NCBI RefSeq assembly: GCF_014203095.1
Contig: NZ_JACHIG010000001.1
Coordinates: 682,001-746,000, forward strand
DNA length: 64,000 nt
Reading direction: 5' to 3'
Source of the DNA: Prosthecobacter vanneervenii
Lineage (GTDB): Bacteria; Verrucomicrobiota; Verrucomicrobiia; Verrucomicrobiales; Verrucomicrobiaceae
Position 1 is the first letter of the stretch, and the number at the start of each line of letters is the position of its first letter. Of this stretch, positions 1 to 64,000 are shown in pieces. Position numbers and translations under genes: made by a program. The notes below the pieces were generated by a model. The model did no database searches. It had not been told where the DNA came from and saw only the letters and a program-made list of their open reading frames with translations.

Positions 1-1
1 T

Positions 2-220
2 TTTCAACATCCGCCTCTCGTGGAGTTGGTGCTGGAGCAGCCAGGGGAAGAAAGCCTCCGACAGGTCTTCTGGATAGCCCCGTCCCAGCCTCTGACACTG
101 ATCCAGCCTGCTCCGGTTGGCAACACACTGCCCAACGGGCAGCCTGCTGCGCAGATACCCAACGGGCAGATCAATGTACAGGCCCCTGCCCTGCCCAGCG
201 GCCAGACCGGCCTTCGCTGA
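2..220 (+). CDS. C-terminal fragment of an unrecognised protein
   Basis: An open frame runs in from the left edge with no stop and ends at the TGA at 218-220. The visible 72 residues read as ordinary protein (hydrophobic VELVLEQ and QVFWIAPSQPLTLIQ stretches) followed by a Pro/Gln/Asn-rich tail with two PNGQ repeats. No domain is recognisable. A GTG at position 20 lies in frame, but the frame is already open upstream, so this is more likely the end of a longer gene than a 66-residue protein. It points the same way as enolase, 222 bp downstream. That this stretch is coding at all is an inference from its length and composition. Confidence 0.45.
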   Translation, partial: FQHPPLVELVLEQPGEESLRQVFWIAPSQPLTLIQPAPVGNTLPNGQPAAQIPNGQINVQAPALPSGQTGLR

Positions 221-418
221 AGCCCCTGCGGGCAGGCTGCGGGTGACAAATGTGTGTCGAAAATCCCTTCTCGCAGGCTTTTCCCCTTCTTGCGCCGGTG
301 CTGGTGGCTCGCGTCTTGCTGCGCTGCACAAAACTACCATTTGAGCGCTAGCCGCATCCGTGTATGAAGCCTTTCTGGAGATTTCTGGAAACCTTCTTGA
401 AAAATCCCCATTAATTAG

Positions 419-1729
<1,311 letters not shown>

Positions 1730-1744
1730 TCCCAGACCCGATCC

Positions 1745-2068
1745 ATGAACTACCGAGAAGTGCGCGCATCAGAACCCCAGCGAGGCTGGGAACATTGGGT
1801 GCGCGCATTTCTCAAGATCGGACGCTTTATCCTTCTGCTGCTGGTTGTTCCTGTCGTGTATGTCCTGTGCGACAACCCGATCGACACCCAGACCGCCATG
1901 AGGGCCAAGCTGGAACAGCTCAAAGGGCAACGCAATGAACTGCAAGCCCAGCGCGACAAACTCCTGCGCCGAATGGAGTGGATCAAAAGCGACAACGCCT
2001 ACCTCGAAATGGCCGCCCGTGACCGCCTGCACCTGCAGAAGGAAGGCGAGTATGTGCTGAGGTTTTAA
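1745..2068 (+). CDS. ftsB: FtsB/DivIC-family septum formation initiator
   Basis: Small bitopic division protein of 107 residues. Visible are a short basic N-terminus, one membrane span at about residues 27-42 (FILLLLVVPVVYVLC) and then a charged coiled coil at about 48-85 (KLEQLKGQRNELQAQRDKLLRR). The tail NAYLEMAARDRLHLQKEGEYVLRF matches the family pattern in which a conserved Glu/Arg-rich stretch follows the coil. In the family this protein links FtsL and FtsQ in the divisome. Its position 15 bp after enolase is the same neighbourhood seen in many bacteria and supports the call. The gene symbol is assigned by family and context only. Confidence 0.85.
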   Translation: MNYREVRASEPQRGWEHWVRAFLKIGRFILLLLVVPVVYVLCDNPIDTQTAMRAKLEQLKGQRNELQAQRDKLLRRMEWIKSDNAYLEMAARDRLHLQKEGEYVLRF

Positions 2069-2267
2069 TGGGCTGAATCTCCCTGGAAGCGGCTTTCCGG
2101 ATCAGTTCCCGCGATCATGAATCGTGATCGCACACCGTTACTGCAGGCTGATTGAGCCACCGCAGGGCTCTCAAAGTAGGCTCTGTCCCATCCTTTCCGC
2201 TACCAGCCCTTAAGCCGCAGTTCAACCGACTGGAAAATCACGTGAGACCGGAGTCAGTCCAAAGAAA
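2069..2267. other. intergenic region between the ftsB-like gene and the acpP terminator
   Basis: No coding frame of note. It contains a perfect 7-bp inverted repeat GCGATCA/TGATCGC at 2111-2131 with a 7-nt loop, about 40 bp after the ftsB-like stop. It is not followed by a T-run, so it could be a weak or Rho-assisted end of the enolase/ftsB transcript. Nothing else was recognised. Confidence 0.4.
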
Positions 2268-2294
2268 AAGCCAGGTGGATGAACCACCTGGCTT
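2261..2294 (-). terminator. Rho-independent terminator of acpP
   Basis: An 11-bp perfect inverted repeat (AAGCCAGGTGG / CCACCTGGCTT, 2268-2278 and 2284-2294) with a 5-nt loop. Read on the minus strand it is followed by a T-rich run (GCTTTTTC), 27 bp after the acpP stop codon. Confidence 0.85.
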
Positions 2295-2320
2295 TAGAAG
2301 AGATTGATGTTCGACCGATA

Positions 2321-2560
2321 TTATTCGGCGTTTTCTTCAACGTAACGAACGACGTCGCCCACGGACTGAAGCTTTTCAGCTTCTTCGTCTGGAACGTCGA
2401 TGCCGAATTCTTCTTCAAAGGCCATCACGAGTTCGACGGTGTCGAGGGAGTCGGCACCGAGATCTTCGATGAACTTGGCTTCGGATGTGACCTGCTCGGG
2501 ATTCACGCCAAGCTGTTCAACGATGATGTCTCTGACTTTTTCTGTGATGTTTTCTGCCAT
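2321..2560 (-). CDS. acpP: acyl carrier protein
   Basis: Carrier of growing acyl chains in type II fatty-acid synthesis, also an acyl donor for lipid A and phospholipids. The 79 residues are highly acidic. The phosphopantetheine attachment site is the Ser of the [12 protein letters not shown] motif near residue 37, preceded by the usual FIEDLGA. Length and sequence are typical of the family. It appears monocistronic: the terminator sits 27 bp downstream and the next minus-strand gene upstream is 94 bp away. The fabF/fabG neighbours often seen with acpP are absent here. Confidence 0.97.
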
Positions 2561-2654
2561 AGATGGGGGTTGTTGGGATGGGGCGGAGCTTTAGCGGCTG
2601 AGTTTGGTTTAGCAAGAGGAAATTCCCACCTTTTTTCACCTTGGCTTAATACCG

Positions 2655-3392
2655 CTATTTTTCCGTGGCCGTAGGTTGTGTTTCACCGCTATCGGGATCG
2701 CTGACTTTTTCGATCAGTTCACCACTGAAACGGCCAAGCAGGCGGGTCAAAACCTTGTCGGCCCCGCCAAATTTCAGATCGTCTATCACGGCACGCTTCT
2801 CAGCGCCTGATGGCGTGCGGTACCAGGCATAGGCCAGGCCTTTGTGCTCCCACTTCCGCTTGTCCACGCGGAAGACGTCCTTGTAGTGAACCTGCACGCC
2901 TTCTGGCGTCACCCAGTGGTCAGCCTCCCCACGAAGGGTTTTGCCACGATTGAGCAGGACAAGAATGCCAGCAATGCCCGCAGCCGCAAAGCAGCCATAG
3001 GCCCAGTAAAACTGCTCAGCGATTTCGTTGTCAGTGTAGTGTTTTGGCTCCTCATCCCAGCCGTTCTTGGCTGCGTAGCTTTTCCAGCGTGGGGAATCTC
3101 CATCCACGCCTGTGGGCATCCCCTTGGCCTTGGCGTCCGCCAGCCACTGCTCCATGCGCCCCTCACGCTTGGCGGCGTCAAACGAAGGAATGAACTCCTT
3201 CAGAAACCGTTCCTTCTCCTTGGCGATGGCCACCACCTTCGGATACCCCCAGACACCATCATAAAGGAACACGAGGCCGAAGACGAAGCAAAGCCCCGCC
3301 AACATGCCCATGCGGCGGTAGTACCAGTTGGTAATATGGCAGAGAATGGTCTCCGAGGATGCGGGACTGGATGTGGGGGGAAGATTTTCCAT
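2655..3392 (-). CDS. two-span membrane protein of unknown function
   Basis: Not recognised. From the ATG at 3392 (MENLPP) the product has 245 residues. A short Ser/Pro-rich cytosolic start is followed by a span at about residues 27-45 (GMLAGLCFVFGLVFLYDGVWGY), a charged extracytoplasmic or linker region rich in Lys/Glu/Asp, and a second span near residues 130-150 (YWAYGCFAAAGIAGILVLL). The last 90 residues are soluble and alternate hydrophobic and charged residues (WVTPEGVQVHYKDVFRVD), like a small beta domain. An upstream extension to 3542 is open, but its sequence looks non-coding and overlaps the start of the divergent peptidase gene, so the shorter start is preferred. Confidence 0.7.
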   Translation of the reverse strand: MENLPPTSSPASSETILCHITNWYYRRMGMLAGLCFVFGLVFLYDGVWGYPKVVAIAKEKERFLKEFIPSFDAAKREGRMEQWLADAKAKGMPTGVDGDSPRWKSYAAKNGWDEEPKHYTDNEIAEQFYWAYGCFAAAGIAGILVLLNRGKTLRGEADHWVTPEGVQVHYKDVFRVDKRKWEHKGLAYAWYRTPSGAEKRAVIDDLKFGGADKVLTRLLGRFSGELIEKVSDPDSGETQPTATEK

Positions 3393-3540
3393 GAATGATA
3401 ACTGCGGACTCAATCGCAGGCTGGCGTGGACGCAACACGGGATTTTGTGTGACAAACTATGCGAAATTTTGGAATGCGCCGGTGCTTCCCAAGACCGCTG
3501 TAGCTGCGTATTTATTGTCAAACCCACATTACATTTCGTC

Positions 3541-4251
3541 ATGTACTCCCCAGGCTTCTATTTTGATCCATTTTATCTTCTGCTCACGTTTGGCACGATC
3601 GCCCTGTCAGTTTACGCCTCCTGGCGTGTCAAGAGCGCTTACGGCAGGTATTCTCAGGTACCAGCCCGCTCCGGACTGTCGGGTGCGCAGATCGCCCAGC
3701 GCATTCTGGACCTGAACGGCATCCAGGATGTGTCCATCCACCCCATCGCAGGCCAGCTCAGCGACCACTACGACCCCGCCAACAAGCGGCTGATGCTGAG
3801 CGAAGAAAACTACTACGGCACGAATGTGGCGGCACTGGGAGTGGCGGCTCATGAGTGCGGCCACGCTATTCAGCATCAGCAGCTCTATGCGCCCCTGCAA
3901 TGGCGCATGGCTGCGGTGGGCATCACGACCATCGCGGGGCAGATCATCCCTTTTGTAGGCATGGGGCTGCTGTGGCTGATGCCAAAGATCGCCCTGCCGA
4001 TCCTGGCTGTCTGCTTTGGCATTGTGATGCTTTTTCAGCTGGTCACGCTGCCGGTGGAATTTGATGCTACAGCGCGCGCCAAACGCATCCTGGCCAGCAC
4101 CGGAGCCGTGGCTCCTGGAGAGGAAACCGCCGCCATGAGCCGTGTACTGGATGCCGCAGCCCTGACCTACGTGGCAGCCTTTATCAGCGCGCTGGGCACC
4201 TTCCTCTACTACGTAATGCTCCTGCTGGGCAACAACCGCAGGGACGAGTAG
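3541..4251 (+). CDS. YugP-type neutral zinc metallopeptidase, membrane-bound
   Basis: Membrane zinc peptidase of 236 residues. An N-terminal span (residues 8-27) is followed by the conserved block SGAQIAQRILDLNGI and the zinc-binding helix HECGH at residues 104-108, where the two His are ligands and Glu is catalytic. Two further hydrophobic segments follow, at roughly 130-175, and a final span lies near the C-terminus. This is the standard architecture of the YugP family, whose substrates are largely unknown. The ATG at 3541 begins the family-like MYSPGFYFDPFY. The longer open frame to 3328 overlaps the divergent gene and looks spurious. The next gene, a secreted hydrolase, lies 42 bp downstream on the same strand. 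Confidence 0.9.
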   Translation: MYSPGFYFDPFYLLLTFGTIALSVYASWRVKSAYGRYSQVPARSGLSGAQIAQRILDLNGIQDVSIHPIAGQLSDHYDPANKRLMLSEENYYGTNVAALGVAAHECGHAIQHQQLYAPLQWRMAAVGITTIAGQIIPFVGMGLLWLMPKIALPILAVCFGIVMLFQLVTLPVEFDATARAKRILASTGAVAPGEETAAMSRVLDAAALTYVAAFISALGTFLYYVMLLLGNNRRDE

Positions 4252-4293
4252 TGCCATGGCAAAGTGTACCAAAGAATTGCCACCACGCGGCGT

Positions 4294-5382
4294 ATGGCTC
4301 CCATGCGCCGTGTTTCGTCTCTTCTTCTCCTACTGCCCTGGCTGGGCTTAGCAGCTCAGGATATTCCACCCATTCGCGGGCTAAGCCGCACCAACCTGCT
4401 CGAATACCGCGCCAAAGACGGCACGCTTAGAACCGCGCAGACGACAGCCGAATGGGAATCCAGGAGGAAAGAAGCGCTGGCGGGATTTCAGCAGGTCATC
4501 GGCCCCCTGCCCGGCCAGGAAATGCGCTGTGCACTGGATGCGCAGACACTGGAGGAAACCGACTGCGGCAGCTATGTGCGGAAATTGATCACCTATACCT
4601 CTCAGCCGGGAGGTCGGGTGCCAGCCTATCTGTGCATCCCCAAAGCTGCACTGGCTGGAAAGAAAACACCTGCTGTGCTGTGCCTGCACCCGACAGAGAA
4701 TAAAATCGGCTTCAAGGTGGTTGTCGGGCTCGGGGGCAAGCCCCACCGGCAGTATGCCCAGGAGCTGGCGGAGCGGGGCTTTGTAACGCTTTCCCCCAGC
4801 TATCCGCTACTCGCGGACTACCAGCCGGACCTCAAGGCGCTGCACATGCCCAGCGGCACCATGAAGGCCATCTGGGACAATCTGCGTGGGCTGGACTATC
4901 TGGACTCCCTGCCCTACGTGGACCGTCAGCATGGCTATGCCGCCATCGGTCACTCATTGGGCGGGCACAATGCCATCTTCACCGCTGTCTTTGACGATCG
5001 TATTCAAGTCATCGTCTCCAGCTGCGGCTTTGACTCATTGCTGGACTACTACGGCGGCAACATCAAAGGCTACGTGCAGGAACGCTACATGATGCGTATG
5101 GCTGACTATTTGGGACATCCGCAGGACTGCCCATGGGACCACTACGAGCTCATCGCCTGCCTGGCTCCGCGTTACCTTTATGTGAACGCACCGCTCAGGG
5201 ATGCCAACTTCCGCTGGCAGAGCGTGGACCGGATTGTGAGCGCAGCTCTGCCATTGTTCAGACTCCACGGAGCAGAGTCGCACCTGCAGGTGGCGCACCC
5301 AGACTCAGACCACGACTTTCCCGACGCCGAACGCTTGGCCAGTTACGAACTGATCAAGCGCGTGCTGCAGCCTGCTGAATGA
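4294..5382 (+). CDS. secreted alpha/beta hydrolase (dienelactone-hydrolase/acetyl-xylan-esterase-like)
   Basis: Probable exported serine esterase or peptidase of 362 residues. A signal peptide (residues 1-21, Leu-rich core, ALAAQ-like cleavage region) precedes an alpha/beta hydrolase fold. The nucleophile is Ser221 in GHSLGGHNA, and a likely catalytic His lies in PDSDHDFPD near the C-terminus. The strand-turn LHPTENKIGF and the GFVTLSPSYPLL region resemble large exported hydrolases acting on sugar esters. A GTG at 4264 would add ten residues before the signal peptide, so ATG 4294 is preferred. The last 29 bp overlap the end of the convergent glycosyltransferase gene. The substrate cannot be told from sequence. 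Confidence 0.8.
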   Translation: MAPMRRVSSLLLLLPWLGLAAQDIPPIRGLSRTNLLEYRAKDGTLRTAQTTAEWESRRKEALAGFQQVIGPLPGQEMRCALDAQTLEETDCGSYVRKLITYTSQPGGRVPAYLCIPKAALAGKKTPAVLCLHPTENKIGFKVVVGLGGKPHRQYAQELAERGFVTLSPSYPLLADYQPDLKALHMPSGTMKAIWDNLRGLDYLDSLPYVDRQHGYAAIGHSLGGHNAIFTAVFDDRIQVIVSSCGFDSLLDYYGGNIKGYVQERYMMRMADYLGHPQDCPWDHYELIACLAPRYLYVNAPLRDANFRWQSVDRIVSAALPLFRLHGAESHLQVAHPDSDHDFPDAERLASYELIKRVLQPAE

Positions 5383-6571
5383 CCTGCACCAGGCGCGGGC
5401 AGAGCACCGAGTGGGAAAACTCCGCGCCAAGTGTCCTGGCGGCCGGATTGACGGGCTGTGACCCAAGCGCCACAGCCTCCTGGATCTGCCGCACAATGCC
5501 CGGTACATCCCCGTTTCTCGCCACCCGCCCGTGCTCAGGATGGCCGAGCCTCCGCGCCAGATCGGAGCCGTGGCTTTGATCCGGGCCCACAAAAAGGAAC
5601 GGAATACCAAGAGTGAGGATGTTGTAGATCTTGCACGGGTGCACAATCCCCACAAAAGCATCTCCCATCACCACCAGATGAAGATCTGCGGATGAAAGAG
5701 AGCCGGAGAGCTTTTCCATGGGCTGATATGGAAGACAGGTGATGTTTTGGAGAACCTTGCTCCTGGCAAACGACTGCACCTTTTTGAACTCGCTGCCACC
5801 ACCCACAAAGAGAAAATGAAGCCTCTCCTCCCCTTTTAGCTGGTCTGCTGCTGCCAGCACATCATCCAGTGGGTGGCAGGGGCTGTGATTCCCGGAATAC
5901 ATGACCACAAATTTTCCAGCAATTCCGTGCTCGGCACGAAAGGCATCCCGCGCAGCCACATCATACTGCACAGCCTGATCGTGAGACCATGGCGCATCGG
6001 TGTGAATGACCTCGGGGCGGACACCTTTGGCCGTGAGCCGGTCTGCCATGAAACGATCCAGTGCGATGATGCGGGAAGCACGGCGAAAGCTCCAGTTCTG
6101 AATGAACGTCAGCGCGCGCTCCACCAGGCCCCCGGCTTTAAGCCAGCCCGCAGCCACGGCTTCATCAGGATTCAGGTCCATGACCCAAGGAACAACAGCC
6201 CCTCCTTTAAGACGGGCAACGACGGTGCCCAGAGTGGAGATCAGCGGGGGCGAGGTCAGACAGACTGTGACATCGTGCCGTGGGAGAAAGAAGAGAATGC
6301 GCATCGCATTTCCCCAGAAGGCTGCAAAATCCACAAACCGCCGCCATTTGGCCTTCTTTCCGAGCCCAGGCGTCCAAATGCGACGAATGTCGATACCGCG
6401 CCACTTTTCACACACGGGGTAGCGGATCTCTGGATTGTCGTAGCCACGAGACGACGCCACCACAGTTACCTGATGCCCCGCCTGGACCATTTCATGCGCC
6501 AGATCAGTGAGGTGCTGCGCCGTGGCCACATGGTCCGGGAAGAAGCACTGATTGACCAGAAGGATCTTCAT
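5354..6571 (-). CDS. GT4-type glycosyltransferase, WbuB-like
   Basis: Cytosolic or peripheral glycosyltransferase with a GT-B fold, 405 residues. The N-terminal domain opens MKILLVNQCFFPDHVATAQ and has the usual GHQVTVVAS strand. The C-terminal nucleotide-sugar domain holds FVVMYSGNHSPCHPLDDVL and HPCKIYNILT (residues 311-320), a pattern seen in WbuB-like enzymes of O-antigen and capsule loci. It is the last gene of the polysaccharide operon, 3 bp after fcl, suggesting use of GDP-fucose or a residue near it. That link is inference from position. The donor and acceptor are unknown. Confidence 0.85.
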   Translation of the reverse strand: MKILLVNQCFFPDHVATAQHLTDLAHEMVQAGHQVTVVASSRGYDNPEIRYPVCEKWRGIDIRRIWTPGLGKKAKWRRFVDFAAFWGNAMRILFFLPRHDVTVCLTSPPLISTLGTVVARLKGGAVVPWVMDLNPDEAVAAGWLKAGGLVERALTFIQNWSFRRASRIIALDRFMADRLTAKGVRPEVIHTDAPWSHDQAVQYDVAARDAFRAEHGIAGKFVVMYSGNHSPCHPLDDVLAAADQLKGEERLHFLFVGGGSEFKKVQSFARSKVLQNITCLPYQPMEKLSGSLSSADLHLVVMGDAFVGIVHPCKIYNILTLGIPFLFVGPDQSHGSDLARRLGHPEHGRVARNGDVPGIVRQIQEAVALGSQPVNPAARTLGAEFSHSVLCPRLVQVIQQAAARA

Positions 6572-6574
6572 GAA

Positions 6575-7510
6575 TCAGCTGCGAAGGCGATTGGATTTAA
6601 GCTCCTCCAAAAATGCCTGATAGGTCTGCGCCAGCCCCTCCTTGAGAGGAATGCGCGGCTTCCACCCGAGACTGTTGATGCGGGATGTGTCCAGCAGCTT
6701 GCGCGGTGTGCCATCGGGCTTGGATTCATCCCAGACGATCCTGCCCTTGTACCCAACGGTCTCAGCCACCAATTCCACGAGTTCCCGAATGGTGATATCC
6801 GACCCATATCCCACATTGACGAGATCTGGCGGATCTGGGAGCTGCAGCAAAAAAGCGCAGGCGTCAGCCAAATCATCGACATGCAGGAATTCACGCCTTG
6901 GGCTGCCTGTCCCCCAAGCAGGCACCTCGTTTCGGCACTCTTCTTTGGCTTCATGAAAACGCCTGATCAGAGCAGGCATCACATGCGAGTTCTGCGGGTG
7001 ATAATTGTCTCCGGGGCCAAACAAATTGGTAGGCATGGCAGAGTGATAGACCACACCATACTGCTTGCGGTAATACTCAGCCATTTTGACTCCCGCAATC
7101 TTGGCAATCGCGTATGCCTCGTTGGTAGGCTCAAGCGCAGAAGAGATAAGACTGTCCTCCGTGATGGGCTGCGGGGCGAGCTTGGGATAGATGCATGAGC
7201 TGCCAAGAAACAGCAGCCTCTTGACCCCCGAAGTCCAGGCGCTGTGGATGCAATGGCTGGCAATGGCGAGATTTTCATAAATGAATTCTGCCGGGTAGGT
7301 GCTGTTGGCATGAATGCCGCCAACCTTTCCAGCGGCTATGATGGCAGCATCCGGCCTCTCCGCAGCATAGAAGGCAGCCACAGCAGCCTGGTCCGACAGG
7401 TCGAGTTCCTGACGAGAACGCGTAACAATCGTCACGCCGGAAATTTGCTGAAAGCGTCGCACCAGCGCGCCCCCTACCATGCCTTTGTGTCCGGAAATAA
7501 ACAACTTCAT
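6575..7510 (-). CDS. fcl: GDP-L-fucose synthase
   Basis: NADPH-dependent epimerase/reductase that turns GDP-4-keto-6-deoxy-D-mannose into GDP-L-fucose. The 311-residue protein is an extended short-chain dehydrogenase: the nucleotide-binding [14 protein letters not shown] at residues 7-20, Ser104/Ser105 in FLGSSCIYP, and the catalytic YxxxK as Tyr133/Lys137 in YAIAKIAG. The family motif [20 protein letters not shown] is present. It sits 6 bp after gmd, so the two consecutive steps of the pathway are encoded together, which makes the assignment strong. Confidence 0.96.
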
Positions 7511-7516
7511 CGTGCT

Positions 7517-8524
7517 TCAGAGACTCTTCAACTTCGCCTCGTGTTCAGCCAGCTTGAGATCGGCATCCACCATTATTTTGACCAAATCCTTAAATCGCAC
7601 CTTTGGCTCCCAGCCAAGCTGCCTGCGAGCCTTGATGGGATCGCCGATCAACAGGTCTACCTCTGCGGGGCGCTCATAGCGGGAATCGTGCACTACATGC
7701 TTCTCCCAATCAAGGCCAAGCAGTCCAAAAGTCTCCTGGCAGAATTCTCGTACGCTGTGGGTTTCATTGGTTGCCACTACATAATCATCCGGCACATCCT
7801 GCTGCAGCATCAACCACATCATTTCCACGTATTCTCCCGCGAAGCCCCAGTCACGCTTGGCGTCTAGATTGCCAAGATAAAGTTTGTCCTGGAGCCCCAT
7901 TCTAATACGAGTAGCCGCCCGAGTGATTTTACGCGTGACAAAGGTCTCCCCCCGCCGGGGAGATTCATGATTGAATAGAATGCCGTTCGAAGCATGCAGC
8001 CCGTAGCTTTCACGATAGTTCACCGTCAACCAGAAGGCGAAAACCTTGGCACAACCATAAGGAGAACGTGGCCAGAATGGCGTTTTTTCTGTCTGCGGCA
8101 CTTCCTGGACCTTGCCAAACATTTCCGAGGATGAAGCCTGGTAGAAGCGTGTTTTTCTCAACAGACCAGACTCTCGGATCGCCTCCAAAATGCGCAGCGT
8201 GCCCAGCCCATCCACATCTCCAGTATACTCCGGAACATCAAAGGAGACCTTCACATGAGACTGAGCCCCGAGATTGTAGATCTCATCCGGCTGCAGTTCA
8301 TAGAGCAGCTTCACCATCTGCACGGCGTCAGCGAGGTCTCCATAGTGGAGTTTAATACGGACATCTTCCAAGTGCGGATCCGCATAGATATGATCAATGC
8401 GTCCTGTATTGAAGCTGGATGAACGACGGATCACTCCGTGGACCTCATATCCCTTGGTCAGTAGCAATTCCGCCAGATAGGAACCGTCCTGCCCTGTGAT
8501 GCCGGTGATGAGTGCTTTTTTCAT
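7517..8524 (-). CDS. gmd: GDP-mannose 4,6-dehydratase
   Basis: Converts GDP-D-mannose to GDP-4-keto-6-deoxy-D-mannose, the entry step to GDP-fucose and related sugars. From ATG 8524 the protein has 335 residues. The Rossmann motif [12 protein letters not shown] starts at residue 8, the catalytic Ser-Ser-Glu is at 132-134 (SSSEMFG), and Tyr156/Lys160 lie in SPYGCAK. The family block [15 protein letters not shown] is intact. A TTG three codons upstream (8533) is a less likely start. The next gene, fcl, performs the following step. Confidence 0.97.
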
Positions 8525-8549
8525 GCCAATCAATTGTATGGGGTCGCGT

Positions 8550-9740
8550 TCACCCTTCGAGGTATTTCCTCTCGGAAGGCCGCGGTAATGTGCTGCATAG
8601 TCCCTCGTAAAACAGTTTCAACCGCCGGGCTACGGCGCTCATGGAGTGATTCTTTGCGGCGTAGGCTTGCCCCCGTGAGGCCAGCTCATTGAGTCGCTGA
8701 TCATCTTGCAGCAGCATGATCAAAGCATCTGCCACAGCATCTTTTGATACCGATGTCATGCAAACAGCCCCTTCCTTGGCCGCCTCGGCACAAAGAGCCA
8801 CTTGATCAGTAGAAACGCATGGCACTCCGGAGGCCATGGCTTCAAGCAGGGCCATGCCAAAATTTTCAGACCGGGATGGCAGACAAAAAACTGTGGCCTT
8901 GGCCATGACCGAAAGACGCGTATCTCCTGAAAGAAAGCCGGTCCAAAGAATACTTTTTGAGATCCCCAGCTGAATAGCCTGATTTTGTAATTTTGCCATT
9001 AGAAGTTGATCGCCATCACCTGCGATGATGAGCTTCACGCCGCCTATAAAGGAGAGAACTTTTTTAAAAGCCGGCAACAGCAAATCCAAGCCCTTTTTCA
9101 CATCGATTCGAGAAAGGAACAACACTGTTTTTTCCGCTTCAAAATCAGGAAAGCGGGATTCAAACAGACGCGGAGAAGGCAAATGCTCATAGGGTGAGAG
9201 ATCGATGCCCAGCGGAATCACGTGACCAGGGGCTTTGATCTTCAAACGGGCCACGTCAGCAGCCTCATCCTCACTCGTAAAATGCAGCGCAGCCGCATTC
9301 TCCATCACCGGTTTTTCCAGCCACCGAAAGATCAGTCGCTTCAGCCATGCCTTGCGACGCTCCATTCCCCAACGATTGAGAACTCCAAAGGGTCTCAAGA
9401 CGTAAGGCACCCCAGCACGCCTAGCTTCACTCTGGGCGATGAAACTGGAGTAACAGAATGCTCCATGTACGTGAACCAAATCGTACCCACCGACATGCGC
9501 CCGCAGCCAGCGTTTCAAAGACAACGAAATTCCATAGCCAGCCAGCTGTAGTGGAAAAGATCGCCAGCTAACCCCTGCACGGGCTTCTTCGATTTCATTT
9601 CTCGAACGAGTCTGCGGATGCACCGTCACGATATCCGCCGTAACACCAGCATCCTGCAACCCACGGGCCATCACATGAATAGCTGCGACAGGCCCCCCGA
9701 AAGCGGGGGCCATCGAAGGCATGACGTGAAGTATGCGCAT
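8550..9740 (-). CDS. GT4-family glycosyltransferase
   Basis: GT-B retaining glycosyltransferase of 396 residues. The N-terminus [17 protein letters not shown] has the Gly-rich acceptor-domain loop. The C-terminal donor domain shows [19 protein letters not shown], and the E-x7-E signature lies in [18 protein letters not shown] near residue 300. It lies between asnB (6 bp) and gmd in the same operon. In this family such enzymes add mannose, fucose, glucose or similar residues to a lipid-linked chain. The sequence alone does not fix the sugar. Confidence 0.88.
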
Positions 9741-9746
9741 GGCAGA

Positions 9747-11564
9747 TCAGACTATGGCAGCACGCGCATGGCCGGCCGAACGTTCCAGCCAGTGATCCAG
9801 CATGAAGACAGCCCAGCGTGTAAACCATGTGGGGTTTGTGAAAGGCAGCTTTTGAGTCGCAGCTGCAAACTCCTGCCCCCATTGCTGCTCAATCCACTTC
9901 TCAAAGGGAAATACAAACCCGCGTTTGGGCTGGTTTTTGATCCATTCAGGCACCTCCGGAACGGCATCCAAAAGCATCTGTTTACCTGCTCGAAGACGAA
10001 GCGATGCCGGCACTTTGGCAATCTTTTCAAAGAAAACTCGGTCAACAAGCGGAACCCTTAACTCCAGTCCCTGTGACATGCTCATGACATCACTGTCCCT
10101 CAGCAATTGGTTGCGCATATAAAGGGTGAGTTCACACTTGCTGACAGCGTTACGTATGTCCTCCACCTTGATATGATGATTCGGAAGCTCCGGCAGACTA
10201 TCGTACGAGCAATTCAAATATCGTGCAGCCAGCAGCTTTGCCGTGTGGAAGGAAAGTATGCCCCGAAAGGCTCGATAAGAATTTTTCACTGTGGGAGGGA
10301 GGCGCAGCATAGAACCAACACGCCTGAGTTTTGCAGAGTAGAAATTTCTTTCCAACGCCCAGCCAGCAATACCAGCTGCCAGAGGGATGCAGTGTGCTGC
10401 ACGATTCAGTGCATGAAGGCGAGGAACGGCATCAAAGCTTTTGTATCCAGCAAAGAGTTCGTCTCCTCCCAGGCCAGACAAGACTACTTTCATACCGCCC
10501 TGCCTCGCGAAAGCAGAAACAGCGTAGGTGTTGAAACCATCAACACTGGGCTGATCCATGGCTGACAGAAATCTGGCAAACAACTCCCCTCCCCTTTCGG
10601 CATTCAGACGCATTGCGTGATGATCTGCCCCGAAGTGTTTTGCAGTGCGTTCGGCAGGCGCGCTTTCATCCATACCGGCATCATCAACACCGATGGAAAA
10701 GGTGCTGATTTTGTGATGCCCTGACGCACGTGCCAGTGCCAGCACCGCAGTCGAATCGATGCCGCCGCTCAAGAAAATCCCAACCGGCACATCACTGACA
10801 AAGTGAGCGTCAATGCTTTCCATCAGCCCCTGCTTTACCGTTTCAACTGCATCCCCCCCACTCATTTCATCAGAGGTGAATGTCACACGCCAGTAGCAGC
10901 TTTTAGCACATCTTCCCTGCTCCCATATCAAATAATGACCAGCCTCAAGACAATGGACATCAGCCAGCAACGTGTGCGGCTCCTGCACAGACCCCATTTG
11001 AAAGTACCGCACCAATGCCTCAGCATCCAGCTGACTGCCTGCAAAACCAGACACCTGCAGAGCCTTCAATTCCGAGGCAAACGCCAGCCTTCCGCCTCTC
11101 GTGGTATAATAAAGAGGCTTGATGCCAAGTGGGTCTCTTGCAAGAAAGCAACGGCGGTTTTTTTCATCCCAAATGGCTAGTGCAAACATGCCTCTCAGCC
11201 TGGGCAGCATGGCTAGGCCATGTTTTTCATACAAGCGTAGAAGCACCTCGGTGTCCGAGTGACTGGCAAACGGCACCCCATCTCTTTCCAGTTCATTCCG
11301 AAGCTCTTTAAAGTTATAAATTTCCCCATTAAAGGTGATGTGAAAACGTCCGTCAGGTGTGTGCATCGGCTGATGACCACCGGGGGACAAATCAAGTATG
11401 GCCAGCCTCACATGCGCCAATCCGACAGTGCCCGATGCATTTATCCAGGTGCCGTTGTCATCGGGTCCACGATGCTTCAAGGAAGCAATAAGTTGCTGCA
11501 AAACTGCTGACAACTTGCCACCATCCATTTTTTCCGAGCTCAGCACTCCTGCGATGCCACACAT
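9747..11564 (-). CDS. asnB: asparagine synthase (glutamine-hydrolysing), AsnB family
   Basis: Two-domain amidotransferase of 605 residues. The class II glutaminase domain begins with Met-Cys2 (catalytic nucleophile after Met removal) in MCGIAGVL and includes HRGPDDNG and FNGEIYNF. The synthetase domain has the ATP-pyrophosphatase loop SGGIDST at residues 266-272 and GLGGDELFAGY. In polysaccharide loci such enzymes are thought to amidate uronic acids or aminoacyl groups rather than serve only free asparagine synthesis. That role is inferred here from its place between glycosyltransferases. Both active sites look intact. Confidence 0.9.
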   Translation of the reverse strand: MCGIAGVLSSEKMDGGKLSAVLQQLIASLKHRGPDDNGTWINASGTVGLAHVRLAILDLSPGGHQPMHTPDGRFHITFNGEIYNFKELRNELERDGVPFASHSDTEVLLRLYEKHGLAMLPRLRGMFALAIWDEKNRRCFLARDPLGIKPLYYTTRGGRLAFASELKALQVSGFAGSQLDAEALVRYFQMGSVQEPHTLLADVHCLEAGHYLIWEQGRCAKSCYWRVTFTSDEMSGGDAVETVKQGLMESIDAHFVSDVPVGIFLSGGIDSTAVLALARASGHHKISTFSIGVDDAGMDESAPAERTAKHFGADHHAMRLNAERGGELFARFLSAMDQPSVDGFNTYAVSAFARQGGMKVVLSGLGGDELFAGYKSFDAVPRLHALNRAAHCIPLAAGIAGWALERNFYSAKLRRVGSMLRLPPTVKNSYRAFRGILSFHTAKLLAARYLNCSYDSLPELPNHHIKVEDIRNAVSKCELTLYMRNQLLRDSDVMSMSQGLELRVPLVDRVFFEKIAKVPASLRLRAGKQMLLDAVPEVPEWIKNQPKRGFVFPFEKWIEQQWGQEFAAATQKLPFTNPTWFTRWAVFMLDHWLERSAGHARAAIV

Positions 11565-11577
11565 AATAACGCTAAAT

Positions 11578-13881
11578 TTAGAGCGATCGAACTGGAATTT
11601 TCACCCTCGCCTTATGCCTTTCCAGCACATCCGAAGCAGAAGCCATAAAGCGCCTTACACCTTGTTCTAGTGTATTGGATGAAACTACACGGCGGGCGTC
11701 ATTCTGCATGCGCTCAAATTCTTTGTCGGGCAGATTGAGCAGGTCAAGCATGGCATTTTTCAGCATGTCAGCTTCACCTGCTAAAATTAATCGTCCAGCA
11801 TGTCCTGATGAAAGAAACTCAATGGCCGCACCAGTGCGGTTCGTTCCGATCGCGGGCATACCAGAAGCAAGAGCCTCCACCAGAGCAAGCCCCCACCCAT
11901 CGTAGCGTGAGGGAAAACAGAAGATGCCACCTTGCGCATAACCGGAGGGAAGTTCGTCCCAGCTTTGAAAGCCAAGCCATACCACCTGGGAAGCAAACCT
12001 TTGCAACTGGCGTCGCAAAGCCACCTCGAGAGGTCCTGCCCCCATGAGAACAAGCCTCGCGTCAGGGCGCAGTTGAGCGACCTGGGTAAAAGCATCCGCC
12101 AAAATATCCCCCCCCTTGCGATGTGAGAAGACGCCCGAATAAAAAAATGTGCGCACGCGCGCAGAACGCAACGGCAACTCCATGAAGCGCCTGAGATTGG
12201 AGAAATAAGGAATGTTAGAGTAGCTGCGGCTGCCGCCAAATTCTCGCCGGTAGCCTTCAATCCCGAAATCCCCCACCGCCCAGATCGGGGCCGCATTACG
12301 ATGCAGTGGCTTGAGAAGTATCCACCGCGCAATGACCCCCCAAACGCCTGCCTGATAAGCGCCAGGACGCTCCCCCCAAAAGACCCAGGGACGACGCGTT
12401 TTCACACGCTCCCTGATCGCTCTCAGAGCAAAAATATCGGTGTAGAAATTGAATACAACCAAATCCGCAACACGGATTGCATCCAAAGCATCAAGCTTCA
12501 TATCCGGCGTCTCGGAAAGAATGAGATGGCTGTGAGAAATGCCAGGTAAAGCCCACTGCCGCTCTTTGTCCTGACTCGTGAGATAAATGATCTCCAAGTG
12601 ACATTCCTGTGATGCGGCAAGTGCATTGAAAAATTCAACCTGATAAGGAGATGTCAGTTGAGTCAAAATGACAATATGCGGCTTGGGAGCAACGATATCA
12701 TGACCACCAATTTCTTCAGATGAGGAGGCAGCAAATGATGGATCCTGAATAAGTCGTTCAACCACCCCCGCCATCATCGGGCCAACGCGTTGATAACCAA
12801 ACTTGCTGATCACCGCTGCGCGCAGCTCTTTCGGATGATTCCATAGCGCCTCAGTTGGCTTCTGCTCAAGGGCCAGGCCAATTTTTTCAGCGATCTCAAC
12901 TGAATCATGCGGGTCTACCAGCAGTCCCAGCCGACCTTGATCCAAAGCATCAACTGAGCCATCTAAATTTCCAGCGACCACTGGTTTTCCTGAGGCCATG
13001 GCCTCCAGAAAAACGATGCCGAACCCCTCTTTGCTGCTCGGCATGGCGAAAACATCGCACAATTTATAGTGATCAGGGAGTTCGGCTGTGGGGACATGCC
13101 CGGCAAAAACAACACAATCTTCCAAATTGGAAGCTTTCACGAGATCGCGCAAAAGTGGCATGTCATCACCAGATCCCACAATGAGGTACCGAAGTCCCGA
13201 AAACTTTTTCCGTAGACCGTCCAACCCCTGTAAAATTTGACGATGCCCCTTGTAGCGCTCTGCTACAACCAATCGGCTCACCGTCATTATCACCGGTTGG
13301 TCAGGCATTAGACCATAGCGCTGCAACAAGTAAGCAGGCTTGGGACCGATCGTAAACCTCGCTTCATCAAATGTGTTTGGCACCACGCTGATTCGACGAG
13401 GATCAAGACCATAAGAATCGACCACCACCGTCCGCGTGTGATTGCTGACCGCCATGAGATGATCTGCTGCACGCATGGCCCAGATACGAAGTCCGCCTCG
13501 TAGATTCCAGGCCTCAATTCCATGCAACACGCTCATCACAGGAATACCGCAAAGCCAGTGCAGCACGCGGACTGCCGGTTGGAAGTGAAGATGCGTGGTG
13601 AGCACGCATCGCGGACGCTCACGTAAACCGGCAGCAAGCCCTATGACCATCATCAGCAAAGTCCGCAATCTTTGAGGATACTTTGCCATTGAATCAAATT
13701 GCACCCCCTTTAATCGAAGAGGATCTGAATCCGAAGGAAGATCATTTTTGACAAAAACTCGAATCTTAATTCCCGGGAAAGCCTCGACAAGGGCTTGAAC
13801 ATAGACGCGTGAGAATGCTTGAATCCCCCCAGCTCCATCTTGAATTCCAGGGACCCAGACATGTATGGATTCAATACTCAT
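11578..13881 (-). CDS. bifunctional glycosyltransferase: two GT4 modules in one chain
   Basis: At 767 residues this is about twice the normal GT4 length. Module 1 (about 1-375) opens with PGIQDGAGGIQAFSRVY and has the E-x7-E donor signature in EGFGIVFLEAMASG (285-293). A Ser/Glu-rich linker at 382-397 leads to module 2 (about 400-767), which opens PHIVILTQLTSPYQVEFFNAL and carries the matching DGWGLALVEALASG (661-670). Each module looks complete, so the protein probably adds two successive sugars or two identical residues. The start overlaps the upstream GT2 stop by 11 bp, suggesting translational coupling. The fusion appears real: there is no stop or frame change between modules. Confidence 0.88.
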   Translation of the reverse strand: MSIESIHVWVPGIQDGAGGIQAFSRVYVQALVEAFPGIKIRVFVKNDLPSDSDPLRLKGVQFDSMAKYPQRLRTLLMMVIGLAAGLRERPRCVLTTHLHFQPAVRVLHWLCGIPVMSVLHGIEAWNLRGGLRIWAMRAADHLMAVSNHTRTVVVDSYGLDPRRISVVPNTFDEARFTIGPKPAYLLQRYGLMPDQPVIMTVSRLVVAERYKGHRQILQGLDGLRKKFSGLRYLIVGSGDDMPLLRDLVKASNLEDCVVFAGHVPTAELPDHYKLCDVFAMPSSKEGFGIVFLEAMASGKPVVAGNLDGSVDALDQGRLGLLVDPHDSVEIAEKIGLALEQKPTEALWNHPKELRAAVISKFGYQRVGPMMAGVVERLIQDPSFAASSSEEIGGHDIVAPKPHIVILTQLTSPYQVEFFNALAASQECHLEIIYLTSQDKERQWALPGISHSHLILSETPDMKLDALDAIRVADLVVFNFYTDIFALRAIRERVKTRRPWVFWGERPGAYQAGVWGVIARWILLKPLHRNAAPIWAVGDFGIEGYRREFGGSRSYSNIPYFSNLRRFMELPLRSARVRTFFYSGVFSHRKGGDILADAFTQVAQLRPDARLVLMGAGPLEVALRRQLQRFASQVVWLGFQSWDELPSGYAQGGIFCFPSRYDGWGLALVEALASGMPAIGTNRTGAAIEFLSSGHAGRLILAGEADMLKNAMLDLLNLPDKEFERMQNDARRVVSSNTLEQGVRRFMASASDVLERHKARVKIPVRSL

Positions 13882-14767
13882 ATTTCATGGTGGAGCTAAC
13901 AGGCCTGATCCTAACAGGTCTGTGGCGCAGCAGGAGCCAAGAAAAAGCTGCTGAGAATCGGACAGGGAAGCGCATTGGCAAATAATGCCGAAGGGCAGAT
14001 GGCAATTCAATGAATGTGGTCTTTAAAACCATCCACTCACCCAATAGAGCCAGCCTAAACATTCTACGGAAGACACTTCCAAATGCCTGCGGCAGCAGGA
14101 GCAACGGAAAGCGCAACAAAGGAAAAATTATCGTATTGATCATTATTGCAGCTTGAGTCTGTTCATCCTCTCTGGGAGCAGGAGGATGATCATGAAAAAC
14201 CCTTAACATGCCTGACTGCAGACACCGGCCGCCCAAGTCACAAAGCTGAATGCTTACATCAACTTCTTCCAGGTTGTACGCTACCGGCAGCCGCAGGTAT
14301 CCTTTTGTTTTTTGAAACCATGCACGATTCATCAAATGGCCACACCCCGGATAGTAGGCTTGCAGCCAAAAATCCGATTCATTCAGATTTTCAAACGGAA
14401 GAATGGAAGCACAAAAAACAGCAAGATCAGGAAATCTTGTGATCAAACTCCATGCCCTTGCAAAATAATCCACATCGTGTGGGAAAGAGTCATCATCAAA
14501 ATGTGCAACCCAATCATAACGAGCCTCCTGCATCATCTTGTTCCTAGCTCCGCCAGGGCCAATCAAAGAATCCGAGTGCAGCACCCTCACTGAAGGAAAT
14601 TCTGTCTCAACAAGTGAGCGCAAGCTATTGTCGTTACCATCCAAATGGACCAGAATTTCCGCCGGAGCAGGATGACAAGCATGCAGACGCTCTAGAGTCG
14701 AACGCAACTCAGCACTACGCCTGCAGGCCGGGACGGCTACAGAGATTGCCACAATCCTATTACTCAT
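13871..14767 (-). CDS. GT2-family glycosyltransferase
   Basis: Inverting GT-A glycosyltransferase of 298 residues. The N-terminus ISVAVPACRRSAELRSTLERL is typical of GT2. The metal- and nucleotide-binding acidic cluster is DDD at 91-93 in VAHFDDDSFP, preceded by GPGGARNKMMQEA, the usual acceptor loop. The C-terminal third is more hydrophobic (FPLLLLPQAFGSVFRRMF) and may associate with the membrane. It lies 6 bp after the polymerase gene and overlaps the double glycosyltransferase by 11 bp. Base composition begins to turn AT-richer here. Confidence 0.87.
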   Translation of the reverse strand: MSNRIVAISVAVPACRRSAELRSTLERLHACHPAPAEILVHLDGNDNSLRSLVETEFPSVRVLHSDSLIGPGGARNKMMQEARYDWVAHFDDDSFPHDVDYFARAWSLITRFPDLAVFCASILPFENLNESDFWLQAYYPGCGHLMNRAWFQKTKGYLRLPVAYNLEEVDVSIQLCDLGGRCLQSGMLRVFHDHPPAPREDEQTQAAIMINTIIFPLLRFPLLLLPQAFGSVFRRMFRLALLGEWMVLKTTFIELPSALRHYLPMRFPVRFSAAFSWLLLRHRPVRIRPVSSTMKYEY

Positions 14768-14773
14768 CGATTG

Positions 14774-16246
14774 TCACCCTCTGAGCGCTGGTCGCTGCTG
14801 ACGACTCTCGCGCGTCATACATTGCCGTCGCGCACCTTCACGATGAGAGGACATCTGCAGCGAGCCTGGACGGCGCTTCACTAAATTCTCCATTCGAGGG
14901 ATGAGGCAAAAACCCCAAGTTGCGCACAAAAAAATGTTTGCCGTATGATTCAGCACCATCTGATTGGTTAATTGCAGGAGATGATAGCAGAAAAAGCCGA
15001 GCGCGAGAGAACGAAATATAGAAGGCTGTGTCAGACTAAATGCTTTAAAACAATGGATAAGCATCATCACACGAAAGGCATACCACATAATAAAAGCAGG
15101 CCATCCTAACTCTGCGAGACACTGACCAATTTCATTGTCATAATAGGGACACTCTTTTTTAATCGGCGCAATCTTAAGCGCCCGCCTTATCCCAAGAGCT
15201 GCTGGGTGTGAGGTTCCTATACCAAACCCCATCAGATCAACCTCTTCAGCTGCAGCTCGAATAGCAGCTAAGTGATGAAGATAGGCGCGTCCTTGAACCG
15301 TGTCTCCTGCTGTCTTACGCCGCACCTCAAACGCGTCGAAGGCCTTTTTGAAGAAGACTCCAACGCCTGCGCTGGCCACAGCGAAACCCATGATTAGATA
15401 GAATAAAGAGCCTTTGGCTCTTCCAACCCTGCTCACTGCCGAAGTCATGCCAACAAGCGTGCCAACAGCCACCAAACTGAAAACTGCTGTTCGCGAACCC
15501 GTCATGAAGGCATTTCCCAACAGTAATGGCAGGTTGCCAAATAATAATAACATACGCTTTCGCCCTTCCATAGCTGTAAGAAGGCAAATGGAAATGATAA
15601 AAAACACAAGCACAAACACATTGTGTCCACCAATGTAAGAAAAGGTGCCAGTGATTCGTGCGCGCACCGCAGCGCCTGCACCAAACGTAGCCACATCCTT
15701 AACGCCAGCCAAATCACTGGTTGCATAAGTGTTTATAGGGGAATCAGGGCCAGCAAAAAACTGCGCAACTCCGAGCAAGCAGATTGGGATAGCGAACAAA
15801 GAGTAATTGAACAACAACTTTGTCATGTGTTGCTCATTGCGAAACAAAAGCGGCACCATGAAGGCCAATGGCACATAATAGAGATAGATTTTCAACCCAT
15901 AAACAGCCAGCAGAAGCGAACCAATATTTACGTTTGCGGCCCCAAAAACGCTCAATGTTATACAGACACAAGCAATGAAGGTTCCAGGTATTCGCAGACG
16001 CCAAGCTCGAATATCAGGATCAGGAAACATGAAAAACTTAATGTATGCCCCTAGCAGAATGATATCCTTGAAAAAGTACACTAGCTCTGACCCTTGGGGG
16101 AAGACCCATTTGCGGATGGCACCTTCTAAAAGCGCAACTATGAGCGCCGCGTGAACCGCTCTCCGCCAGTTCATCATGGCTAGAAAGATAATGACTACGG
16201 CGCCAAAAGCACCTAATGTCATCATCTGTGAAATTGAAAGCTTCAT
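14774..16246 (-). CDS. Wzy-like O-antigen polymerase / ligase-family membrane protein
   Basis: Polytopic inner-membrane protein of 490 residues with about ten to twelve hydrophobic segments and a larger loop in the second half (roughly residues 300-370, charged, GRAYLHHLAAIRAAAEEVDLMGFG). This is the layout of the O-antigen polymerase/ligase superfamily. Members polymerise lipid-linked repeat units in the periplasm or attach the finished chain to lipid A core. The neighbourhood of a Wzx-like flippase argues for polymerase, but sequence cannot separate polymerase from ligase. It is preceded by 370 bp of AT-rich non-coding DNA, so it is probably the first gene of its transcript. The symbol is left blank because the role is not settled. 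Confidence 0.8.
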   Translation of the reverse strand: MKLSISQMMTLGAFGAVVIIFLAMMNWRRAVHAALIVALLEGAIRKWVFPQGSELVYFFKDIILLGAYIKFFMFPDPDIRAWRLRIPGTFIACVCITLSVFGAANVNIGSLLLAVYGLKIYLYYVPLAFMVPLLFRNEQHMTKLLFNYSLFAIPICLLGVAQFFAGPDSPINTYATSDLAGVKDVATFGAGAAVRARITGTFSYIGGHNVFVLVFFIISICLLTAMEGRKRMLLLFGNLPLLLGNAFMTGSRTAVFSLVAVGTLVGMTSAVSRVGRAKGSLFYLIMGFAVASAGVGVFFKKAFDAFEVRRKTAGDTVQGRAYLHHLAAIRAAAEEVDLMGFGIGTSHPAALGIRRALKIAPIKKECPYYDNEIGQCLAELGWPAFIMWYAFRVMMLIHCFKAFSLTQPSIFRSLALGFFCYHLLQLTNQMVLNHTANIFLCATWGFCLIPRMENLVKRRPGSLQMSSHREGARRQCMTRESRQQRPALRG

Positions 16247-16616
16247 ATCTCAGAATTAAATTTTTTAAAATTTTTTCCAGCTAGGTTATTGCCTGGGCAT
16301 GCAGATAGTTAGATCTGCTGCATATCAAATTTGATATTATACATTAAAATTCAGCACATTAATCAATACCTCTGAGCTAGATGTAGAAAACACAAACAAC
16401 TTGAAGAATATCGATTGCAACAACAAATTATACCTCAGATATACTCACCAATACTTTTGTAAATATTATTTTTAACTAGATGTTTGCATGCACTTAATCA
16501 CCAAGGTGCCAGATCAACCCAGAAGGTTCAAACAAACACTAGAAGCGAGAAAAATGAATATTAAACATATACGCGCCTCAATTATTGAACGTCAATCTGT
16601 GACCTCAACTAATCAC
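16247..16616. other. AT-rich intergenic region upstream of the Wzy-like gene
   Basis: 370 bp with strikingly low GC and many A/T runs. A 64-codon plus-strand frame at 16488-16682 overlaps the methyltransferase gene and looks random. The region probably carries the promoter for the minus-strand transcript starting at the polymerase gene, but no pair of promoter hexamers could be chosen with confidence. Confidence 0.6.
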
Positions 16617-17342
16617 TCACAATCTTCGGCTGGCTATGGTATCAAAAGCAAGATGAACAAACGAAAAGCCTCGCTCAGCTAGCCGAGCTTCGATGATTTT
16701 ATTTTTTTCACCTTGATGAGTGTGCTCGAAAACAATTAAGCGCGGATTTACACGCTCAAATTCAAGATTAGAGATGATGTTTTCTTCGTGGCCTTCGCAG
16801 TCCATGAACAAGCAGTCGAAGCGGTTAAAACCATGACGCTCCATCACCTGCTCAACTGTGCATACAGGAATGATGATTTCCCGAATACATCCGTTCGCAG
16901 ATTCATTACTTTTGAGTGATGACAGCAGTTTTTCGCGCGTGAAACTGGCGAGCATAGTAAGCTCCATAGAATCTTTGCGGGTTGCAAGATACTCAGGAGC
17001 GTATGTATAGAAAGGCAACTGACCAGCAGGATAGCCAATCGCACTGTTTTCAGGAATGACCTGAGAATAAAAACGATAGTTCCTGCGTAAAGACTCAAAG
17101 TATTCTGGAACCGGCTCCGCAGCAACACCACGGGCATTTCGACGGATCATGAACTCCCGATAGGGATCCTTAGAAACTCCATCATTGGCACCGATTTGAA
17201 GAAAAGTGAAGGGACTGCCGACTGGCAGATGCTTTTTCAACTCCCTGTAAATAGGGGATGCATCTCGACAACGACGATTGACACGATTAAGCAGATCAAA
17301 CAATACAGGGTAACGTCTAAGCCATTGGGCCAAAGCACTCAT
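16617..17342 (-). CDS. FkbM-like SAM-dependent methyltransferase
   Basis: Class I methyltransferase of 241 residues related to the FkbM family. The SAM-binding motif is LQIGANDGVSKDP at residues 48-60, an acidic strand end follows in GVAAEPVP, and the later family motif is LFMDCEGHEENII at about 178-190, ending in a strand LIVFEHTHQGE. FkbM proteins O-methylate sugars or polyketides, here presumably a glycan residue. It is flanked on both sides by AT-rich non-coding DNA, so it seems transcriptionally isolated from its neighbours. The acceptor is unknown. Confidence 0.82.
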   Translation of the reverse strand: MSALAQWLRRYPVLFDLLNRVNRRCRDASPIYRELKKHLPVGSPFTFLQIGANDGVSKDPYREFMIRRNARGVAAEPVPEYFESLRRNYRFYSQVIPENSAIGYPAGQLPFYTYAPEYLATRKDSMELTMLASFTREKLLSSLKSNESANGCIREIIIPVCTVEQVMERHGFNRFDCLFMDCEGHEENIISNLEFERVNPRLIVFEHTHQGEKNKIIEARLAERGFSFVHLAFDTIASRRL

Positions 17343-17634
17343 TAGTAAGGGTATTGAAATTTAAAACCACATCTACATTCGATTTGAAAGATATTTAGAG
17401 AGTTTTTAATTATGTTTCCATAAAAAAATATAACTATAAGTCTAATATCAAAGCCCTTTACATTCGACATGTGAATTGATCTAGACCAGTCTATCTTCAC
17501 TCATTGCCTTCAGACCGCCGCACTGCCACTTTCGACAATGAGTTCCAGCACTCCTTATTTGCCAAATGGGCTTACTTGCATGTGTGGGGCATTGCATTAT
17601 ACTCACTATACCAATAAATTTAGTCATTAAGTGT
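17343..17634. other. AT-rich intergenic region
   Basis: 292 bp, AT-rich, between the 17.6 kb glycosyltransferase and the methyltransferase. A 72-codon minus-strand frame (17481-17699) contains a few Cys and Trp residues but matches no convincing family and overlaps the end of the glycosyltransferase. Nothing else is recognised. Confidence 0.55.
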
Positions 17635-18663
17635 TTATGTCTTCTGCGCGCACTGCTGGAATACTTGCAAATAACGCCGCGCAATTTGTGAAGAATCATG
17701 CAAAGCCAAATGTTTTTCAGTGGCGACAGGCTCTGACAAGTTGTTATGCGGTCCCCTTAGTACTTGGTTGATGACACCGGCCAATGCACGATAATCATCG
17801 TTCGGGAAAGTGATTCCGCATGCGCCAATGGCTTCAGGCAACCCCCCGCCACTGGAGCCTATAACAGTGCACCCACAAGCAATACCCTCCAATGCAACAA
17901 CCCCAAAAGGCTCATTCCACCGTGAGGGAACCACCATGATGCGATGTTCGTTTAGCAGACTTACCAGCGCCTCACCAGATTGTGCTCCACAAAAACGGAC
18001 CTGTGAGTCAAGATGCAGTTTCAACACTTGATCCTCCAATTCAAACTGAGCGGGACCCGAGCCGATGATACTCAGGCTGGGAGTAACCCCTTGCTCACGC
18101 AAATGAGCCAGTGCGTTCAAAAGCAAGTCACAGCCTTTATCCGAAACCAAGCGTCCCAGAAAAACAAGATCACGGTTACGCAGAACCTCCGGTAATAGTC
18201 GAAACAATTGTTGGTCGTAGGGATTGGGAATGACATAGCCGTTGAGACCGAGAAACCGATCTACAGCCTGACTACATGAAATGTTGGCAGATGCATAATG
18301 AGCAAGCGCTTTTTTAATGCGGTCGAGAAGTTTGACCGGATGCCCAGGATTTTCATACCAAATTTGATGGGTGACAACCCAAGATGGTCTCCGTGAACCA
18401 CAAAATAACAATGGCAGCAGTCCCCATAAGCTAATGTTTGCGAAAATAACAACGTCCGCGGCTCTATATGCAGCAACAGTTGCTAGAAAACCTGGTCGGC
18501 GAAGTACGCAAAATGAAAAGACATCCGGCTTAGGATTAGGAGTATCAGTAATAACGGTGACCTGATGCCCCATGCTAACCCATTCCGTAGCAAGCACCTG
18601 GACGACCGTTTCAACACCTCCCAGCCGTGGGTGAAAATACGGGGAATAAACCACCAATCGCAT
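17635..18663 (-). CDS. GT4-family glycosyltransferase
   Basis: GT-B glycosyltransferase of 342 residues from ATG 18663 (MRLVVYSPYFHPRLGGVE, a standard GT4 beginning with the Gly-Gly loop). The donor domain has LVFLGRLVSDKGCDLLLNAL, and the E-x7-E signature is in EPFGVVALEGIACGCTVIGS. An upstream ATG at 18708 overlaps the previous stop as ATGA and would add 15 residues. Coupling favours it while homology favours 18663, so the start is uncertain. It ends the run of genes reaching back to the Wzx-like flippase. Confidence 0.86.
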   Translation of the reverse strand: MRLVVYSPYFHPRLGGVETVVQVLATEWVSMGHQVTVITDTPNPKPDVFSFCVLRRPGFLATVAAYRAADVVIFANISLWGLLPLLFCGSRRPSWVVTHQIWYENPGHPVKLLDRIKKALAHYASANISCSQAVDRFLGLNGYVIPNPYDQQLFRLLPEVLRNRDLVFLGRLVSDKGCDLLLNALAHLREQGVTPSLSIIGSGPAQFELEDQVLKLHLDSQVRFCGAQSGEALVSLLNEHRIMVVPSRWNEPFGVVALEGIACGCTVIGSSGGGLPEAIGACGITFPNDDYRALAGVINQVLRGPHNNLSEPVATEKHLALHDSSQIARRYLQVFQQCAQKT

Positions 18664-18704
18664 TGAAGAAAGAGCTTTATTCGGTGTGAAGCACGGCCGA
18701 AGGG

Positions 18705-19892
18705 TCATGCCAGCAGCTTGAAATATTCTTCTCTCATCGTTTCCCGGAAACGTTTCGGTGTGAATTGCCGCGCAAATGCTCTGGACAATGAAGCATCAAG
18801 TGAGAGCTTTTCAGGATTATCCAGATAATAGTGTAGCTTGGCGGCAATGGCGTTACTATTGAGTGCTGACACACGCCACGCAGGATCAGGTACCGGAGCA
18901 CCGCAATTTTCCGTTAGAATCACTGGAATACCACACGCCATAGCTTCCACAGCCACCCAGCCAAAGGCATCTGCTACTGAAGGCAAAACCATTAAATCGC
19001 TCTCTGAATAGAGTTCACGCAGGCGATTTTTTGTTACGGCGCCAACTGCTTTGAGCTTTGCCTTGCCAACTTGGTCTGGAATCGGAAATTGGCCAGTAGG
19101 ACGTCCGGCCAGTGTCAGCTGAACAGGTGCATTCAACTTTTTCAACGCCTCAAATAGAAATGGCAATCCCTTGCGGAACGAGAGCTCTCCAACGAACAAC
19201 AGCTTGAGCGGAGAATTCACAGGCTTGGAATGCGGTTTCTCATGAGGGTGCCAAAAATCAACATCAACCCATAACGGGTTTACCAAAATTTTGTCTGGCG
19301 AAACACCTTGAGATATAAAGCTTTCTTTTTGAAAGTCAGAATACACCATCAAGTGTTCCGCCAGAGCATATTCTTCGATTTTGCGCTCGATCATTGCAGG
19401 TCCGTCTGAAAAACCCTCCCATTTCATTCCGGCACGATCAGCTGCTTCTTTCATCAACAAATCCAAGGCAACAGGATGCAGTTGTGGACAATCATGCAAA
19501 CTACGAATTCCGAGGCTACGAGCTACTTTAAGCGATTCCAGTGCACAACGCTCTGTTGTGACCAGTGCAGAAGGTGGAGATTTGTGAAGATGCTTGGCGT
19601 AGGATTTATCAAACCATGCAAACATCTGCATAGACTCTAAATCACCGCCGAATCGCTGGCGTAGAGCATTCGCCAGCAATGGCCAAGGATTTTCATGAAC
19701 ATATTTGACATCCAATCCGTCAATTCTCCTATTACGCAAACGCTCACGGCCAAATAGGCGGCTTGCCGCCCCACCCCAGCACCCTGGGGCGTCATAGACG
19801 GAACAATAAAATTCGCGCAAAAGCCCTATTTCTTGAGCGGCAAGTGCACATTCAAAGGCGGTGTGAACGCCAGAATAAACCACATCAATCAT
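18705..19892 (-). CDS. GT4-family glycosyltransferase
   Basis: GT-B glycosyltransferase of 395 residues. The N-terminal domain is divergent (MIDVVYSGVHTAFECALAAQ), but the donor domain is clear: LLFVGELSFRKGLPFLFEALKKL, then SDLMVLPSVADAFGWVAVEAMACGIPVILT with the E-x7-E-like spacing. The gene follows the 19.9 kb gene by 7 bp and may overlap the next by 4 bp, so it is co-translated with its neighbours. The sugar specificity is unknown. Confidence 0.84.
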   Translation of the reverse strand: MIDVVYSGVHTAFECALAAQEIGLLREFYCSVYDAPGCWGGAASRLFGRERLRNRRIDGLDVKYVHENPWPLLANALRQRFGGDLESMQMFAWFDKSYAKHLHKSPPSALVTTERCALESLKVARSLGIRSLHDCPQLHPVALDLLMKEAADRAGMKWEGFSDGPAMIERKIEEYALAEHLMVYSDFQKESFISQGVSPDKILVNPLWVDVDFWHPHEKPHSKPVNSPLKLLFVGELSFRKGLPFLFEALKKLNAPVQLTLAGRPTGQFPIPDQVGKAKLKAVGAVTKNRLRELYSESDLMVLPSVADAFGWVAVEAMACGIPVILTENCGAPVPDPAWRVSALNSNAIAAKLHYYLDNPEKLSLDASLSRAFARQFTPKRFRETMREEYFKLLA

Positions 19893-19899
19893 GCCAGCT

Positions 19900-20997
19900 T
19901 TACTCGATACTAGGAGTTAAAATTTGCTGCGCAAAGAGTCGAGCAGTCGCACGCTGGCTATGTCCTGAATACCAGCACTGCAAAGATCGCTGAATTGCTT
20001 CTGGATCAGACAGGTCTGACATCTTCACTGGGCGGACATAGTGCTCTCCTGCTCGGAGGCCATCCCAAAGTGTAGCGTCTGGAACAGGCACAAGAGGGAT
20101 CACGCCATGAGCTGCAAAAGCGGCGAAGATACCAGATTTGGCGAAAAGCTGAGGACCGACAAATGCAAATCCAAATGCGGATTCAGCAAGCATCTGCGAA
20201 ACCTGCTCCATCGTGAGAAAACCAGTTTGATAAACTGGGACTGAAAATTCTGAAGGGATGACAACACTTTTCCCAATCATCACAATCCGCTGAGCTCCAG
20301 CCTGAACGACCGCATTTTGCAATTCACTCCATATATCTTTGATGCCATGTTGAGAGGATAGATTAGAGGTGAAGAGGATGATTTGACGCTCGCGGGCTGA
20401 AAATGAACGCATTTCAGATGGTTCACCAAAATTGGAGAATACTGGCAGAATCGGCACGTTTGCATTTACCGACCGCGAGCTGCGCTGAATTTCGCGACGG
20501 TTCAGTTCACAGTTCGTCATGACAAAGTCAGAGTTGAACAACAAGCTGCGGGCCACCCTATGTTGTAAGGGGCGGAGCCAGAATGCGCTTTGCAGAGGGG
20601 AACTGGATGCAGCCACTTCATGAAACATGACAATTCGTCGCGGAATGCGTAGATTACTCGACAACTGTTTCCATGCCTCGGCCAGCCATAGAGCAACGCC
20701 ACGCTTTTGGTATCCGTAAGGAGAGAAATGTAATATCAAACAAGCAGCGTTTTCTCGATGTCTCTCGATCACCTCAAGCAAAGCCGCAGAGCTTGGTGAT
20801 GGGAGAATTTCGGCAGGAAAGGCCACTGTAGCATGCCCTGCCCCACCCTCTGCATTTTGCACCCCAATAAAAATGCTTTCCACCTGCTCATCTTCTCGAA
20901 GTCTTTTTGCCAAGCTCCACGCGTAGTCAGCAACCCCACATGCAGATGAAGGCACATGAGGTAAAATGTGAATGGCACACGAAGGTGCAGATCGCAT
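19900..20997 (-). CDS. putative glycosyltransferase (GT-B-like, divergent)
   Basis: 365 residues from ATG 20997 (MRSAPSCAIHILPHVPSSACG); a TTG four codons upstream is less likely. The GVADYAWSLAKRL stretch after the first strand resembles the acceptor-domain loop of GT4-like proteins, and IILFTSNLSSQHGIKDIWSEL resembles the start of a donor domain. A late segment (FAFVGPQLFAKSGIFAAFAAHGVIPLV) sits where the E-x7-E motif normally lies, but the first Glu is missing. It may therefore be a divergent or non-catalytic member. The operon position among glycosyltransferases supports a role in the same glycan. Confidence 0.65.
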   Translation of the reverse strand: MRSAPSCAIHILPHVPSSACGVADYAWSLAKRLREDEQVESIFIGVQNAEGGAGHATVAFPAEILPSPSSAALLEVIERHRENAACLILHFSPYGYQKRGVALWLAEAWKQLSSNLRIPRRIVMFHEVAASSSPLQSAFWLRPLQHRVARSLLFNSDFVMTNCELNRREIQRSSRSVNANVPILPVFSNFGEPSEMRSFSARERQIILFTSNLSSQHGIKDIWSELQNAVVQAGAQRIVMIGKSVVIPSEFSVPVYQTGFLTMEQVSQMLAESAFGFAFVGPQLFAKSGIFAAFAAHGVIPLVPVPDATLWDGLRAGEHYVRPVKMSDLSDPEAIQRSLQCWYSGHSQRATARLFAQQILTPSIE

Positions 20998-21048
20998 AAC
21001 GAACCTCAAAATGAATCTGAGGACAAGGTTACGACATTTAAGTGTAAC

Positions 21049-21813
21049 TCACCCCAAGGTGCTTGCATCCAAATTGAAACCGATGTTTTCAGCCCTGAGA
21101 ATCCCAAAATCAGAGCCTTGATAAAAGCATCCGTTTATCTTCCAATTCATCGCATGAAGTCGTTCCTTCAAGGCTTCTAGAGTATAGCCAGCCCATAGGT
21201 GGAACTCCATGGTCAAAAAGCGAACTCGCTTCCACGAAGCATCGTCCCGAAGGATGTCCCATTCAGCGCCCTCACAATCCAGTTTCACAAGATCGACCCT
21301 CCCACCGATCCGATGGACAGCCTCACCAAACGAAACTTGCGGTATATTGCTCGAAGCAACTGTTTCAGACCGCGCATGGACGCTATCGCTCGACTCATGA
21401 ATGGAAACGAATCCTGGCACCATTCCCACAGCTTCGGGATACACCGTGTATCCAAAGCTGTCGGCCTGTCGCTTCCAATACGGGCCCATTTGAGGGTTGG
21501 GTTCATAGCCGTGAATCACTGCATCCGGCCATGTCAGTCTGGCGTGTGCTGCAAACAGGCCTGCATGGCATCCTATGTCCATAACGGTTGAAACTGATCG
21601 CGGAAGCCGATGAAGGCCATAGACGTCATCGAGAAGAATATCAATAAAAGTCCCACGTGTCCCCGCATCAGCCGGAAGGTGCAGTTCGGTCACCATTCCG
21701 TTTCGATCTATTATTTGCCGCGGAGTGCAAAAGCTAGCAGCACGTTGAAATGACAACCCAAGTCGATTGGCAGCGATTCGTCTTTGAATTAAAGTTTTAA
21801 GTCGTGAGAGCAC
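21049..21813 (-). CDS. FkbM-family methyltransferase
   Basis: SAM-dependent methyltransferase of 254 residues with a GTG start. Motif I is STVMDIGCHAGLFAAHA (about residues 75-91), followed by the acidic strand end HGYEPNPQ that binds the SAM ribose. The FkbM motif LVKLDCEGAEWDIL lies near residue 175. Members O-methylate hydroxyls of sugars in capsules, O-antigens and glycolipids. It lies among glycosyltransferase genes on the same strand with short gaps on both sides. The exact start is uncertain because no ATG is available nearby. Confidence 0.86.
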   Translation of the reverse strand: MLSRLKTLIQRRIAANRLGLSFQRAASFCTPRQIIDRNGMVTELHLPADAGTRGTFIDILLDDVYGLHRLPRSVSTVMDIGCHAGLFAAHARLTWPDAVIHGYEPNPQMGPYWKRQADSFGYTVYPEAVGMVPGFVSIHESSDSVHARSETVASSNIPQVSFGEAVHRIGGRVDLVKLDCEGAEWDILRDDASWKRVRFLTMEFHLWAGYTLEALKERLHAMNWKINGCFYQGSDFGILRAENIGFNLDASTLG

Positions 21814-21868
21814 AAAAATCGAATTTTATGTGTTTGAATTTAGCAGGCTAACAGGAGGCGCACATCGC

Positions 21869-22759
21869 TTAGGATCTGCTCAATTCTCGAGCGCCCGCCA
21901 TTACTGCGCGCTTCCACCTGCGCAAACGTCCCCGCAAGCTTCGCTCTATGGCCTTCGTCTTTTCAGACCGACTTCTTATTTCCTGTCTCCACGCATCGAG
22001 TTCGTCAGACAGCAGAAAATCTTCCATCAGCCGATCAATGGGGCGTGCTTTCGACATGTCACAGCCAGCCCAGTGGATGAGATAGGGCTTACGTTGATTG
22101 TCTACCCAGAAACGTTCAAAATGGGCGTCAATGTAATCACCTGCCCAAGTGGATTCCATCCTCAGCGGAGGTAGAGTCACATTGTTTATGACTACGTCGC
22201 TTGTGTTGACAAGTAAATTGATGCCAGGCTGCTCATGATGAGGAAAGGTCAGGCATGTATTTCTGAAGCCTTCGGCTTCACAGCGCTCACGAAGTTGCTC
22301 AAATGAATAGAGACGTCTGTCACAAGCCCACTGCCCAGTATTAAAGATGCTCAACTGCCAGTTTGTGGATTTTTGAGACACAAGACTTTCAGACTCTGCC
22401 GTGAGGGTTTCGTTGGGATATTTCCAATGTCCGCATGAAGTGATAAAGCCCTCACATGCCGCCAACACTTCGTTGGGATTGCGAAGAAAAATCACATCAG
22501 AATCCACAAATTGAAAGTTTTTCTCCAAAAGACACTGGTACTTGCGCATCGTTGGATGCGCCTTCCACTGCATCAGCCAGTCGCAAAGCTTTGCATCTTC
22601 CCACCATTCCGCATTACGGGGAAGATCGAAGCGCCCCTCATGGTAGGGGATGACACGCAGTGGCAGGTCACAACCCACAGCGCGCAAAGAACGCTCCATG
22701 GCAAGAAAACGAAGGCGCACCTCAGGACTTGCTAGCGTGGCTATAAATTCCAGTTTCAT
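21869..22759 (-). CDS. putative GT-A glycosyltransferase, unassigned family
   Basis: 296 residues. Not a recognised classical family by eye, but it has hallmarks of a GT-A fold: a short strand start MKLEFIATLASPEVRLRFLAMERSL, a DxD-type motif in FQFVDSDVIFLRNP (about residues 86-99), SIFNTGQWACDRR as an acceptor-side segment, and the late histidine block PYLIHWAGCDM. The C-terminus is very basic (RGRLRRWKRAVMAGARELSRS), suggesting contact with the membrane surface. It overlaps the next upstream gene by 4 bp. A sugar-transfer role is inferred from the motif and the locus. Confidence 0.6.
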   Translation of the reverse strand: MKLEFIATLASPEVRLRFLAMERSLRAVGCDLPLRVIPYHEGRFDLPRNAEWWEDAKLCDWLMQWKAHPTMRKYQCLLEKNFQFVDSDVIFLRNPNEVLAACEGFITSCGHWKYPNETLTAESESLVSQKSTNWQLSIFNTGQWACDRRLYSFEQLRERCEAEGFRNTCLTFPHHEQPGINLLVNTSDVVINNVTLPPLRMESTWAGDYIDAHFERFWVDNQRKPYLIHWAGCDMSKARPIDRLMEDFLLSDELDAWRQEIRSRSEKTKAIERSLRGRLRRWKRAVMAGARELSRS

Positions 22760-23781
22760 GACTTAGTTGCTGACACTTTCTCACCTTTGGCCCGAGGCAA
22801 GCCAGCGCAATTGCCATGCTGCAAACTGCGGCAGAGACAGGCTGCCAATGTTCGCCAATGCCGTAGAGCACACAGCGGAAGCACATCCCTTATTTGTTCT
22901 CGTCGTGTTATGGGTATTTGAACGAGCTCAAAGGCACGCTTGAAAAGCCCCTCTAGAGCACGCTGTGGCGAAAAGTTTTCCATCCACACTTCACGAGCTC
23001 TCTTCCCCATCTCCAACGCACGGTGCGTTTGCTGCTCCAACAGCTGAGGAATCTGACCCACTTGGGCTTCAGGAACCAAAAGAGCAAATTCTTCCCAATC
23101 AATTCCTGACACAGGCAGCCAGTCATCACTGATGATCACCGGGGCGCGACCAAGTTGCATAACCTCAAACAAACGCATTGAGGCAGGCCCGATCCCTCGT
23201 GGACACAAAACAAACTCTGAGTCGAGAATGGTTTGGAGATAGCCTTTCTGAAACGGTTCCCGCTCATCAAGGCCCATCTGCGTGGCGGAAGAACCTGTAA
23301 CAGCATTCAGCAGCGCTCTGGGATGATTCAAAGCCAGCAAGTTTTGCCTAACCGGGTGCGTCTTAGGATCCCCAACGAAAGAAAATAGGTAACGACGCTC
23401 CTTTAAAAAGATTTGAGACTCCGGAATCTCATCCAAGTAAGGATTGTCATGTACTCGCACCAGATAGCTGAACGAACGCCGAGTGTGGGCGTTTGGATGA
23501 TTCTTGTCGATAGATGGCGATATGGTTCGGCACAATGTCTGTGTCACATCGCTGATGTGATAAAGCACACATTTCTGCCGATAGGCTCGATAAACAGGAT
23601 GTCTTAGAACATCAAAAAAGTAAGGATCTAAACCCGCATAGACTTCTGCAAAAAGGATTAGATCTGCATCTGCCGGACTCGGCACAAGATGATGACTGGC
23701 AAGATATCCGCACTTTTCCAGCCATGCAGAAACAGATGCTTCTCCTTGGGCAGAGTATGCACTAACAAGGTGAATTTTCAT
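22756..23781 (-). CDS. exostosin-like glycosyltransferase
   Basis: 341 residues with the signature region of the exostosin (GT47-like) family: the strand LFSFVGDPKTHPVRQNLL, then FVLCPRGIGPASMRLFEVMQLGRAPVIISDDWLPV, which matches the conserved C-P-x-G ... R-x-x-E ... G-x-x-P-V-I-x-D-D pattern that binds the nucleotide sugar. The N-terminal third is variable, as usual. Bacterial members occur in capsule and O-antigen loci and transfer hexoses or uronic acids. The gene overlaps the 21.9 kb gene by 4 bp (ATGA), so the two are probably translated together. Confidence 0.78.
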   Translation of the reverse strand: MKIHLVSAYSAQGEASVSAWLEKCGYLASHHLVPSPADADLILFAEVYAGLDPYFFDVLRHPVYRAYRQKCVLYHISDVTQTLCRTISPSIDKNHPNAHTRRSFSYLVRVHDNPYLDEIPESQIFLKERRYLFSFVGDPKTHPVRQNLLALNHPRALLNAVTGSSATQMGLDEREPFQKGYLQTILDSEFVLCPRGIGPASMRLFEVMQLGRAPVIISDDWLPVSGIDWEEFALLVPEAQVGQIPQLLEQQTHRALEMGKRAREVWMENFSPQRALEGLFKRAFELVQIPITRREQIRDVLPLCALRHWRTLAACLCRSLQHGNCAGLPRAKGEKVSATKS

Positions 23782-23805
23782 CCAAAATAAGGCACGAAAG
23801 CCACA

Positions 23806-24642
23806 TCAAATATTTTCGTGCGGTGTCAAATACAGCCACTGCATGATCACCGGACGTCCTTCAGCAAAGGCCAGTTCCTTGGTTTCAAAGTCTAGAGAAT
23901 CCACAGCACTGCATTGGTAAGTGCGTGCTTTTTGCAAGTCATCAATGCTGTGCACCACATGCACCCGGTGGGTCTTAGAAAACAAACCACTAATTCTACT
24001 GCAGAGCCCAGCCTCGATAAAGTCATGAGTTTCGATCAGAAGGTCGGACATGCTATATGCAGCAACCGTATCCCCTGTAAACAAACTGCCTTCAAAACCT
24101 TCACAATCACAAATCACCAGAGCACGATGTCCTCTGACGGTAGCAGCTAATTGCTCGGCATTCACTCCCCCGCCCACCTCCACACGGCCATTGACACCGT
24201 TCAAGCTTGCATTGTCTCTGCATAAACGCTGCGCACGAGGATCAATATCGAATGCATAAACCTGGCTCGTGGGAAATCTTCGGGCCAGTCCGACTGCATA
24301 GTAGCCCTCAGCACATCCTACATCTGCAATGATATCGTAGCTGCGTTTAAAAACAGATTCAAAAACTTCATCTAGCTCGGTTTCATAGGTGCCTAAAAGC
24401 TTGGGAAAAATGGCGCTGCAGGCTGCCTCGATGGACGCGTAACGCATTCCAGCAAACTTACCCTGCAAAACCTCAGGGTAAGTTTGCAAACGCTTCAACA
24501 GCTGTTGAATCTGCACAGCAGTTCTACGGCGCTGGAGTCCGCGCACAAAACGAATCAAGCTGGCTTCGATCGGCCGCCAAATCCAGTCCACCGCTAGCGA
24601 GCGATCCAGTGGAACAAGAACTCTATCAATAATGGGATGCAT
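23806..24642 (-). CDS. class I SAM methyltransferase, FkbM-like
   Basis: 278 residues. Motif I reads DIIADVGCAEGYYAVGLARRF and is followed by VYAFDIDPRAQRLC, the SAM-ribose Asp strand. A later VICDCEGFEGSLF echoes the FkbM D-x-E-G motif, and LIETHDF is the next strand. The N-terminal 90 residues are helical and basic, and are longer than in the neighbouring methyltransferases. The target is presumably a glycan hydroxyl, by analogy with the family and the locus. Confidence 0.75.
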   Translation of the reverse strand: MHPIIDRVLVPLDRSLAVDWIWRPIEASLIRFVRGLQRRRTAVQIQQLLKRLQTYPEVLQGKFAGMRYASIEAACSAIFPKLLGTYETELDEVFESVFKRSYDIIADVGCAEGYYAVGLARRFPTSQVYAFDIDPRAQRLCRDNASLNGVNGRVEVGGGVNAEQLAATVRGHRALVICDCEGFEGSLFTGDTVAAYSMSDLLIETHDFIEAGLCSRISGLFSKTHRVHVVHSIDDLQKARTYQCSAVDSLDFETKELAFAEGRPVIMQWLYLTPHENI

Positions 24643-24667
24643 GCGGAAAGAAGCTGGTCTTTGCTAT

Positions 24668-25603
24668 TCACATGTTTGACGAAAATCTTGCCAAAATTTT
24701 TTGTGCAAGAGTTGGATGCCGGTCGTACTGGTGCACAATCCTGACAAGTCTGCCATTCGCAGCAAAAACACATCCTTCATCATTGATCGTAAATTCACTG
24801 AGATCACTTGTTCCAAGCGTGGCAATTTCTTCCTGACCGTTGGAAACCATATTTGCATGCTCGATTCGCCCCGTCCGCAGCAACCCAATGTGAACTCCCT
24901 GATCAAGGTAAGGAGTATGGATCATGCGAGGGAGCCTCTCCATAAATTCCGCGCAAACTTTCTCCAGATAAGCAGCTACCGAAGCCGTATCACCCAAGGT
25001 GACTCCGGAGCAGATAACCTTCTGATTAAGCACACTTTCCATCGGAAAGCTGGAGTCATCACCGTATAGCAAACGGAGCCATCCCACATTACCTGCCTGT
25101 TCTTTGACAAGAACACTCTCAAGTCCAGTGGTCACTCCATCGGAGAGCGAGTCAAAGGGATCCCTCTGAAAAACCACGTCACGACTATCTGATAGCATAA
25201 CATGATCATAGTAAGTATCCGAATGCAGCAAAAACTGTCGGGCTAGAAAATAGCGCGAACATGTGATATTGAGCAAGTAGGCTGCTTTATGCTCAATCAA
25301 AGGCCGTCTCTCGGGCCTCTTCCGCCATGCTTCACGCAGTTGCGCGGCCACGATTCGAGCAAAAGGACGAAAGGTGTTTGCAAGACGTCTGAATACACGG
25401 TACCGCTGTTTGGGTATCGGCACCCAAATGCGCGCGCCAGCCAATAACTTTTCCAGTCGCGCTTGATCCCCCTGGGTGCCATGATTGGCTATGAGAACAA
25501 CATCTGATTTGGTAGCCGTGGAAGCAATACTCCGGAGAAACGTTTCGGGAAGCTCTATGCTTTTTCCCGCGTAATTTGCTGATAGAATGAGCGAACGGGA
25601 CAT
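24668..25603 (-). CDS. putative GT-A-fold glycosyltransferase, unassigned
   Basis: 311 residues. The start MSRSLILSANYAGKSIELPETFLRSI reads like a GT-A first strand. A DxD-like motif occurs in HVMLSDSRDVVFQRDPFDSL, then VICSGVTLGDTASVAAYLEK and a DQGVHIGLL segment, the order seen in nucleotide-diphospho-sugar transferases that recognise C-S-G and D-Q. A terminal IVHQYDRHP resembles the His-containing last motif. The call rests on motif order and locus, not on a recognised family. It lies 4 bp from the upstream gene. Confidence 0.6.
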   Translation of the reverse strand: MSRSLILSANYAGKSIELPETFLRSIASTATKSDVVLIANHGTQGDQARLEKLLAGARIWVPIPKQRYRVFRRLANTFRPFARIVAAQLREAWRKRPERRPLIEHKAAYLLNITCSRYFLARQFLLHSDTYYDHVMLSDSRDVVFQRDPFDSLSDGVTTGLESVLVKEQAGNVGWLRLLYGDDSSFPMESVLNQKVICSGVTLGDTASVAAYLEKVCAEFMERLPRMIHTPYLDQGVHIGLLRTGRIEHANMVSNGQEEIATLGTSDLSEFTINDEGCVFAANGRLVRIVHQYDRHPTLAQKILARFSSNM

Positions 25604-25607
25604 ATCA

Positions 25608-26804
25608 TTAAAAATAAGAGGTGGGTGAAATCCGATCTCGGATTGCTCTCCAGTGCTTGAAAACTCTTTCTTGTGTCAGGTGGCTCTGCACATGTGCGAG
25701 ATCATTCTCGATACGCTGGTTTCTCATCTTCAGACTCTCGACCAATTGAAATGCTTGCCTGAGCTTCGGAAGACTCACGTCAGAAACACAAACCCCTAAA
25801 TTATGTGTTCTAAAATACCGAATCATCGCCGCATTTTCGGGACCGATTGCGATTGTCACGGTCCCGCTGCCGAGACACTCTGCCATCTTGGTGGCAATAT
25901 TGAAGTTCGTATAGCTTGATGTGGCAGAAGTGAAGCCGATTGGCAGCAGAACCGCATCATACTTGCTCATAGTAGCCTGCACGTCTTCTGCGGGCAGCGG
26001 CGGAAGTTTACGCACATGCGAATGTTGCAAATTTGACGGCAGTGAATGATGACTATAAATGTCCAAGCTATAGCCAAGTTCTGGCAGAAATGGGATCAGC
26101 CTAGACAACGCATCACCTGGCCAAATACTCAGAGAACCACAATAAGCAAGTTTACGGTTTGGCACAAAGTCTAAAGGCACACGAATCTCATTTTTGGGTG
26201 ATGGTGCAAACAAAACCTCAAAATCGACGCCAAATAGACGTTTATAGTGCTCTCCCATCTGTTGACTGATGGTTAAAACCATCTCCGCGTTCCGAAGGTG
26301 GGTCCTTAGCAATACTTCAACCCTTGGAGAATAACTCCATTTGCTGCGCTCATCTCCCTGCACCCAGTTGTCATCCATGATCCAGGTCACATAACTCAAA
26401 GAGCGCAAGCTCTTTAGTTTTTCCATCGTGCGGATGGCAAGCGTCGTCTGAGGCGAAGTCAGAAAAAGCGGTTTGGGACCATCCGAAGGGAGCCAATCAT
26501 GAATACGCCTGGCACACTGGCGGGCATGCCAGTTTTCGGCCCAGGTCTGTCGAAAGCACCATTCGCTTAAGCGGCAGCCAAGGATACCTCTGCAAAAATT
26601 AGAGCGGAAAAAAGGCATCCATTTGACGCTACGCTCGCGAAGATGGGGCGCTACATCATGAAAATCTGACAAGCAAAACATACCGTCAAAATTATCCATA
26701 TTACGCCCGAATGTACGGCATAGGGTAACACCTCCGCCATGCTGCTCGGAAACTGCCATTTCAGCCAGAAACCAGGTCGATTCTGCTTTTCCTGCCTTCT
26801 TCAT
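25608..26804 (-). CDS. putative GT-B glycosyltransferase
   Basis: 398 residues. The N-terminal half is poorly recognisable. The second half fits a GT-B donor domain: RKLAYCGSLSIWPGDALSRLIPFL (first strand and helix), SKYDAVLLPIGFTSATSSYTNF, then NIATKMAECLGSGTVTIAIG, where Lys and Glu occupy the place of the usual donor-binding residues. It overlaps the upstream methyltransferase gene by one base and is followed 4 bp later by the next gene. A role in glycan assembly is inferred from this arrangement. Confidence 0.68.
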   Translation of the reverse strand: MKKAGKAESTWFLAEMAVSEQHGGGVTLCRTFGRNMDNFDGMFCLSDFHDVAPHLRERSVKWMPFFRSNFCRGILGCRLSEWCFRQTWAENWHARQCARRIHDWLPSDGPKPLFLTSPQTTLAIRTMEKLKSLRSLSYVTWIMDDNWVQGDERSKWSYSPRVEVLLRTHLRNAEMVLTISQQMGEHYKRLFGVDFEVLFAPSPKNEIRVPLDFVPNRKLAYCGSLSIWPGDALSRLIPFLPELGYSLDIYSHHSLPSNLQHSHVRKLPPLPAEDVQATMSKYDAVLLPIGFTSATSSYTNFNIATKMAECLGSGTVTIAIGPENAAMIRYFRTHNLGVCVSDVSLPKLRQAFQLVESLKMRNQRIENDLAHVQSHLTQERVFKHWRAIRDRISPTSYF

Positions 26805-27685
26805 CAGTTTCTCTGTTTGATCTCGACCGGTCTCAGCACAAGACGCTCATCTGTCACCAGACAACATATCTCTTCGTTGCCAGCAATCCTCCCGTCAAAA
26901 TGCAAAGCCTCGTAATGCCAACTCTCAAACATGGAGACAAGCAACTCCAATGTGTCCTGCTCCTGCCGAATTCTTCCAGGATGAATCTCTAAAAAAATCG
27001 TTGGGCGTGTAGAAAGAATGACGGGCTCCAATCCTCTCAAGACCTTAACTTCGTGTCCCTCAACATCAATTTTGATCACGTCTGGCAAAAAGGACAAACT
27101 ATCGCACAACTCATCTCCGCGTCGGCTTGTTACACTAATGGCTCCCGAAGTTCCTCTTTCATCCCCGCCGGCCGCCACAGCATGCTCCCATTCATAATGC
27201 ATCCGCACTACTCCATTCTGAGAGGAAAGCGCACACTCGACAGGTGTCACCTTCCCTGCCGCATTATGATGGACGTTGTATAGCAGCCTGGCGAAGGCAA
27301 TCGGCGATGCATCGACCGCCACAGCCCGACGATCCGGCTCAGCTCCAATAAAAGCGAGCGAAAACACTCCATGCAGAGCCCCCACATCTAACAAGCGCCG
27401 TTTACCGGCAGTCAATCTAAGGAAAGAATCCATCTCCTCGACCATGGGTGGGTAGAGGTAACAAAATGCAAGAAAGGGCTCGATTGATTCCGGGTGAAGT
27501 CGAAACTGCAAGCCCTGCCGCAGAACAAGTTCGGAATCATCACAATCTCGATTTAAGAGATCATGCGCCTTCCTAAGAGGCTCCACCTTAGGATCGAGCG
27601 GCAATTGCCCGCGAAAACTAGTATAGATTTTTTTTCCAAACGAATGCACGAAAGGTGGAAGAATTTGCTTCAGCAAGAGACGCAT
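26804..27685 (-). CDS. FkbM-family methyltransferase
   Basis: 293 residues from ATG 27685 (MRLLLKQILPPF). The frame extends ten codons further to a TTG at 27715. Motif I is RLLDVGALHGVFSLAF, with the ribose-binding Asp in AVAVDASPIAF. The FkbM block VIKIDVEGHEVKVLRGL is complete and is followed by IFLEIHPGR. This is a textbook member of the family, predicted to methylate a sugar hydroxyl. It lies 5-35 bp after the next methyltransferase gene, giving two FkbM genes in a row. Confidence 0.9.
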   Translation of the reverse strand: MRLLLKQILPPFVHSFGKKIYTSFRGQLPLDPKVEPLRKAHDLLNRDCDDSELVLRQGLQFRLHPESIEPFLAFCYLYPPMVEEMDSFLRLTAGKRRLLDVGALHGVFSLAFIGAEPDRRAVAVDASPIAFARLLYNVHHNAAGKVTPVECALSSQNGVVRMHYEWEHAVAAGGDERGTSGAISVTSRRGDELCDSLSFLPDVIKIDVEGHEVKVLRGLEPVILSTRPTIFLEIHPGRIRQEQDTLELLVSMFESWHYEALHFDGRIAGNEEICCLVTDERLVLRPVEIKQRN

Positions 27686-27720
27686 AAATTTTTTTAGAAA
27701 TTGGATTATCCGCAATGCGT

Positions 27721-28545
27721 TTATACCCTCAATGCAAAACCATCACAATAGCGGTCACGATTTGATGTTTGCGAGACGATAAAACCTGCATTTTGTAGGT
27801 TTCGACTGTGCTTAACCCAACTCGCATCGCCATCATGCGTTTCAAAAAATATAGCAGCCTTCTGCGGCAGGAGAGGCAAGATTTCTGGTAGCAGCACTTC
27901 TTCCCCACCTTCTATGTCCATTTTTAAAATCAATAGCTTAGGGCGCAGCTCTGACAACAGCCGACATAAGTTAACAACTTTAACCTTGTCTACATTTAAA
28001 GGCGAGTTTGAGTTTGTTTGAATACCCCCAGAACAACTACACCCAGCGTGAAATTGAGCCTCTCCATCAAAATTTGAAACAGCTGCTGGTACAATATTGA
28101 CATCAAGTTTATTATCTTCAACTTGGGAATGAAGATAATGAAGGTTGGCAACATTAGGCTCAAACACCATTGCTGAAACGCTAGGAAACCGCTGCCGAGC
28201 AAGCAAGGAGAATAGCCCTATATGACCACCGCAATCCACAATCAAATCGGGCACGAATGGAACCCCATCCAAGTCATAAATTTTATCAACAAATATTTCT
28301 TTAAATATGATAATATGAGATATGTCTGTTGGATCGAGACATACACTCAATCCTTTAATATTTCTCGGCCAAACTCGCAGTTGCCTAAGCGATTCCGGCA
28401 ATGGACCAATCCGACGCAGTATTCGCTGAACTGTCCACAGCGATGTAATTCCCAAAACTACAAACGTCAGCTTATGGAGTAGCGTTTCACCCAAGCGGGT
28501 GAACAGCATTATTTGTGAAACGAAAGTTTTTAATGTTGAACTCAT
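27721..28545 (-). CDS. FkbM-family methyltransferase
   Basis: 274 residues. An N-terminal hydrophobic segment (FVVLGITSLWTVQRIL, about 28-43) may anchor it to the membrane. Motif I is LIVDCGGHIGLFSLLA, the acidic strand is AMVFEPNVANL, and the FkbM block is ILKMDIEGGEEVLLP, followed by AIFFETHDG. The gene is AT-rich relative to the window flanks and sits 3 bp after the flippase stop. It is probably a membrane-proximal glycan O-methyltransferase. Confidence 0.87.
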   Translation of the reverse strand: MSSTLKTFVSQIMLFTRLGETLLHKLTFVVLGITSLWTVQRILRRIGPLPESLRQLRVWPRNIKGLSVCLDPTDISHIIIFKEIFVDKIYDLDGVPFVPDLIVDCGGHIGLFSLLARQRFPSVSAMVFEPNVANLHYLHSQVEDNKLDVNIVPAAVSNFDGEAQFHAGCSCSGGIQTNSNSPLNVDKVKVVNLCRLLSELRPKLLILKMDIEGGEEVLLPEILPLLPQKAAIFFETHDGDASWVKHSRNLQNAGFIVSQTSNRDRYCDGFALRV

Positions 28546-28548
28546 ACT

Positions 28549-29847
28549 CTAGCGCGACTTAGTTTTTAGATTAAAACCGTAAACCCCGGCAATCGCCTGA
28601 ATAGCGAGAGACACAACAGATATAATCAGGCCAAGCCAGACGATTGACGAAGTCAGGCTCAAATCCATGAGCGAAATACAAACAACCTGCGTCAGCAGCA
28701 TTGTAGGAATATAAACAAAGGGAGACCACCAAAAGAGCCAAGCACGTGCAGCATGCATAACAAACAATACTCCTCCCAACATGTTGATGCACCCAATGAT
28801 TAGAGTAAGAAAAGCTTCATTTTGAAGACCTGAATAATTCGGGCCAAGAAACCAAAGAAACAAGCCGGGAAAAAAGATGCCGCAGCTGATAATTGCAATC
28901 GAAAAAATGCAAGCAATTGCTGCTATCTGAAGGTAACGTCTTAACAACAAAAACCGCGGCAACCTAGCCACATAAGGCTGAACAAAAACATTTGAAAAAG
29001 CACCTGCTAGAACAAAAAGCTGTCCAAGACGTCCCAGCGCACTAACTTCAGCTATATTTTGTGTAGAGCCAAAAATAGAAACAACCCCCATCTGAATCTG
29101 TGCCTGAAGTGCAGTAAAAACTACACCCGGCATCAAAGGGGCCAAATAATGTAACATATGAGCATTTTTTTCAGGCTCACTTTTTTTGAGCACCTCTGCA
29201 TAATTCACAGAAGAAACTTTATAGGCTAAACCTATCACACCGAGCGTAAGTGCGGCAATAAGCGAGGCAACCCAAGCGTTCAGCCAACCAACACTCCAGA
29301 AACATGTACATGCTATAATTCGAAACAAGGCAGCCGCAACCTGCGGCTTGTAATAGGCTAACAAATCCCGACATGCAAGCAAGGGAGCTCCGTACATATT
29401 CCACCCTTGAAACATTACTCCAAGGATGATTGTAAAAAAAAGTAAGGTCTTGTTTAGGACACCCCATGCTTGCCCCCAAGTAACGGCTGGATAAGCCACA
29501 GCAGCCAGCAGGAGAACGACGATCTGAATTTTAGAACGCCAATACCGAGCTGAACGCAAATAGCCTCCTAGCACATACCTGTCGTGCACTCGCTCGCCGG
29601 CCAGAGAGACAATAGAACCGGAAAATCCAAGATCAGACAATTGAGTCACCACACTCTGAAACGCGAACGCCATGCTAAACATGGCAAACTCTTTTATATC
29701 AAGCCATCGCAGCAAAAAAAAGCCCGTAAGGAGATTTAAAAACTGCACGGCTGGCTGCCCAACCGCAAAAGAAAACAGTGGTTTTTTCCAGTGCTTTAGG
29801 CGAGCGGACAGCGAATTTAAAGACACCTTAATGACCTCCGAAAGCAC
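28549..29847 (-). CDS. Wzx-like polysaccharide flippase (MOP superfamily)
   Basis: Polytopic protein of 432 residues with about twelve predicted spans and short connecting loops, lacking any large soluble domain. This is the topology of Wzx/RfbX transporters that flip undecaprenyl-linked oligosaccharides across the inner membrane. Typical features are the N-terminal pair FSFAVGQPAVQFLNLLTGFFLLRWL and DIKEFAMFSMAFAFQSVV. The start is a GTG, and the sequence before the first span is short and basic. Together with the Wzy-like gene at 14.8 kb it suggests a Wzx/Wzy assembly route. The symbol is not assigned because membrane-transporter calls from topology are approximate. Confidence 0.8.
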   Translation of the reverse strand: MLSEVIKVSLNSLSARLKHWKKPLFSFAVGQPAVQFLNLLTGFFLLRWLDIKEFAMFSMAFAFQSVVTQLSDLGFSGSIVSLAGERVHDRYVLGGYLRSARYWRSKIQIVVLLLAAVAYPAVTWGQAWGVLNKTLLFFTIILGVMFQGWNMYGAPLLACRDLLAYYKPQVAAALFRIIACTCFWSVGWLNAWVASLIAALTLGVIGLAYKVSSVNYAEVLKKSEPEKNAHMLHYLAPLMPGVVFTALQAQIQMGVVSIFGSTQNIAEVSALGRLGQLFVLAGAFSNVFVQPYVARLPRFLLLRRYLQIAAIACIFSIAIISCGIFFPGLFLWFLGPNYSGLQNEAFLTLIIGCINMLGGVLFVMHAARAWLFWWSPFVYIPTMLLTQVVCISLMDLSLTSSIVWLGLIISVVSLAIQAIAGVYGFNLKTKSR

Positions 29848-29855
29848 GCCTTTAT

Positions 29856-30644
29856 TTATCGCGAAGCAATTCCACTCTGACTCAATGAGTTCTCAGACAG
29901 CCGCCTATAATCCCCACGGCTGAAATACTTCTCGAGCCACACGTAAGCAACAATGAAAAAATATCGGCTTCCCATCTCACGGATTTTTAACTTGGCGACA
30001 CCGGTGTGACGGTTTCTCCAGGTGATGGGTGCTACTGTCCATGTGTAGCCGCGCACGATCGCCTTTAGAGGAAGTTCGACGGTTAGATTAAAATGCGGTG
30101 AGAGAAGCGGCCGACAGCCATCAATCACTGTTTTGTGGTACGCTTTGAAGGCATTGGTCGTGTCGTTGAGCTTGATGTTGAAGACCAGGCGGATCAGCAG
30201 GTTAGCCAGGCGGTTGAGTCGAAGCTTGAGCCAGGGGTAGTCGATGACGCCGCCACCTTTGATGAAGCGACTTCCAAAAACGCAGTCCCATCCGTCATTC
30301 AGGAGCTTCCAATAGCGCACGACATCGCGCACATCGTCAGATTCATCCGCCATCATGATGACCACCGCATCCCCCGATATGGCATCCAATCCTTGGGCCA
30401 CTGCGCAGCCAAACCCGCAGCGTCCTTGGTTCTGAATGGGACGGAGTTCAGGCACTGATGCCTGAAGATCCTGTAGCAGATTCCAAGTCGAATCTGTGCT
30501 GCCGTCATCCACGACAAGAATCTCATGCGGAACAGCATGCAGGGTTAATTCCAGATTGAGATGCTTGACTGTAGAGACAATACAGCCTGCTTCATCCTTG
30601 GCTGGCATCACTACTGAGAGCTTTTTGAGCGCAGGTTTACTCAT
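29856..30644 (-). CDS. GT2 glycosyltransferase, dolichol/polyprenyl-phosphate mannosyltransferase-like
   Basis: 262 residues from ATG 30644 (MSKPALKKLSVVMPAKDEAG). The GT-A motifs are clear: VVMPAKDE, ILVVDDGSTDST, and MMADESDD as the DxD region, then CVFGSRFIKGGGVIDYPW and NDTTNAFKAYHK, which match polyprenyl-phosphate hexose synthases of the DPM1 type. Such enzymes make lipid-phosphate sugars or add a sugar to a lipid carrier. The open frame to 30725 adds an unlikely Cys-rich N-terminus. The next gene upstream is divergent (GT25, plus strand). Confidence 0.88.
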   Translation of the reverse strand: MSKPALKKLSVVMPAKDEAGCIVSTVKHLNLELTLHAVPHEILVVDDGSTDSTWNLLQDLQASVPELRPIQNQGRCGFGCAVAQGLDAISGDAVVIMMADESDDVRDVVRYWKLLNDGWDCVFGSRFIKGGGVIDYPWLKLRLNRLANLLIRLVFNIKLNDTTNAFKAYHKTVIDGCRPLLSPHFNLTVELPLKAIVRGYTWTVAPITWRNRHTGVAKLKIREMGSRYFFIVAYVWLEKYFSRGDYRRLSENSLSQSGIASR

Positions 30645-30739
30645 CCCTACGATTAGTCTGAAACGGCCAGCCAAAGTGACTGCACAGCAGCTTTTGCATT
30701 TGGATGCAAGGCGCGCGTGTGGCAAAGAACACTCCTCAG

Positions 30740-31477
30740 ATGACGCGCATGCAACCCACAGCCACTCAATTGACTCCGGACAACCTGCGTGTGCACGTCA
30801 TTCACTACACACGTCTCAAGGAGCGGCGAATGCACATGGAACAGGCACTGCGGGATCATGGGCTTGATCGTTTTCCTGTCGCGTGGGTGACGGTGCATGA
30901 CCGCGAGGACGTTTTGGCGAACGGCGCCTACGATCGCGGTGACTGGGGAGACCCGCAGTCGATTGCGGCAGGCTCGATCTCGCTGATCTTGAAGCACTTG
31001 GCGGTTTATCGAGAGGTCGCTGCAGAGCCGGATGCCTGGCACCTGATCCTGGAAGATGATGTGCTGATTCGCCCCGGCTTTGTTTCTGCTTTGGAAGCCT
31101 GCCTCACAGAGCTTCCCGCCAGGTGGGATCTGTTTTACGTGGGCCTGGGCTGCTCCCTGCACGTGCCGTGGTGGCTGCGGCGTACAGGCAGGAGGACGTA
31201 CTGGCGCGGCTGGAAGCCAGGCCTGCTGTGGGGTGGCGGTGGCTGCTCCCGCTGCACCGAGGCCTACCTGATCCATCCGAACTGTGCTGAGCGTGTGCTG
31301 GCCAGCCATTTTGCGAAGCCGCCATTTGATCGACCGATCGACTGGCTTCTGAATGCGGCTGGCGCTGCATTGCAAATTCACTCCTACTGGGCAGAGCCTC
31401 CGCTGGTCACACAGGGGGCGTTTGAAAGCTGGATGAAAGACCCTCATCTGAATCCTGCTGCAAAAAATCACGCTTAG
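30740..31477 (+). CDS. GT25-family glycosyltransferase (LPS-type)
   Basis: 245 residues and the only plus-strand gene inside the polysaccharide locus. The sequence LRVHVIHYTRLKERRMHMEQAL near the start is the GT25 pattern (V-I-x-x-x-x-x-x-x-R). The family acidic motif appears in WHLILEDDVLIRPGF (E-D-D), and a late TEAYLIHPNCAERVL matches the A-Y-x-I/L segment. GT25 enzymes include LPS beta-galactosyltransferases. The stop overlaps the convergent gene's stop within the tetramer TTAG at 31474-31477. ATG 30740 is preferred over the in-frame ATG 30704, which would add 12 unlikely residues. Confidence 0.82.
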   Translation: MTRMQPTATQLTPDNLRVHVIHYTRLKERRMHMEQALRDHGLDRFPVAWVTVHDREDVLANGAYDRGDWGDPQSIAAGSISLILKHLAVYREVAAEPDAWHLILEDDVLIRPGFVSALEACLTELPARWDLFYVGLGCSLHVPWWLRRTGRRTYWRGWKPGLLWGGGGCSRCTEAYLIHPNCAERVLASHFAKPPFDRPIDWLLNAAGAALQIHSYWAEPPLVTQGAFESWMKDPHLNPAAKNHA

Positions 31478-32640
31478 TTCGATCGGACAGCCTCGGCCAT
31501 CACTCGCTCATAGGCCTCTACACAAGAGCCTAGGTCATACCTGCGTGCCGCCATCTTTGCCCTGGCTGAAAGCTGGGCTCGCAGATCATGCTGGGTGATC
31601 AGGGCAGTCATGGCCTCTGCCAGGCTGGACACCCCTGCCCTGCCATCGGGTTCCTGCTCCACGAGGATACCCGCAGGTCCTTGTGGCGTAGAGAGCATCT
31701 CTGGGATGCCACCCACGGGCGTCGCGATCACGGGCACCCCATGCGAGAGGTATTCGATGATCGAATTCGGAAGACTCTCTCCTGGCAGATAAGTCGGCAG
31801 CAGCCCAATGTCGAAATCTGCGATCCATTTTTCCGGCTCATCTTGATGCCCGGTGATCTCGATCCAGCGGCGATCTTCTTCCGAGAGACTCATGGCGATC
31901 TCATCCACACAGGGGCCCGCCCCGACAAAGACGAGCCGAAACGGTGCCTTTACCCGCTCCCGCACCACTCGGGCCGCAGCCAGCGCCTCTTTCCAGCCTT
32001 TCCACACCACCCCTCGGGCCACCATCCCAAGAGTGATGACCGCTGGCTGTGCGGAACGTTCGCGAGCTGGCACCTGTCGTTCATGGCCATAGGGGATCAC
32101 ACTGCGTTTCAGCTTGTCATTCCAGGGAAAGCGTCGGCTGAACTCCAGATTGGCGCTGGATGGGCAGACCAAGGTGTTCAGCCGACCGAAAATGGAACGT
32201 GCCTGCGGCATGTCTTTGGCTTCGAGAAAGGCGTAGTGCCCGTGATCAGACTCGATGATGGGCACACTATCCTCCGCAAAGGTTTCGCAGCAGAAGCGGG
32301 TGGCGTAAAACAGGTGTGTATTCACCACATCAAAGGGCCAGCGTCTTCTCAGCCTGCGCAGCACGAAGGCATGCACGCGTGCTTCGATGTCGATGCTCGG
32401 AAAGCGGGCCATGATCATCTGCCTGAGCTTGAAAAAAACCTTGTAGCCAAAGTCATTGAAAAGCGGAATCGACTTCACTGGAATCCCTGCCAGCCTCTTC
32501 ATCATCCCGGCATCCATTCCTTGTCGGCACGGAATGTAGCAGTGGAGCTCGTGCCGAGGCGCCAGCGCGCACGCCAGAGTGGTGAAAAACTTTTCCGCTC
32601 CGCCGGCTGGCAGGCAGTGTATGGCCATTAGAATACGCAC
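31474..32640 (-). CDS. GT4-family glycosyltransferase
   Basis: 388 residues with a GTG start, giving VRILMAIHCLPAGGAEKFFTTLA, a canonical GT4 beginning with the Gly-Gly loop. The donor half has ITLGMVARGVVWKGWKEALAAA and LPTYLPGESLPNSIIEYLSHGVPVIATPVGG, where the E-x7-E pattern is replaced by E-S-L-P-N-S-I-I-E, a common variant. GC content is again high, marking the end of the AT-rich core. It ends convergently with the GT25 gene, sharing overlapping stop codons. Confidence 0.86.
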   Translation of the reverse strand: MRILMAIHCLPAGGAEKFFTTLACALAPRHELHCYIPCRQGMDAGMMKRLAGIPVKSIPLFNDFGYKVFFKLRQMIMARFPSIDIEARVHAFVLRRLRRRWPFDVVNTHLFYATRFCCETFAEDSVPIIESDHGHYAFLEAKDMPQARSIFGRLNTLVCPSSANLEFSRRFPWNDKLKRSVIPYGHERQVPARERSAQPAVITLGMVARGVVWKGWKEALAAARVVRERVKAPFRLVFVGAGPCVDEIAMSLSEEDRRWIEITGHQDEPEKWIADFDIGLLPTYLPGESLPNSIIEYLSHGVPVIATPVGGIPEMLSTPQGPAGILVEQEPDGRAGVSSLAEAMTALITQHDLRAQLSARAKMAARRYDLGSCVEAYERVMAEAVRSN

Positions 32641-32685
32641 TCAAAATCGGCCTCATGTTTCCGCGGTTTCAAAAGCAAAACAGAG

Positions 32686-33666
32686 TTACAAAAGAAACGG
32701 CAGGCAGCGTTGCAGCACCAGATCCACGTTCAGCCCTTTCATGCACTGCACATCCTGCGGGCAGCCGGTTCGCCAGTGCAGCGGGCCGGATGCGTGGTGA
32801 TGGCAGCCGATGCATGGCAGAGAGGCATCGCTGAGCGCCCTGCCCACGCGATCTGGCGGCATGAAGCAGGCTGGATCGGTCGGGCCAAACAATCCTACAG
32901 CAGGCACTTGCAGAGCATTGGCCAGATGGAGCAGACCAGAATCCACGCCGATGAAAAGTCTCGCCTGAGCGAGCAGAGCGGCTGTTTCCTCCAAACTCAG
33001 CCTGTTGATCCAATCCTGAGCCCCGGAAATGCGTGGTGCACACACCGTAGGATCTCCGGAATGGCTGTCCACCCCGGTTTGGATGACGGTCACCCCGTAT
33101 TCGCTTTGCAGGCGTACACACAGCTCTTGCCAGTGACTCACGGGCCATTGTTTCACCGCCCACGTGGGCCCGCTGTGCACCACTACTAGAGGCCGGTCGC
33201 CAAGACACGCCTTCTGCAACAGTCTGCGCACGCGCGCCTGTGCCTTGGGAGATACGCACATGCGCGGATATTCCAGCGACTGTCCAGCGCAGCCGAGAAT
33301 TCGCGCAAACTCCTCCATGAGATGAATGCGCCCACGCGGCAGAGGTGGCACCATTTCGTCCGGCAACAAGGCATGGCAGTCGAACAATGGGCGCGCGAGC
33401 CTGCGCAGCCATGCGATGCCCCGTGTGTCCGATGCCAGCACCACATCGGCCACTTTTGCCTGTCGCACGAAGTCCACAAACACCTGCGATGTCAGCACCA
33501 TGATTCGTGCTCCCGGCTGCTGCCTGCGCAGAGCTCCCAAAGCCGGAAAAAGGCATAGCAGATCTCCCAGCCCGCCGTTGCGCTCTACTATGATGAGGCG
33601 GCCTCGCAGCACCTGGGGATGCAAAAACTTGAGCCATGCAGGAAATGCTTTGATCCATGTCTTCAC
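32686..33666 (-). CDS. GT9 heptosyltransferase-like glycosyltransferase
   Basis: 326 residues, GTG start overlapping the upstream stop (GTGA). The N-terminal strand RLIIVERNGGLGDLLCLFPAL is the GT9 signature (R-x-x-x-x-G-D). The donor domain shows VVVHSGPTWAVKQWPVSHWQEL and the classic FIGVDSGLLHLANALQVPAVGLFGPTDP. GT9 members add heptose or hexose residues to LPS core or related lipid-linked glycans. The locus has no ADP-heptose pathway, so the donor is uncertain. Confidence 0.88.
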   Translation of the reverse strand: MKTWIKAFPAWLKFLHPQVLRGRLIIVERNGGLGDLLCLFPALGALRRQQPGARIMVLTSQVFVDFVRQAKVADVVLASDTRGIAWLRRLARPLFDCHALLPDEMVPPLPRGRIHLMEEFARILGCAGQSLEYPRMCVSPKAQARVRRLLQKACLGDRPLVVVHSGPTWAVKQWPVSHWQELCVRLQSEYGVTVIQTGVDSHSGDPTVCAPRISGAQDWINRLSLEETAALLAQARLFIGVDSGLLHLANALQVPAVGLFGPTDPACFMPPDRVGRALSDASLPCIGCHHHASGPLHWRTGCPQDVQCMKGLNVDLVLQRCLPFLL

Positions 33667-34619
33667 ACAATGATCCGGCCCGGCAGCTCCGAGAGCCTTT
33701 GCTGTGGGCAGCCAAGCAAGTTGAGCTGATGAGGAAACATGAACCGGTTTTCCTCCGTGATTCGCATGAACTGCATCTGATTCCAGTCCACATCACCTGC
33801 ATGAGCAGGCGGCGGGCTGCCATAGTGGTGCGGCACGAGGGTGCCTCCGTGTTTCACACAGGCTGCAGGCATCAGCACCTCATAGCCATGATCTTTCATC
33901 CAGCGAATCGGCCTCAGCGTTTCGTCGGGAGAATCATGGTGGAGGAAATTTTCCACGATCAACCAAGGGCGCTGTTCACGAATCGTCTTTTCAGCACCTT
34001 GCAACACCGGCAGTTCCATGCCCTCGACATCAATCTTGATCACCTCCACCTCCGCGATGGCTTCGTCATCCAGCGTTGTCACCTGCACCAGCGCCCCATC
34101 AATGTTAGAGCTCAGCCGGGCCAGCCCGCTCAGACCATCGCTTTCCACCATGCTAAGTCGTCCGGCAGCAGCCCCCAGCCCGAGATTTCTTGCCACCACA
34201 CGCTGATCTAGCCCCGCCTGCGCGATGCACTGACGCAGGTCGGCATAGGTGGTGGGACTGGGTTCATAGCAGAACGTCTTGCCCGCAAAAGCCGGCAGAG
34301 CCGAGGCAAAGAGGGCAAAATACCCCCAGTTGCTGCCCGCATCCACAAAGGCACCTGCCCCTTTCAGCAAGGCAAAGAGCAGTACACAGGTCTCCAGTTC
34401 GTAGCCTGCCTGATACTGCAGATCATACAAAGCGTGAAACTGCGAGTTGCGTCCGTTGAACTCGACCACTCGGTCCCGGCCATACCTGAAGGCCCCCACG
34501 TGCGGAACAAAGCTCCATGAGGCGATGCGGCGCGCATGTCGGCGCAGCAGCGGCACTCGCCGCAGCAGACGCTCCAGCCGGACATTGAGCGGCAGGCTGA
34601 TCATCGAAAAAGGATTCAC
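33663..34619 (-). CDS. FkbM-family methyltransferase
   Basis: 318 residues, GTG start overlapping the Wzt stop by 4 bp; an ATG five codons in (34604) is an alternative. The N-terminal 70 residues are basic and variable. Motif I is AFVDAGSNWGYFALFA, the acidic strand is FCYEPSPTTYADL, and the FkbM block is VIKIDVEGMELPVLQGAEK, followed by PWLIVENFLHHD. It lies directly beside the ABC exporter, so it may modify the non-reducing end of the exported chain, a known way of capping ABC-exported O-chains. That role is inference. Confidence 0.88.
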   Translation of the reverse strand: MNPFSMISLPLNVRLERLLRRVPLLRRHARRIASWSFVPHVGAFRYGRDRVVEFNGRNSQFHALYDLQYQAGYELETCVLLFALLKGAGAFVDAGSNWGYFALFASALPAFAGKTFCYEPSPTTYADLRQCIAQAGLDQRVVARNLGLGAAAGRLSMVESDGLSGLARLSSNIDGALVQVTTLDDEAIAEVEVIKIDVEGMELPVLQGAEKTIREQRPWLIVENFLHHDSPDETLRPIRWMKDHGYEVLMPAACVKHGGTLVPHHYGSPPPAHAGDVDWNQMQFMRITEENRFMFPHQLNLLGCPQQRLSELPGRIIV

Positions 34620-35872
34620 GCAGGCAGCACCTCCAGCAGTTCTGTCTCGGGGATCGTGCTGGCACGGATGCTGTCAGCCCAGACCTCAGCAGAGGTTTCA
34701 TTGGCCATGACATCAAACATCAGCGCATGCTCCACCAGATCTTCATCTCCGCGTTCAGATTTGATCCCAAAATTCACCGAATAACGCCCTGGAGCCAGGC
34801 GCAGGTGCGGCACTGAGAAACGCCCTCCCCTGCTCTGATCTGGCAGCGCCACTCTGGAAGAAGCCACCTCATGTCCACCAGCGCTAAAAATAGCCCAGCA
34901 GAGATGTATCTGAGACGCCTCGCCTCGGCGTGAGATGTACACACGGAAGATCAGCCGCTGCGCAAAGGGCACGCCTGCGCCATTGGCCTCCAGCTCCACT
35001 TCATCAATGACCGCCTGCCCACGTAGAAAAGCAGCCCGCTGCATTGTGCGGCAGTCTGCACTCGTCCGTCCGCTGGCAAACGCCCGGTGGTACTCGCGCG
35101 AGACCGCCTCCATTGTACCCTCCGCCACCACGCGCCCCTGATGCAGCAGAATTCCTCGCTGGCACAGGCGCAGCAGCGCCTCCATCTGGTGGCTGACAAA
35201 GAGCACCGTCGTATGCTGCCGTTTGGAGAGCTCGCTCATGCGTCCCAGGCATTTCTGCTGAAACACCGCATCTCCCACGGCCAGCACTTCATCCACGATC
35301 AGCACGTCCGGCTGCACATGCGCCGCGATGGCAAAGGCCAGCCGCACATACATGCCGCTGCTGTAGCGTTTGACCGGAGTATCTAGAAACTTGTCCACCT
35401 CAGCAAAAGCCACGATCTCATCAAACTTGGATCGTATCTCGCTGCGCTGCATCCCTAGCAGCGCTCCGTTGAGGTAGATGTTCTCACGCCCGGTCAGTTC
35501 CGGATGAAAACCCGTCCCCACCTCCAGCAGCGATGCCACACGCCCACGGAGCACCAGACGCCCGGTCGTAGGCTCCGTAATGCGGCTGAGAATCTTCAGC
35601 AGCGTGCTTTTACCCGCGCCATTGCGTCCCACGATGCCCACTGAATCCCCCTGCTTCACTTCGAAGGAAACATCCTGCAGCGCCCAGAAATCTTCGGCTT
35701 CACTCCTGCTTCCGCTCAAGGCTTTGACAGGATTGCGCACCCATTGCAGCAGCGACTCGCTGAGCCGTTGGTAGCCCTGCTGTGGCGAAGTCCCCAGTTG
35801 GTACCTTTTTCCCAGCCCTGAGACGGAGATGGCACTCGCCGAGCAGCCACCTGATGACCCTTCTGATTTCAT
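34616..35872 (-). CDS. wzt: polysaccharide ABC transporter ATP-binding protein (Wzt-like, with C-terminal domain)
   Basis: 418 residues. Residues about 14-245 form the ATPase: Walker A GRNGAGKST (82-90), signature YSSGM (170-174) and Walker B VLIVDE (190-195). The C-terminal domain (about 265-410) is beta-rich and corresponds to the carbohydrate-binding Wzt_C domain that recognises the capped chain terminus in O9a-type exporters. Together with the permease two genes downstream it exports a finished undecaprenyl-linked polymer. The genes around it overlap by 4 bp, so the cluster is one translation unit. Confidence 0.92.
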   Translation of the reverse strand: MKSEGSSGGCSASAISVSGLGKRYQLGTSPQQGYQRLSESLLQWVRNPVKALSGSRSEAEDFWALQDVSFEVKQGDSVGIVGRNGAGKSTLLKILSRITEPTTGRLVLRGRVASLLEVGTGFHPELTGRENIYLNGALLGMQRSEIRSKFDEIVAFAEVDKFLDTPVKRYSSGMYVRLAFAIAAHVQPDVLIVDEVLAVGDAVFQQKCLGRMSELSKRQHTTVLFVSHQMEALLRLCQRGILLHQGRVVAEGTMEAVSREYHRAFASGRTSADCRTMQRAAFLRGQAVIDEVELEANGAGVPFAQRLIFRVYISRRGEASQIHLCWAIFSAGGHEVASSRVALPDQSRGGRFSVPHLRLAPGRYSVNFGIKSERGDEDLVEHALMFDVMANETSAEVWADSIRASTIPETELLEVLPA

Positions 35873-36912
35873 GCCTGAAGAGACAAGTAGAGCTCCATCG
35901 TTCGCGCAGCCACACGCTCCCAGGAAAGCGACTCCGCATGCTGTCGCGCTGCCGCAGACATCCGGCGGACATTAGCTGGATTGGCCAGATGAGACTCCAG
36001 CGCATGCGCCAGCGCGGGAAAGTCGCCGGGTTCCGTCAGCACCGCACATTCATGGGTCAGATATTCGGGCACACCACCCACTCGCTGGGCGATCACTGGC
36101 ACGCCGCAGGCAAGAGCCTCCAGAATCACATTGTTGGCCGTAGCCTGGGTCGTCAGGTGCAGAAGACAGTCCGCGTTGCGATAGCAGTTCAGCAGTTCCT
36201 CATCTGGCACCCTTGTGCGATACGTGACATTGAGCATGCCTGCAAAGGCGGCTCTCTCATGCTCCGGCCCAATGATGACAAAGCGGATATCCGGGCTCTG
36301 CCCAAAGTGGGCCGCCACCTCCCTCAGCAGCGGAAAATTGCGCCCGGTCGCACCCACAGCCAGCACATGACGCACACCGCCCCCCCCTGCACTCGCTACA
36401 GGAGGAGAAAAGAAGGCCGTATCCACTCCATGCGGTATCACGTGCAGGCGTTTCTCGGAAACTCCCTGCTGCAAAAACCAGTCTTGCTGAGTGCTGCTCA
36501 TGAGAATAATGGCGTCAAAGACACGCAGTCCCTGCGGGCGGCGGACAATCTCCCGCAATTGATCGGGCGGGTGATGAAAGGTGCCCACAAGGCTGACCCC
36601 CGCCCGTTTTGGTTCTCTATCCAGGAAGGCAAAATCGCGGTCGCACCAGAGATAGTGAATGATTCCCTGAAAACCCTGGCGCAGTTCCGCACGCAATCTG
36701 CGATCCACCGCCATACTCCCCCCCATGCACCAGCGGGAGAAGCACAGACGGCGCATGAGCCGCGTACGCCATCTCGCCACCAAACCGGAGGGATCCCGAC
36801 GGGGTTCCACCATTTTTTCTGCAGGCAGGTAGTCTGCGATGACATGGTATCCGGAACGTTGAGCCAGAACATCATCCTGAGTCCAGGCACAGAGCAGCCT
36901 TGGAGGAGACAT
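35869..36912 (-). CDS. GT4-family glycosyltransferase
   Basis: 347 residues from ATG 36912 (MSPPRLLCAWTQDDVLAQRSGYH). A TTG at 36927 overlapping the permease stop is an alternative start. The donor domain contains HVLAVGATGRNFPLLREVAAHF and NADCLLHLTTQATANNVILEALACGVPVIAQRVGG, in which N-N-V-I-L-E is the donor-binding loop. It is inserted between the permease and ATPase genes of the exporter, indicating tight linkage of this sugar transfer to export. Specificity is unknown. Confidence 0.85.
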   Translation of the reverse strand: MSPPRLLCAWTQDDVLAQRSGYHVIADYLPAEKMVEPRRDPSGLVARWRTRLMRRLCFSRWCMGGSMAVDRRLRAELRQGFQGIIHYLWCDRDFAFLDREPKRAGVSLVGTFHHPPDQLREIVRRPQGLRVFDAIILMSSTQQDWFLQQGVSEKRLHVIPHGVDTAFFSPPVASAGGGGVRHVLAVGATGRNFPLLREVAAHFGQSPDIRFVIIGPEHERAAFAGMLNVTYRTRVPDEELLNCYRNADCLLHLTTQATANNVILEALACGVPVIAQRVGGVPEYLTHECAVLTEPGDFPALAHALESHLANPANVRRMSAAARQHAESLSWERVAARTMELYLSLQA

Positions 36913-36923
36913 CGGGGGTGGAT

Positions 36924-37751
36924 TCAAATGATATCAGCGATGGTTCGTTCCACGCGCCGGAAGCAGCCGACACCGGCCACCAGCAGCACCAGTCCAAGCA
37001 CTGAGGAGACCAGAAAGCTCTGCCAATGAAGCGGCACCGTTCCGCAGATGGCCCAGCGGAAGCCATCGATGACACACACGACAGGGTTGAGGGCATTCAG
37101 CATCCGCCCCCAATTCCCCAGCTTATCCTGCACCAGGCTGGTGCTATAGAAAACCGGGGTGACATAAAGCCCGAACTGCACGGCAAACGGCACGATGTAG
37201 CGGAAGTCGCGGTATTTCACATTCAGTGCGGTGAAAAGCAGCCCCGGCCCCATGGCGCTCAGCAGTCCCAGTAGAACAAAAGCTGGCAGCAGCAGCAGCC
37301 GCCACGTGGGCATCATTCCATGCCAGGCCATCAGGCCAGCCAGAATGACGAGAGAGATGGCAAAATCCACCAAGGCCACAAGCATGGTGCTCAGCGGCAG
37401 AATCAGACGCGGAAAGTAAATTTTAGAAATCAGGCTGGAACTGGCCACCAGGCTGTTGGCAGACTCGCTCATGGCGCTGCTGAAAAAGTACCACGGCAGC
37501 ATGCCAGCACAGACCATGACCGCATAAGGCACTCCATCTGAAGGCAGTCCTGCCAGTCCGCCAAAAATACCAGCTCCCACCAGGATCGTGAGCAGCGGGC
37601 GGATCAGTGCCCACGCCACGCCTATGGCGGTCTGCTTGTAACGCACCAGCAGATCACGCCATGCCAGGAAAGCCAGCAGTTCACGGAAACGCCAGAGATC
37701 GCGCCAGTAATTTGCCCTCGCTTGTCCAGCTTCGATGACCAGTTCTTCCAT
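36924..37751 (-). CDS. wzm: polysaccharide ABC transporter permease (Wzm-like)
   Basis: ABC-2 type permease of 275 residues with about six spans. The N-terminal amphipathic YWRDLWRFRELLAFLAWRDLLVRYKQT is the conserved entry helix of Wzm/KpsM/RfbA permeases, and the last third has NVKYRDFRYIVPFAVQFGLYVTPVFYS, a family hallmark. It forms the transmembrane half of the exporter with the Wzt-like ATPase. It follows rmlB with a one-base overlap and overlaps the glycosyltransferase frame downstream. Confidence 0.93.
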   Translation of the reverse strand: MEELVIEAGQARANYWRDLWRFRELLAFLAWRDLLVRYKQTAIGVAWALIRPLLTILVGAGIFGGLAGLPSDGVPYAVMVCAGMLPWYFFSSAMSESANSLVASSSLISKIYFPRLILPLSTMLVALVDFAISLVILAGLMAWHGMMPTWRLLLLPAFVLLGLLSAMGPGLLFTALNVKYRDFRYIVPFAVQFGLYVTPVFYSTSLVQDKLGNWGRMLNALNPVVCVIDGFRWAICGTVPLHWQSFLVSSVLGLVLLVAGVGCFRRVERTIADII

Positions 37752-38782
37752 TAGAAAGTCGTCGTCGTTGTTGTCACGGCATGCAGCCAGTCTTGATTCT
37801 GCAGATACCAGGACACAGTTTCACGCAGTCCTGTTTCCAAGGTGTGCGCAGGGGTCCACCCGAGTTCGAACTGAATTTTGCCCGCATTGATCGCATAGCG
37901 GCGGTCGTGCCCCGGACGGTCGGGCACAAAGCTGATGAGGCTGCGTGAATTCCCTCCTGCGGCCGGCTGGATTTCATCAATAAGATCACAGATCACCTGC
38001 ACCAGATGCAGGTTCGCACGCTCGTTGCTTCCGCCGATGTTGTACGTCTCGCCAGCGGCTCCGGTCGTGAGCACACACCACAGCGCCTGGCAGTGGTCTC
38101 CCACATACAGCCAGTCGCGCACGTGCATGCCATCGCCATACACAGGCACATTCTGGCGGCCCAGGACGCTCTGAATGACCACTGGGATGAGCTTTTCAGG
38201 AAACTGATTCGGGCCGTAGTTGTTGGAGCAGCGCGTCGTCACCACCGGAAGGCCGTAGGTGTGGTGGTAGCTGCGCACCAGCATGTCGGCCCCTGCCTTG
38301 CTGGCCGAGTAGGGGGAATTCGGCGCACACGGTGTGCTTTCCGTAAAGGCTGGGTCATGAGCCCCCAAGGAGCCATAGACCTCATCCGTGCTGACATGTA
38401 CAAACCGCGCTGTAGCATGAGGTGCGTCAGACCATGCGCCACGGCAGGCTTCCAGCAGGTTAAAGGTGCCGGTGATGTTCGTTGAGATGAAATCCGCAGG
38501 TGCTGCGATGCTGCGGTCCACATGCGACTCCGCCGCCAGATGCACCACATGCGTGATTTCATGCTGTCGGACGACACGGCAGACTTCCTCTTTGTTGCGC
38601 AAGTCCACCTGCTCAAAAGCATAACGCGGATGGATTCCGTGAATGCCATCGAGATTGGCGAGATGTCCCGCATAGGTAAGGCAGTCCAGATTGACCAGCC
38701 TGCAGATCTCAGACCTGTCGATGACATGACGGATAAAATTGGAGCCGATGAACCCCGCACCGCCTGTGACGAGAAGATTCAT
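37751..38782 (-). CDS. rmlB: dTDP-glucose 4,6-dehydratase
   Basis: Makes dTDP-4-keto-6-deoxy-D-glucose from dTDP-glucose. The 343-residue extended short-chain dehydrogenase has GGAGFIGSNFIRHV at residues 7-20, the catalytic Thr132-Asp133-Glu134 (VSTDEVYG) and Tyr158/Lys162 in SPYSASKAG, all diagnostic of RmlB. GDGMHVRDWLYVGDHC is also conserved. It overlaps rmlA by 4 bp. The following pathway enzymes rmlC and rmlD are absent from the window, so the product's fate (rhamnose or another deoxy sugar) is open. Confidence 0.97.
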   Translation of the reverse strand: MNLLVTGGAGFIGSNFIRHVIDRSEICRLVNLDCLTYAGHLANLDGIHGIHPRYAFEQVDLRNKEEVCRVVRQHEITHVVHLAAESHVDRSIAAPADFISTNITGTFNLLEACRGAWSDAPHATARFVHVSTDEVYGSLGAHDPAFTESTPCAPNSPYSASKAGADMLVRSYHHTYGLPVVTTRCSNNYGPNQFPEKLIPVVIQSVLGRQNVPVYGDGMHVRDWLYVGDHCQALWCVLTTGAAGETYNIGGSNERANLHLVQVICDLIDEIQPAAGGNSRSLISFVPDRPGHDRRYAINAGKIQFELGWTPAHTLETGLRETVSWYLQNQDWLHAVTTTTTTF

Positions 38783-39666
38783 GCACTTTTCAGGCCAACG
38801 CGGCGCACCTCGGCGGCCACTTCGGAAAGGTAATCTCGGTACTCACAACGCGGCATGCCTCCGAGCAGCACTTCAAACTGATCCAAGGAAAGAAATCCCC
38901 GGTAGAGCGCCGCCTCCTCCGGACATCCAAGCTTCATGCCCTGGCGTTTTTCAATGGTTTGCACATAGGCGGAGGCCTCGTGCAGGCTGCTGCTGGTGCC
39001 TGCATCCAACCAGGCAGTGCCACGGCTCAGGCGCTGCACACGCAGTGTACCACGGCGCAGATACTCCTTGTTTACATCAGTGATTTCGAGTTCGCCTCGG
39101 GCTGAAGGACGCAGGGTGCGGGCGATCCGCACGGCGTCATTGTCATAGAGATAGACACCTGGCACGGCGTAGTTGCTGCGCGGCTGGGCAGGCTTTTCCT
39201 CCAGTGACACCGCACATCCCTGGGCATCAAACTCCACCACACCATAGCGTTCGGGGTCATTGACGTGGTAGGCAAAGATCGTCGCGCCTGAACGAAACTC
39301 CTCAAAGGCACGTGGCAGTGCGTCGCCGCCAAAGAAGATGTTGTCTCCCAGGATCAGTGTCACGGAATGGTCGCCAATAAACGAAGCCGCAATCAAAAGC
39401 GCCTGGGCGATGCCTTCTGGCTGCGGCTGCTCGCGGTATTCGATTTCGACGCCCCACTGCCTGCCGTCTCCCAGCAGTTGCCTAAACCGCGGCAGGTCCT
39501 GCGGGGTGGTGATGAGGCAGATCTCCCTGATGCCCGAAGCGATGAGCACCGTGAGCGGGTAATAGACCATCGGCTTGTCATACACCGGCTGTAGTTGCTT
39601 GGAGGCCACCTGCGTGAGCGGATAAAGGCGCGAGCCCGCGCCGCCTGCGAGAATGACGCCTTTCAT
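38779..39666 (-). CDS. rmlA: glucose-1-phosphate thymidylyltransferase
   Basis: Couples glucose-1-phosphate to dTTP, the first step to dTDP-deoxy sugars. The 295-residue length is standard. The N-terminal GVILAGGAGSRLYPLT nucleotide-binding loop, KQLQPVYDKPMVYYPL, LILGDNIFFGG and the SRGTAWLDAGTSSSLHEA segment are all diagnostic. It overlaps the acetyltransferase gene upstream by 4 bp and rmlB downstream by 4 bp, so the three are translationally coupled. Confidence 0.97.
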   Translation of the reverse strand: MKGVILAGGAGSRLYPLTQVASKQLQPVYDKPMVYYPLTVLIASGIREICLITTPQDLPRFRQLLGDGRQWGVEIEYREQPQPEGIAQALLIAASFIGDHSVTLILGDNIFFGGDALPRAFEEFRSGATIFAYHVNDPERYGVVEFDAQGCAVSLEEKPAQPRSNYAVPGVYLYDNDAVRIARTLRPSARGELEITDVNKEYLRRGTLRVQRLSRGTAWLDAGTSSSLHEASAYVQTIEKRQGMKLGCPEEAALYRGFLSLDQFEVLLGGMPRCEYRDYLSEVAAEVRRVGLKSA

Positions 39667-40259
39667 CCCCGTTCTTTTTGGAAGTCTGCACTCTCACCAG
39701 AAACAGCTCTCATATCCGCTGCTTCCAAAGATTTCACCACCTGCGCCGGATTTCCTCGAACTAGCACATGTGCAGGAATCGAACTCATGACAACACTTCC
39801 TGCACTGACCACACTGCCAGCTCCCACCTCAACCCCTGGACCAATGAACGACTGGGCAGCTACCCAGCAGCCAGCACCTAGAGCGATGCTGCGGACCACC
39901 AGATCGAAAGTCTTTTTTTGATGATCATGCGATCCCGTGCACAGAAAAGCGCGCTGAGACACACACACATTCGCCCCAATCTTCACCGGTGCCAGACTAA
40001 GGATCATGACTTCCTCCCCAAGCCACACGTGATCTCCTACGGTCAGCCTCCAGGGAAATGAGACATTCACATTCGCCCGAATGACAACCCCTCTGCCCAC
40101 ACTGGCACCAAAGATGCGCAGCAGTGCAACACGCAGCGCTGAAGGCCAGGGCACGGAGGTCTGGAAAAAGAACCACTTGGCGGCCAGCCATGCTGCTTCT
40201 TTCCATCGGGGTGCCCCACGGTCAAAGTCTGAGGCTGAAAAGGCGGAGAGATCCCTCAT
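39663..40259 (-). CDS. WcaF-like sugar O-acetyltransferase (left-handed beta-helix)
   Basis: 198 residues from ATG 40259 (MRDLSAFSASDFDRGAPRWKEAAW), matching the usual beginning of colanic-acid-type acetyltransferases; the longer frame to 40415 is not convincing. Hexapeptide repeats are visible in VGRGVVIRANVNVSFPWRL, IGANVCVSQRAFLC, and IALGAGCWVAAQSFIGPGVEVGAGSVVSAGSVV. The catalytic His is expected in CTGSHDHQKK. It acetylates a sugar hydroxyl using acetyl-CoA. It is the first gene of the minus-strand polysaccharide operon, so its promoter should lie in 40260-40549. Confidence 0.88.
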   Translation of the reverse strand: MRDLSAFSASDFDRGAPRWKEAAWLAAKWFFFQTSVPWPSALRVALLRIFGASVGRGVVIRANVNVSFPWRLTVGDHVWLGEEVMILSLAPVKIGANVCVSQRAFLCTGSHDHQKKTFDLVVRSIALGAGCWVAAQSFIGPGVEVGAGSVVSAGSVVMSSIPAHVLVRGNPAQVVKSLEAADMRAVSGESADFQKERG

Positions 40260-40549
40260 GGCACTTGGCGCTTCACGATCAAAATTCCAGCCAAGCTGCC
40301 GCCATTGGTCGCCTGCCTGGCGGCCAGATGCTCTGCCGGGGTTGGAGCGGCATTTTCCAGAAAAAGGAGTGTGACTGTACCATGCTGATTCACAGCGCAA
40401 AGAATAAACTTCCAACGCATGTTAACAGTTTGACACGAATCACTGCTGGAATGTGACACTCTTCACCGGCAATGTCAGCATATCATCTTGGCTGCGACGC
40501 TCATTTTTTGGGTGAAGCAGAATGCATTTCCCTTTAGTTTTCCAGTCCC

Positions 40550-42223
40550 ATGCGCTCGCCTCTCTCGTCTTTGCCAGTTCTGACCATCTGCTTGCTAGCC
40601 TGTTCCATCGCAGCTGGACAGAACGCCCCTCAGTCAGAAGCAGCCACCCAGCACACCAGCAGCCTGGGAGCCAAATTTATCAGCATTCCTGGCACCACTG
40701 TGCAGTTTGCAGCATGGGAGACCCGTCTGTCGGAGTGGAACGAGTTTCTGCGGCACAAGAAGTATCCCTGGACCTATCAGCCTCACTTTGAGCAGTCTCC
40801 GGAGCACCCAGTCGTGGGGGTTAACCTGCAGGACGCCGTGGCATTCTGCAATTGGCTCACGGAAACAGAACGCGAAAAGCGTCTGATCGATGGCACTCAG
40901 AGCTACCGCCTGCCCACGCCCGAGGAGTGGGATGCTGCGGTGGGCCTGGCCCGCGGACGGAAAAAAAACAGCCTCACCGCTGAAGAGCGTCTGCTGGATG
41001 ATCGCATCTATCCATGGGGCGAGGACTGGCCGCCCAGCTCCAAAACAGCCAATCTGGCCGATGGCGAAATTCCAGGATACAAAGATGGCTACACCTACAC
41101 CGCCCCTGTCGGCAGCTTCCCCCCCAGCGCCGAGGGGCTTTTCGATCTCTCCGGTAATGTCTGGGAGTGGACGCAGCCCCTGGAGGTGCGCGCCCAGCCC
41201 AATGGAGTGCTGCGTGGTGGCTCCTGGGCCTACTTCCGCTCCGAGTGCCTCACCTCTGCCTACCAATACGTCGCGCCTGCAGACCTGCGTGCACCCACCA
41301 TCGGCTTCCGCTGCGTCTTTGAGGACAAACGCCGCACCGCCAGCCTGCTGGCAGCCTCAGATGCTGAGAAAAAGCAGGCCTTGGAAGAGCGCATGAAGGC
41401 CATGACCGAAAGCCGCAAGGTGGATGCCTCCGCCGTGGAGGCACTGCGCAAAAAGATGCAGGGTAAAGGAGACGACGAAGGCCTCCCTGATCCCGCCAGT
41501 CTCAAACCCGCCGTCGCAGATGGCAGCACATTCCTCAACGCCCTGGGCATGAAGTTTGTCCCCCTGCAGGAAAAAAGCCCGGTGCTTGTCTGCACCACCG
41601 AGACCAGCGTGCAGAACTACGAAAACTGGATGCGCGCCACAAACCGTGTCTGGAGCCAGAAACCGTCCTTCCTCCTGGGCGGCAATCACCCTGCAGCCGG
41701 TGTCTCCTGGGAGGATGCCACCGCCTTCTGTGCATGGCTGACGGAGAAAGACCGCGCCAGCAAGCTCATCCCAGCCACAGCCTCCTACCGCCTTCCCAGA
41801 GACACCGAGTGGAGCCTCGCCGCAGGCCTCAAAAACGAGCAGGGATCAGACCCCGCCAAGCGCCACCTTTCAGACAAAACGCATTATCCGTGGACTCCCA
41901 AGGCTGACGACTGGAAGCCCCCGGCGCTCACAGCCAACCTGGACGCCTCCAAGATCCCCGGCGCGAACGATCCCTACTCGTACACCGCACCTGTGGACAG
42001 CGCTCGCGCTAACCCCCTGGGTCTTTACGAGATCGGCGGCAATGTCTCGGAATGGTGTGAAGACGCCTGGCCCGGTGCTGCTGAGGAGCGTGTGATCCGC
42101 GGCGGCAACTGGCTTAGCCACGACAAAGACGCCCTGCTGACATCAGCACGAAGCCACGCTCTCAAGAGTGCAGCGCGCGCCGATCTGGGCTTCCGTTGCG
42201 TTCTTGATCTTGGCACCCCGTGA
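40550..42223 (+). CDS. lipoprotein with two tandem formylglycine-generating-enzyme (SUMF1) domains
   Basis: 557 residues. The N-terminus has a signal peptide ending in a lipobox LLAC (Cys18). FGE-like domain 1 (about 40-256) ends with GNVWEWTQ and VLRGGSWAYF (220-229), then GFRCVFE. After a charged helical linker (about 260-320, Lys/Glu/Met-rich), domain 2 (about 325-555) repeats the order with GNVSEWCEDAW, VIRGGNWLSH and GFRCVLD, so it looks like an internal duplication. FGE folds act on sulfatase cysteines or serve as carbohydrate/ligand-binding modules. Domain 2 lacks an obvious catalytic Cys after the R-G-G-N-W motif, and no sulfatase gene is present, so a binding role is as likely as enzymatic oxidation. 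Confidence 0.82.
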   Translation: MRSPLSSLPVLTICLLACSIAAGQNAPQSEAATQHTSSLGAKFISIPGTTVQFAAWETRLSEWNEFLRHKKYPWTYQPHFEQSPEHPVVGVNLQDAVAFCNWLTETEREKRLIDGTQSYRLPTPEEWDAAVGLARGRKKNSLTAEERLLDDRIYPWGEDWPPSSKTANLADGEIPGYKDGYTYTAPVGSFPPSAEGLFDLSGNVWEWTQPLEVRAQPNGVLRGGSWAYFRSECLTSAYQYVAPADLRAPTIGFRCVFEDKRRTASLLAASDAEKKQALEERMKAMTESRKVDASAVEALRKKMQGKGDDEGLPDPASLKPAVADGSTFLNALGMKFVPLQEKSPVLVCTTETSVQNYENWMRATNRVWSQKPSFLLGGNHPAAGVSWEDATAFCAWLTEKDRASKLIPATASYRLPRDTEWSLAAGLKNEQGSDPAKRHLSDKTHYPWTPKADDWKPPALTANLDASKIPGANDPYSYTAPVDSARANPLGLYEIGGNVSEWCEDAWPGAAEERVIRGGNWLSHDKDALLTSARSHALKSAARADLGFRCVLDLGTP

Positions 42224-42238
42224 GCTCTGACCAGTATG

Positions 42239-42263
42239 GCGCCAGCGAGTCGGCTGGCGCTTT
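42239..42263 (+). terminator. possible weak terminator after the FGE lipoprotein gene
   Basis: An 8-bp perfect inverted repeat GCGCCAGC (42239-42246) / GCTGGCGC (42253-42260) with a 6-nt loop, followed by only three T on the plus strand. It starts 16 bp after the stop codon and lies between convergent genes. The short T-run keeps confidence modest. Confidence 0.4.
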
Positions 42264-42278
42264 GCCGTCAGAGTCACC

Positions 42279-42659
42279 TCAGGCCAGCGCCGCGATCACC
42301 TCGATCTCGACCAGCGCACCAAGGGGCAGCCCTGCCACTGCCACGGTGGAACGTGCAGGCTTGTGCCCTCCAAAAGCGGCCTCATAAAGCGGGTTCACCT
42401 TGGGGAAGTCAGCCATGCTTTGCAGAAAGACCGTGGCTTTGATCACAGAGCTCATGCCCAGCCCCTGGGCCTCCAGCAAGGCTCGGATGTTGGCCAGCAC
42501 CTGAACCGCCTGCCCTTCCACATCAGTGGCCACGATCTTGCCCGCCGCTGGATCGATAGGGATCTGGCCGGAGCAGAAGAGCAATCCCCCCTGCTTCACC
42601 GCCTGGGAGTAGGGGCCGACTGCAGCAGGGACGTTTGGCGTATTGTTGATGAGTTCCAT
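42279..42659 (-). CDS. ridA: RidA-family enamine/imine deaminase
   Basis: Cytosolic 126-residue protein that hydrolyses reactive 2-aminoacrylate and other imines formed by PLP enzymes. Characteristic features are NTPNVPAAVGPYSQAVKQGG at the start, LLFCSGQIPIDPAAG, and the active-site Arg in KPARSTVAVAGLPLGALVEIEVIA. The length matches the YjgF/RidA family. It is a single gene convergent with the FGE lipoprotein, and nothing nearby explains its regulation. Confidence 0.96.
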   Translation of the reverse strand: MELINNTPNVPAAVGPYSQAVKQGGLLFCSGQIPIDPAAGKIVATDVEGQAVQVLANIRALLEAQGLGMSSVIKATVFLQSMADFPKVNPLYEAAFGGHKPARSTVAVAGLPLGALVEIEVIAALA

Positions 42660-42772
42660 GCCGCTCCCATACCGAAGCGCCGGATGGATTTCAAGGGGAA
42701 GAGGCCAAAGGATCAGGCATGACCAGAAGTCATGACTTGATGTCTTAACCCATACCCCCTCCCTTCACCCCA

Positions 42773-45700
42773 TCAGTTCTGCGTCTCCTTGAGCCCACGA
42801 GCCTTGTCGATGAGCTGTAGAAACTCACCACGGTATCCGAGCTTGTCAGCGCCTTTTCCATCAATGGCCAGACGACGCACGGTTTCCCAGCTCAAGGTGC
42901 CTTTGTACGCGGAGTCTCGCAACAGGAGGCCAAATCCGGCTACAGCGGCGCTGAATTTATATTCCGAGCTGCTGGCGGTCAGCGTCCGTCCTTCGTCCTT
43001 GACTGGAGCTTCGATAAGCTTGCTCAGAGAACTGTCCGGCTCCTTGTAGCGCAGCTTCACCGTCATCACCTCACCGCTCTGGGCAGCCTTCGCCAGTTGA
43101 GCAGGCACGACGGCAGGGGTCTGATACTTGAGACTGTCCACTGCGGGGCGAGATTCTGCGCCAGCAGGCAGCGTAGCAGGCACCACTTCATACAATGCCA
43201 CCACGCTGTGCCCAGCGCCAATCTCTCCTGCGTCTTTGGTGTCATCATTGAAGTCCTCCTTGGCAAGCAGGCGATTTTCATAGCCGATGAGGCGGTAGCT
43301 GCGCACCAGGGCGGGATTGAACTCCACCTGGATTTTCACGTCTTTGGCGATGGTGTCCAGCGTGCCGCTCATCTGCTCCACCAGCACTTTGCGCGCCTCG
43401 CTCAGGCTGTCGATGTAGGCGTAGTTGCCATTGCCCTTGTCGGCCAGGGTTTCCATGGTGCGGTCCTTCAGATTGCCGCTGCCAAAACCCAGCACACTGA
43501 GAAAGACACCCGTCTTTGCTTTGTGCTTGATGAGCTTTTCCAGTTCTTCCGGCGAGCTGACACCCACGTTAAAGTCCCCATCCGTGCAAAGAATGACGCG
43601 GTTCACACCACCCTTGATGAACCCGGCCACGGCCTGCTCATAGGCCAGCTTGATCCCCGCGCTGCCATGCGTGCTGCCTCCAGCGCTGAGATGGTCGATC
43701 GCAGCCAGGATCTCCGCTTTCTTCTCCCCACTCGTGGGCGGCAGCACCACACCGCTGCTGCCAGCATAGACCACCATCGTTACGTGATCCCCTTCCCCGA
43801 GCTGCTCAGCCAGCATGCGCAGGGACTGCTGCACCAGCGGCAGCTTCGCCGGTTCGCTCATCGAGCCGGAGACATCCACCAGGAAAACGAGATTGCTGGA
43901 TTTGCGGTTCCTGTCCATCTCACGTCCTTTGATGGCGATTCGCGCCAGCCGATGCACCGGCTGCCATGGGCATGGCGCCAGTTCAATGCGCACGCCAAAA
44001 GGTTCCTTGGCACCATGCGCAGGCCCCTCCTCTTCCGTGGGGAAATAATTCACCAGCTCCTCAATGCGCACCGCATCCGGCGGCGGGATCATGTTCTGGT
44101 TCAAAAACCGCCTCACATTCGCATACGAGGCCGTGTCCACATCAATGGAAAGCGTCGACAGCGGTTCCCGCGCCACCTCCTTCATCTCGTTTTCAACGAT
44201 GCGGGAATAAGATTCTCCGGAGGCATCGGTTTTGCGTGTAGTCGTGGCGACCTCCTGCTTTTGCGACATCTCTTTGGAGACGATGCTCGAAGTCGAATCG
44301 TGGGAAGGATAGCTGATATCGGGATGTGGCTGCGTGATTAGCGCTACGGGGACGCCGCCTGTCGTGTAAGCCAGGGCTTTACTGCTACTTGCAGGTTTTT
44401 TTTCTACATAGCCTTCGAGTTTGAAGTATGCGTTGTTGTTGGAATTCTTCGCCGCAGCTAACTCGGGCTCGTGAATGGGGTTCGCGTCAAACCTCACGAT
44501 CTGCCCCCCATTTATGACAGCAGCGCTCGAAGTCAGTATGGCGCCTGAATTAAAAACATAACCGCCAGCTTGGGCCCGGGCCGTACTGCCAAAGGTGTTC
44601 ACATCTGCAGCCGCACCAGCTTGCAACATTGCAGGCATCCAGGAGGTCTGGCTCAAAAATCCTCCATCGATGGCAAAGGCACCGCTGAAAGCGTTTGTAG
44701 CAGACAAAGAGGCAAAGGTGTTTCCATACAGATACGATCCACCCACGTCAGCGGCATAATCTTTGATCAGTCTGTCACTTCCGCTCAAAGCAGCAATCCA
44801 GCCAGTTTCTAGCAAGCCATGCGGGGTGGGAATCGAAGGAAGAACGGCTGCCGCGCCAGAAACCCCGGAAACAAGAAGATTGGCCGCATTTGTCGTCAGA
44901 CTCAGATCCTTGTCCAAAGTGCTGTCTGCAAGGCTTTGAACACCTGCACTAGCTTTGGCCATCGGTGTCGGATCTTTAATCAAACCAACAGTGGCGCTAT
45001 GGCCCAGCAGACCATTGGTTATTGTTTCCACTCCTCCCTCCATGAGCACATTTTCTGAGACTCTCCTGGGCTTGGAAATACCGTTCAAAGTCACCAACCC
45101 CGTTCCACTCTGCATTAGCTTTCCGTTCGAAGGCTGCATGCCAGCTGTGGCAGTGCCGATGCTCTGAGCGGCACTCGAAACCTGACCACTGGGAACCAGT
45201 GTTTCTCCCACAAAACTCAACTCGTAAGCCATTTGATCCTGCAGTCTTTTTAATTCACCCACATCGCGGGTGGTCACCCCCCCCTGATTCTTGTTCAAAG
45301 CCACAGAGCTTGAGACCTTTACTGTTTGCGGTGCTGCAGGCGCCGGCAGCTTGCCTGCCACGACAGCCGTCTGCTTTTCCAATGGAACGATTTTCCCAGC
45401 CTGCCTTGTCGCAGCTTCCACATTGGAGTGCTTCTTTACATCCACCACCTTGGGCAGACTGACTCTGACAGTCGGTTTGTCTGCGACTGCCATCTCATGC
45501 GTCAAGGCCTCATGCCGACGAGACGCCGCAGACTGCCATGTCCAAAACCCGCTCAGCACTAAACACGCCGCCAAGGCCAGCCTCACAATAATACCCATAT
45601 TCCAGCGCGTGACGCGGGGCGCAGGTGGTTTGAGTGCAGACGTTCCGCTCACAGAAGATGGTCGAGACGATTTCACCACAGGCTGCGCCTTCAGTTCGCT

Positions 45701-45886
45701 GCGCTGCTTATCAGTCAGCGCCAGCGAGTCATCGCGCAGTTCGCTGATCAGAAAGTCGCAAAAGGCCTTGGTTTCTTCAGCCTTGAGTTTGTCCTTGGGA
45801 TTTTCAAGCAGGGCCGCCTCCAGATGCTGGCATTCTTCGGGGCTGGCTTCATCCAGCGCCCACGCGGTGATTTGTTCCGGTTTCAT
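42773..45886 (-). CDS. giant VWA-domain membrane protein, YfbK-like with DUF3520-type C-terminus
   Basis: 1037 residues. Residues 1-70 form a soluble helical head (ITAWALDEASPEECQHLEAAL) like the sigma-binding part of anti-sigma factors. A single span lies at 98-115 (GIIVRLALAACLVLSGFW). Residues 120-500 are a long Ala/Ser/Gly/Thr-rich stretch with no recognisable fold. The YfbK-type N-terminal motif (STLSIDVDTASYANVRRFL) starts near 577, and the VWA domain spans about 665-840 with the metal site DVSGSM at 671-676 and a later CTDGDFNVGV. Residues 850-1030 form the C-terminal module. The gene follows an ECF sigma gene by 23 bp, so a membrane anti-sigma/sensor role is inferred. Base composition in the low-complexity part is poorer in GC. 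Confidence 0.85.
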   Translation of the reverse strand: MKPEQITAWALDEASPEECQHLEAALLENPKDKLKAEETKAFCDFLISELRDDSLALTDKQRSELKAQPVVKSSRPSSVSGTSALKPPAPRVTRWNMGIIVRLALAACLVLSGFWTWQSAASRRHEALTHEMAVADKPTVRVSLPKVVDVKKHSNVEAATRQAGKIVPLEKQTAVVAGKLPAPAAPQTVKVSSSVALNKNQGGVTTRDVGELKRLQDQMAYELSFVGETLVPSGQVSSAAQSIGTATAGMQPSNGKLMQSGTGLVTLNGISKPRRVSENVLMEGGVETITNGLLGHSATVGLIKDPTPMAKASAGVQSLADSTLDKDLSLTTNAANLLVSGVSGAAAVLPSIPTPHGLLETGWIAALSGSDRLIKDYAADVGGSYLYGNTFASLSATNAFSGAFAIDGGFLSQTSWMPAMLQAGAAADVNTFGSTARAQAGGYVFNSGAILTSSAAVINGGQIVRFDANPIHEPELAAAKNSNNNAYFKLEGYVEKKPASSSKALAYTTGGVPVALITQPHPDISYPSHDSTSSIVSKEMSQKQEVATTTRKTDASGESYSRIVENEMKEVAREPLSTLSIDVDTASYANVRRFLNQNMIPPPDAVRIEELVNYFPTEEEGPAHGAKEPFGVRIELAPCPWQPVHRLARIAIKGREMDRNRKSSNLVFLVDVSGSMSEPAKLPLVQQSLRMLAEQLGEGDHVTMVVYAGSSGVVLPPTSGEKKAEILAAIDHLSAGGSTHGSAGIKLAYEQAVAGFIKGGVNRVILCTDGDFNVGVSSPEELEKLIKHKAKTGVFLSVLGFGSGNLKDRTMETLADKGNGNYAYIDSLSEARKVLVEQMSGTLDTIAKDVKIQVEFNPALVRSYRLIGYENRLLAKEDFNDDTKDAGEIGAGHSVVALYEVVPATLPAGAESRPAVDSLKYQTPAVVPAQLAKAAQSGEVMTVKLRYKEPDSSLSKLIEAPVKDEGRTLTASSSEYKFSAAVAGFGLLLRDSAYKGTLSWETVRRLAIDGKGADKLGYRGEFLQLIDKARGLKETQN

Positions 45887-45909
45887 GATCTAAAAAGCTA
45901 AGAGGGGTA

Positions 45910-46449
45910 TTAGGCGAGGGCGGGTTTCAGTCTGGCCGCTTGCGGCTGCTCCAGGGCCTGCCATTTGGTTTTCAGCGCGGCGACGCCGTGGTGGATCAGG
46001 TAGCCCACGTTGCCGATGCTGGTCTGCATGGCGGCGCTGATCTGCTGGTAGTCCAGCCCGGCGATGAACTTCAGCCGCACCGCCTCGCGCTGCCTCACCG
46101 GCAGCGTTTCAATCAGCTCACGCAGCGCCGTGGCCGTCTCCCTCTGCTCCATCGCGTCATTCGGCGCTGGATCAGCGGACGTTTCAAGATCGAGAGTTTC
46201 AGTTTCCATGACGACAAGGCGTTGATGTTTGCGCTGGTGGTCCAGCGCCCGATTCCGGCACACGGTGAAGAGCCATGGGGCCAGCCGTTCCTTGTCGAGC
46301 GTGGCGATGTGCTGGCTGAGCTTCACAAACACGTCCTGCACGATGTCCCGCGCGTCTTCCAGGTCGCTCGTGTAGCCATGCGCATAGCGGATGAGGGGCC
46401 GCTCGTAGCGCTGCAGAGTTTCGAGGAAGAGATCGTGCGAGTCACTCAT
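45910..46449 (-). CDS. ECF-type RNA polymerase sigma factor
   Basis: 179 residues from ATG 46449 (MSDSHDLFLETLQRYERP); in-frame starts further upstream (46470, 46566) add sequence unlike the family. Region 2 is visible as GYTSDLEDARDIVQDVFVKL, followed by LAPWLFTVCRNRALDHQRK. Region 4 is LPVRQREAVRLKFIAGLDYQQI with the helix-turn-helix up to TSIGNVGYLIHHGVAALK. It directs polymerase to promoters controlled by an envelope signal. Its immediate downstream partner encodes a VWA protein with an anti-sigma-like head, implying sequestration at the membrane. A 14-bp palindrome lies 45 bp upstream of the chosen start. Confidence 0.92.
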   Translation of the reverse strand: MSDSHDLFLETLQRYERPLIRYAHGYTSDLEDARDIVQDVFVKLSQHIATLDKERLAPWLFTVCRNRALDHQRKHQRLVVMETETLDLETSADPAPNDAMEQRETATALRELIETLPVRQREAVRLKFIAGLDYQQISAAMQTSIGNVGYLIHHGVAALKTKWQALEQPQAARLKPALA

Positions 46450-46493
46450 GTGGGTGTGTTCAGCGGGCATCACGGCTGAGTCCCCGGCATCTT

Positions 46494-46507
46494 GGAAAAT
46501 ATTTTCC
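46494..46507. promoter_or_regulatory. perfect 14-bp palindrome upstream of the ECF sigma gene
   Basis: GGAAAATATTTTCC is a perfect inverted repeat located 45-58 bp upstream of the preferred sigma start and AT-rich against a GC-rich surrounding. It could be an operator or part of the sigma factor's own promoter. No experimental or family evidence fixes its function. Confidence 0.35.
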
Positions 46508-46636
46508 CAGAAGGCGAGAATGATCGTAAGAGGCAGGCCCAGCGCTTCAGAAAAAAGCGCAGACATCCGGCAGGATCTCTGCGCCCTGTTTGAGCCGGGT
46601 GCGGCTTGAGGAATTAATGATGCTGAAGACCGAGCG

Positions 46637-47674
46637 CTACTTTAGCTGCTCCGCAATCTCGCGGAAGGCTTTGGAAGTGGCGGACTTGGCCGGATCTTCC
46701 AGCGCAATCGGGTGCCCCTGGTCGCCGCATTCACGCACCTGCATCTCAATGGGGATCTGCCCCAGGAGCGGCACGCCAAGACGCTTCGCCTCGTGCTCAC
46801 CGCCGCCTTTGCCAAAGATGTGGTACACCTGCCCGTCGCTGGGGCAGAGGAAATAACTCATGTTTTCGATGATGCCCAGGATCGGCACATTCACCTTCTG
46901 GAACATGCCCACCGCCTTGCGCGCATCAATGAGAGCCACTTCTTGCGGAGTCGTCACGATGACGGCTCCATCCACCGCCACGGTCTGCACAATGGTGAGC
47001 TGAATGTCCCCTGTGCCGGGCGGCAGATCCAGAACGAGAACATCAAGATTCTCCCACGCGACCTGCCGGAGGAACTGCTGTGTGTAGCGCGTCGCCACGG
47101 GACCACGCACGATCACGGGAGAGCCATCATCCAGCAGGAAGCCCATGGAGATGAGCTGCACACCGTACTTCTCCACAGGAATGATCTGCTGCTCGTCATT
47201 TTGGTAGGGGCGTTCGTCCGTGCCAAACATGAGCGGAATGCTGGGTCCGTAGAGGTCACAGTCGCAGAGCCCCACACGCAAACCGCTCTGACTGAGGGAA
47301 ATGGCAAGATTGGATGCCACGGTGCTCTTGCCCACGCCGCCTTTGCCGGAGGCCACGGCGATGATCTTTTTGACACCGGGAATGCTGGATTTGCCGAGCT
47401 TTTCAGACGCGGTAGTGCCTGCGCCAGGAGGGTCTTTGATGTCAAAGTTCAGCTTCACCTCCTTCACGCCAGCCACCTTTTTCAGCACGTCCATGGCCTG
47501 CTCATGGATGAGGCGGGGAATGTTGGGGTCACGCGTGCTCACGGAGATCTCCACGGTCACATTGGCTCCCTCGATCTGAATGCCCTTCACCAGCCCAAAA
47601 GAGATGATGTCACGGCTGAAGCCTGGGTAGCGGACTTGGCCAAGGGCGGTGCGGATGTCTTGTTCGGTGGGCAT
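46637..47674 (-). CDS. mrp: Mrp/NBP35-family iron-sulfur carrier ATPase
   Basis: 345 residues. An N-terminal MIP18/DUF59 domain (about 4-80) is followed by the P-loop ATPase: deviant Walker A GKGGVGKST at 110-118, DLYGPSIPLMFG, and VLVLDLPPGTGDIQLT. Mrp proteins assemble and deliver 4Fe-4S clusters. The C-x-x-C that normally bridges two subunits around residue 277 reads C-P-S-D here, with only one cysteine, an oddity for a cluster scaffold. The start ATG 47674 gives a family-like MPTEQDIRTALGQV. It seems to be a stand-alone gene. Confidence 0.94.
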   Translation of the reverse strand: MPTEQDIRTALGQVRYPGFSRDIISFGLVKGIQIEGANVTVEISVSTRDPNIPRLIHEQAMDVLKKVAGVKEVKLNFDIKDPPGAGTTASEKLGKSSIPGVKKIIAVASGKGGVGKSTVASNLAISLSQSGLRVGLCDCDLYGPSIPLMFGTDERPYQNDEQQIIPVEKYGVQLISMGFLLDDGSPVIVRGPVATRYTQQFLRQVAWENLDVLVLDLPPGTGDIQLTIVQTVAVDGAVIVTTPQEVALIDARKAVGMFQKVNVPILGIIENMSYFLCPSDGQVYHIFGKGGGEHEAKRLGVPLLGQIPIEMQVRECGDQGHPIALEDPAKSATSKAFREIAEQLK

Positions 47675-47755
47675 GGGAGGGGTTGGGATACGCCTGACGT
47701 AGCGTGAAAAGTCAAAAAGTGATAAGCAAAAAATGAAAAAGAGCGCCTAGGCACG

Positions 47756-47790
47756 GCGCAAAAAAACGCCGCCTGTTTCCAGGCGGCGTT
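47756..47790 (-). terminator. Rho-independent terminator of glnA
   Basis: An 11-bp perfect inverted repeat AACGCCGCCTG (47765-47775) / CAGGCGGCGTT (47780-47790), 4-nt loop. On the minus strand it runs into a seven-T tract (GCGTTTTTTTG), 28 bp after the glnA stop. Confidence 0.92.
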
Positions 47791-47818
47791 CGGGGAGAGT
47801 TCAGAACTCTGAAGCCGA

Positions 47819-48835
47819 TCAGGGCTTCGGAACTTCGGAGATCGTCTTGAGGATGCGGGAGGCGATCTGGTAAGGATTGCCCTGGCTGTTCGGACGACGG
47901 TCTTCCAGGTAGCCTTTCCAGCCGTTTTTCTTGAAGCTGTGCGGCACACGGATGGAAGCACCGCGGTCGGCGATACCCCAGGAGAACTTGTCGATGCTCT
48001 GGGTCTCATGCAGACCGGTAAGGCGCATGTGGTTGTCCGGACCATAGACGGCGATGTGCTCCATGCAGTTCTTCTCGAACTGGGCCATGAGGGCGAGGAA
48101 GTAGGGCTCGCCGCCGGTTTCGCGCAGGTATTTGGTGGAGAAGTTGGCGTGCATGCCGGAGCCGTTCCAGTCGGTGGCGCCCAGAGGCTTGCAGTGGTAC
48201 TCGACGTCCACGCAATACTTTTCGCACAGGCGGTTCAGCAGGTAGCGGGCCACCCACACTTGGTCGGCAGCGGTCTTGGAGCCCTTGCCGAAAATCTGGA
48301 ATTCCCACTGACCCTTGGCCACTTCGGCGTTGATGCCTTCGTGATTGATCCCTGCGTCAAGGCAGAGGTCAAGGTGTTCTTCGACGATCTGACGGGCGAT
48401 GTCGCCAACGTTCTTGTAGCCCACACCCGTATAGTAGGGGCCTTGGGGGGCGGGATAGCCGTTCTCAGGGAAGCCAAGGGGGCGACCGTCCTGGTAGAGG
48501 AAATATTCCTGCTCGAAACCAAACCAGGCGTCCGGATCGTCAAGGATCGTGGCACGGTCGTTGGAGGAGTGAGGGGTGCCGTCGGCATTGTAAACTTCGC
48601 ACATGACGAGCACACCGTTCTTGCGGCTGCTGTCAGGATACACGGCCACAGGCTTCAGCACGCAGTCAGAGCTGCCGCCAGGGGCCTGTTGGGTGGAAGA
48701 ACCGTCAAAGCCCCAATCGGGAAGCTCTTCCAGCTTGGGGAAGCTGGCAAAATCTTTGAGCTGGGTCTTGCTGCGGAGGTTGCGGACCGGCTGATAACCG
48801 TCCAGCCAGATGTATTCGAGTTTGTATTTGGCCAT
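47819..48835 (-). CDS. glnA: glutamine synthetase, GSII (beta-grasp, eukaryote-like) type
   Basis: ATP-dependent ligation of ammonia to glutamate. The 338-residue length and sequence belong to the short GSII class: MAKYKLEYIWLDGYQPVRNL at the start, WGFDGSSTQQAPGGSSDC, GFEQEYFLY (metal-binding Glu), AEVAKGQWEFQIFG, GSGMHANFS and DRGASIRVPHS (glutamate-binding). Adenylylation control of GSI enzymes does not apply to this class. The conserved start is ATG 48835. An in-frame ATG at 48946 lies behind a strong ribosome site, so a longer product of 375 residues cannot be excluded. It is divergent from the kinase/PP2C genes. Confidence 0.96.
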   Translation of the reverse strand: MAKYKLEYIWLDGYQPVRNLRSKTQLKDFASFPKLEELPDWGFDGSSTQQAPGGSSDCVLKPVAVYPDSSRKNGVLVMCEVYNADGTPHSSNDRATILDDPDAWFGFEQEYFLYQDGRPLGFPENGYPAPQGPYYTGVGYKNVGDIARQIVEEHLDLCLDAGINHEGINAEVAKGQWEFQIFGKGSKTAADQVWVARYLLNRLCEKYCVDVEYHCKPLGATDWNGSGMHANFSTKYLRETGGEPYFLALMAQFEKNCMEHIAVYGPDNHMRLTGLHETQSIDKFSWGIADRGASIRVPHSFKKNGWKGYLEDRRPNSQGNPYQIASRILKTISEVPKP

Positions 48836-48868
48836 GGTTGCTTGTGTGTGTTTTTCGCCAATTAAAGA

Positions 48869-48883
48869 GGCGGTAAAACCGCC
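48869..48883 (-). promoter_or_regulatory. hairpin in the glnA leader
   Basis: A 6-bp perfect inverted repeat GGCGGT/ACCGCC with a 3-nt loop, 34 bp upstream of the conserved glnA start. Possible RNA-level control element or chance. No riboswitch class was recognised. Confidence 0.3.
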
Positions 48884-48945
48884 CCGAGCACTGGCGGCCT
48901 CGAAAAGAGCACTTCCCATGCCAGACGCGAGACAAATTTTCCACA

Positions 48946-48965
48946 TCTTGCATTTTTATCCTCCT
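48946..48965 (-). promoter_or_regulatory. strong Shine-Dalgarno in the glnA leader
   Basis: On the minus strand a perfect AGGAGG (48960-48965) is followed, with 6 nt spacing, by an ATG at 48953 that is out of frame with glnA, and 13 nt away by an ATG at 48946 that is in frame. The conserved glnA start at 48835 has no such site. This suggests either a leader peptide or an N-terminal extension of glutamine synthetase. Confidence 0.4.
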
Positions 48966-49011
48966 AGTGACGGCCCTATCTAGCCTCTCTTATCCACCAC
49001 CTGAAGACACT

Positions 49012-49033
49012 TGCACCCCGGGTGCATGCACCC
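49012..49033. promoter_or_regulatory. triple inverted heptamer in the glnA / kinase divergent region
   Basis: Three alternating copies of the heptamer TGCACCC and its complement occur in a row: TGCACCC (49012-49018), one base, GGGTGCA (49020-49026), TGCACCC (49027-49033). The last two form a perfect 14-bp palindrome. It lies 17-38 bp before the preferred kinase start and about 180 bp from the conserved glnA start, a good position for an operator serving either gene. Confidence 0.45.
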
Positions 49034-49049
49034 AAGAGTACTCCGCACC

Positions 49050-49451
49050 ATGCAAGAAGCCAAAAACACCCAGCGCGCCCTCGTCCGCATCGGCTACGAC
49101 GGCCGTGTGCACAAATATTTCCGCGGCTCCAATGCCGCGGACCGCTTCGCCAACGAGGTGAAGGTGCTCAAGGTGCTGGAGGAACGCGGCTGCGAGTATG
49201 TACCACGAGTGCTGGAGGCCCACCCGGACCAGCTCTATCTCGTAACGACAAACTGCGGCTCGGTGGTCGAGCGTATCAGCGAGGCCAAGCTCAAGGATCT
49301 CTTCGGCAGCCTGGAACGTGACTACGGGGTGCGCCATGAGGATCCCTTCACCAGAAACGTGACCTATCGCCATAGCGACGGCCGGTTCTGCCTCATCGAC
49401 TTCGAACTCGCCACCATTCTCGACGCCCCGTCTCCGCCTCCTGCCGCATGA
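49050..49451 (+). CDS. miniature RIO-like protein kinase
   Basis: 133 residues from ATG 49050, about half a normal kinase domain, yet the catalytic elements are present in order: the ATP-binding Lys22 in VHKYFRG, Glu36 in FANEVKVL (helix C), a hinge-like LVTTNCGSVV (64-73), the catalytic-loop pattern His96-x-Asp98-x4-Asn103 in HEDPFTRN, and the metal-binding Asp117 in LIDFELA (DFE for DFG). The glycine-rich loop is rudimentary (RIGYDGRV) and everything after the DFE strand, i.e. the activation segment and most of the C-lobe, is missing. The stop overlaps the PP2C start (ATGA), so kinase and phosphatase are co-translated. A TTG at 49011 would translate the operator-like repeat and is unlikely. 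Confidence 0.8.
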   Translation: MQEAKNTQRALVRIGYDGRVHKYFRGSNAADRFANEVKVLKVLEERGCEYVPRVLEAHPDQLYLVTTNCGSVVERISEAKLKDLFGSLERDYGVRHEDPFTRNVTYRHSDGRFCLIDFELATILDAPSPPPAA

Positions 49452-50260
49452 GCGACACCCAACCTGCAACAGCTTCACACATTCACTGGTCCGGAATGAC
49501 CCACCCCGGCCGTGTACGTCAAAACAATGAGGACACCTTCCTGGCTCTCAATTTCGATGCCCGCGAGATGCGTTACCTGGGCAAAATCGGCGAATCCCAC
49601 CTGGACACCGGAGACTTTGTCTTCGCCGTGAGCGATGGCATGGGCGGCGCAAAATCCGGAGAATTTGCCAGCAAGATCGCGGCTGAAAAGATCACCCGGC
49701 TTCTGCCCAAGAGCTTCAAGCAGTCTGCACAGCACATGACCGTGGGCTATGGCGATGTGCTCATCGAGCTCTTCCACTCCATCCAAAAAGACCTTCTCCA
49801 TCTGGGTCGCCACTACGAAGAGTGCCGTGGCATGGGGGCCACCCTCAGCCTCGGCTGGTTCACCCCGGGCTGGATGCACTTTGCCCATGTGGGGGACAGC
49901 CGCATCTACTGGCTGCCCAAAGGCGGACAAATGAAGCAGCTGACGCATGACCACACCTACGTGGGCTGGCTCATGCGCAAGGGCGAGATCAACGAACGGC
50001 AGGCACGCACCCATCCTCGCAAGAGCGTGCTCACGCAGGTGCTCGGTGCTGGCAGCCAAAACCTGGAGCCGCAGGTGGGCTCCGTGCAGTATGAGCGCGG
50101 CGACCGCTTCCTCTTCTGCACAGACGGCGTGATCGATGGCATCTGGGACCATCGCCTGGGAGACATGCTGGCGCAGCACGATGCCAAGGCCATCGTGGAC
50201 TATGCCGTGACAGAATCCGGCCGGGACAATGCCAGTGCGGTTGTGGTGGAAATCCTCTGA
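49448..50260 (+). CDS. PP2C-family serine/threonine protein phosphatase
   Basis: 270 residues with all metal-site motifs of bacterial PP2C enzymes (PrpC/Stp1 type): GRVRQNNEDTF (residues 22-32), VSDGMGGAKSGEFAS (about 59-73), MHFAHVGDSRIYWL, LFCTDGVIDGI and the terminal RDNASAVVVEIL. It is a cytosolic Mn/Mg-dependent phosphatase. The gene overlaps the mini-kinase by 4 bp, indicating coordinated synthesis and possibly opposing action on the same substrate. Compared with PrpC the catalytic core is complete, with only a small insertion before the first strand. Confidence 0.94.
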   Translation: MSDTQPATASHIHWSGMTHPGRVRQNNEDTFLALNFDAREMRYLGKIGESHLDTGDFVFAVSDGMGGAKSGEFASKIAAEKITRLLPKSFKQSAQHMTVGYGDVLIELFHSIQKDLLHLGRHYEECRGMGATLSLGWFTPGWMHFAHVGDSRIYWLPKGGQMKQLTHDHTYVGWLMRKGEINERQARTHPRKSVLTQVLGAGSQNLEPQVGSVQYERGDRFLFCTDGVIDGIWDHRLGDMLAQHDAKAIVDYAVTESGRDNASAVVVEIL

Positions 50261-50348
50261 TCATCCATCACCGCACAACATCCGGCCACCCATCCCCAAA
50301 CGGCGCGGAGCAGCGCCCGGGCATCGGCTGCATGTTTCATGACCAACC

Positions 50349-50768
50349 ATGAAACGCAACGATCCCATCTCCCACATCATGTCCCGCAACGTGGTCACCG
50401 CACACCACGGTGACCCGATCTCCAAGGTGCGCGCCCTCGTCCGCCAGCACGGCGTCCATCATATCCCCGTCGTCAGCGGCGACCAGCTCGTCGGAATCAT
50501 CACTTGGAGCGACATCCTGCGCGTCAGCTTTGGCGATGCCTTCCACACTGACGAGCGCACCGTGGACGCCACGCTGGACCACACCCTTTCCCTGGAGCAG
50601 ATCATGCAGAAAAACCCTGTCACTCTGGCGGAAACCGGCACCGTTCGTGAGGCGGCGGAGATCCTCGCAGGCGGCAGCTTCCACTCCGTCCCGATTGTCT
50701 CTGGCAGCAAACTCGTCGGCATCGTGACCTCTACGGACATCATCAAGTATCTGCTCGATCAGTTCTGA
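50349..50768 (+). CDS. two-CBS-domain protein
   Basis: 139 residues consisting only of a CBS pair (Bateman module). CBS1 begins PISHIMSRNVVTAHHGDPISKV and ends GIITWSDILRV. CBS2 begins LEQIMQKNPVTLAETGTVREA and ends GIVTSTDIIKYLLDQF. Such modules bind adenosyl nucleotides and report energy state to a partner. It lies 88 bp after the phosphatase on the same strand, so it may share that transcript, but its partner is not evident. Confidence 0.92.
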   Translation: MKRNDPISHIMSRNVVTAHHGDPISKVRALVRQHGVHHIPVVSGDQLVGIITWSDILRVSFGDAFHTDERTVDATLDHTLSLEQIMQKNPVTLAETGTVREAAEILAGGSFHSVPIVSGSKLVGIVTSTDIIKYLLDQF

Positions 50769-50822
50769 GGCGCAGCATTCTTCTTTGCCGTGCGCCCAAT
50801 GCTGAGATAGGGTCGCCGCAGC

Positions 50823-53447
50823 ATGCCTACGCCTCGGAGTCTATTCATCACCGCAGCCATCCTCGCTCTTCCTGCCGCACTCAGCGCGGCGGGGCTGTCG
50901 GAGACTTCCGAATACCTCTCGGCACATCAGGCTCTGGCAGACGGACTGCCCGGTGTGGCAGGGGTCAAAGCTGAGCGCCTGCTCAAGCAAAAAGGCTGGA
51001 CCCGTGTGGAAACGCGCGAGCTGGCTACATTTGCCGCCGAGGCATGGACGCGTGCCGATGATGGTGCCCGCGTTCTGGCACTAGCAGATGCCTACGACCT
51101 CGATCATGAGCTCTTCTGGCGCGGACAGGCGCTTGCCTTGATCGGAGATCTGACTGCTGCACGCACCGCCTTGTCCGAGGAGGGCGCTTCAGCCAGACAT
51201 CCCCGCAGCGATTTGCTTCTGGCCCAGATACTGGCCTCGATGGGGGAAAACGCCGAGGCACGCAGCGTGGCCTCGGCCTTGCTGACATCATCAGACTCCG
51301 CACTGCAATCCCGCGCTCGGCTGCTCCTCAGCGAAATCGACCTCGACGAAAACAGGGCGCCTGCCGGCCTTTCGTCAAAAGACGAGAGTGCCCCCGCACG
51401 ATTCCTCCGCGCACGCGCACTGCTGCAGAGCGGGCAAATCACGCAGGCAGAGCAAATCCTTGAATCGGTGAGAAATTCCCAGGCTGGCGGAGAGCACATG
51501 CATCAGGCCGCCACACTGCTCCAGATGGAGGCCCTGCTGCGCCAAAACCACGCAGCAGAGGCCCAGGAGCTGTTGCTCAAATTTCTCGATACCACCGCAG
51601 ACACCAGTCTGTGGACGGAGGCCTTTGATCTGCTCAACCGCATCCACCAGGCCACCTCTTCTCAAGCCACGCTGCCAGAGCTGGTGCTTCGCTGGGTCTC
51701 CTCTGGCAACACCGCCCAGCAGCAGCCGGATCCACCACCGGTGCTGGCAGCCGCCACGGCGGAGTTTCGCGGGCATGCCCTCTACCTGACCGCCCAATGG
51801 CTGGCCGCTCAGAAGCGGGATGACGAGACCCTTGGCATGCTCGAGGCCCTGCTGCAGATGAATCCTTCTCATCCACGCTACCGCGAAGCGATGCATCTGG
51901 CCATGGAGCTCTACGCCAGCCACCACACGGATGACCGGGTGCTGGCGCTTGCAGATGCCTGGCGCAGGCAGTTTGGCGGCGCCCCGGTACCGGTTGATTT
52001 TGCCGTAGGCGGCATTCTCTTCAGGCGCGGCGAGGCAAAGCAGGCGATGGAAATTTTCCAAAGCGCCGCCAATGTGGCCGCCACCCTCACCGAGCGCAGG
52101 CGCGCACTTTTTAATGCTGCTGTAGCCGCCGTCTCCGCAGGCGACTCCGCACTCTACCAGAGCCTGCTGGGCCAGCTGGAGGTCGTGACCAATGGCTCCG
52201 CTGGCAAGGACACCGGAGATTCCGCAGCCACGCTGGAACTGGAAAAAGCCCTCTACCTCGCCTCAAGGCGCAGCCCCGAGACCGAGAAGGCCCTGCGTGC
52301 CTTCATCCGCACTTATCCAAAACACCAGCGCTTCGCGGATGGCTGTATCGCGCTGGCAGAATGGTTGCTGCTCTCCGCTCCGCCACGCATAGATGAAGCA
52401 GGCAAGGCGCTCGACAATGCCACCACCGCCGCCGAGCTCTCTCCTGCGCAGCGTGAGCGCATCGGTTACACCCGCCTTTGGATCAAGGATGCCTCGGGAG
52501 AGCTCAAATCACTGGTGGCTGATGCCGCAGATTTCATCAAAGCCTGGCCCAAAAGCCCCCTCCTTCCAGAGGTGCGCATGAAGATCGCCGGAGCCTACTA
52601 CCGCCTGGAGGATTACGCCAACGCACGCACGGAGTTTGAGATCATCGCCAAGGAGTATCCGGAGACTGCGCACGCAGATACCGCCCTTTACTTCGCCGCC
52701 ATGTCCGCCACATCAGTCATGAGCGTCGAAGGTCGTGCGCGAGCTCTGGAGATCTGGGATGAACTGGCTCAGAAAAATGGACCGCTGGCTGTGGCCGCAC
52801 GCCGTCAGCAGGCGCTCTCCGAGCGCTTGCAGGGCAATCATCTGGCCGCCCTCACCGCCCTGGATCAGGTGCTGGCCATGAAAGCACTGGACCATGAGCA
52901 GCGCCTCACAACGCAGTGTGAAAAGGCCGAACTCCTGCTCCTGCTGGGCAAGACCGAACCTGCTCGCCTGGACGCAGCCGCCGATCTGCTGGATGCCTTC
53001 CTCGCAGATCATTCACTGTCCTTCATGTGGAAGGCCCGCGCCGGATTCACCCTCGCATCCGTGCATCATGATGCCCGTCGCGACACTGAGGCGCTGGAAG
53101 CCTGCTACAATGTCCTGCGCGCCGCAGAGATGACACCGCCCGCCAGTCCGGCTGACTACATCTGGTTTTCAAAAGCAGGCTTCTTTGGCGTGGACCTGCT
53201 CGAAGCCACCCGCCAGTGGGACGCAGCCGCACGTCTGGCAGAGCAGATAGCCCAGCGCCCGGGAGACCGCTCCAGCGAGGCGCGTGATCGTGCTACCAAG
53301 ATCCGCCTGGAGCATTTCCTCTGGGAAGGCCCCGCTCCCACACCTCCCAAGGTGCTGAAAATGGAATCACCTCCTGCAGACAAACCCGCTCCCACATCAG
53401 CGTCCGACAAAGGAGGGAGCAAAGGCACGAAGAAAAAATCAAGGTAG
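50823..53447 (+). CDS. exported TPR-repeat protein
   Basis: 874 residues. A signal peptide (1-22, MPTPRSLFITAAILALPAALSAA) is followed by an almost entirely alpha-helical chain of Ala/Leu-rich tetratricopeptide-like repeats. Clear units occur, for example, around VRMKIAGAYYRLEDYANARTEF and DTALYFAAMSATSV. The C-terminal 35 residues are Pro/Lys/Ser-rich (SDKGGSKGTKKKS). TPR scaffolds of this size in the periplasm or outer membrane often serve in assembly complexes. It starts 54 bp after the CBS gene. No enzymatic motif is visible. Confidence 0.82.
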   Translation: MPTPRSLFITAAILALPAALSAAGLSETSEYLSAHQALADGLPGVAGVKAERLLKQKGWTRVETRELATFAAEAWTRADDGARVLALADAYDLDHELFWRGQALALIGDLTAARTALSEEGASARHPRSDLLLAQILASMGENAEARSVASALLTSSDSALQSRARLLLSEIDLDENRAPAGLSSKDESAPARFLRARALLQSGQITQAEQILESVRNSQAGGEHMHQAATLLQMEALLRQNHAAEAQELLLKFLDTTADTSLWTEAFDLLNRIHQATSSQATLPELVLRWVSSGNTAQQQPDPPPVLAAATAEFRGHALYLTAQWLAAQKRDDETLGMLEALLQMNPSHPRYREAMHLAMELYASHHTDDRVLALADAWRRQFGGAPVPVDFAVGGILFRRGEAKQAMEIFQSAANVAATLTERRRALFNAAVAAVSAGDSALYQSLLGQLEVVTNGSAGKDTGDSAATLELEKALYLASRRSPETEKALRAFIRTYPKHQRFADGCIALAEWLLLSAPPRIDEAGKALDNATTAAELSPAQRERIGYTRLWIKDASGELKSLVADAADFIKAWPKSPLLPEVRMKIAGAYYRLEDYANARTEFEIIAKEYPETAHADTALYFAAMSATSVMSVEGRARALEIWDELAQKNGPLAVAARRQQALSERLQGNHLAALTALDQVLAMKALDHEQRLTTQCEKAELLLLLGKTEPARLDAAADLLDAFLADHSLSFMWKARAGFTLASVHHDARRDTEALEACYNVLRAAEMTPPASPADYIWFSKAGFFGVDLLEATRQWDAAARLAEQIAQRPGDRSSEARDRATKIRLEHFLWEGPAPTPPKVLKMESPPADKPAPTSASDKGGSKGTKKKSR

Positions 53448-53824
53448 GGAAAGCTGCGTTAAAAAGGAACCTTCCCTGCTGCCACGGAGAGTCCGGGCGT
53501 ATGTGCTGCTACAGCATTCTTTAGCCCCGCCTGTGAAAAACATCTTGCATCCTGGCCCGGCATCTCGCACACTCTCCTCCGTTCCAAGTTCTCTCAACTT
53601 GGTGAACACTTGGTGTTGTTCCCGGCAGGATTGCCGAAGTTTCCCAGCCTGGTGCTGCTGAAACGCGACCCCGCAGCTGCTGCGTGGCCGTCATTCCTTC
53701 CGGTACACATCGCGGCGATGCCGCTCTCCCCCCCGCCCCCCACATTTCCCAAACCCCACCGCACGGTAGGTCGGCACATGGCCGCACACCTTCCGTTGCA
53801 TTCCCAACCGACATCGTTCTCATC
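53448..53824. other. intergenic region upstream of yebC
   Basis: 377 bp without a credible gene. A 7-bp perfect inverted repeat CCAAGTT/AACTTGG (53584-53602, 5-nt loop) is present, not followed by a T-run. It probably carries the yebC-rho promoter, but no hexamer pair could be fixed with confidence. Confidence 0.5.
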
Positions 53825-54574
53825 ATGGCAGGCCACAATAAATGGTCCAAAATCAAGCGTGGCAAAGCCATCACGGATGCCAAGCGCGGCAATGCCTTCA
53901 GCAAGCTGGCCAAGGAAATCACCCTCGCAGCCAAGCATGGCGGCGGCAGCCCTGACATGAACGCACGCCTGCGCAGCGCCATCCTGGCGGCTCGCGCGGC
54001 CAACATGCCCAACGACAACATCGACCGCGCCATCAAAAAAGGCACCGGAGAGCTGGGCGGAGCTCAGATCGAGGAAGTCGTTTACGAAGCCTATGCCCCA
54101 GGCGGTGTCGCCATGATGATCGAAGTCGTCACCGACAACCGCAACCGCAGCTTCAACGACATCCGCGTCCTGCTTTCCAAAAATCAGGGCACTCTGGCGG
54201 ACTCTGGCAGCGTGGCCTACCTCTTTGCGCGCCTTGGAGAAATCCGCCTCGACAAAGCTGCAGGCACTGAGGATCAGATCATGGAAGCCGCCCTGGAAGC
54301 AGGAGCCGAGGACATCCAGGAAGACGGCGACGACTGGGTCGTCTATACCGCCACAGACCAGCTTTTCCAGGTGGCAGGTGCTCTGCGCGAAAAAGGGCTC
54401 AACTCACGCTCTCAGAAGCTCATCCAGCAGCCGCAGACCACCATCACCATCAGCGACGTGGCCACCGCCAAGGCACTCGTCAACCTCTACGACGTTCTCG
54501 ACGACTACGACGACACGCAGAACGTGCACGCCAATTTTGAAATCGACGACTCAATTGCCGATCAGCTCGATTAA
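53825..54574 (+). CDS. yebC: YebC/PmpR-family protein (transcriptional regulator / translation factor)
   Basis: 249 residues from ATG 53825, beginning with the diagnostic MAGHNKWSKIKRGKAITDAKRG. Other family blocks are ANMPNDNIDRAIKKGTGEL, YEAYAPGGVAMMIEVVTDN (acidic face) and SGSVAYLFARLGEI. The family includes DNA-binding regulators and, by recent evidence, factors that relieve ribosome stalling. The frame upstream to 53684 is open but has unrelated composition. The stop is 19 bp before rho, so the two are likely co-transcribed. Confidence 0.96.
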   Translation: MAGHNKWSKIKRGKAITDAKRGNAFSKLAKEITLAAKHGGGSPDMNARLRSAILAARAANMPNDNIDRAIKKGTGELGGAQIEEVVYEAYAPGGVAMMIEVVTDNRNRSFNDIRVLLSKNQGTLADSGSVAYLFARLGEIRLDKAAGTEDQIMEAALEAGAEDIQEDGDDWVVYTATDQLFQVAGALREKGLNSRSQKLIQQPQTTITISDVATAKALVNLYDVLDDYDDTQNVHANFEIDDSIADQLD

Positions 54575-54593
54575 TCCCCTTTCCATCCCGCTT

Positions 54594-56399
54594 ATGTCTG
54601 AAGAAAACATCGCCGAGCTCGAAGCCCCCAAGCCCAAGCGCAAAGCTCCGGCCAAAAAAGCAGCCGTCAAAAAGACCGCTGCAAAGAAAACCGCCAAAGT
54701 CAAAGCGGCGCCCGCAGTGGAGGAAGTGCAGGAAGAAAAAACGCCCGCCGTAAAAGCCAAGGCCAAGGTGGCACGCAAGACCCCACGGAAAAAGACGGCT
54801 GATGCAGAAGCACCCGAGCTGAACCTCCTGGAGGCGGCGCCCGCAGCCGCCGCACCTGCAATAGTCGAAACAGCCCCTGAGCCTGCCATCGTTGCCGAAG
54901 CTCCTGCCGCACCTGCTCCAGCCCCTGCCCCCGTGGCCGCTGCACCTGTGCCTCAGGCCGCCGTCGCACCTGCAGCAGCTGAAAATGCTTCAGAGGCGGA
55001 TGCCGATGACGACGAGGCTGAAGAAGCTGGCGCTGGCACGACGCCCGGAACCCCTGGCGCTGAAAACAACGGACTCTCCCGCTACACTGTCCTGGACGCA
55101 AACGGCCAGCCGCGTCCCATGACGGCCAAAGAACGCCGCAAGGCCAAGTTTGAACGCTGGAAGCAGCGCCGCGCCGAGCGCGATTCCCAGCGCCGTTCCG
55201 GCCGTGACCACGGCGCTCCGAATGGCAATGGCGGCAGCCCTCAGTCCCACGGTGGCCAGCACTACGAGCCCGAGCCCCCGCTGCCACTCGGCCCGCCCGA
55301 GCCTGCCAACGGCATTCTGGAAATGTCCCCCAAGGGATACGGCTTCCTGCGTCGTCGCGAACTCTCCTTCGCCCAGCATCCGCAGGATGCCTTCATCGCC
55401 CCTGAATTCATCCGCAAATACGGCCTCCGCGAAGGCATGCAGGTCTCCGGCGTGCAGTGCAAGGGCGCGCGCGGCCCGCAGATCACAGAAGTGACCGAGG
55501 TCAATGGCCGTGACCCCATGGCCATGCGCGAGCTGCCGCTCTTCGAAGAACTCAAGGCGGTAAACCCCAACAAGCGCTACCAGCTTGAGACGGTGAAGGA
55601 CCGCCTGACCACCCGTGTCATCGACATGATGACGCCAGTGGGTCGCGGCCAGCGCGGCCTCATCGTGGCTCCGCCACGCGCTGGCAAGACCACCATCATG
55701 CAGCACATCGCCGAAGCTGTGCTCCAGAATCATCCCGGCACGCACCTCATGATCCTGCTGGTGGACGAGCGCCCTGAAGAAGTGACCGAGTTCAAACGCG
55801 TCCTGCCCAATGCGGAAATCTTCGCCAGCAACAACGATCAGGACGTAAAGAGCCACACACGCATCTCCTCCTTTGCCATCGAGCGCGCCAAGCGCCTCGT
55901 GGAGTGCGGAGAGCACGTCTTCATGCTCATGGACTCCATCACCCGCATGGCCCGTGCCTTCAACAACATCGCCAAGGGCGGTGCCACCGGCAGCGGTGGT
56001 CTGGCTGTGGGCGCGCTCGAGATCCCCCGCCGCCTCTTTGCCGCTGCGCGCAATACGCGCACCGCGGGCTCCCTCACCATCCTCGGCACCGCGCTGGTCG
56101 AAACCGGCGGCCGTCAGGACGATGTGATCTTCCAGGAGTTCAAGGGCACCGGCAACATGGAGCTGGTTCTGGACCGCAAGATCGCCGAGCAGTACATCTA
56201 CCCTGCCGTGAACATCTTCAAATCTGGCACGCGTCGTGAAGAACTGCTGCTGCAGCCCTTCCAGTTGGACAAAATCCACATGCTGCGCCGTGGCCTGGCC
56301 GGGCACAAGCCCGTGGAAGCCATCCAGCGTGTGATCTCCTTGCTGGAGCGCTACCCCAACAACGCACAGATGCTCGTGGACCTGCCCAGCAAGGGCTAG
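54594..56399 (+). CDS. rho: transcription termination factor Rho with long N-terminal extension
   Basis: 601 residues. The catalytic core starts near residue 238 (NGILEMSPKGYGFLRR, RNA-binding cold-shock-like fold). It has Walker A PPRAGKTT with Lys365, MILLVDERPEEVTEF and the secondary RNA-site region, closing with DLPSKG. The first ~235 residues are absent from E. coli Rho: a Lys/Ala-rich stretch (about 12-70), a Pro/Ala-rich stretch (about 80-130), an acidic patch (135-147) and a basic Arg-rich segment (180-205). Similar extensions occur in several GC-rich phyla and are thought to add RNA contacts. The frame is also open further upstream (to 54225) but is only the shadow of yebC. Confidence 0.95.
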   Translation: MSEENIAELEAPKPKRKAPAKKAAVKKTAAKKTAKVKAAPAVEEVQEEKTPAVKAKAKVARKTPRKKTADAEAPELNLLEAAPAAAAPAIVETAPEPAIVAEAPAAPAPAPAPVAAAPVPQAAVAPAAAENASEADADDDEAEEAGAGTTPGTPGAENNGLSRYTVLDANGQPRPMTAKERRKAKFERWKQRRAERDSQRRSGRDHGAPNGNGGSPQSHGGQHYEPEPPLPLGPPEPANGILEMSPKGYGFLRRRELSFAQHPQDAFIAPEFIRKYGLREGMQVSGVQCKGARGPQITEVTEVNGRDPMAMRELPLFEELKAVNPNKRYQLETVKDRLTTRVIDMMTPVGRGQRGLIVAPPRAGKTTIMQHIAEAVLQNHPGTHLMILLVDERPEEVTEFKRVLPNAEIFASNNDQDVKSHTRISSFAIERAKRLVECGEHVFMLMDSITRMARAFNNIAKGGATGSGGLAVGALEIPRRLFAAARNTRTAGSLTILGTALVETGGRQDDVIFQEFKGTGNMELVLDRKIAEQYIYPAVNIFKSGTRREELLLQPFQLDKIHMLRRGLAGHKPVEAIQRVISLLERYPNNAQMLVDLPSKG

Positions 56400-56550
56400 G
56401 CAGGCCCCTCTGCCTTTCATCATCAGCTTCGATCAGTCAGGTTCTGCGTTTACCGTTCGGGCTTCCGCCCTTTCTTGGCGCGCACCCTGATTCCAATTCC
56501 AGTCCTCTCTTCCAGTTGTCACCCAGGCGTGCAACCCGTATCCAGTACGC

Positions 56551-57126
56551 ATGCCTGCCCCGACGCCTGATCTCAAAGTGGACGAGGTTCTGCCGCCTGC
56601 GCAGATCAATCCCATCGCGGCAAAGCTCGCAGCCAGCGCCGATCCCGGCGACCGTGCGACAGCAAGGATCCTGGCAAAGTATCTCGATGAACTCCTGCGC
56701 CTGCCCGGCACCAATGTGCGGATAGGGCTGGACCCCATTCTGGCCCTGTTTCCTGGCGTGGGAGACACCGTGGCATCAGGCGCGGGGCTCATCATCCTCA
56801 TCGAGGCATTGCGCAGTGGCGTCTCCATTCCCGTCTTTTTGCGCATGACGCTCAACATGGGGGCAAACTTCCTCCTCGGCCTCATCCCTGGCGCTGGTGC
56901 GCTGGCCTCCATCTTTTTCAAATCCAATTCGCGCAACCTCCACCTGCTGCACACCTGGCAGGCTGGCCATAGTGCGAAGGTGGAACGCAGCACGCTGCGT
57001 TTTTACCTCGGCCTGCTCATTTTGGCAGGCATGGTCGCCACGTTCATCATCGTCGGCTGGGCTTTCTATGCCTGGCTCTTTTACTCAGCTGTGCAGGCGG
57101 TGCTGCATGCCTTGGGCATGCGCTGA
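56551..57126 (+). CDS. DUF4112-family membrane protein
   Basis: 191 residues. The conserved DUF4112 block runs from LLRLPGTNVRIGLDPILALFPGVGDTVASGAGLIILI through NMGANFLLGLIPGAGALASIFFKSNSRNLHLL, about residues 52-135, followed by a C-terminal membrane span (about 152-180, FYLGLLILAGMVATFIIVGWAFYAWLF). The function of the family is unknown. It follows rho by 151 bp and precedes a PrsW gene by 36 bp on the same strand, so it may be transcribed with the protease. Confidence 0.9.
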   Translation: MPAPTPDLKVDEVLPPAQINPIAAKLAASADPGDRATARILAKYLDELLRLPGTNVRIGLDPILALFPGVGDTVASGAGLIILIEALRSGVSIPVFLRMTLNMGANFLLGLIPGAGALASIFFKSNSRNLHLLHTWQAGHSAKVERSTLRFYLGLLILAGMVATFIIVGWAFYAWLFYSAVQAVLHALGMR

Positions 57127-57162
57127 TGAACTGGATTGGCGGCGGCTCCACTGCACTCTAGT

Positions 57163-58059
57163 ATGAGTGACATGCTCTATCAAAATGCCGCCACACTCTC
57201 AGGCCTGACCATCTGGTACGGAGTACTCGTTCTGCTGGGTTACCCTGGCCGCGCTCCTTGGCGCTGGCTTTGGCCGCTGCTCCCACTGGCGGCAGGGTGG
57301 TGCAGCTTCCGTGCGGTCGGCTGGTATCTTGTCACCGTGCACCCTGCTCTGGCCCCGGCCCTGCAGCAGCTCTCTGGCGGACGCACCCTCATGCTTTTCA
57401 TTCAGGATGTGGGGCTGCGCGAGGAACTGTTCAAGCTCCTCTTCGCCATCCCATGCTTGCTCTGGCTGTCCCCAAAACCAGCTATTCCGCGCAGCTCCTT
57501 GCTCACAGCAGCCTTGGTAGGCCTAGGCTTTGCCACGGCGGAAAATCGCTGGTTTTTCGGCGGCCATGCGGAACCCACTTTGCTGGTGGGTCGCGTTTTT
57601 TCCACCACGGCGCTGCACATGACGGCCACCGCCCTCTGTGGAGCGGCGTTCATGGCAGCCCGCCTCCACTCGCGGCCATGGGCCTGGTTCTGGACTGTCT
57701 TTTTTTGCGTGGTCGTAGCACACGGACTCTATGACTGGGCCCCTGCCAGCACCTGGGCATGGTTGAGGGCGGGCGGCACCTCCTGGCTGTCTCAGGCTGT
57801 GGTTATCGCCTTGATAGTCAGCTTTTTTCGCACCTATCAGCACTTGCAACCCACCAGCTCCATGCAGCCACGTGTCGCACTGTGGTTCATTCTGGGAGCC
57901 GCCATCCAGTACACCCTCTCGCTGGGCATCACCTGGCAGCGCTGGGGCACTTCGGAAGCCCTCTGGATCTGTGCTAGGGAATGCCTGCTTTTTCTTCCAG
58001 TAGTGACTGCCACCGCCATCGTCATGGCTCCAATTTCACGTCTAAAGCGGAAAGCATGA
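57163..58059 (+). CDS. PrsW-family intramembrane metalloprotease (first copy)
   Basis: 298 residues with about eight spans. The family's metal-site motifs are visible in order: E-E-x-x-K in LREELFKLLFAIP (near residue 86), F-A-T-A-E-N (about 128), H-M-T-A-T (near 151) and H-G-L-Y-D in AHGLYDWA (about 190). PrsW of Bacillus cuts the anti-sigma factor RsiW at site 1. Whether this copy acts on a regulator is unknown. ATG 57163 (MSDMLYQN) is preferred over an in-frame start nine codons upstream. A possible terminator follows the stop, and then comes a tiny PEP-CTERM gene. Confidence 0.85.
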   Translation: MSDMLYQNAATLSGLTIWYGVLVLLGYPGRAPWRWLWPLLPLAAGWCSFRAVGWYLVTVHPALAPALQQLSGGRTLMLFIQDVGLREELFKLLFAIPCLLWLSPKPAIPRSSLLTAALVGLGFATAENRWFFGGHAEPTLLVGRVFSTTALHMTATALCGAAFMAARLHSRPWAWFWTVFFCVVVAHGLYDWAPASTWAWLRAGGTSWLSQAVVIALIVSFFRTYQHLQPTSSMQPRVALWFILGAAIQYTLSLGITWQRWGTSEALWICARECLLFLPVVTATAIVMAPISRLKRKA

Positions 58060-58061
58060 CA

Positions 58062-58088
58062 TAAAGATAAGGATATTCTTTATTTTTT
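58062..58088 (+). terminator. possible AT-rich terminator after the first PrsW gene
   Basis: A 6-bp inverted repeat TAAAGA (58062-58067) / TCTTTA (58077-58082) followed by six T. The stem is AT-only in part and short, so efficiency is doubtful, but the position right after the stop fits. Confidence 0.35.
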
Positions 58089-58167
58089 ATTGCCTTCGCA
58101 TCAAGATTTTCATAAAATTATTAAATCGGCATGAATTGGAATCATGTCTCCCCCCTAACCTTCACTC

Positions 58168-58344
58168 ATGAAATACATCCTCACCCTCGCCACACTTGCC
58201 ATCGCTTCGGCAGCTTCTGCGGCTGAAGCCACCGGCATCGCCCCGGACGCTAGCATGAACCTCTATGCTGCTGTCCCCGAGCCTTCACACGCCATGCTGC
58301 TCCTCATGGGCTGCGTGGGTCTTGCTGCCCGCCGTCGCCGTTAA
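58168..58344 (+). CDS. miniature PEP-CTERM protein
   Basis: 58 codons, too short for most gene calls. Signal peptide 1-19 (KYILTLATLAIASAASAA), a mature part of only about 16 residues (EATGIAPDASMNLYAA), then the complete PEP-CTERM sorting signal: V-P-E-P at 36-39, a hydrophobic segment (about 43-54, MLLLMGCVGLAA) and the terminal R-R-R-R. PEP-CTERM proteins are processed by exosortases and usually carry hundreds of residues between the two signals, so nearly nothing would remain after processing here. A strong terminator starts 28 bp after the stop, making it a single-gene transcript. Its neighbours on both sides include PrsW proteases. Confidence 0.85.
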   Translation: MKYILTLATLAIASAASAAEATGIAPDASMNLYAAVPEPSHAMLLLMGCVGLAARRRR

Positions 58345-58371
58345 TCCAAAAAGGCTTCCCTGTCTGTTCTG

Positions 58372-58408
58372 GCCGCATTGCATGAACCAAAATGCAATGC
58401 GGCTTTTT
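58372..58408 (+). terminator. Rho-independent terminator of the mini-PEP-CTERM gene
   Basis: A 12-bp perfect inverted repeat GCCGCATTGCAT (58372-58383) / ATGCAATGCGGC (58392-58403) with an 8-nt loop, followed by five T (58404-58408). Strong canonical terminator. Confidence 0.93.
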
Positions 58409-58489
58409 CTTGCTGCTGAAGAAAACTCAAGGGAAAACGAGCCCATTGTATGAATTGCCATTGGTCGCTGGCCCGTTATTCTGAAGGTC

Positions 58490-58963
58490 ATGCCTGAAGC
58501 TGACACCGAACCCCACATTGAGCCCGCCACCATTGAAGACCTCCCCCAGCTGGTGGAGCTGTTGATGGCGTTGTTCAGCGAGGAGGAGGACTTCAAGCCA
58601 GACCGCTCCAAGCAGGAACACGGCCTTCGCCTCATCCTGGAGCAGCCAAACCGTGGGCGTATCTTCGTGCTTCGCACCGACCACAAGGTGATAGGCATGA
58701 TCAACCTGCTTTTCACCATCAGTACCGCCGAAGGTGGGCTGGTGCTCATCATGGAAGACGTGATCGTTCACCCGGAGCACCGCCGCCAGGGCTATGGCGG
58801 GCGGCTGCTGGAGCACGCCATCGAGTTTGCCCGGGAAAAGCGCTTCCGCCGTATCACGCTGCTGACAGACCGCATCAGTGCAGATTCACAGTCCTTCTTC
58901 CAGCAGCACGGGTTCCAGTTCTCCAAGATGATCCCGATGCGGCTGGTTTTTAACGAAAATTGA
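58490..58963 (+). CDS. GNAT-family N-acetyltransferase
   Basis: 157 residues with one GNAT fold. The acetyl-CoA-binding motif A is VIVHPEHRRQGYGGRLLEHA (Q/R-x-x-G-x-G/A), preceded by the strand LVLIMEDV and followed by the motif B helix FRRITLLTDRISADSQSFFQQHGF. Substrate not predictable. It stands 80 bp after a terminator, so it has its own promoter, and is followed by a small membrane protein. Confidence 0.88.
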   Translation: MPEADTEPHIEPATIEDLPQLVELLMALFSEEEDFKPDRSKQEHGLRLILEQPNRGRIFVLRTDHKVIGMINLLFTISTAEGGLVLIMEDVIVHPEHRRQGYGGRLLEHAIEFAREKRFRRITLLTDRISADSQSFFQQHGFQFSKMIPMRLVFNEN

Positions 58964-59042
58964 ATCCTCGCAGCCACGCAGGCCGCAGTTATCCTTCATG
59001 CACTCGCTCAACCCCTTCTTTTCCAGGCCTGAAGGTGGCACC

Positions 59043-59318
59043 ATGAAGATCCCCAGGGAGTGGGCGGAGGCCTCAGACTGGTTTGTCCTCTTCACACTGG
59101 GCACTCTGTTCTTCCTGCTGGGGGCTTTTGCCATGTGGGCTTGGCTCATCTGGCGGCGCACCACCAAGCCGGAGCCCCACATGCAGCTGCTCATGGAGCT
59201 GGAAGAAGAGGAGGCAGCAGCCTCCCAGGAGCGTCAGACCACCGCTCAGGAGCAGGAGCCGGACACACGTGCCCCTTGGGAGCAGTCTCCGGACTGGTGG
59301 AAAAAAGCGGACTCCTGA
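59043..59318 (+). CDS. small single-span membrane protein
   Basis: 91 residues from ATG 59043 (MKIPREWAEASDW). One span (about 14-35, FVLFTLGTLFFLLGAFAMWAWLIW) followed by a basic RRTTKP stop-transfer and a Glu/Gln-rich cytosolic tail (LEEEEAAASQERQ) ending in a Trp-rich SPDWWKKAD. No family recognised. It ends 20 bp before the second PrsW gene, so it could be an accessory subunit of that protease. Confidence 0.65.
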   Translation: MKIPREWAEASDWFVLFTLGTLFFLLGAFAMWAWLIWRRTTKPEPHMQLLMELEEEEAAASQERQTTAQEQEPDTRAPWEQSPDWWKKADS

Positions 59319-59338
59319 GCCCCCGCCCCCCTTGCTGC

Positions 59339-60967
59339 ATGAGCGAAGAGCCCCCCTGGCACCACGGCTGGCGCGCCAGCACCCACCGCCTCTCACGAGA
59401 TCGTCAGTTCCTTCTGCGCACGGCGGCGGGCATCATCGCCAGCGGCGTCATCATCGCATGTGTCATCGTGGTCGGCAGCATGCCACAGGGCAAGACGCCC
59501 GCTGTGCACGCCATCACGCCGGAGTTGAGCCAGTTGCAGGAAGAATTTAACTACCTGCGCCAGGAAGGCGCGCCGCAACCACGGGCCTTTGCCCGCTGGC
59601 TGCGGCTGCTTCTGGACCAGCTCCCAGCCCTCACGGACGAGGGCGACGTCACTGCCTACCAGACCTTCAGCCAGACGGGCATGCTCGGCGGCTATGAGCT
59701 GGCGCATCTGATTCAGTTGCATGCCAGCACGGATTCTCCGGCGGGCCTCTTCCGCAGCTTTCTGGCCGCAACGCTGGCCGGGGATGCGGAGGCGCTGCGG
59801 ACGCTGACGCAACAGGCCGCATCCAAACCGCCGTTAATGCTGGCTGCCGAGCTTCTTGGCAGCACCAAAAAACGTCTGCACGACCTGCCGGGTGCCGCGC
59901 ATGCCTTCTATGAGGAAGGATTCCACTTTGTGGATGCAGCTAGCGCGCGGGAAGAGGCCCTGCGCCTCGCCATCACCCAGCGGGATCTGCCCCTGCTTCG
60001 CGCCATCGCCGCACAGCCGGGGTGGATCGAGGAGTGCCACCCGTGGCTGCAGCACCACGCAGGCTCCCTGCTGGGAGATGTGTGGCTGCAGTGGCGGGGT
60101 CTGCTGCGGCAGCGCCTGAACGAGATCCCCTACGGCATGCTGGCACTGGCTTTTTTTGCAGCGGCGCTTTGGTATTTTATCTTGGTGCAGCACACCGAGC
60201 CCGAGCCCTGGCGCTGGCTGCGCCCCATGGGTGCGCTCACTGCAGGCATCCTGAGCGTGTGGCCCACGCTCACCATACTGGCCTATCAGGAATTTGTGCA
60301 GGGCATGACAGCTGAGGCCCCCTTTCCTCATGACCTGCTTTACTACCTCACGGGTGTGGGACTGCGTGAAGAAGGCTGCAAGCTGCTGCTCTTCTCCCTT
60401 TTTCTGCCATGGCTGCTATGGCGGCGCACGCCCGGGCTCGCGCTGCTGACGGGAGCCTTTATTGGCCTGGGCTTTTCTCTGGAGGAAAACATCGGCTACT
60501 ACCAGGACTTCGGTGGCAGCGTGGCCTGGACCCGCTTTCTCTCCGCCAATTTCCTCCACATCTCCCTCACCGGCATCTGTGCGCACAGCCTCTACCACAT
60601 GCTGCTCACACGCTTTGCGCATGCAGAGGAGTTCATCATGACCTTCCTGCTGGCCGTGGCCGCGCACGGCGGGTACGACTACCTCTCCGGTAGCGAGAGC
60701 CCGGACATCCGCTGGCTTTCCATCGTCGTGCTGGTGCTCAGTGCCGCACGCTTCATCGACCTGCTATGCACTGAGACGCACCCCTCCCGGCGCACGATCT
60801 CACCTCTGTCAGTTTTCACGCTGGGCTCTGCCGTGCTGATCGCCATTTCCTTCGTACTCGGGGCTTGGAGCACACGCACCATGGGTGGCGTGGCCGCCGC
60901 CGGGCAGGAATGCCTGAGCATGGTCCCCATTGCTCTGCTCTACTGGAGGCGGTTTGAAAATACATGA
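59339..60967 (+). CDS. PrsW-family membrane protease with an N-terminal helical domain (second copy)
   Basis: 542 residues from ATG 59339 (MSEEPPWHHGWRAS). One span at about 22-46 is followed by an extracytoplasmic or lumenal helical domain (about 55-255) with TPR-like Ala/Leu repeats. The last 280 residues are a multi-span PrsW domain with LREEGCKLLLFSLF (E-E-x-x-K), GFSLEENIGYY, HISLTGICAHSLYHM and AAHGGYDYL, the same motif order as in the first copy. The open frame begins at 59060 but overlaps the small membrane protein gene. The added helical domain may recognise substrates, which is inference. Confidence 0.83.
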   Translation: MSEEPPWHHGWRASTHRLSRDRQFLLRTAAGIIASGVIIACVIVVGSMPQGKTPAVHAITPELSQLQEEFNYLRQEGAPQPRAFARWLRLLLDQLPALTDEGDVTAYQTFSQTGMLGGYELAHLIQLHASTDSPAGLFRSFLAATLAGDAEALRTLTQQAASKPPLMLAAELLGSTKKRLHDLPGAAHAFYEEGFHFVDAASAREEALRLAITQRDLPLLRAIAAQPGWIEECHPWLQHHAGSLLGDVWLQWRGLLRQRLNEIPYGMLALAFFAAALWYFILVQHTEPEPWRWLRPMGALTAGILSVWPTLTILAYQEFVQGMTAEAPFPHDLLYYLTGVGLREEGCKLLLFSLFLPWLLWRRTPGLALLTGAFIGLGFSLEENIGYYQDFGGSVAWTRFLSANFLHISLTGICAHSLYHMLLTRFAHAEEFIMTFLLAVAAHGGYDYLSGSESPDIRWLSIVVLVLSAARFIDLLCTETHPSRRTISPLSVFTLGSAVLIAISFVLGAWSTRTMGGVAAAGQECLSMVPIALLYWRRFENT

Positions 60968-61087
60968 TCCACAGCATCATTGAGAGCTGGAATGCCCCTC
61001 CTCACGCAGCAGACCCTGTGGAAATAAAGAGCCGCTTTTGGCACACTTGACCCTTCGCAACACTCCACGCATGCTGGTGGCCATATC

Positions 61088-62533
61088 ATGAGCTGGTTTC
61101 TGCACACCTTCTGGACGGACACACTGGCGCTCGTCTCCATCATCGGCGCACTGCTGGCTCTGGGGCACCTGCTGCTGCGGCATCGGGACTATCGCTCGGC
61201 AGCATTTTGGACGGCGCTCATCGTGGTGGAGCCCCTCTTCAGCCCGCTTCTCTACCTTTTTCTTGGCATTAACATCCTCCGCCGCAGCGGCCGGCGCTAT
61301 CGCAGTGGCATGCACGAGCCCTGGCACGATCCCGTCCCAGAGTATCCGCTGCCCATCACAGACTCGGGCAGCTGCACCATGCAGGAGCACCAGCAGCTCG
61401 CACGCACGCTGGACCGCATCTCGCGCTTCAGTCTCACACTCGGAAACCACCTCGAAATCCTCCGCAATGGAGACGAGGCCATGCCGCGCATGCTGGAGGT
61501 CATACGCAGCGCACAGCAGAGCATCACCCTGGCCAGTTACATCTTCGAGGCCACGGGCATCGGCGCAGAATTTGTGGAAGCCCTGTCAGCAGCCGTAAAG
61601 CGCGGTGTGCAGGTGCGTGTGATGGTGGACGATGCCGGCACCCGCTACTCATGGCCTCCCGTCATCGAGGCTCTCGAAAAAGCCGGCGTCACCGTGCGGC
61701 GCTTCATGCCCAGCCGCCTCATCCTGCGCCTGATCACCATGAACCTGCGCAACCACCGCAAAATCCTCGTGGTTGACGGCCGTACCGCCTTCACCGGCGG
61801 CATGAATATCCGGGAGGGAAACATGGTCTCTCGCCAGCCATCACATCCCGTGCACGATCTACACTTCGAAGTCACCGGCCCCTGTGTGGCGCAGATCCAG
61901 CGCGTCTTTGCCGAGGACTGGGCCTTTTGCACCCTGGAGCAGCTTGAGGGCCCCTTGTGGTTCCCCGAGCTGAATGCCACCGGCAACACCAGCGCCTTGG
62001 GCATCGTGGACGGCCCGGACGAGGACCTGGAGGTGATGCCTGCCGCGTTTTTTGCCGCGCTCAATGCAGCCCGGGAGGAGGTCAAGATCATAACCCCCTA
62101 CTTCCTGCCCAATATGGTTCTCATGGCCGCTCTCCGGCTGTGCGCCGTTCGTGGAGTGAAGGTGACCATCCTCACCCCCGGAGCCAACAACATCCCCTTC
62201 GTTGGCTGGGCCTCGCAGACGCTCTACCCCGAGTTGCTCGCCGTCGGCTGCCGCATCTACGAATCCCCAGCCCCCTTTGACCACTCCAAGATCTTCCTGG
62301 TGGATGGCGTCTGGTCCTTCCTCGGCTCCACCAACTGGGACCCTCGTAGCCTGCGCCTCAACTTCGAATTCAATCTGGCCTGCCATGATGCCGAACTCTG
62401 CCGCCGTCTCGCTGAAGAAATGGACGCCAAGCTGGCACACAGCCGCGAGATCACCCAGGACATGCTGGACGCCACCCCTGTCTCCCAGCGCCTGCGCAAT
62501 GGCTTTGCCCGGCTCTTCATCCCGCTCTTGTGA
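61088..62533 (+). CDS. cls: cardiolipin synthase (phospholipase D superfamily)
   Basis: 481 residues. Two N-terminal spans (about 10-30 and 38-62) are followed by two PLD catalytic repeats: H-x-K-x4-D in NHRKILVVDGRTAFTGGMN and in DHSKIFLVDGVWSFLGSTNW. The family condenses two phosphatidylglycerols (or PG with PE) into cardiolipin at the inner membrane. Both HKD sites are intact. It begins 120 bp after the second PrsW stop and ends a run of membrane genes on the plus strand. Confidence 0.92.
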   Translation: MSWFLHTFWTDTLALVSIIGALLALGHLLLRHRDYRSAAFWTALIVVEPLFSPLLYLFLGINILRRSGRRYRSGMHEPWHDPVPEYPLPITDSGSCTMQEHQQLARTLDRISRFSLTLGNHLEILRNGDEAMPRMLEVIRSAQQSITLASYIFEATGIGAEFVEALSAAVKRGVQVRVMVDDAGTRYSWPPVIEALEKAGVTVRRFMPSRLILRLITMNLRNHRKILVVDGRTAFTGGMNIREGNMVSRQPSHPVHDLHFEVTGPCVAQIQRVFAEDWAFCTLEQLEGPLWFPELNATGNTSALGIVDGPDEDLEVMPAAFFAALNAAREEVKIITPYFLPNMVLMAALRLCAVRGVKVTILTPGANNIPFVGWASQTLYPELLAVGCRIYESPAPFDHSKIFLVDGVWSFLGSTNWDPRSLRLNFEFNLACHDAELCRRLAEEMDAKLAHSREITQDMLDATPVSQRLRNGFARLFIPLL

Positions 62534-62848
62534 GAACTTTTGCATATTTTGGCAAAGCCGTCCGTATTTAAGAGCGTTGTAAGACTGCCCGACCGACGCA
62601 GCCGCCCCATCGCCAAATGCCCCCAGAGCCACAGATCATTTTCAGCCATCACCGCCCACATTGCGGAGCCTTGGTCGTCAGCTATGTAAAAAGTTCTTTT
62701 TTCGGGAATAAAGCGGACCGCCTTCGCATCTCATCCAGACCCTGTACCGTACCCTAGACCATTCCCCCCCTTTGCTCCGGAAGACGGAGCCTCTGACGCG
62801 CACAGATTTAAAGCGCACCCTCCAACTCTAACCATCCAAGATACCATC
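62534..62848. other. intergenic region upstream of the rhodanese gene
   Basis: 315 bp with no credible gene. The main feature is the candidate promoter block at 62704-62730 described separately. The rest shows no recognised RNA or repeat. Confidence 0.5.
62704..62730 (+). promoter_or_regulatory. possible ECF-type promoter upstream of the rhodanese gene
   Basis: GGGAATAAA at 62704-62712 resembles the GGAA-type -35 boxes of ECF sigma factors. GCCTTCGCATC at 62720-62730 follows at promoter-like spacing (15 bp between GGAATA and the last six bases). The second 11-mer also occurs 66 bp upstream of the mini-PEP-CTERM start (58092-58102). The assignment is tentative and rests on pattern only. Confidence 0.35.
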
Positions 62849-63226
62849 ATGAAGAAACTCATCGCTCTTGTTGTCGCCCTCGCCGCCACCGCCGGTTTCG
62901 CCGCCGAGTTCCCGGACATCAGCATCGCCGACCTCAAGCAGGCCATCGCTGAAAAGAAGGTGACCGTCATCGACGTGAACGGCGCCGCCTCCTACAAGGC
63001 CGGCCATGTGCCCACCGCCATCGACTTCGCCACCCAGGGCAACAGCCTCGCCAGCCTGCTCCCCGCTGACAAAAACGCCCTCGTGGTGGCCTACTGCGGC
63101 GGCCCTGCCTGCAGCGCCTACAAAGCTGCCGCCAACGCTGCCAACAAGCTCGGCTATACCAACGTGAAGCATCTCTCCGCCGGCATCTCCGGCTGGAAGG
63201 CTGCCAAGGAATCTCTGGAGAAGTAA
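62849..63226 (+). CDS. exported single-domain rhodanese-like protein
   Basis: 125 residues. A signal peptide (1-19, MKKLIALVVALAATAGFAA) precedes one rhodanese domain: TVIDVNGAASYKAGHVPTAIDF, then the active-site loop starting at Cys83 in AYCGGPACSAY, with a second Cys88 in the loop. Periplasmic rhodaneses carry sulfane sulfur or serve in redox or stress protection. It has its own candidate promoter and terminator, so it is monocistronic. Confidence 0.93.
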   Translation: MKKLIALVVALAATAGFAAEFPDISIADLKQAIAEKKVTVIDVNGAASYKAGHVPTAIDFATQGNSLASLLPADKNALVVAYCGGPACSAYKAAANAANKLGYTNVKHLSAGISGWKAAKESLEK

Positions 63227-63249
63227 TTCTCTCTTCCTCGACTTACCCC

Positions 63250-63287
63250 ACCGGGTGCGCAGGCCACAATCTGCCACCCGGTTTTTT
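63250..63287 (+). terminator. Rho-independent terminator of the rhodanese gene
   Basis: ACCGGGTG (63250-63257) pairs with CACCCGGT (63275-63282), and the inner GCAG/CTGC (63259-63262, 63271-63274) extends the stem around one bulged base. The stem runs into six T (63282-63287), 24 bp after the stop. Confidence 0.88.
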
Positions 63288-63441
63288 ATGCACCTAATGG
63301 TGCGATCTTTCGCCGGATGAGTACACCAAGGTGTTTGTGCAGGCTGGGCTTGTTTGGCCTCGAAGGCGGTTCGTGTTCCCGCCTAGCCTGCCTCCAAACC
63401 GACTGTTTACGAGGGCCTGGACTCCTACGTGGAAACGAAAA
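63288..63441. other. non-coding region between rhodanese and sucD terminators
   Basis: No gene. Contains nested inverted repeats AGGCGG/CCGCCT (63364-63369 and 63379-63384) inside GCAGGCT/AGCCTGC (63339-63345 and 63385-63391), suggesting a folded RNA or DNA element of unknown role. Confidence 0.4.
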
Positions 63442-63473
63442 GACGAGCGGGCTATCGCCACACTCGTCCCACG
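63428..63473 (-). terminator. probable terminator of sucD
   Basis: A hairpin GACGAG (63442-63447) / CTCGTC (63463-63468) with an inner GGC/GCC pair. On the minus strand it is followed by TTTTCGTTT. An outer CGTGG/CCACG (63428-63432, 63469-63473) encloses it. It lies about 70 nt after the sucD stop. Confidence 0.55.
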
Positions 63474-63539
63474 ATGCCAGACAGATGCCGGCCAAAAGGT
63501 GCAGACTCAGCTTCAGACCGCTGAGATATCCAACAGAGC

Positions 63540-64000
63540 TTACAGCTTGCCCCAGCGCTTCAGCAGCGTGGTGGCCATGTCGGCAGGAGAATCGGAAACG
63601 GCGATGCCGCACTCAGCAAGGATGCGCTTCTTGGCTGCGGCAGTGTCGTCCGCCCCGCCGATGATGGCACCAGCGTGGCCCATGCGGCGTCCGGCAGGAG
63701 CGGTGGCTCCGGCGATGAAGGCGGCGATGGGCTTCTTGCAGTTGTCCTTGGCCCAGCGTCCGGCTTCCACCTCGGCGTTGCCGCCGATTTCGCCGATCAT
63801 GATGATCGCTTCGGTTTCCGGATCGTCGTTGAACATCTTCAGCACGTCGAGGTGGTTGGTGCCATTCACGGGGTCGCCACCGATGCCCACACAAGTGCTC
63901 TGGCCATAGCCACGGGTCGTAAGCTGCCACACCGCCTCATAGGTCAGGGTGCCGGAGCGGCTGACCACGCCCACGTTGCCACGCTTGTGGATGTACCCTG
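63540..64000 (-). CDS. sucD: succinyl-CoA ligase (ADP/GDP-forming) alpha subunit, C-terminal part
   Basis: The frame runs off the right edge; 153 complete codons are visible. It reads [22 protein letters not shown] at the edge, then [22 protein letters not shown] and [15 protein letters not shown], all diagnostic of the TCA-cycle enzyme that interconverts succinyl-CoA and succinate with nucleotide phosphorylation. The phosphorylated active-site His is expected in [13 protein letters not shown]. The GTG near 63974 is internal, not a start. The sucC gene would be expected further right. Confidence 0.97.

Follow-up and report, generated by a model that had tools for sequence, protein, structure and literature searches.

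A PrsW-family protease gene and an adjacent mini PEP-CTERM gene as a candidate enzyme-substrate pair in Prosthecobacter

Results

We describe here a locus in a 64,000-nucleotide stretch of the Prosthecobacter vanneervenii genome (the window) at which the gene for a PrsW-family intramembrane protease, PrsW1, is followed by a very small gene for a PEP-CTERM protein (Table 1). A reading of the sequence alone had proposed a 58-residue PEP-CTERM protein with its own terminator, and both elements are borne out: the product reaches 25.3 bits with the TIGR02595 PEP_CTERM model, whose cut-off is 16, although PF07589 falls slightly below its cut-off (19.2 versus 20.7 bits), and a stem with a T-run lies downstream. 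The protein has three parts, MKYILTLATLAIASAASA, AEATGIAPDASMNLYAA and VPEPSHAMLLLMGCVGLAARRRR, and S17 and A18 of the putative signal peptide are invariant in the alignment of all six mini-proteins. The terminator scan gives stems of 14 and 12 bp after mini-gene copies 1 and 2 of genome G058, and the terminator after copy 3 of G002 is a by-eye reading that the scan does not report. The weak promoter scans yield a single site at the window copy, a single site at G002 copy 3, and none at the G058 mini-genes.

Table 1. Features of the PrsW1 locus and its surroundings, in window coordinates
Feature	Position	Strand	Remarks
DUF4112 gene	56551..57126	+	PF13430, 87.9 bits; landmark upstream of PrsW1, outside the module
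PrsW1 gene	57163..58059	+	298 aa; PrsW family (glutamic type), PF13367; proposed partner enzyme
Candidate sigma-70-like promoter	58090..58118	+	TTGCCT-17-TAAAAT, 9/12; weak evidence
Mini PEP-CTERM gene	58168..58344	+	58 aa; ORF present; putative substrate
Putative signal peptide, residues 1-18	58168..58221	+	A-S-A before proposed cut; by eye
Conserved core IAPDASMNLYAA	58237..58272	+	Consensus IAPAPDMNLYAA
PEP-CTERM tail	58276..58341	+	PEPSH motif, then membrane span, RRRR end
Intrinsic terminator	58371..58404	+	13-bp stem, then T-run
GNAT gene	58490-58963		Separates mini-gene from one-span/PrsW2 pair
One-span protein gene	58998-59318
PrsW2 gene	59339..60967	+	PF13367, 60.3 bits (cut-off 23.5); family-wide PrsW type

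Two further Prosthecobacter genomes encode five full-length homologues, 64-76% identical, with three copies in G002 and two in G058 as against one in the window genome, and the family ranges from 58 to 66 residues. Pooled dN/dS of the mini-genes is about 0.25, reflecting purifying selection that is strongest in the 12-residue core (0.13, the lowest of the protein, versus 0.62 in the spacer), where I24, A25, P26, M30, N31, Y33 and A35 are invariant in all six proteins. These homologues and the pooled ratio establish the mini-gene as a real conserved gene family, beyond chance, and the pattern of conservation makes the core the likely functional peptide. The six sequences share no invariant Cys.

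PrsW1 matches PF13367 with 49.1 bits, above the curated cut-off of 23.5, and has the EExxK, membrane His and HxxxD motifs by which the available text of PMC4602095 defines PrsW catalysis; E87, E88, K91, H152, H187 and D191 are invariant across the three orthologues and also occur in PrsW2. Its score against the B. subtilis-type NCBIfam equivalog NF033739 is 19.2 bits, below the cut-off of 225. An AF2 model (pLDDT 77.6, built from four sequences) lies closest, among solved structures, to APH-1 chains in a second look with VIA-align (Z 15.2, 13.9 and 13.6 over 206-211 aligned residues; next unrelated chain, Z 7.1), but predominantly helical models that lack a clear match typically reach a best Z of 14. 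With plain Foldseek the model gives nothing at E <0.001, so that the APH-1 likeness rests on VIA-align, and the PrsW1 profile has no match among the sequences of solved structures. On this model, PrsW1 probably shares the PrsW/CPBP/APH-1 superfamily fold.

The two genes occur together. In all three carriers the mini-genes stand in a run directly 3' of a PrsW1 orthologue, 91-192 bp separating PrsW1 from the first copy, and the check set by the sequence-only reading, that the mini-protein be conserved near PrsW in relatives, thus came out positive for PrsW1, with runs of three and two. The genomes that encode PrsW1 are also those that encode the full-length mini-protein (3 of 48 in the genus, 3 of 68 in the family, 3 of 386 in the sampled order), and no genome among those searched has the latter without the former. 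The score gaps are wide: PrsW1 orthologues score 549-570 bits and no other PrsW exceeds 121.3 (family search), while mini-proteins score 104-138 bits and nothing else exceeds 38.2 (order sample). Enzyme and target that are adjacent and co-distributed are what a dedicated module should present, and both properties are seen here, albeit in three genomes in total, two of them MAGs. A draw of 387 genomes from the phylum returned the window's own genome alone, the best 16 first-look candidates per genome for the mini-protein and the best six for PrsW1 being scored there and in the order search.

The pair lies downstream of the DUF4112 gene in all three carriers (at about 10 kb in G058), and the flanks vary between carriers while the PrsW1/mini-gene adjacency stays. 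A rho-DUF4112 neighbourhood is found in four of nine examined genomes that lack the module (G001, G030, G004 and G008) and is absent within the fetched stretches of G012, G013, G056, G018 and G064. G001 and G030 have the order rho-DUF4112-peroxiredoxin with neither PrsW1 nor a mini-gene in between; the G004 stretch stops about 1 kb past DUF4112, and peroxiredoxin as the next gene is seen in the former two. On a rho tree of 20 of the 48 genus genomes, built from the C-terminal part only, the module label needs three changes, the starred branches force two, and 500 of 500 shuffles do as well. The tree is compatible with a single gain followed by losses, and close relatives are without the module; we therefore reject clean phylogenetic independence of the carriers, which do not amount to three independent pairings because the block may be inherited together.

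The sequence-only reading placed the mini-protein between two PrsW proteases and tied it to the second of these, its helical region and the one-span neighbour. Both proteases do match PF13367, but they do not form one unit, the GNAT gene intervening. PrsW2 carries about 250-260 additional N-terminal residues, and in G002 and G058 the GNAT, one-span, PrsW2 and PLD genes are grouped, remote from the mini-genes. PrsW-type matches occur in 62 of 68 family genomes, and no PEP-CTERM tail lies near any of 32 distinct PrsW2-type loci (36 loci, 32 distinct by coordinates; mostly 1.5-kb flanks; 163,181 bases), the same scan recovering tails at 28 of 30 control loci. The link to PrsW2, its helical region and the one-span protein is not supported, and the proposed trio is accordingly rejected in favour of a duo of PrsW1 and one to three mini-proteins: the conserved unit is PrsW1 plus the mini-gene only.

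Exosortase matches are present in all six genomes checked (2-5 each), including 3-5 in each of the three carriers, although none lies near the module in these; in genome G000 four PF09721 matches exceed the cut-off. With the mini-protein in three of those six genomes, the notion that it is an exosortase decoy or regulator finds no support. With E allowed up to 1, TIGR02595 gives 27-34 matches per carrier, one to three of them mini-genes. The PEPSH motif is present in six of six mini-proteins versus 2 of 53 other tails, in a biased sample of 59 different tails pattern-picked from loci fetched for mini-protein or PEP-CTERM likeness. We do not claim PEPSH as a code marking PrsW1 substrates, and the signal type is not restricted to its cognate target, as it should be in a dedicated module. 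The two other PEPSH tails belong to G032 and G025, both without PrsW1, and an exosortase may thus well accept this motif. A second mini PEP-CTERM family, linked to GGT and without a PrsW neighbour, is the only other comparably short PEP-CTERM target seen here.

Discussion

The best explanation of these findings, to which we give slightly less than an even chance, is that PrsW1 and the mini-protein make up a dedicated module of two genes, one for the enzyme and one for its substrate, with putative cleavage of the latter by the former. It is argued for by the restriction of both genes to the same three genomes, with wide score gaps, by an adjacency that persists despite differing flanks, by the joint lack of both genes between DUF4112 and peroxiredoxin in G001 and G030, by the copy numbers of one, three and two, by a core more constrained than the spacer, and by the catalytic motifs of PrsW1. 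There is precedent in rhombosortase (PMC3237569) and MrtJ (PMC11980579), for which the available text describes pairing of enzyme and signal through adjacency and co-distribution. The evidence suggests a small enzyme-and-substrate pair for which we found no earlier description.

In such a module the mini-protein would be exported by Sec and cut by signal peptidase after ASA, and its C-terminal span would leave it N-out/C-in. PrsW1 could then cut at or near the PEP/membrane junction, so that a peptide of about 20-30 residues would be freed, or handed on for anchoring, with the core as its presumed functional part. The earlier suggestion of a processed peptide or protease substrate gains weight from the PrsW1 adjacency in relatives and is shorn of its PrsW2 component, cleavage being putative. 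A bolder claim, which we consider doubtful, is that PrsW1 would be a glutamic intramembrane protease dedicated to cutting a mini PEP-CTERM precursor, and so the first 'sortase' of the PrsW type; the peptide that it would free or anchor at the surface, built on the core IAPAPDMNLYAA, might serve as an extracellular signal.

Several observations count against the module. The tail is near-canonical, exosortases are at hand and PEPSH tails occur in genomes without PrsW1, and exosortase processing of the mini-protein is therefore a live rival; a second enzyme is not needed. The mini-protein would then be an ordinary exosortase substrate, its short peptide anchored or released, and PrsW1 would have its role elsewhere in the pathway, cutting for instance the membrane remnant left by exosortase or a regulator of that pathway. 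The TIGR02595 score and the GGT-linked family, itself counting against the module, speak for this reading as well, but it leaves unexplained the restriction of both genes to one set of three genomes, and we judge it unlikely. The small number of carriers, their possible joint inheritance and the close relatives without the block also weigh against the module, and suit a reading in which the genes are coincidental neighbours held together by inheritance of one locus, gained once with later losses of the block; yet the pair has stayed adjacent while its flanks changed, and the absence of tails from PrsW2-type loci likewise makes coincidence quite improbable.

Two further readings keep the association and change the role of the small protein. 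It could act on PrsW1 as a regulator, sensor or pseudo-substrate, switching the protease rather than being turned by it into a product, which the constant adjacency, tiny size, own terminators and multiple copies per enzyme would accommodate; such a switch would have no obvious need for both a signal peptide and a sorting tail, and we hold it improbable. Proposals, in the available text of PMC3482391, that PrsW domains free toxin domains lend something to a toxin-immunity or bacteriocin-like pair, in which the effector would be a small, secreted peptide active on membranes and PrsW1, with its several spans, would provide immunity or processing, as do the patchy distribution, the several copies and the placement of a putatively exported small peptide beside a PrsW/CPBP superfamily membrane protein. 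However, the core is conserved across species rather than diversifying, and a sorting tail would be odd for a diffusible toxin, so that this is the least probable reading of all.

To our knowledge, few PrsW substrates are known apart from anti-sigma factors of the RsiW type and toxins whose release is predicted, and with a candidate so tiny and well defined, the two-gene system is small enough for testing in E. coli. If the enzyme-substrate reading is correct, exosortase is not the sole protease class to act on PEP-CTERM tails, and such tails can deliver peptides as well as large surface proteins, and a further class of intramembrane sorting protease would stand alongside rhombosortase and myxosortase.

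The comparisons with known systems that follow draw on the available text of the cited papers. PrsW1 shares its Pfam family and catalytic motifs with Bacillus PrsW, which performs site-1 cleavage of RsiW (PMC4602095, PMC3482391), but lies far under the NF033739 cut-off, and no anti-sigma factor is found by Pfam among the scanned window neighbours. In tail type, signal peptide and organization as a single-gene unit the mini-protein resembles the substrates of the PEP-CTERM/exosortase system, most of which are encoded in single-gene operons (2006, PMC1569441), but it is very short and linked to PrsW. The adjacency recalls rhombosortase/GlyGly-CTERM (2011, PMC3237569), where a protease with a single target is usually encoded beside it, although rhombosortase has a serine rhomboid fold and a different motif. 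Similar in design are the two-gene module MrtJ/JDVT-CTERM, in which the protease adjoins a single target (Guo, Haft and Wall 2025, PMC11980579), and MrtX/MYXO-CTERM, which likewise place a glutamic intramembrane protease of the CPBP/APH-1/PrsW superfamily beside one target, with sporadic distribution and a signal of motif, span and basic end. Those enzymes are of the CPBP family whereas PrsW1 is of the PrsW family, the mini-protein motif lacks the invariant Cys of the MYXO- and JDVT-CTERM signals in all six sequences, and the target here is a protein of 58-66 residues with a PEP-type tail, in one to three copies, in a genome with many further PEP-CTERM proteins.

Results

The 58-residue mini-protein encoded behind PrsW1, the first PrsW-family protease gene of the window, is laid out as a signal peptide (assigned by eye) and a PEP-CTERM tail, with about 18 residues between them. 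The tail scores 25.3 bits against an NCBIfam cut-off of 16, and a 13-bp terminator stem lies 3' of the gene, so that the full sorting signal and the terminator of its own proposed in the sequence-only reading are both borne out. A protein search of 56 genomes recovers three further mini-genes in tandem in G002, and a profile search of 48 genus genomes two more in G058, these two being the other genomes of the genus that carry the module of PrsW1 and mini-genes. The six proteins are 58-66 residues long with 29 invariant positions, and the five homologues are 64-76% identical to the window copy. Pooled over 15 pairs, which are non-independent and partly saturated at synonymous sites, dN/dS is about 0.25, with values of 0.26 for the signal peptide, 0.62 for the variable spacer, 0.13 for the core IAPxPDMNLYAA and 0.22 for the tail. 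The conservation of the homologues together with these values indicates that the mini-proteins are a real protein family, and that the core between the two signals is its most constrained part.

All six mini-genes lie directly 3' of PrsW1 orthologues, in runs of one, three and two, with the first copy 91-192 bp from the protease gene; the orthologues in the other two carriers are 55 and 59% identical to PrsW1 of the window. The five homologues thus confirm that the mini-protein is conserved near a PrsW in relatives. The three genomes that encode PrsW1 are also the three with a full-length mini-protein, whether the search covers 48 genomes of the genus, 68 of the family or a sample of 386 of the order. 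The score gaps are wide, with 549-570 bits for PrsW1 versus no more than 121.3 for any other PrsW in the family search, and 104-138 versus at most 38.2 for the mini-protein in the order sample, where the weaker matches fall mainly in the PEP-CTERM tail. The sole match in a phylum draw of 387 genomes is the window's genome. A PrsW1 scan of GTDB 220 contigs, which demanded exact patterns that diverged orthologues could escape, yielded the two known loci, which lie on MAG contigs, and as a third relative a Ruminococcaceae protein 27% identical.

Positions of the features discussed (plain coordinates refer to the window)
Feature	Position	Strand	Remark
rho (presumed)		+	first of the listed window genes
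DUF4112 gene		+	after rho
PrsW1	57163-58059	+	PF13367 match
Mini-protein, 58 aa	58168-58344	+	TIGR-type NCBIfam PEP-CTERM tail model
GNAT acetyltransferase gene		+	after mini-gene
One-span protein gene		+	after GNAT gene
PrsW2	59339-60967	+	PrsW family
Phospholipase-D-like (PLD-like) protein gene		+	after PrsW2
GNAT, one-span, PrsW2, PLD-like block	58490-62533	+	conserved in G002, G058
PrsW2 of G002	L055:4561-6184 (G002:C178)		two tblastn pieces
PAS kinase stretch of G058	L054:6137-13949 and L139 (G058:C22)		~10 kb
Second mini family	G000:C5:434565-434774 (L197); L164:2114-2344; L165:3686-3907; L167:4492-4713		members

The mini-protein had been read as lying between two linked PrsW proteases with a one-span neighbour, and of this arrangement the link to PrsW1, which adjoins it in the carriers, stands, but that to PrsW2 does not. 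PrsW-type matches are present in 62 of the 68 family genomes, with both types in the three carriers, and of 36 PrsW2-type loci, which represent 32 distinct places and were mostly taken with 1.5-kb flanks, none has a PEP-CTERM tail in a scan that detected tails at 28 of 30 control loci; PrsW2 is therefore taken to be separate from the mini-protein system. Nor is the link to the one-span gene supported, since this gene lies in G002 and G058 together with the GNAT, PrsW2 and PLD genes and apart from the mini-genes. The four block proteins are 69-95% identical in those genomes, except that PrsW2 of G002 falls to 57% over its first 91 residues; its two tblastn pieces abut at residue 91/92, which may reflect a frameshift, either in the gene itself or introduced by assembly. 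The unassigned N-terminal part of PrsW2 spans about 250-260 residues. In two further genomes (G018 and G033), PrsW2 is the only member of the block found within an 11-kb stretch.

Homologues exist for the gene that we take to be rho in the window (G000:C1:682001-746000). In G058, yebC, rho and DUF4112 come first; about 10 kb then encode a PAS sensor histidine kinase and a second one judged similar by eye, and PrsW1, two mini-genes and peroxiredoxin follow. In G001 and G030, relatives that lack the module, the peroxiredoxin gene follows rho-DUF4112 with neither PrsW1 nor a mini-gene in between, and in G002 DUF4112 lies upstream of the module and the downstream genes differ. On a tree of rho from 20 genomes of the genus the three carriers do not group; three changes are needed, which a single gain followed by two losses might account for. 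These comparisons and the tree support a PrsW1-mini pair that comes and goes as a block, which favors coupling, yet does not amount to three independent events. The PAS kinase stretch is absent from the window and G002, and is possibly a later insertion.

A second mini PEP-CTERM family of about 73 residues, with an unusual tail (VPEPSRA..LL..GIMAMAFTYRxAWLxWKR), has one member in each of 45 of the 68 family genomes, which makes very short PEP-CTERM proteins a recurring class in these genomes. Among 30 fetched loci, the flanks contain gamma-glutamyltranspeptidase in 24 and MdoG in six, and none of the 30 has a PrsW1 or PrsW2 match.

Discussion

We propose that PrsW1 probably processes the mini-protein into a short peptide, with cleavage and export inferred. 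Signal peptidase would cut after ASA, freeing the N-terminus, and the tail, judging from its motif, span and RRRR, would set the protein N-out/C-in. PrsW1, in the same membrane, would then cleave near the PEP/span junction to give a peptide of 20-30 residues with the conserved core, either released or anchored. An exosortase could also process the mini-protein, since there are two to five exosortase matches in each of six genomes checked, 27-34 PEP-CTERM matches per carrier (mini-genes included), and a tail that departs from local tails mainly by PEPSH. That motif is present in all six mini-proteins versus two of 53 other tails, a biased sample, with both exceptions from genomes without PrsW1, and 46 of the 53 have R at the corresponding position.

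No paper treating PEP-CTERM and PrsW together was found in a literature of mostly open-access and few subscription papers, preprints excluded. Titles and abstract openings on PEP-CTERM, exosortase, JDVT-CTERM and PrsW substrates, sorting, CAAX or APH-1 gave no such pair among the matches listed, and those on PEP-CTERM with Verrucomicrobia or small proteins gave no PrsW-mini pair among theirs.

PrsW1 scores above the PF13367 cut-off and has retained the EExxK motif, the His within the membrane and HxxxD, described in PMC4602095 as active-site motifs of PrsW. It is far from the Bacillus PrsW equivalog (19.2 of 225 bits). An AlphaFold2 model from four sequences reaches pLDDT 77.6 (42.9 to 77.6 across five models) and pTM 0.82. 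Foldseek alone gives no match with E <0.001. The top VIA-align match is APH-1 of gamma-secretase (Z 15.2, 13.9 and 13.6), against a typical best Z of 14 for largely helical models that lack a clear match; two further chains from ribosome-translocon entries score 14.2 and 11.6, and the next unrelated chain 7.1. PMC3482391 and PMC4602095 describe PrsW as akin to CPBP/CAAX-type proteases and APH-1.
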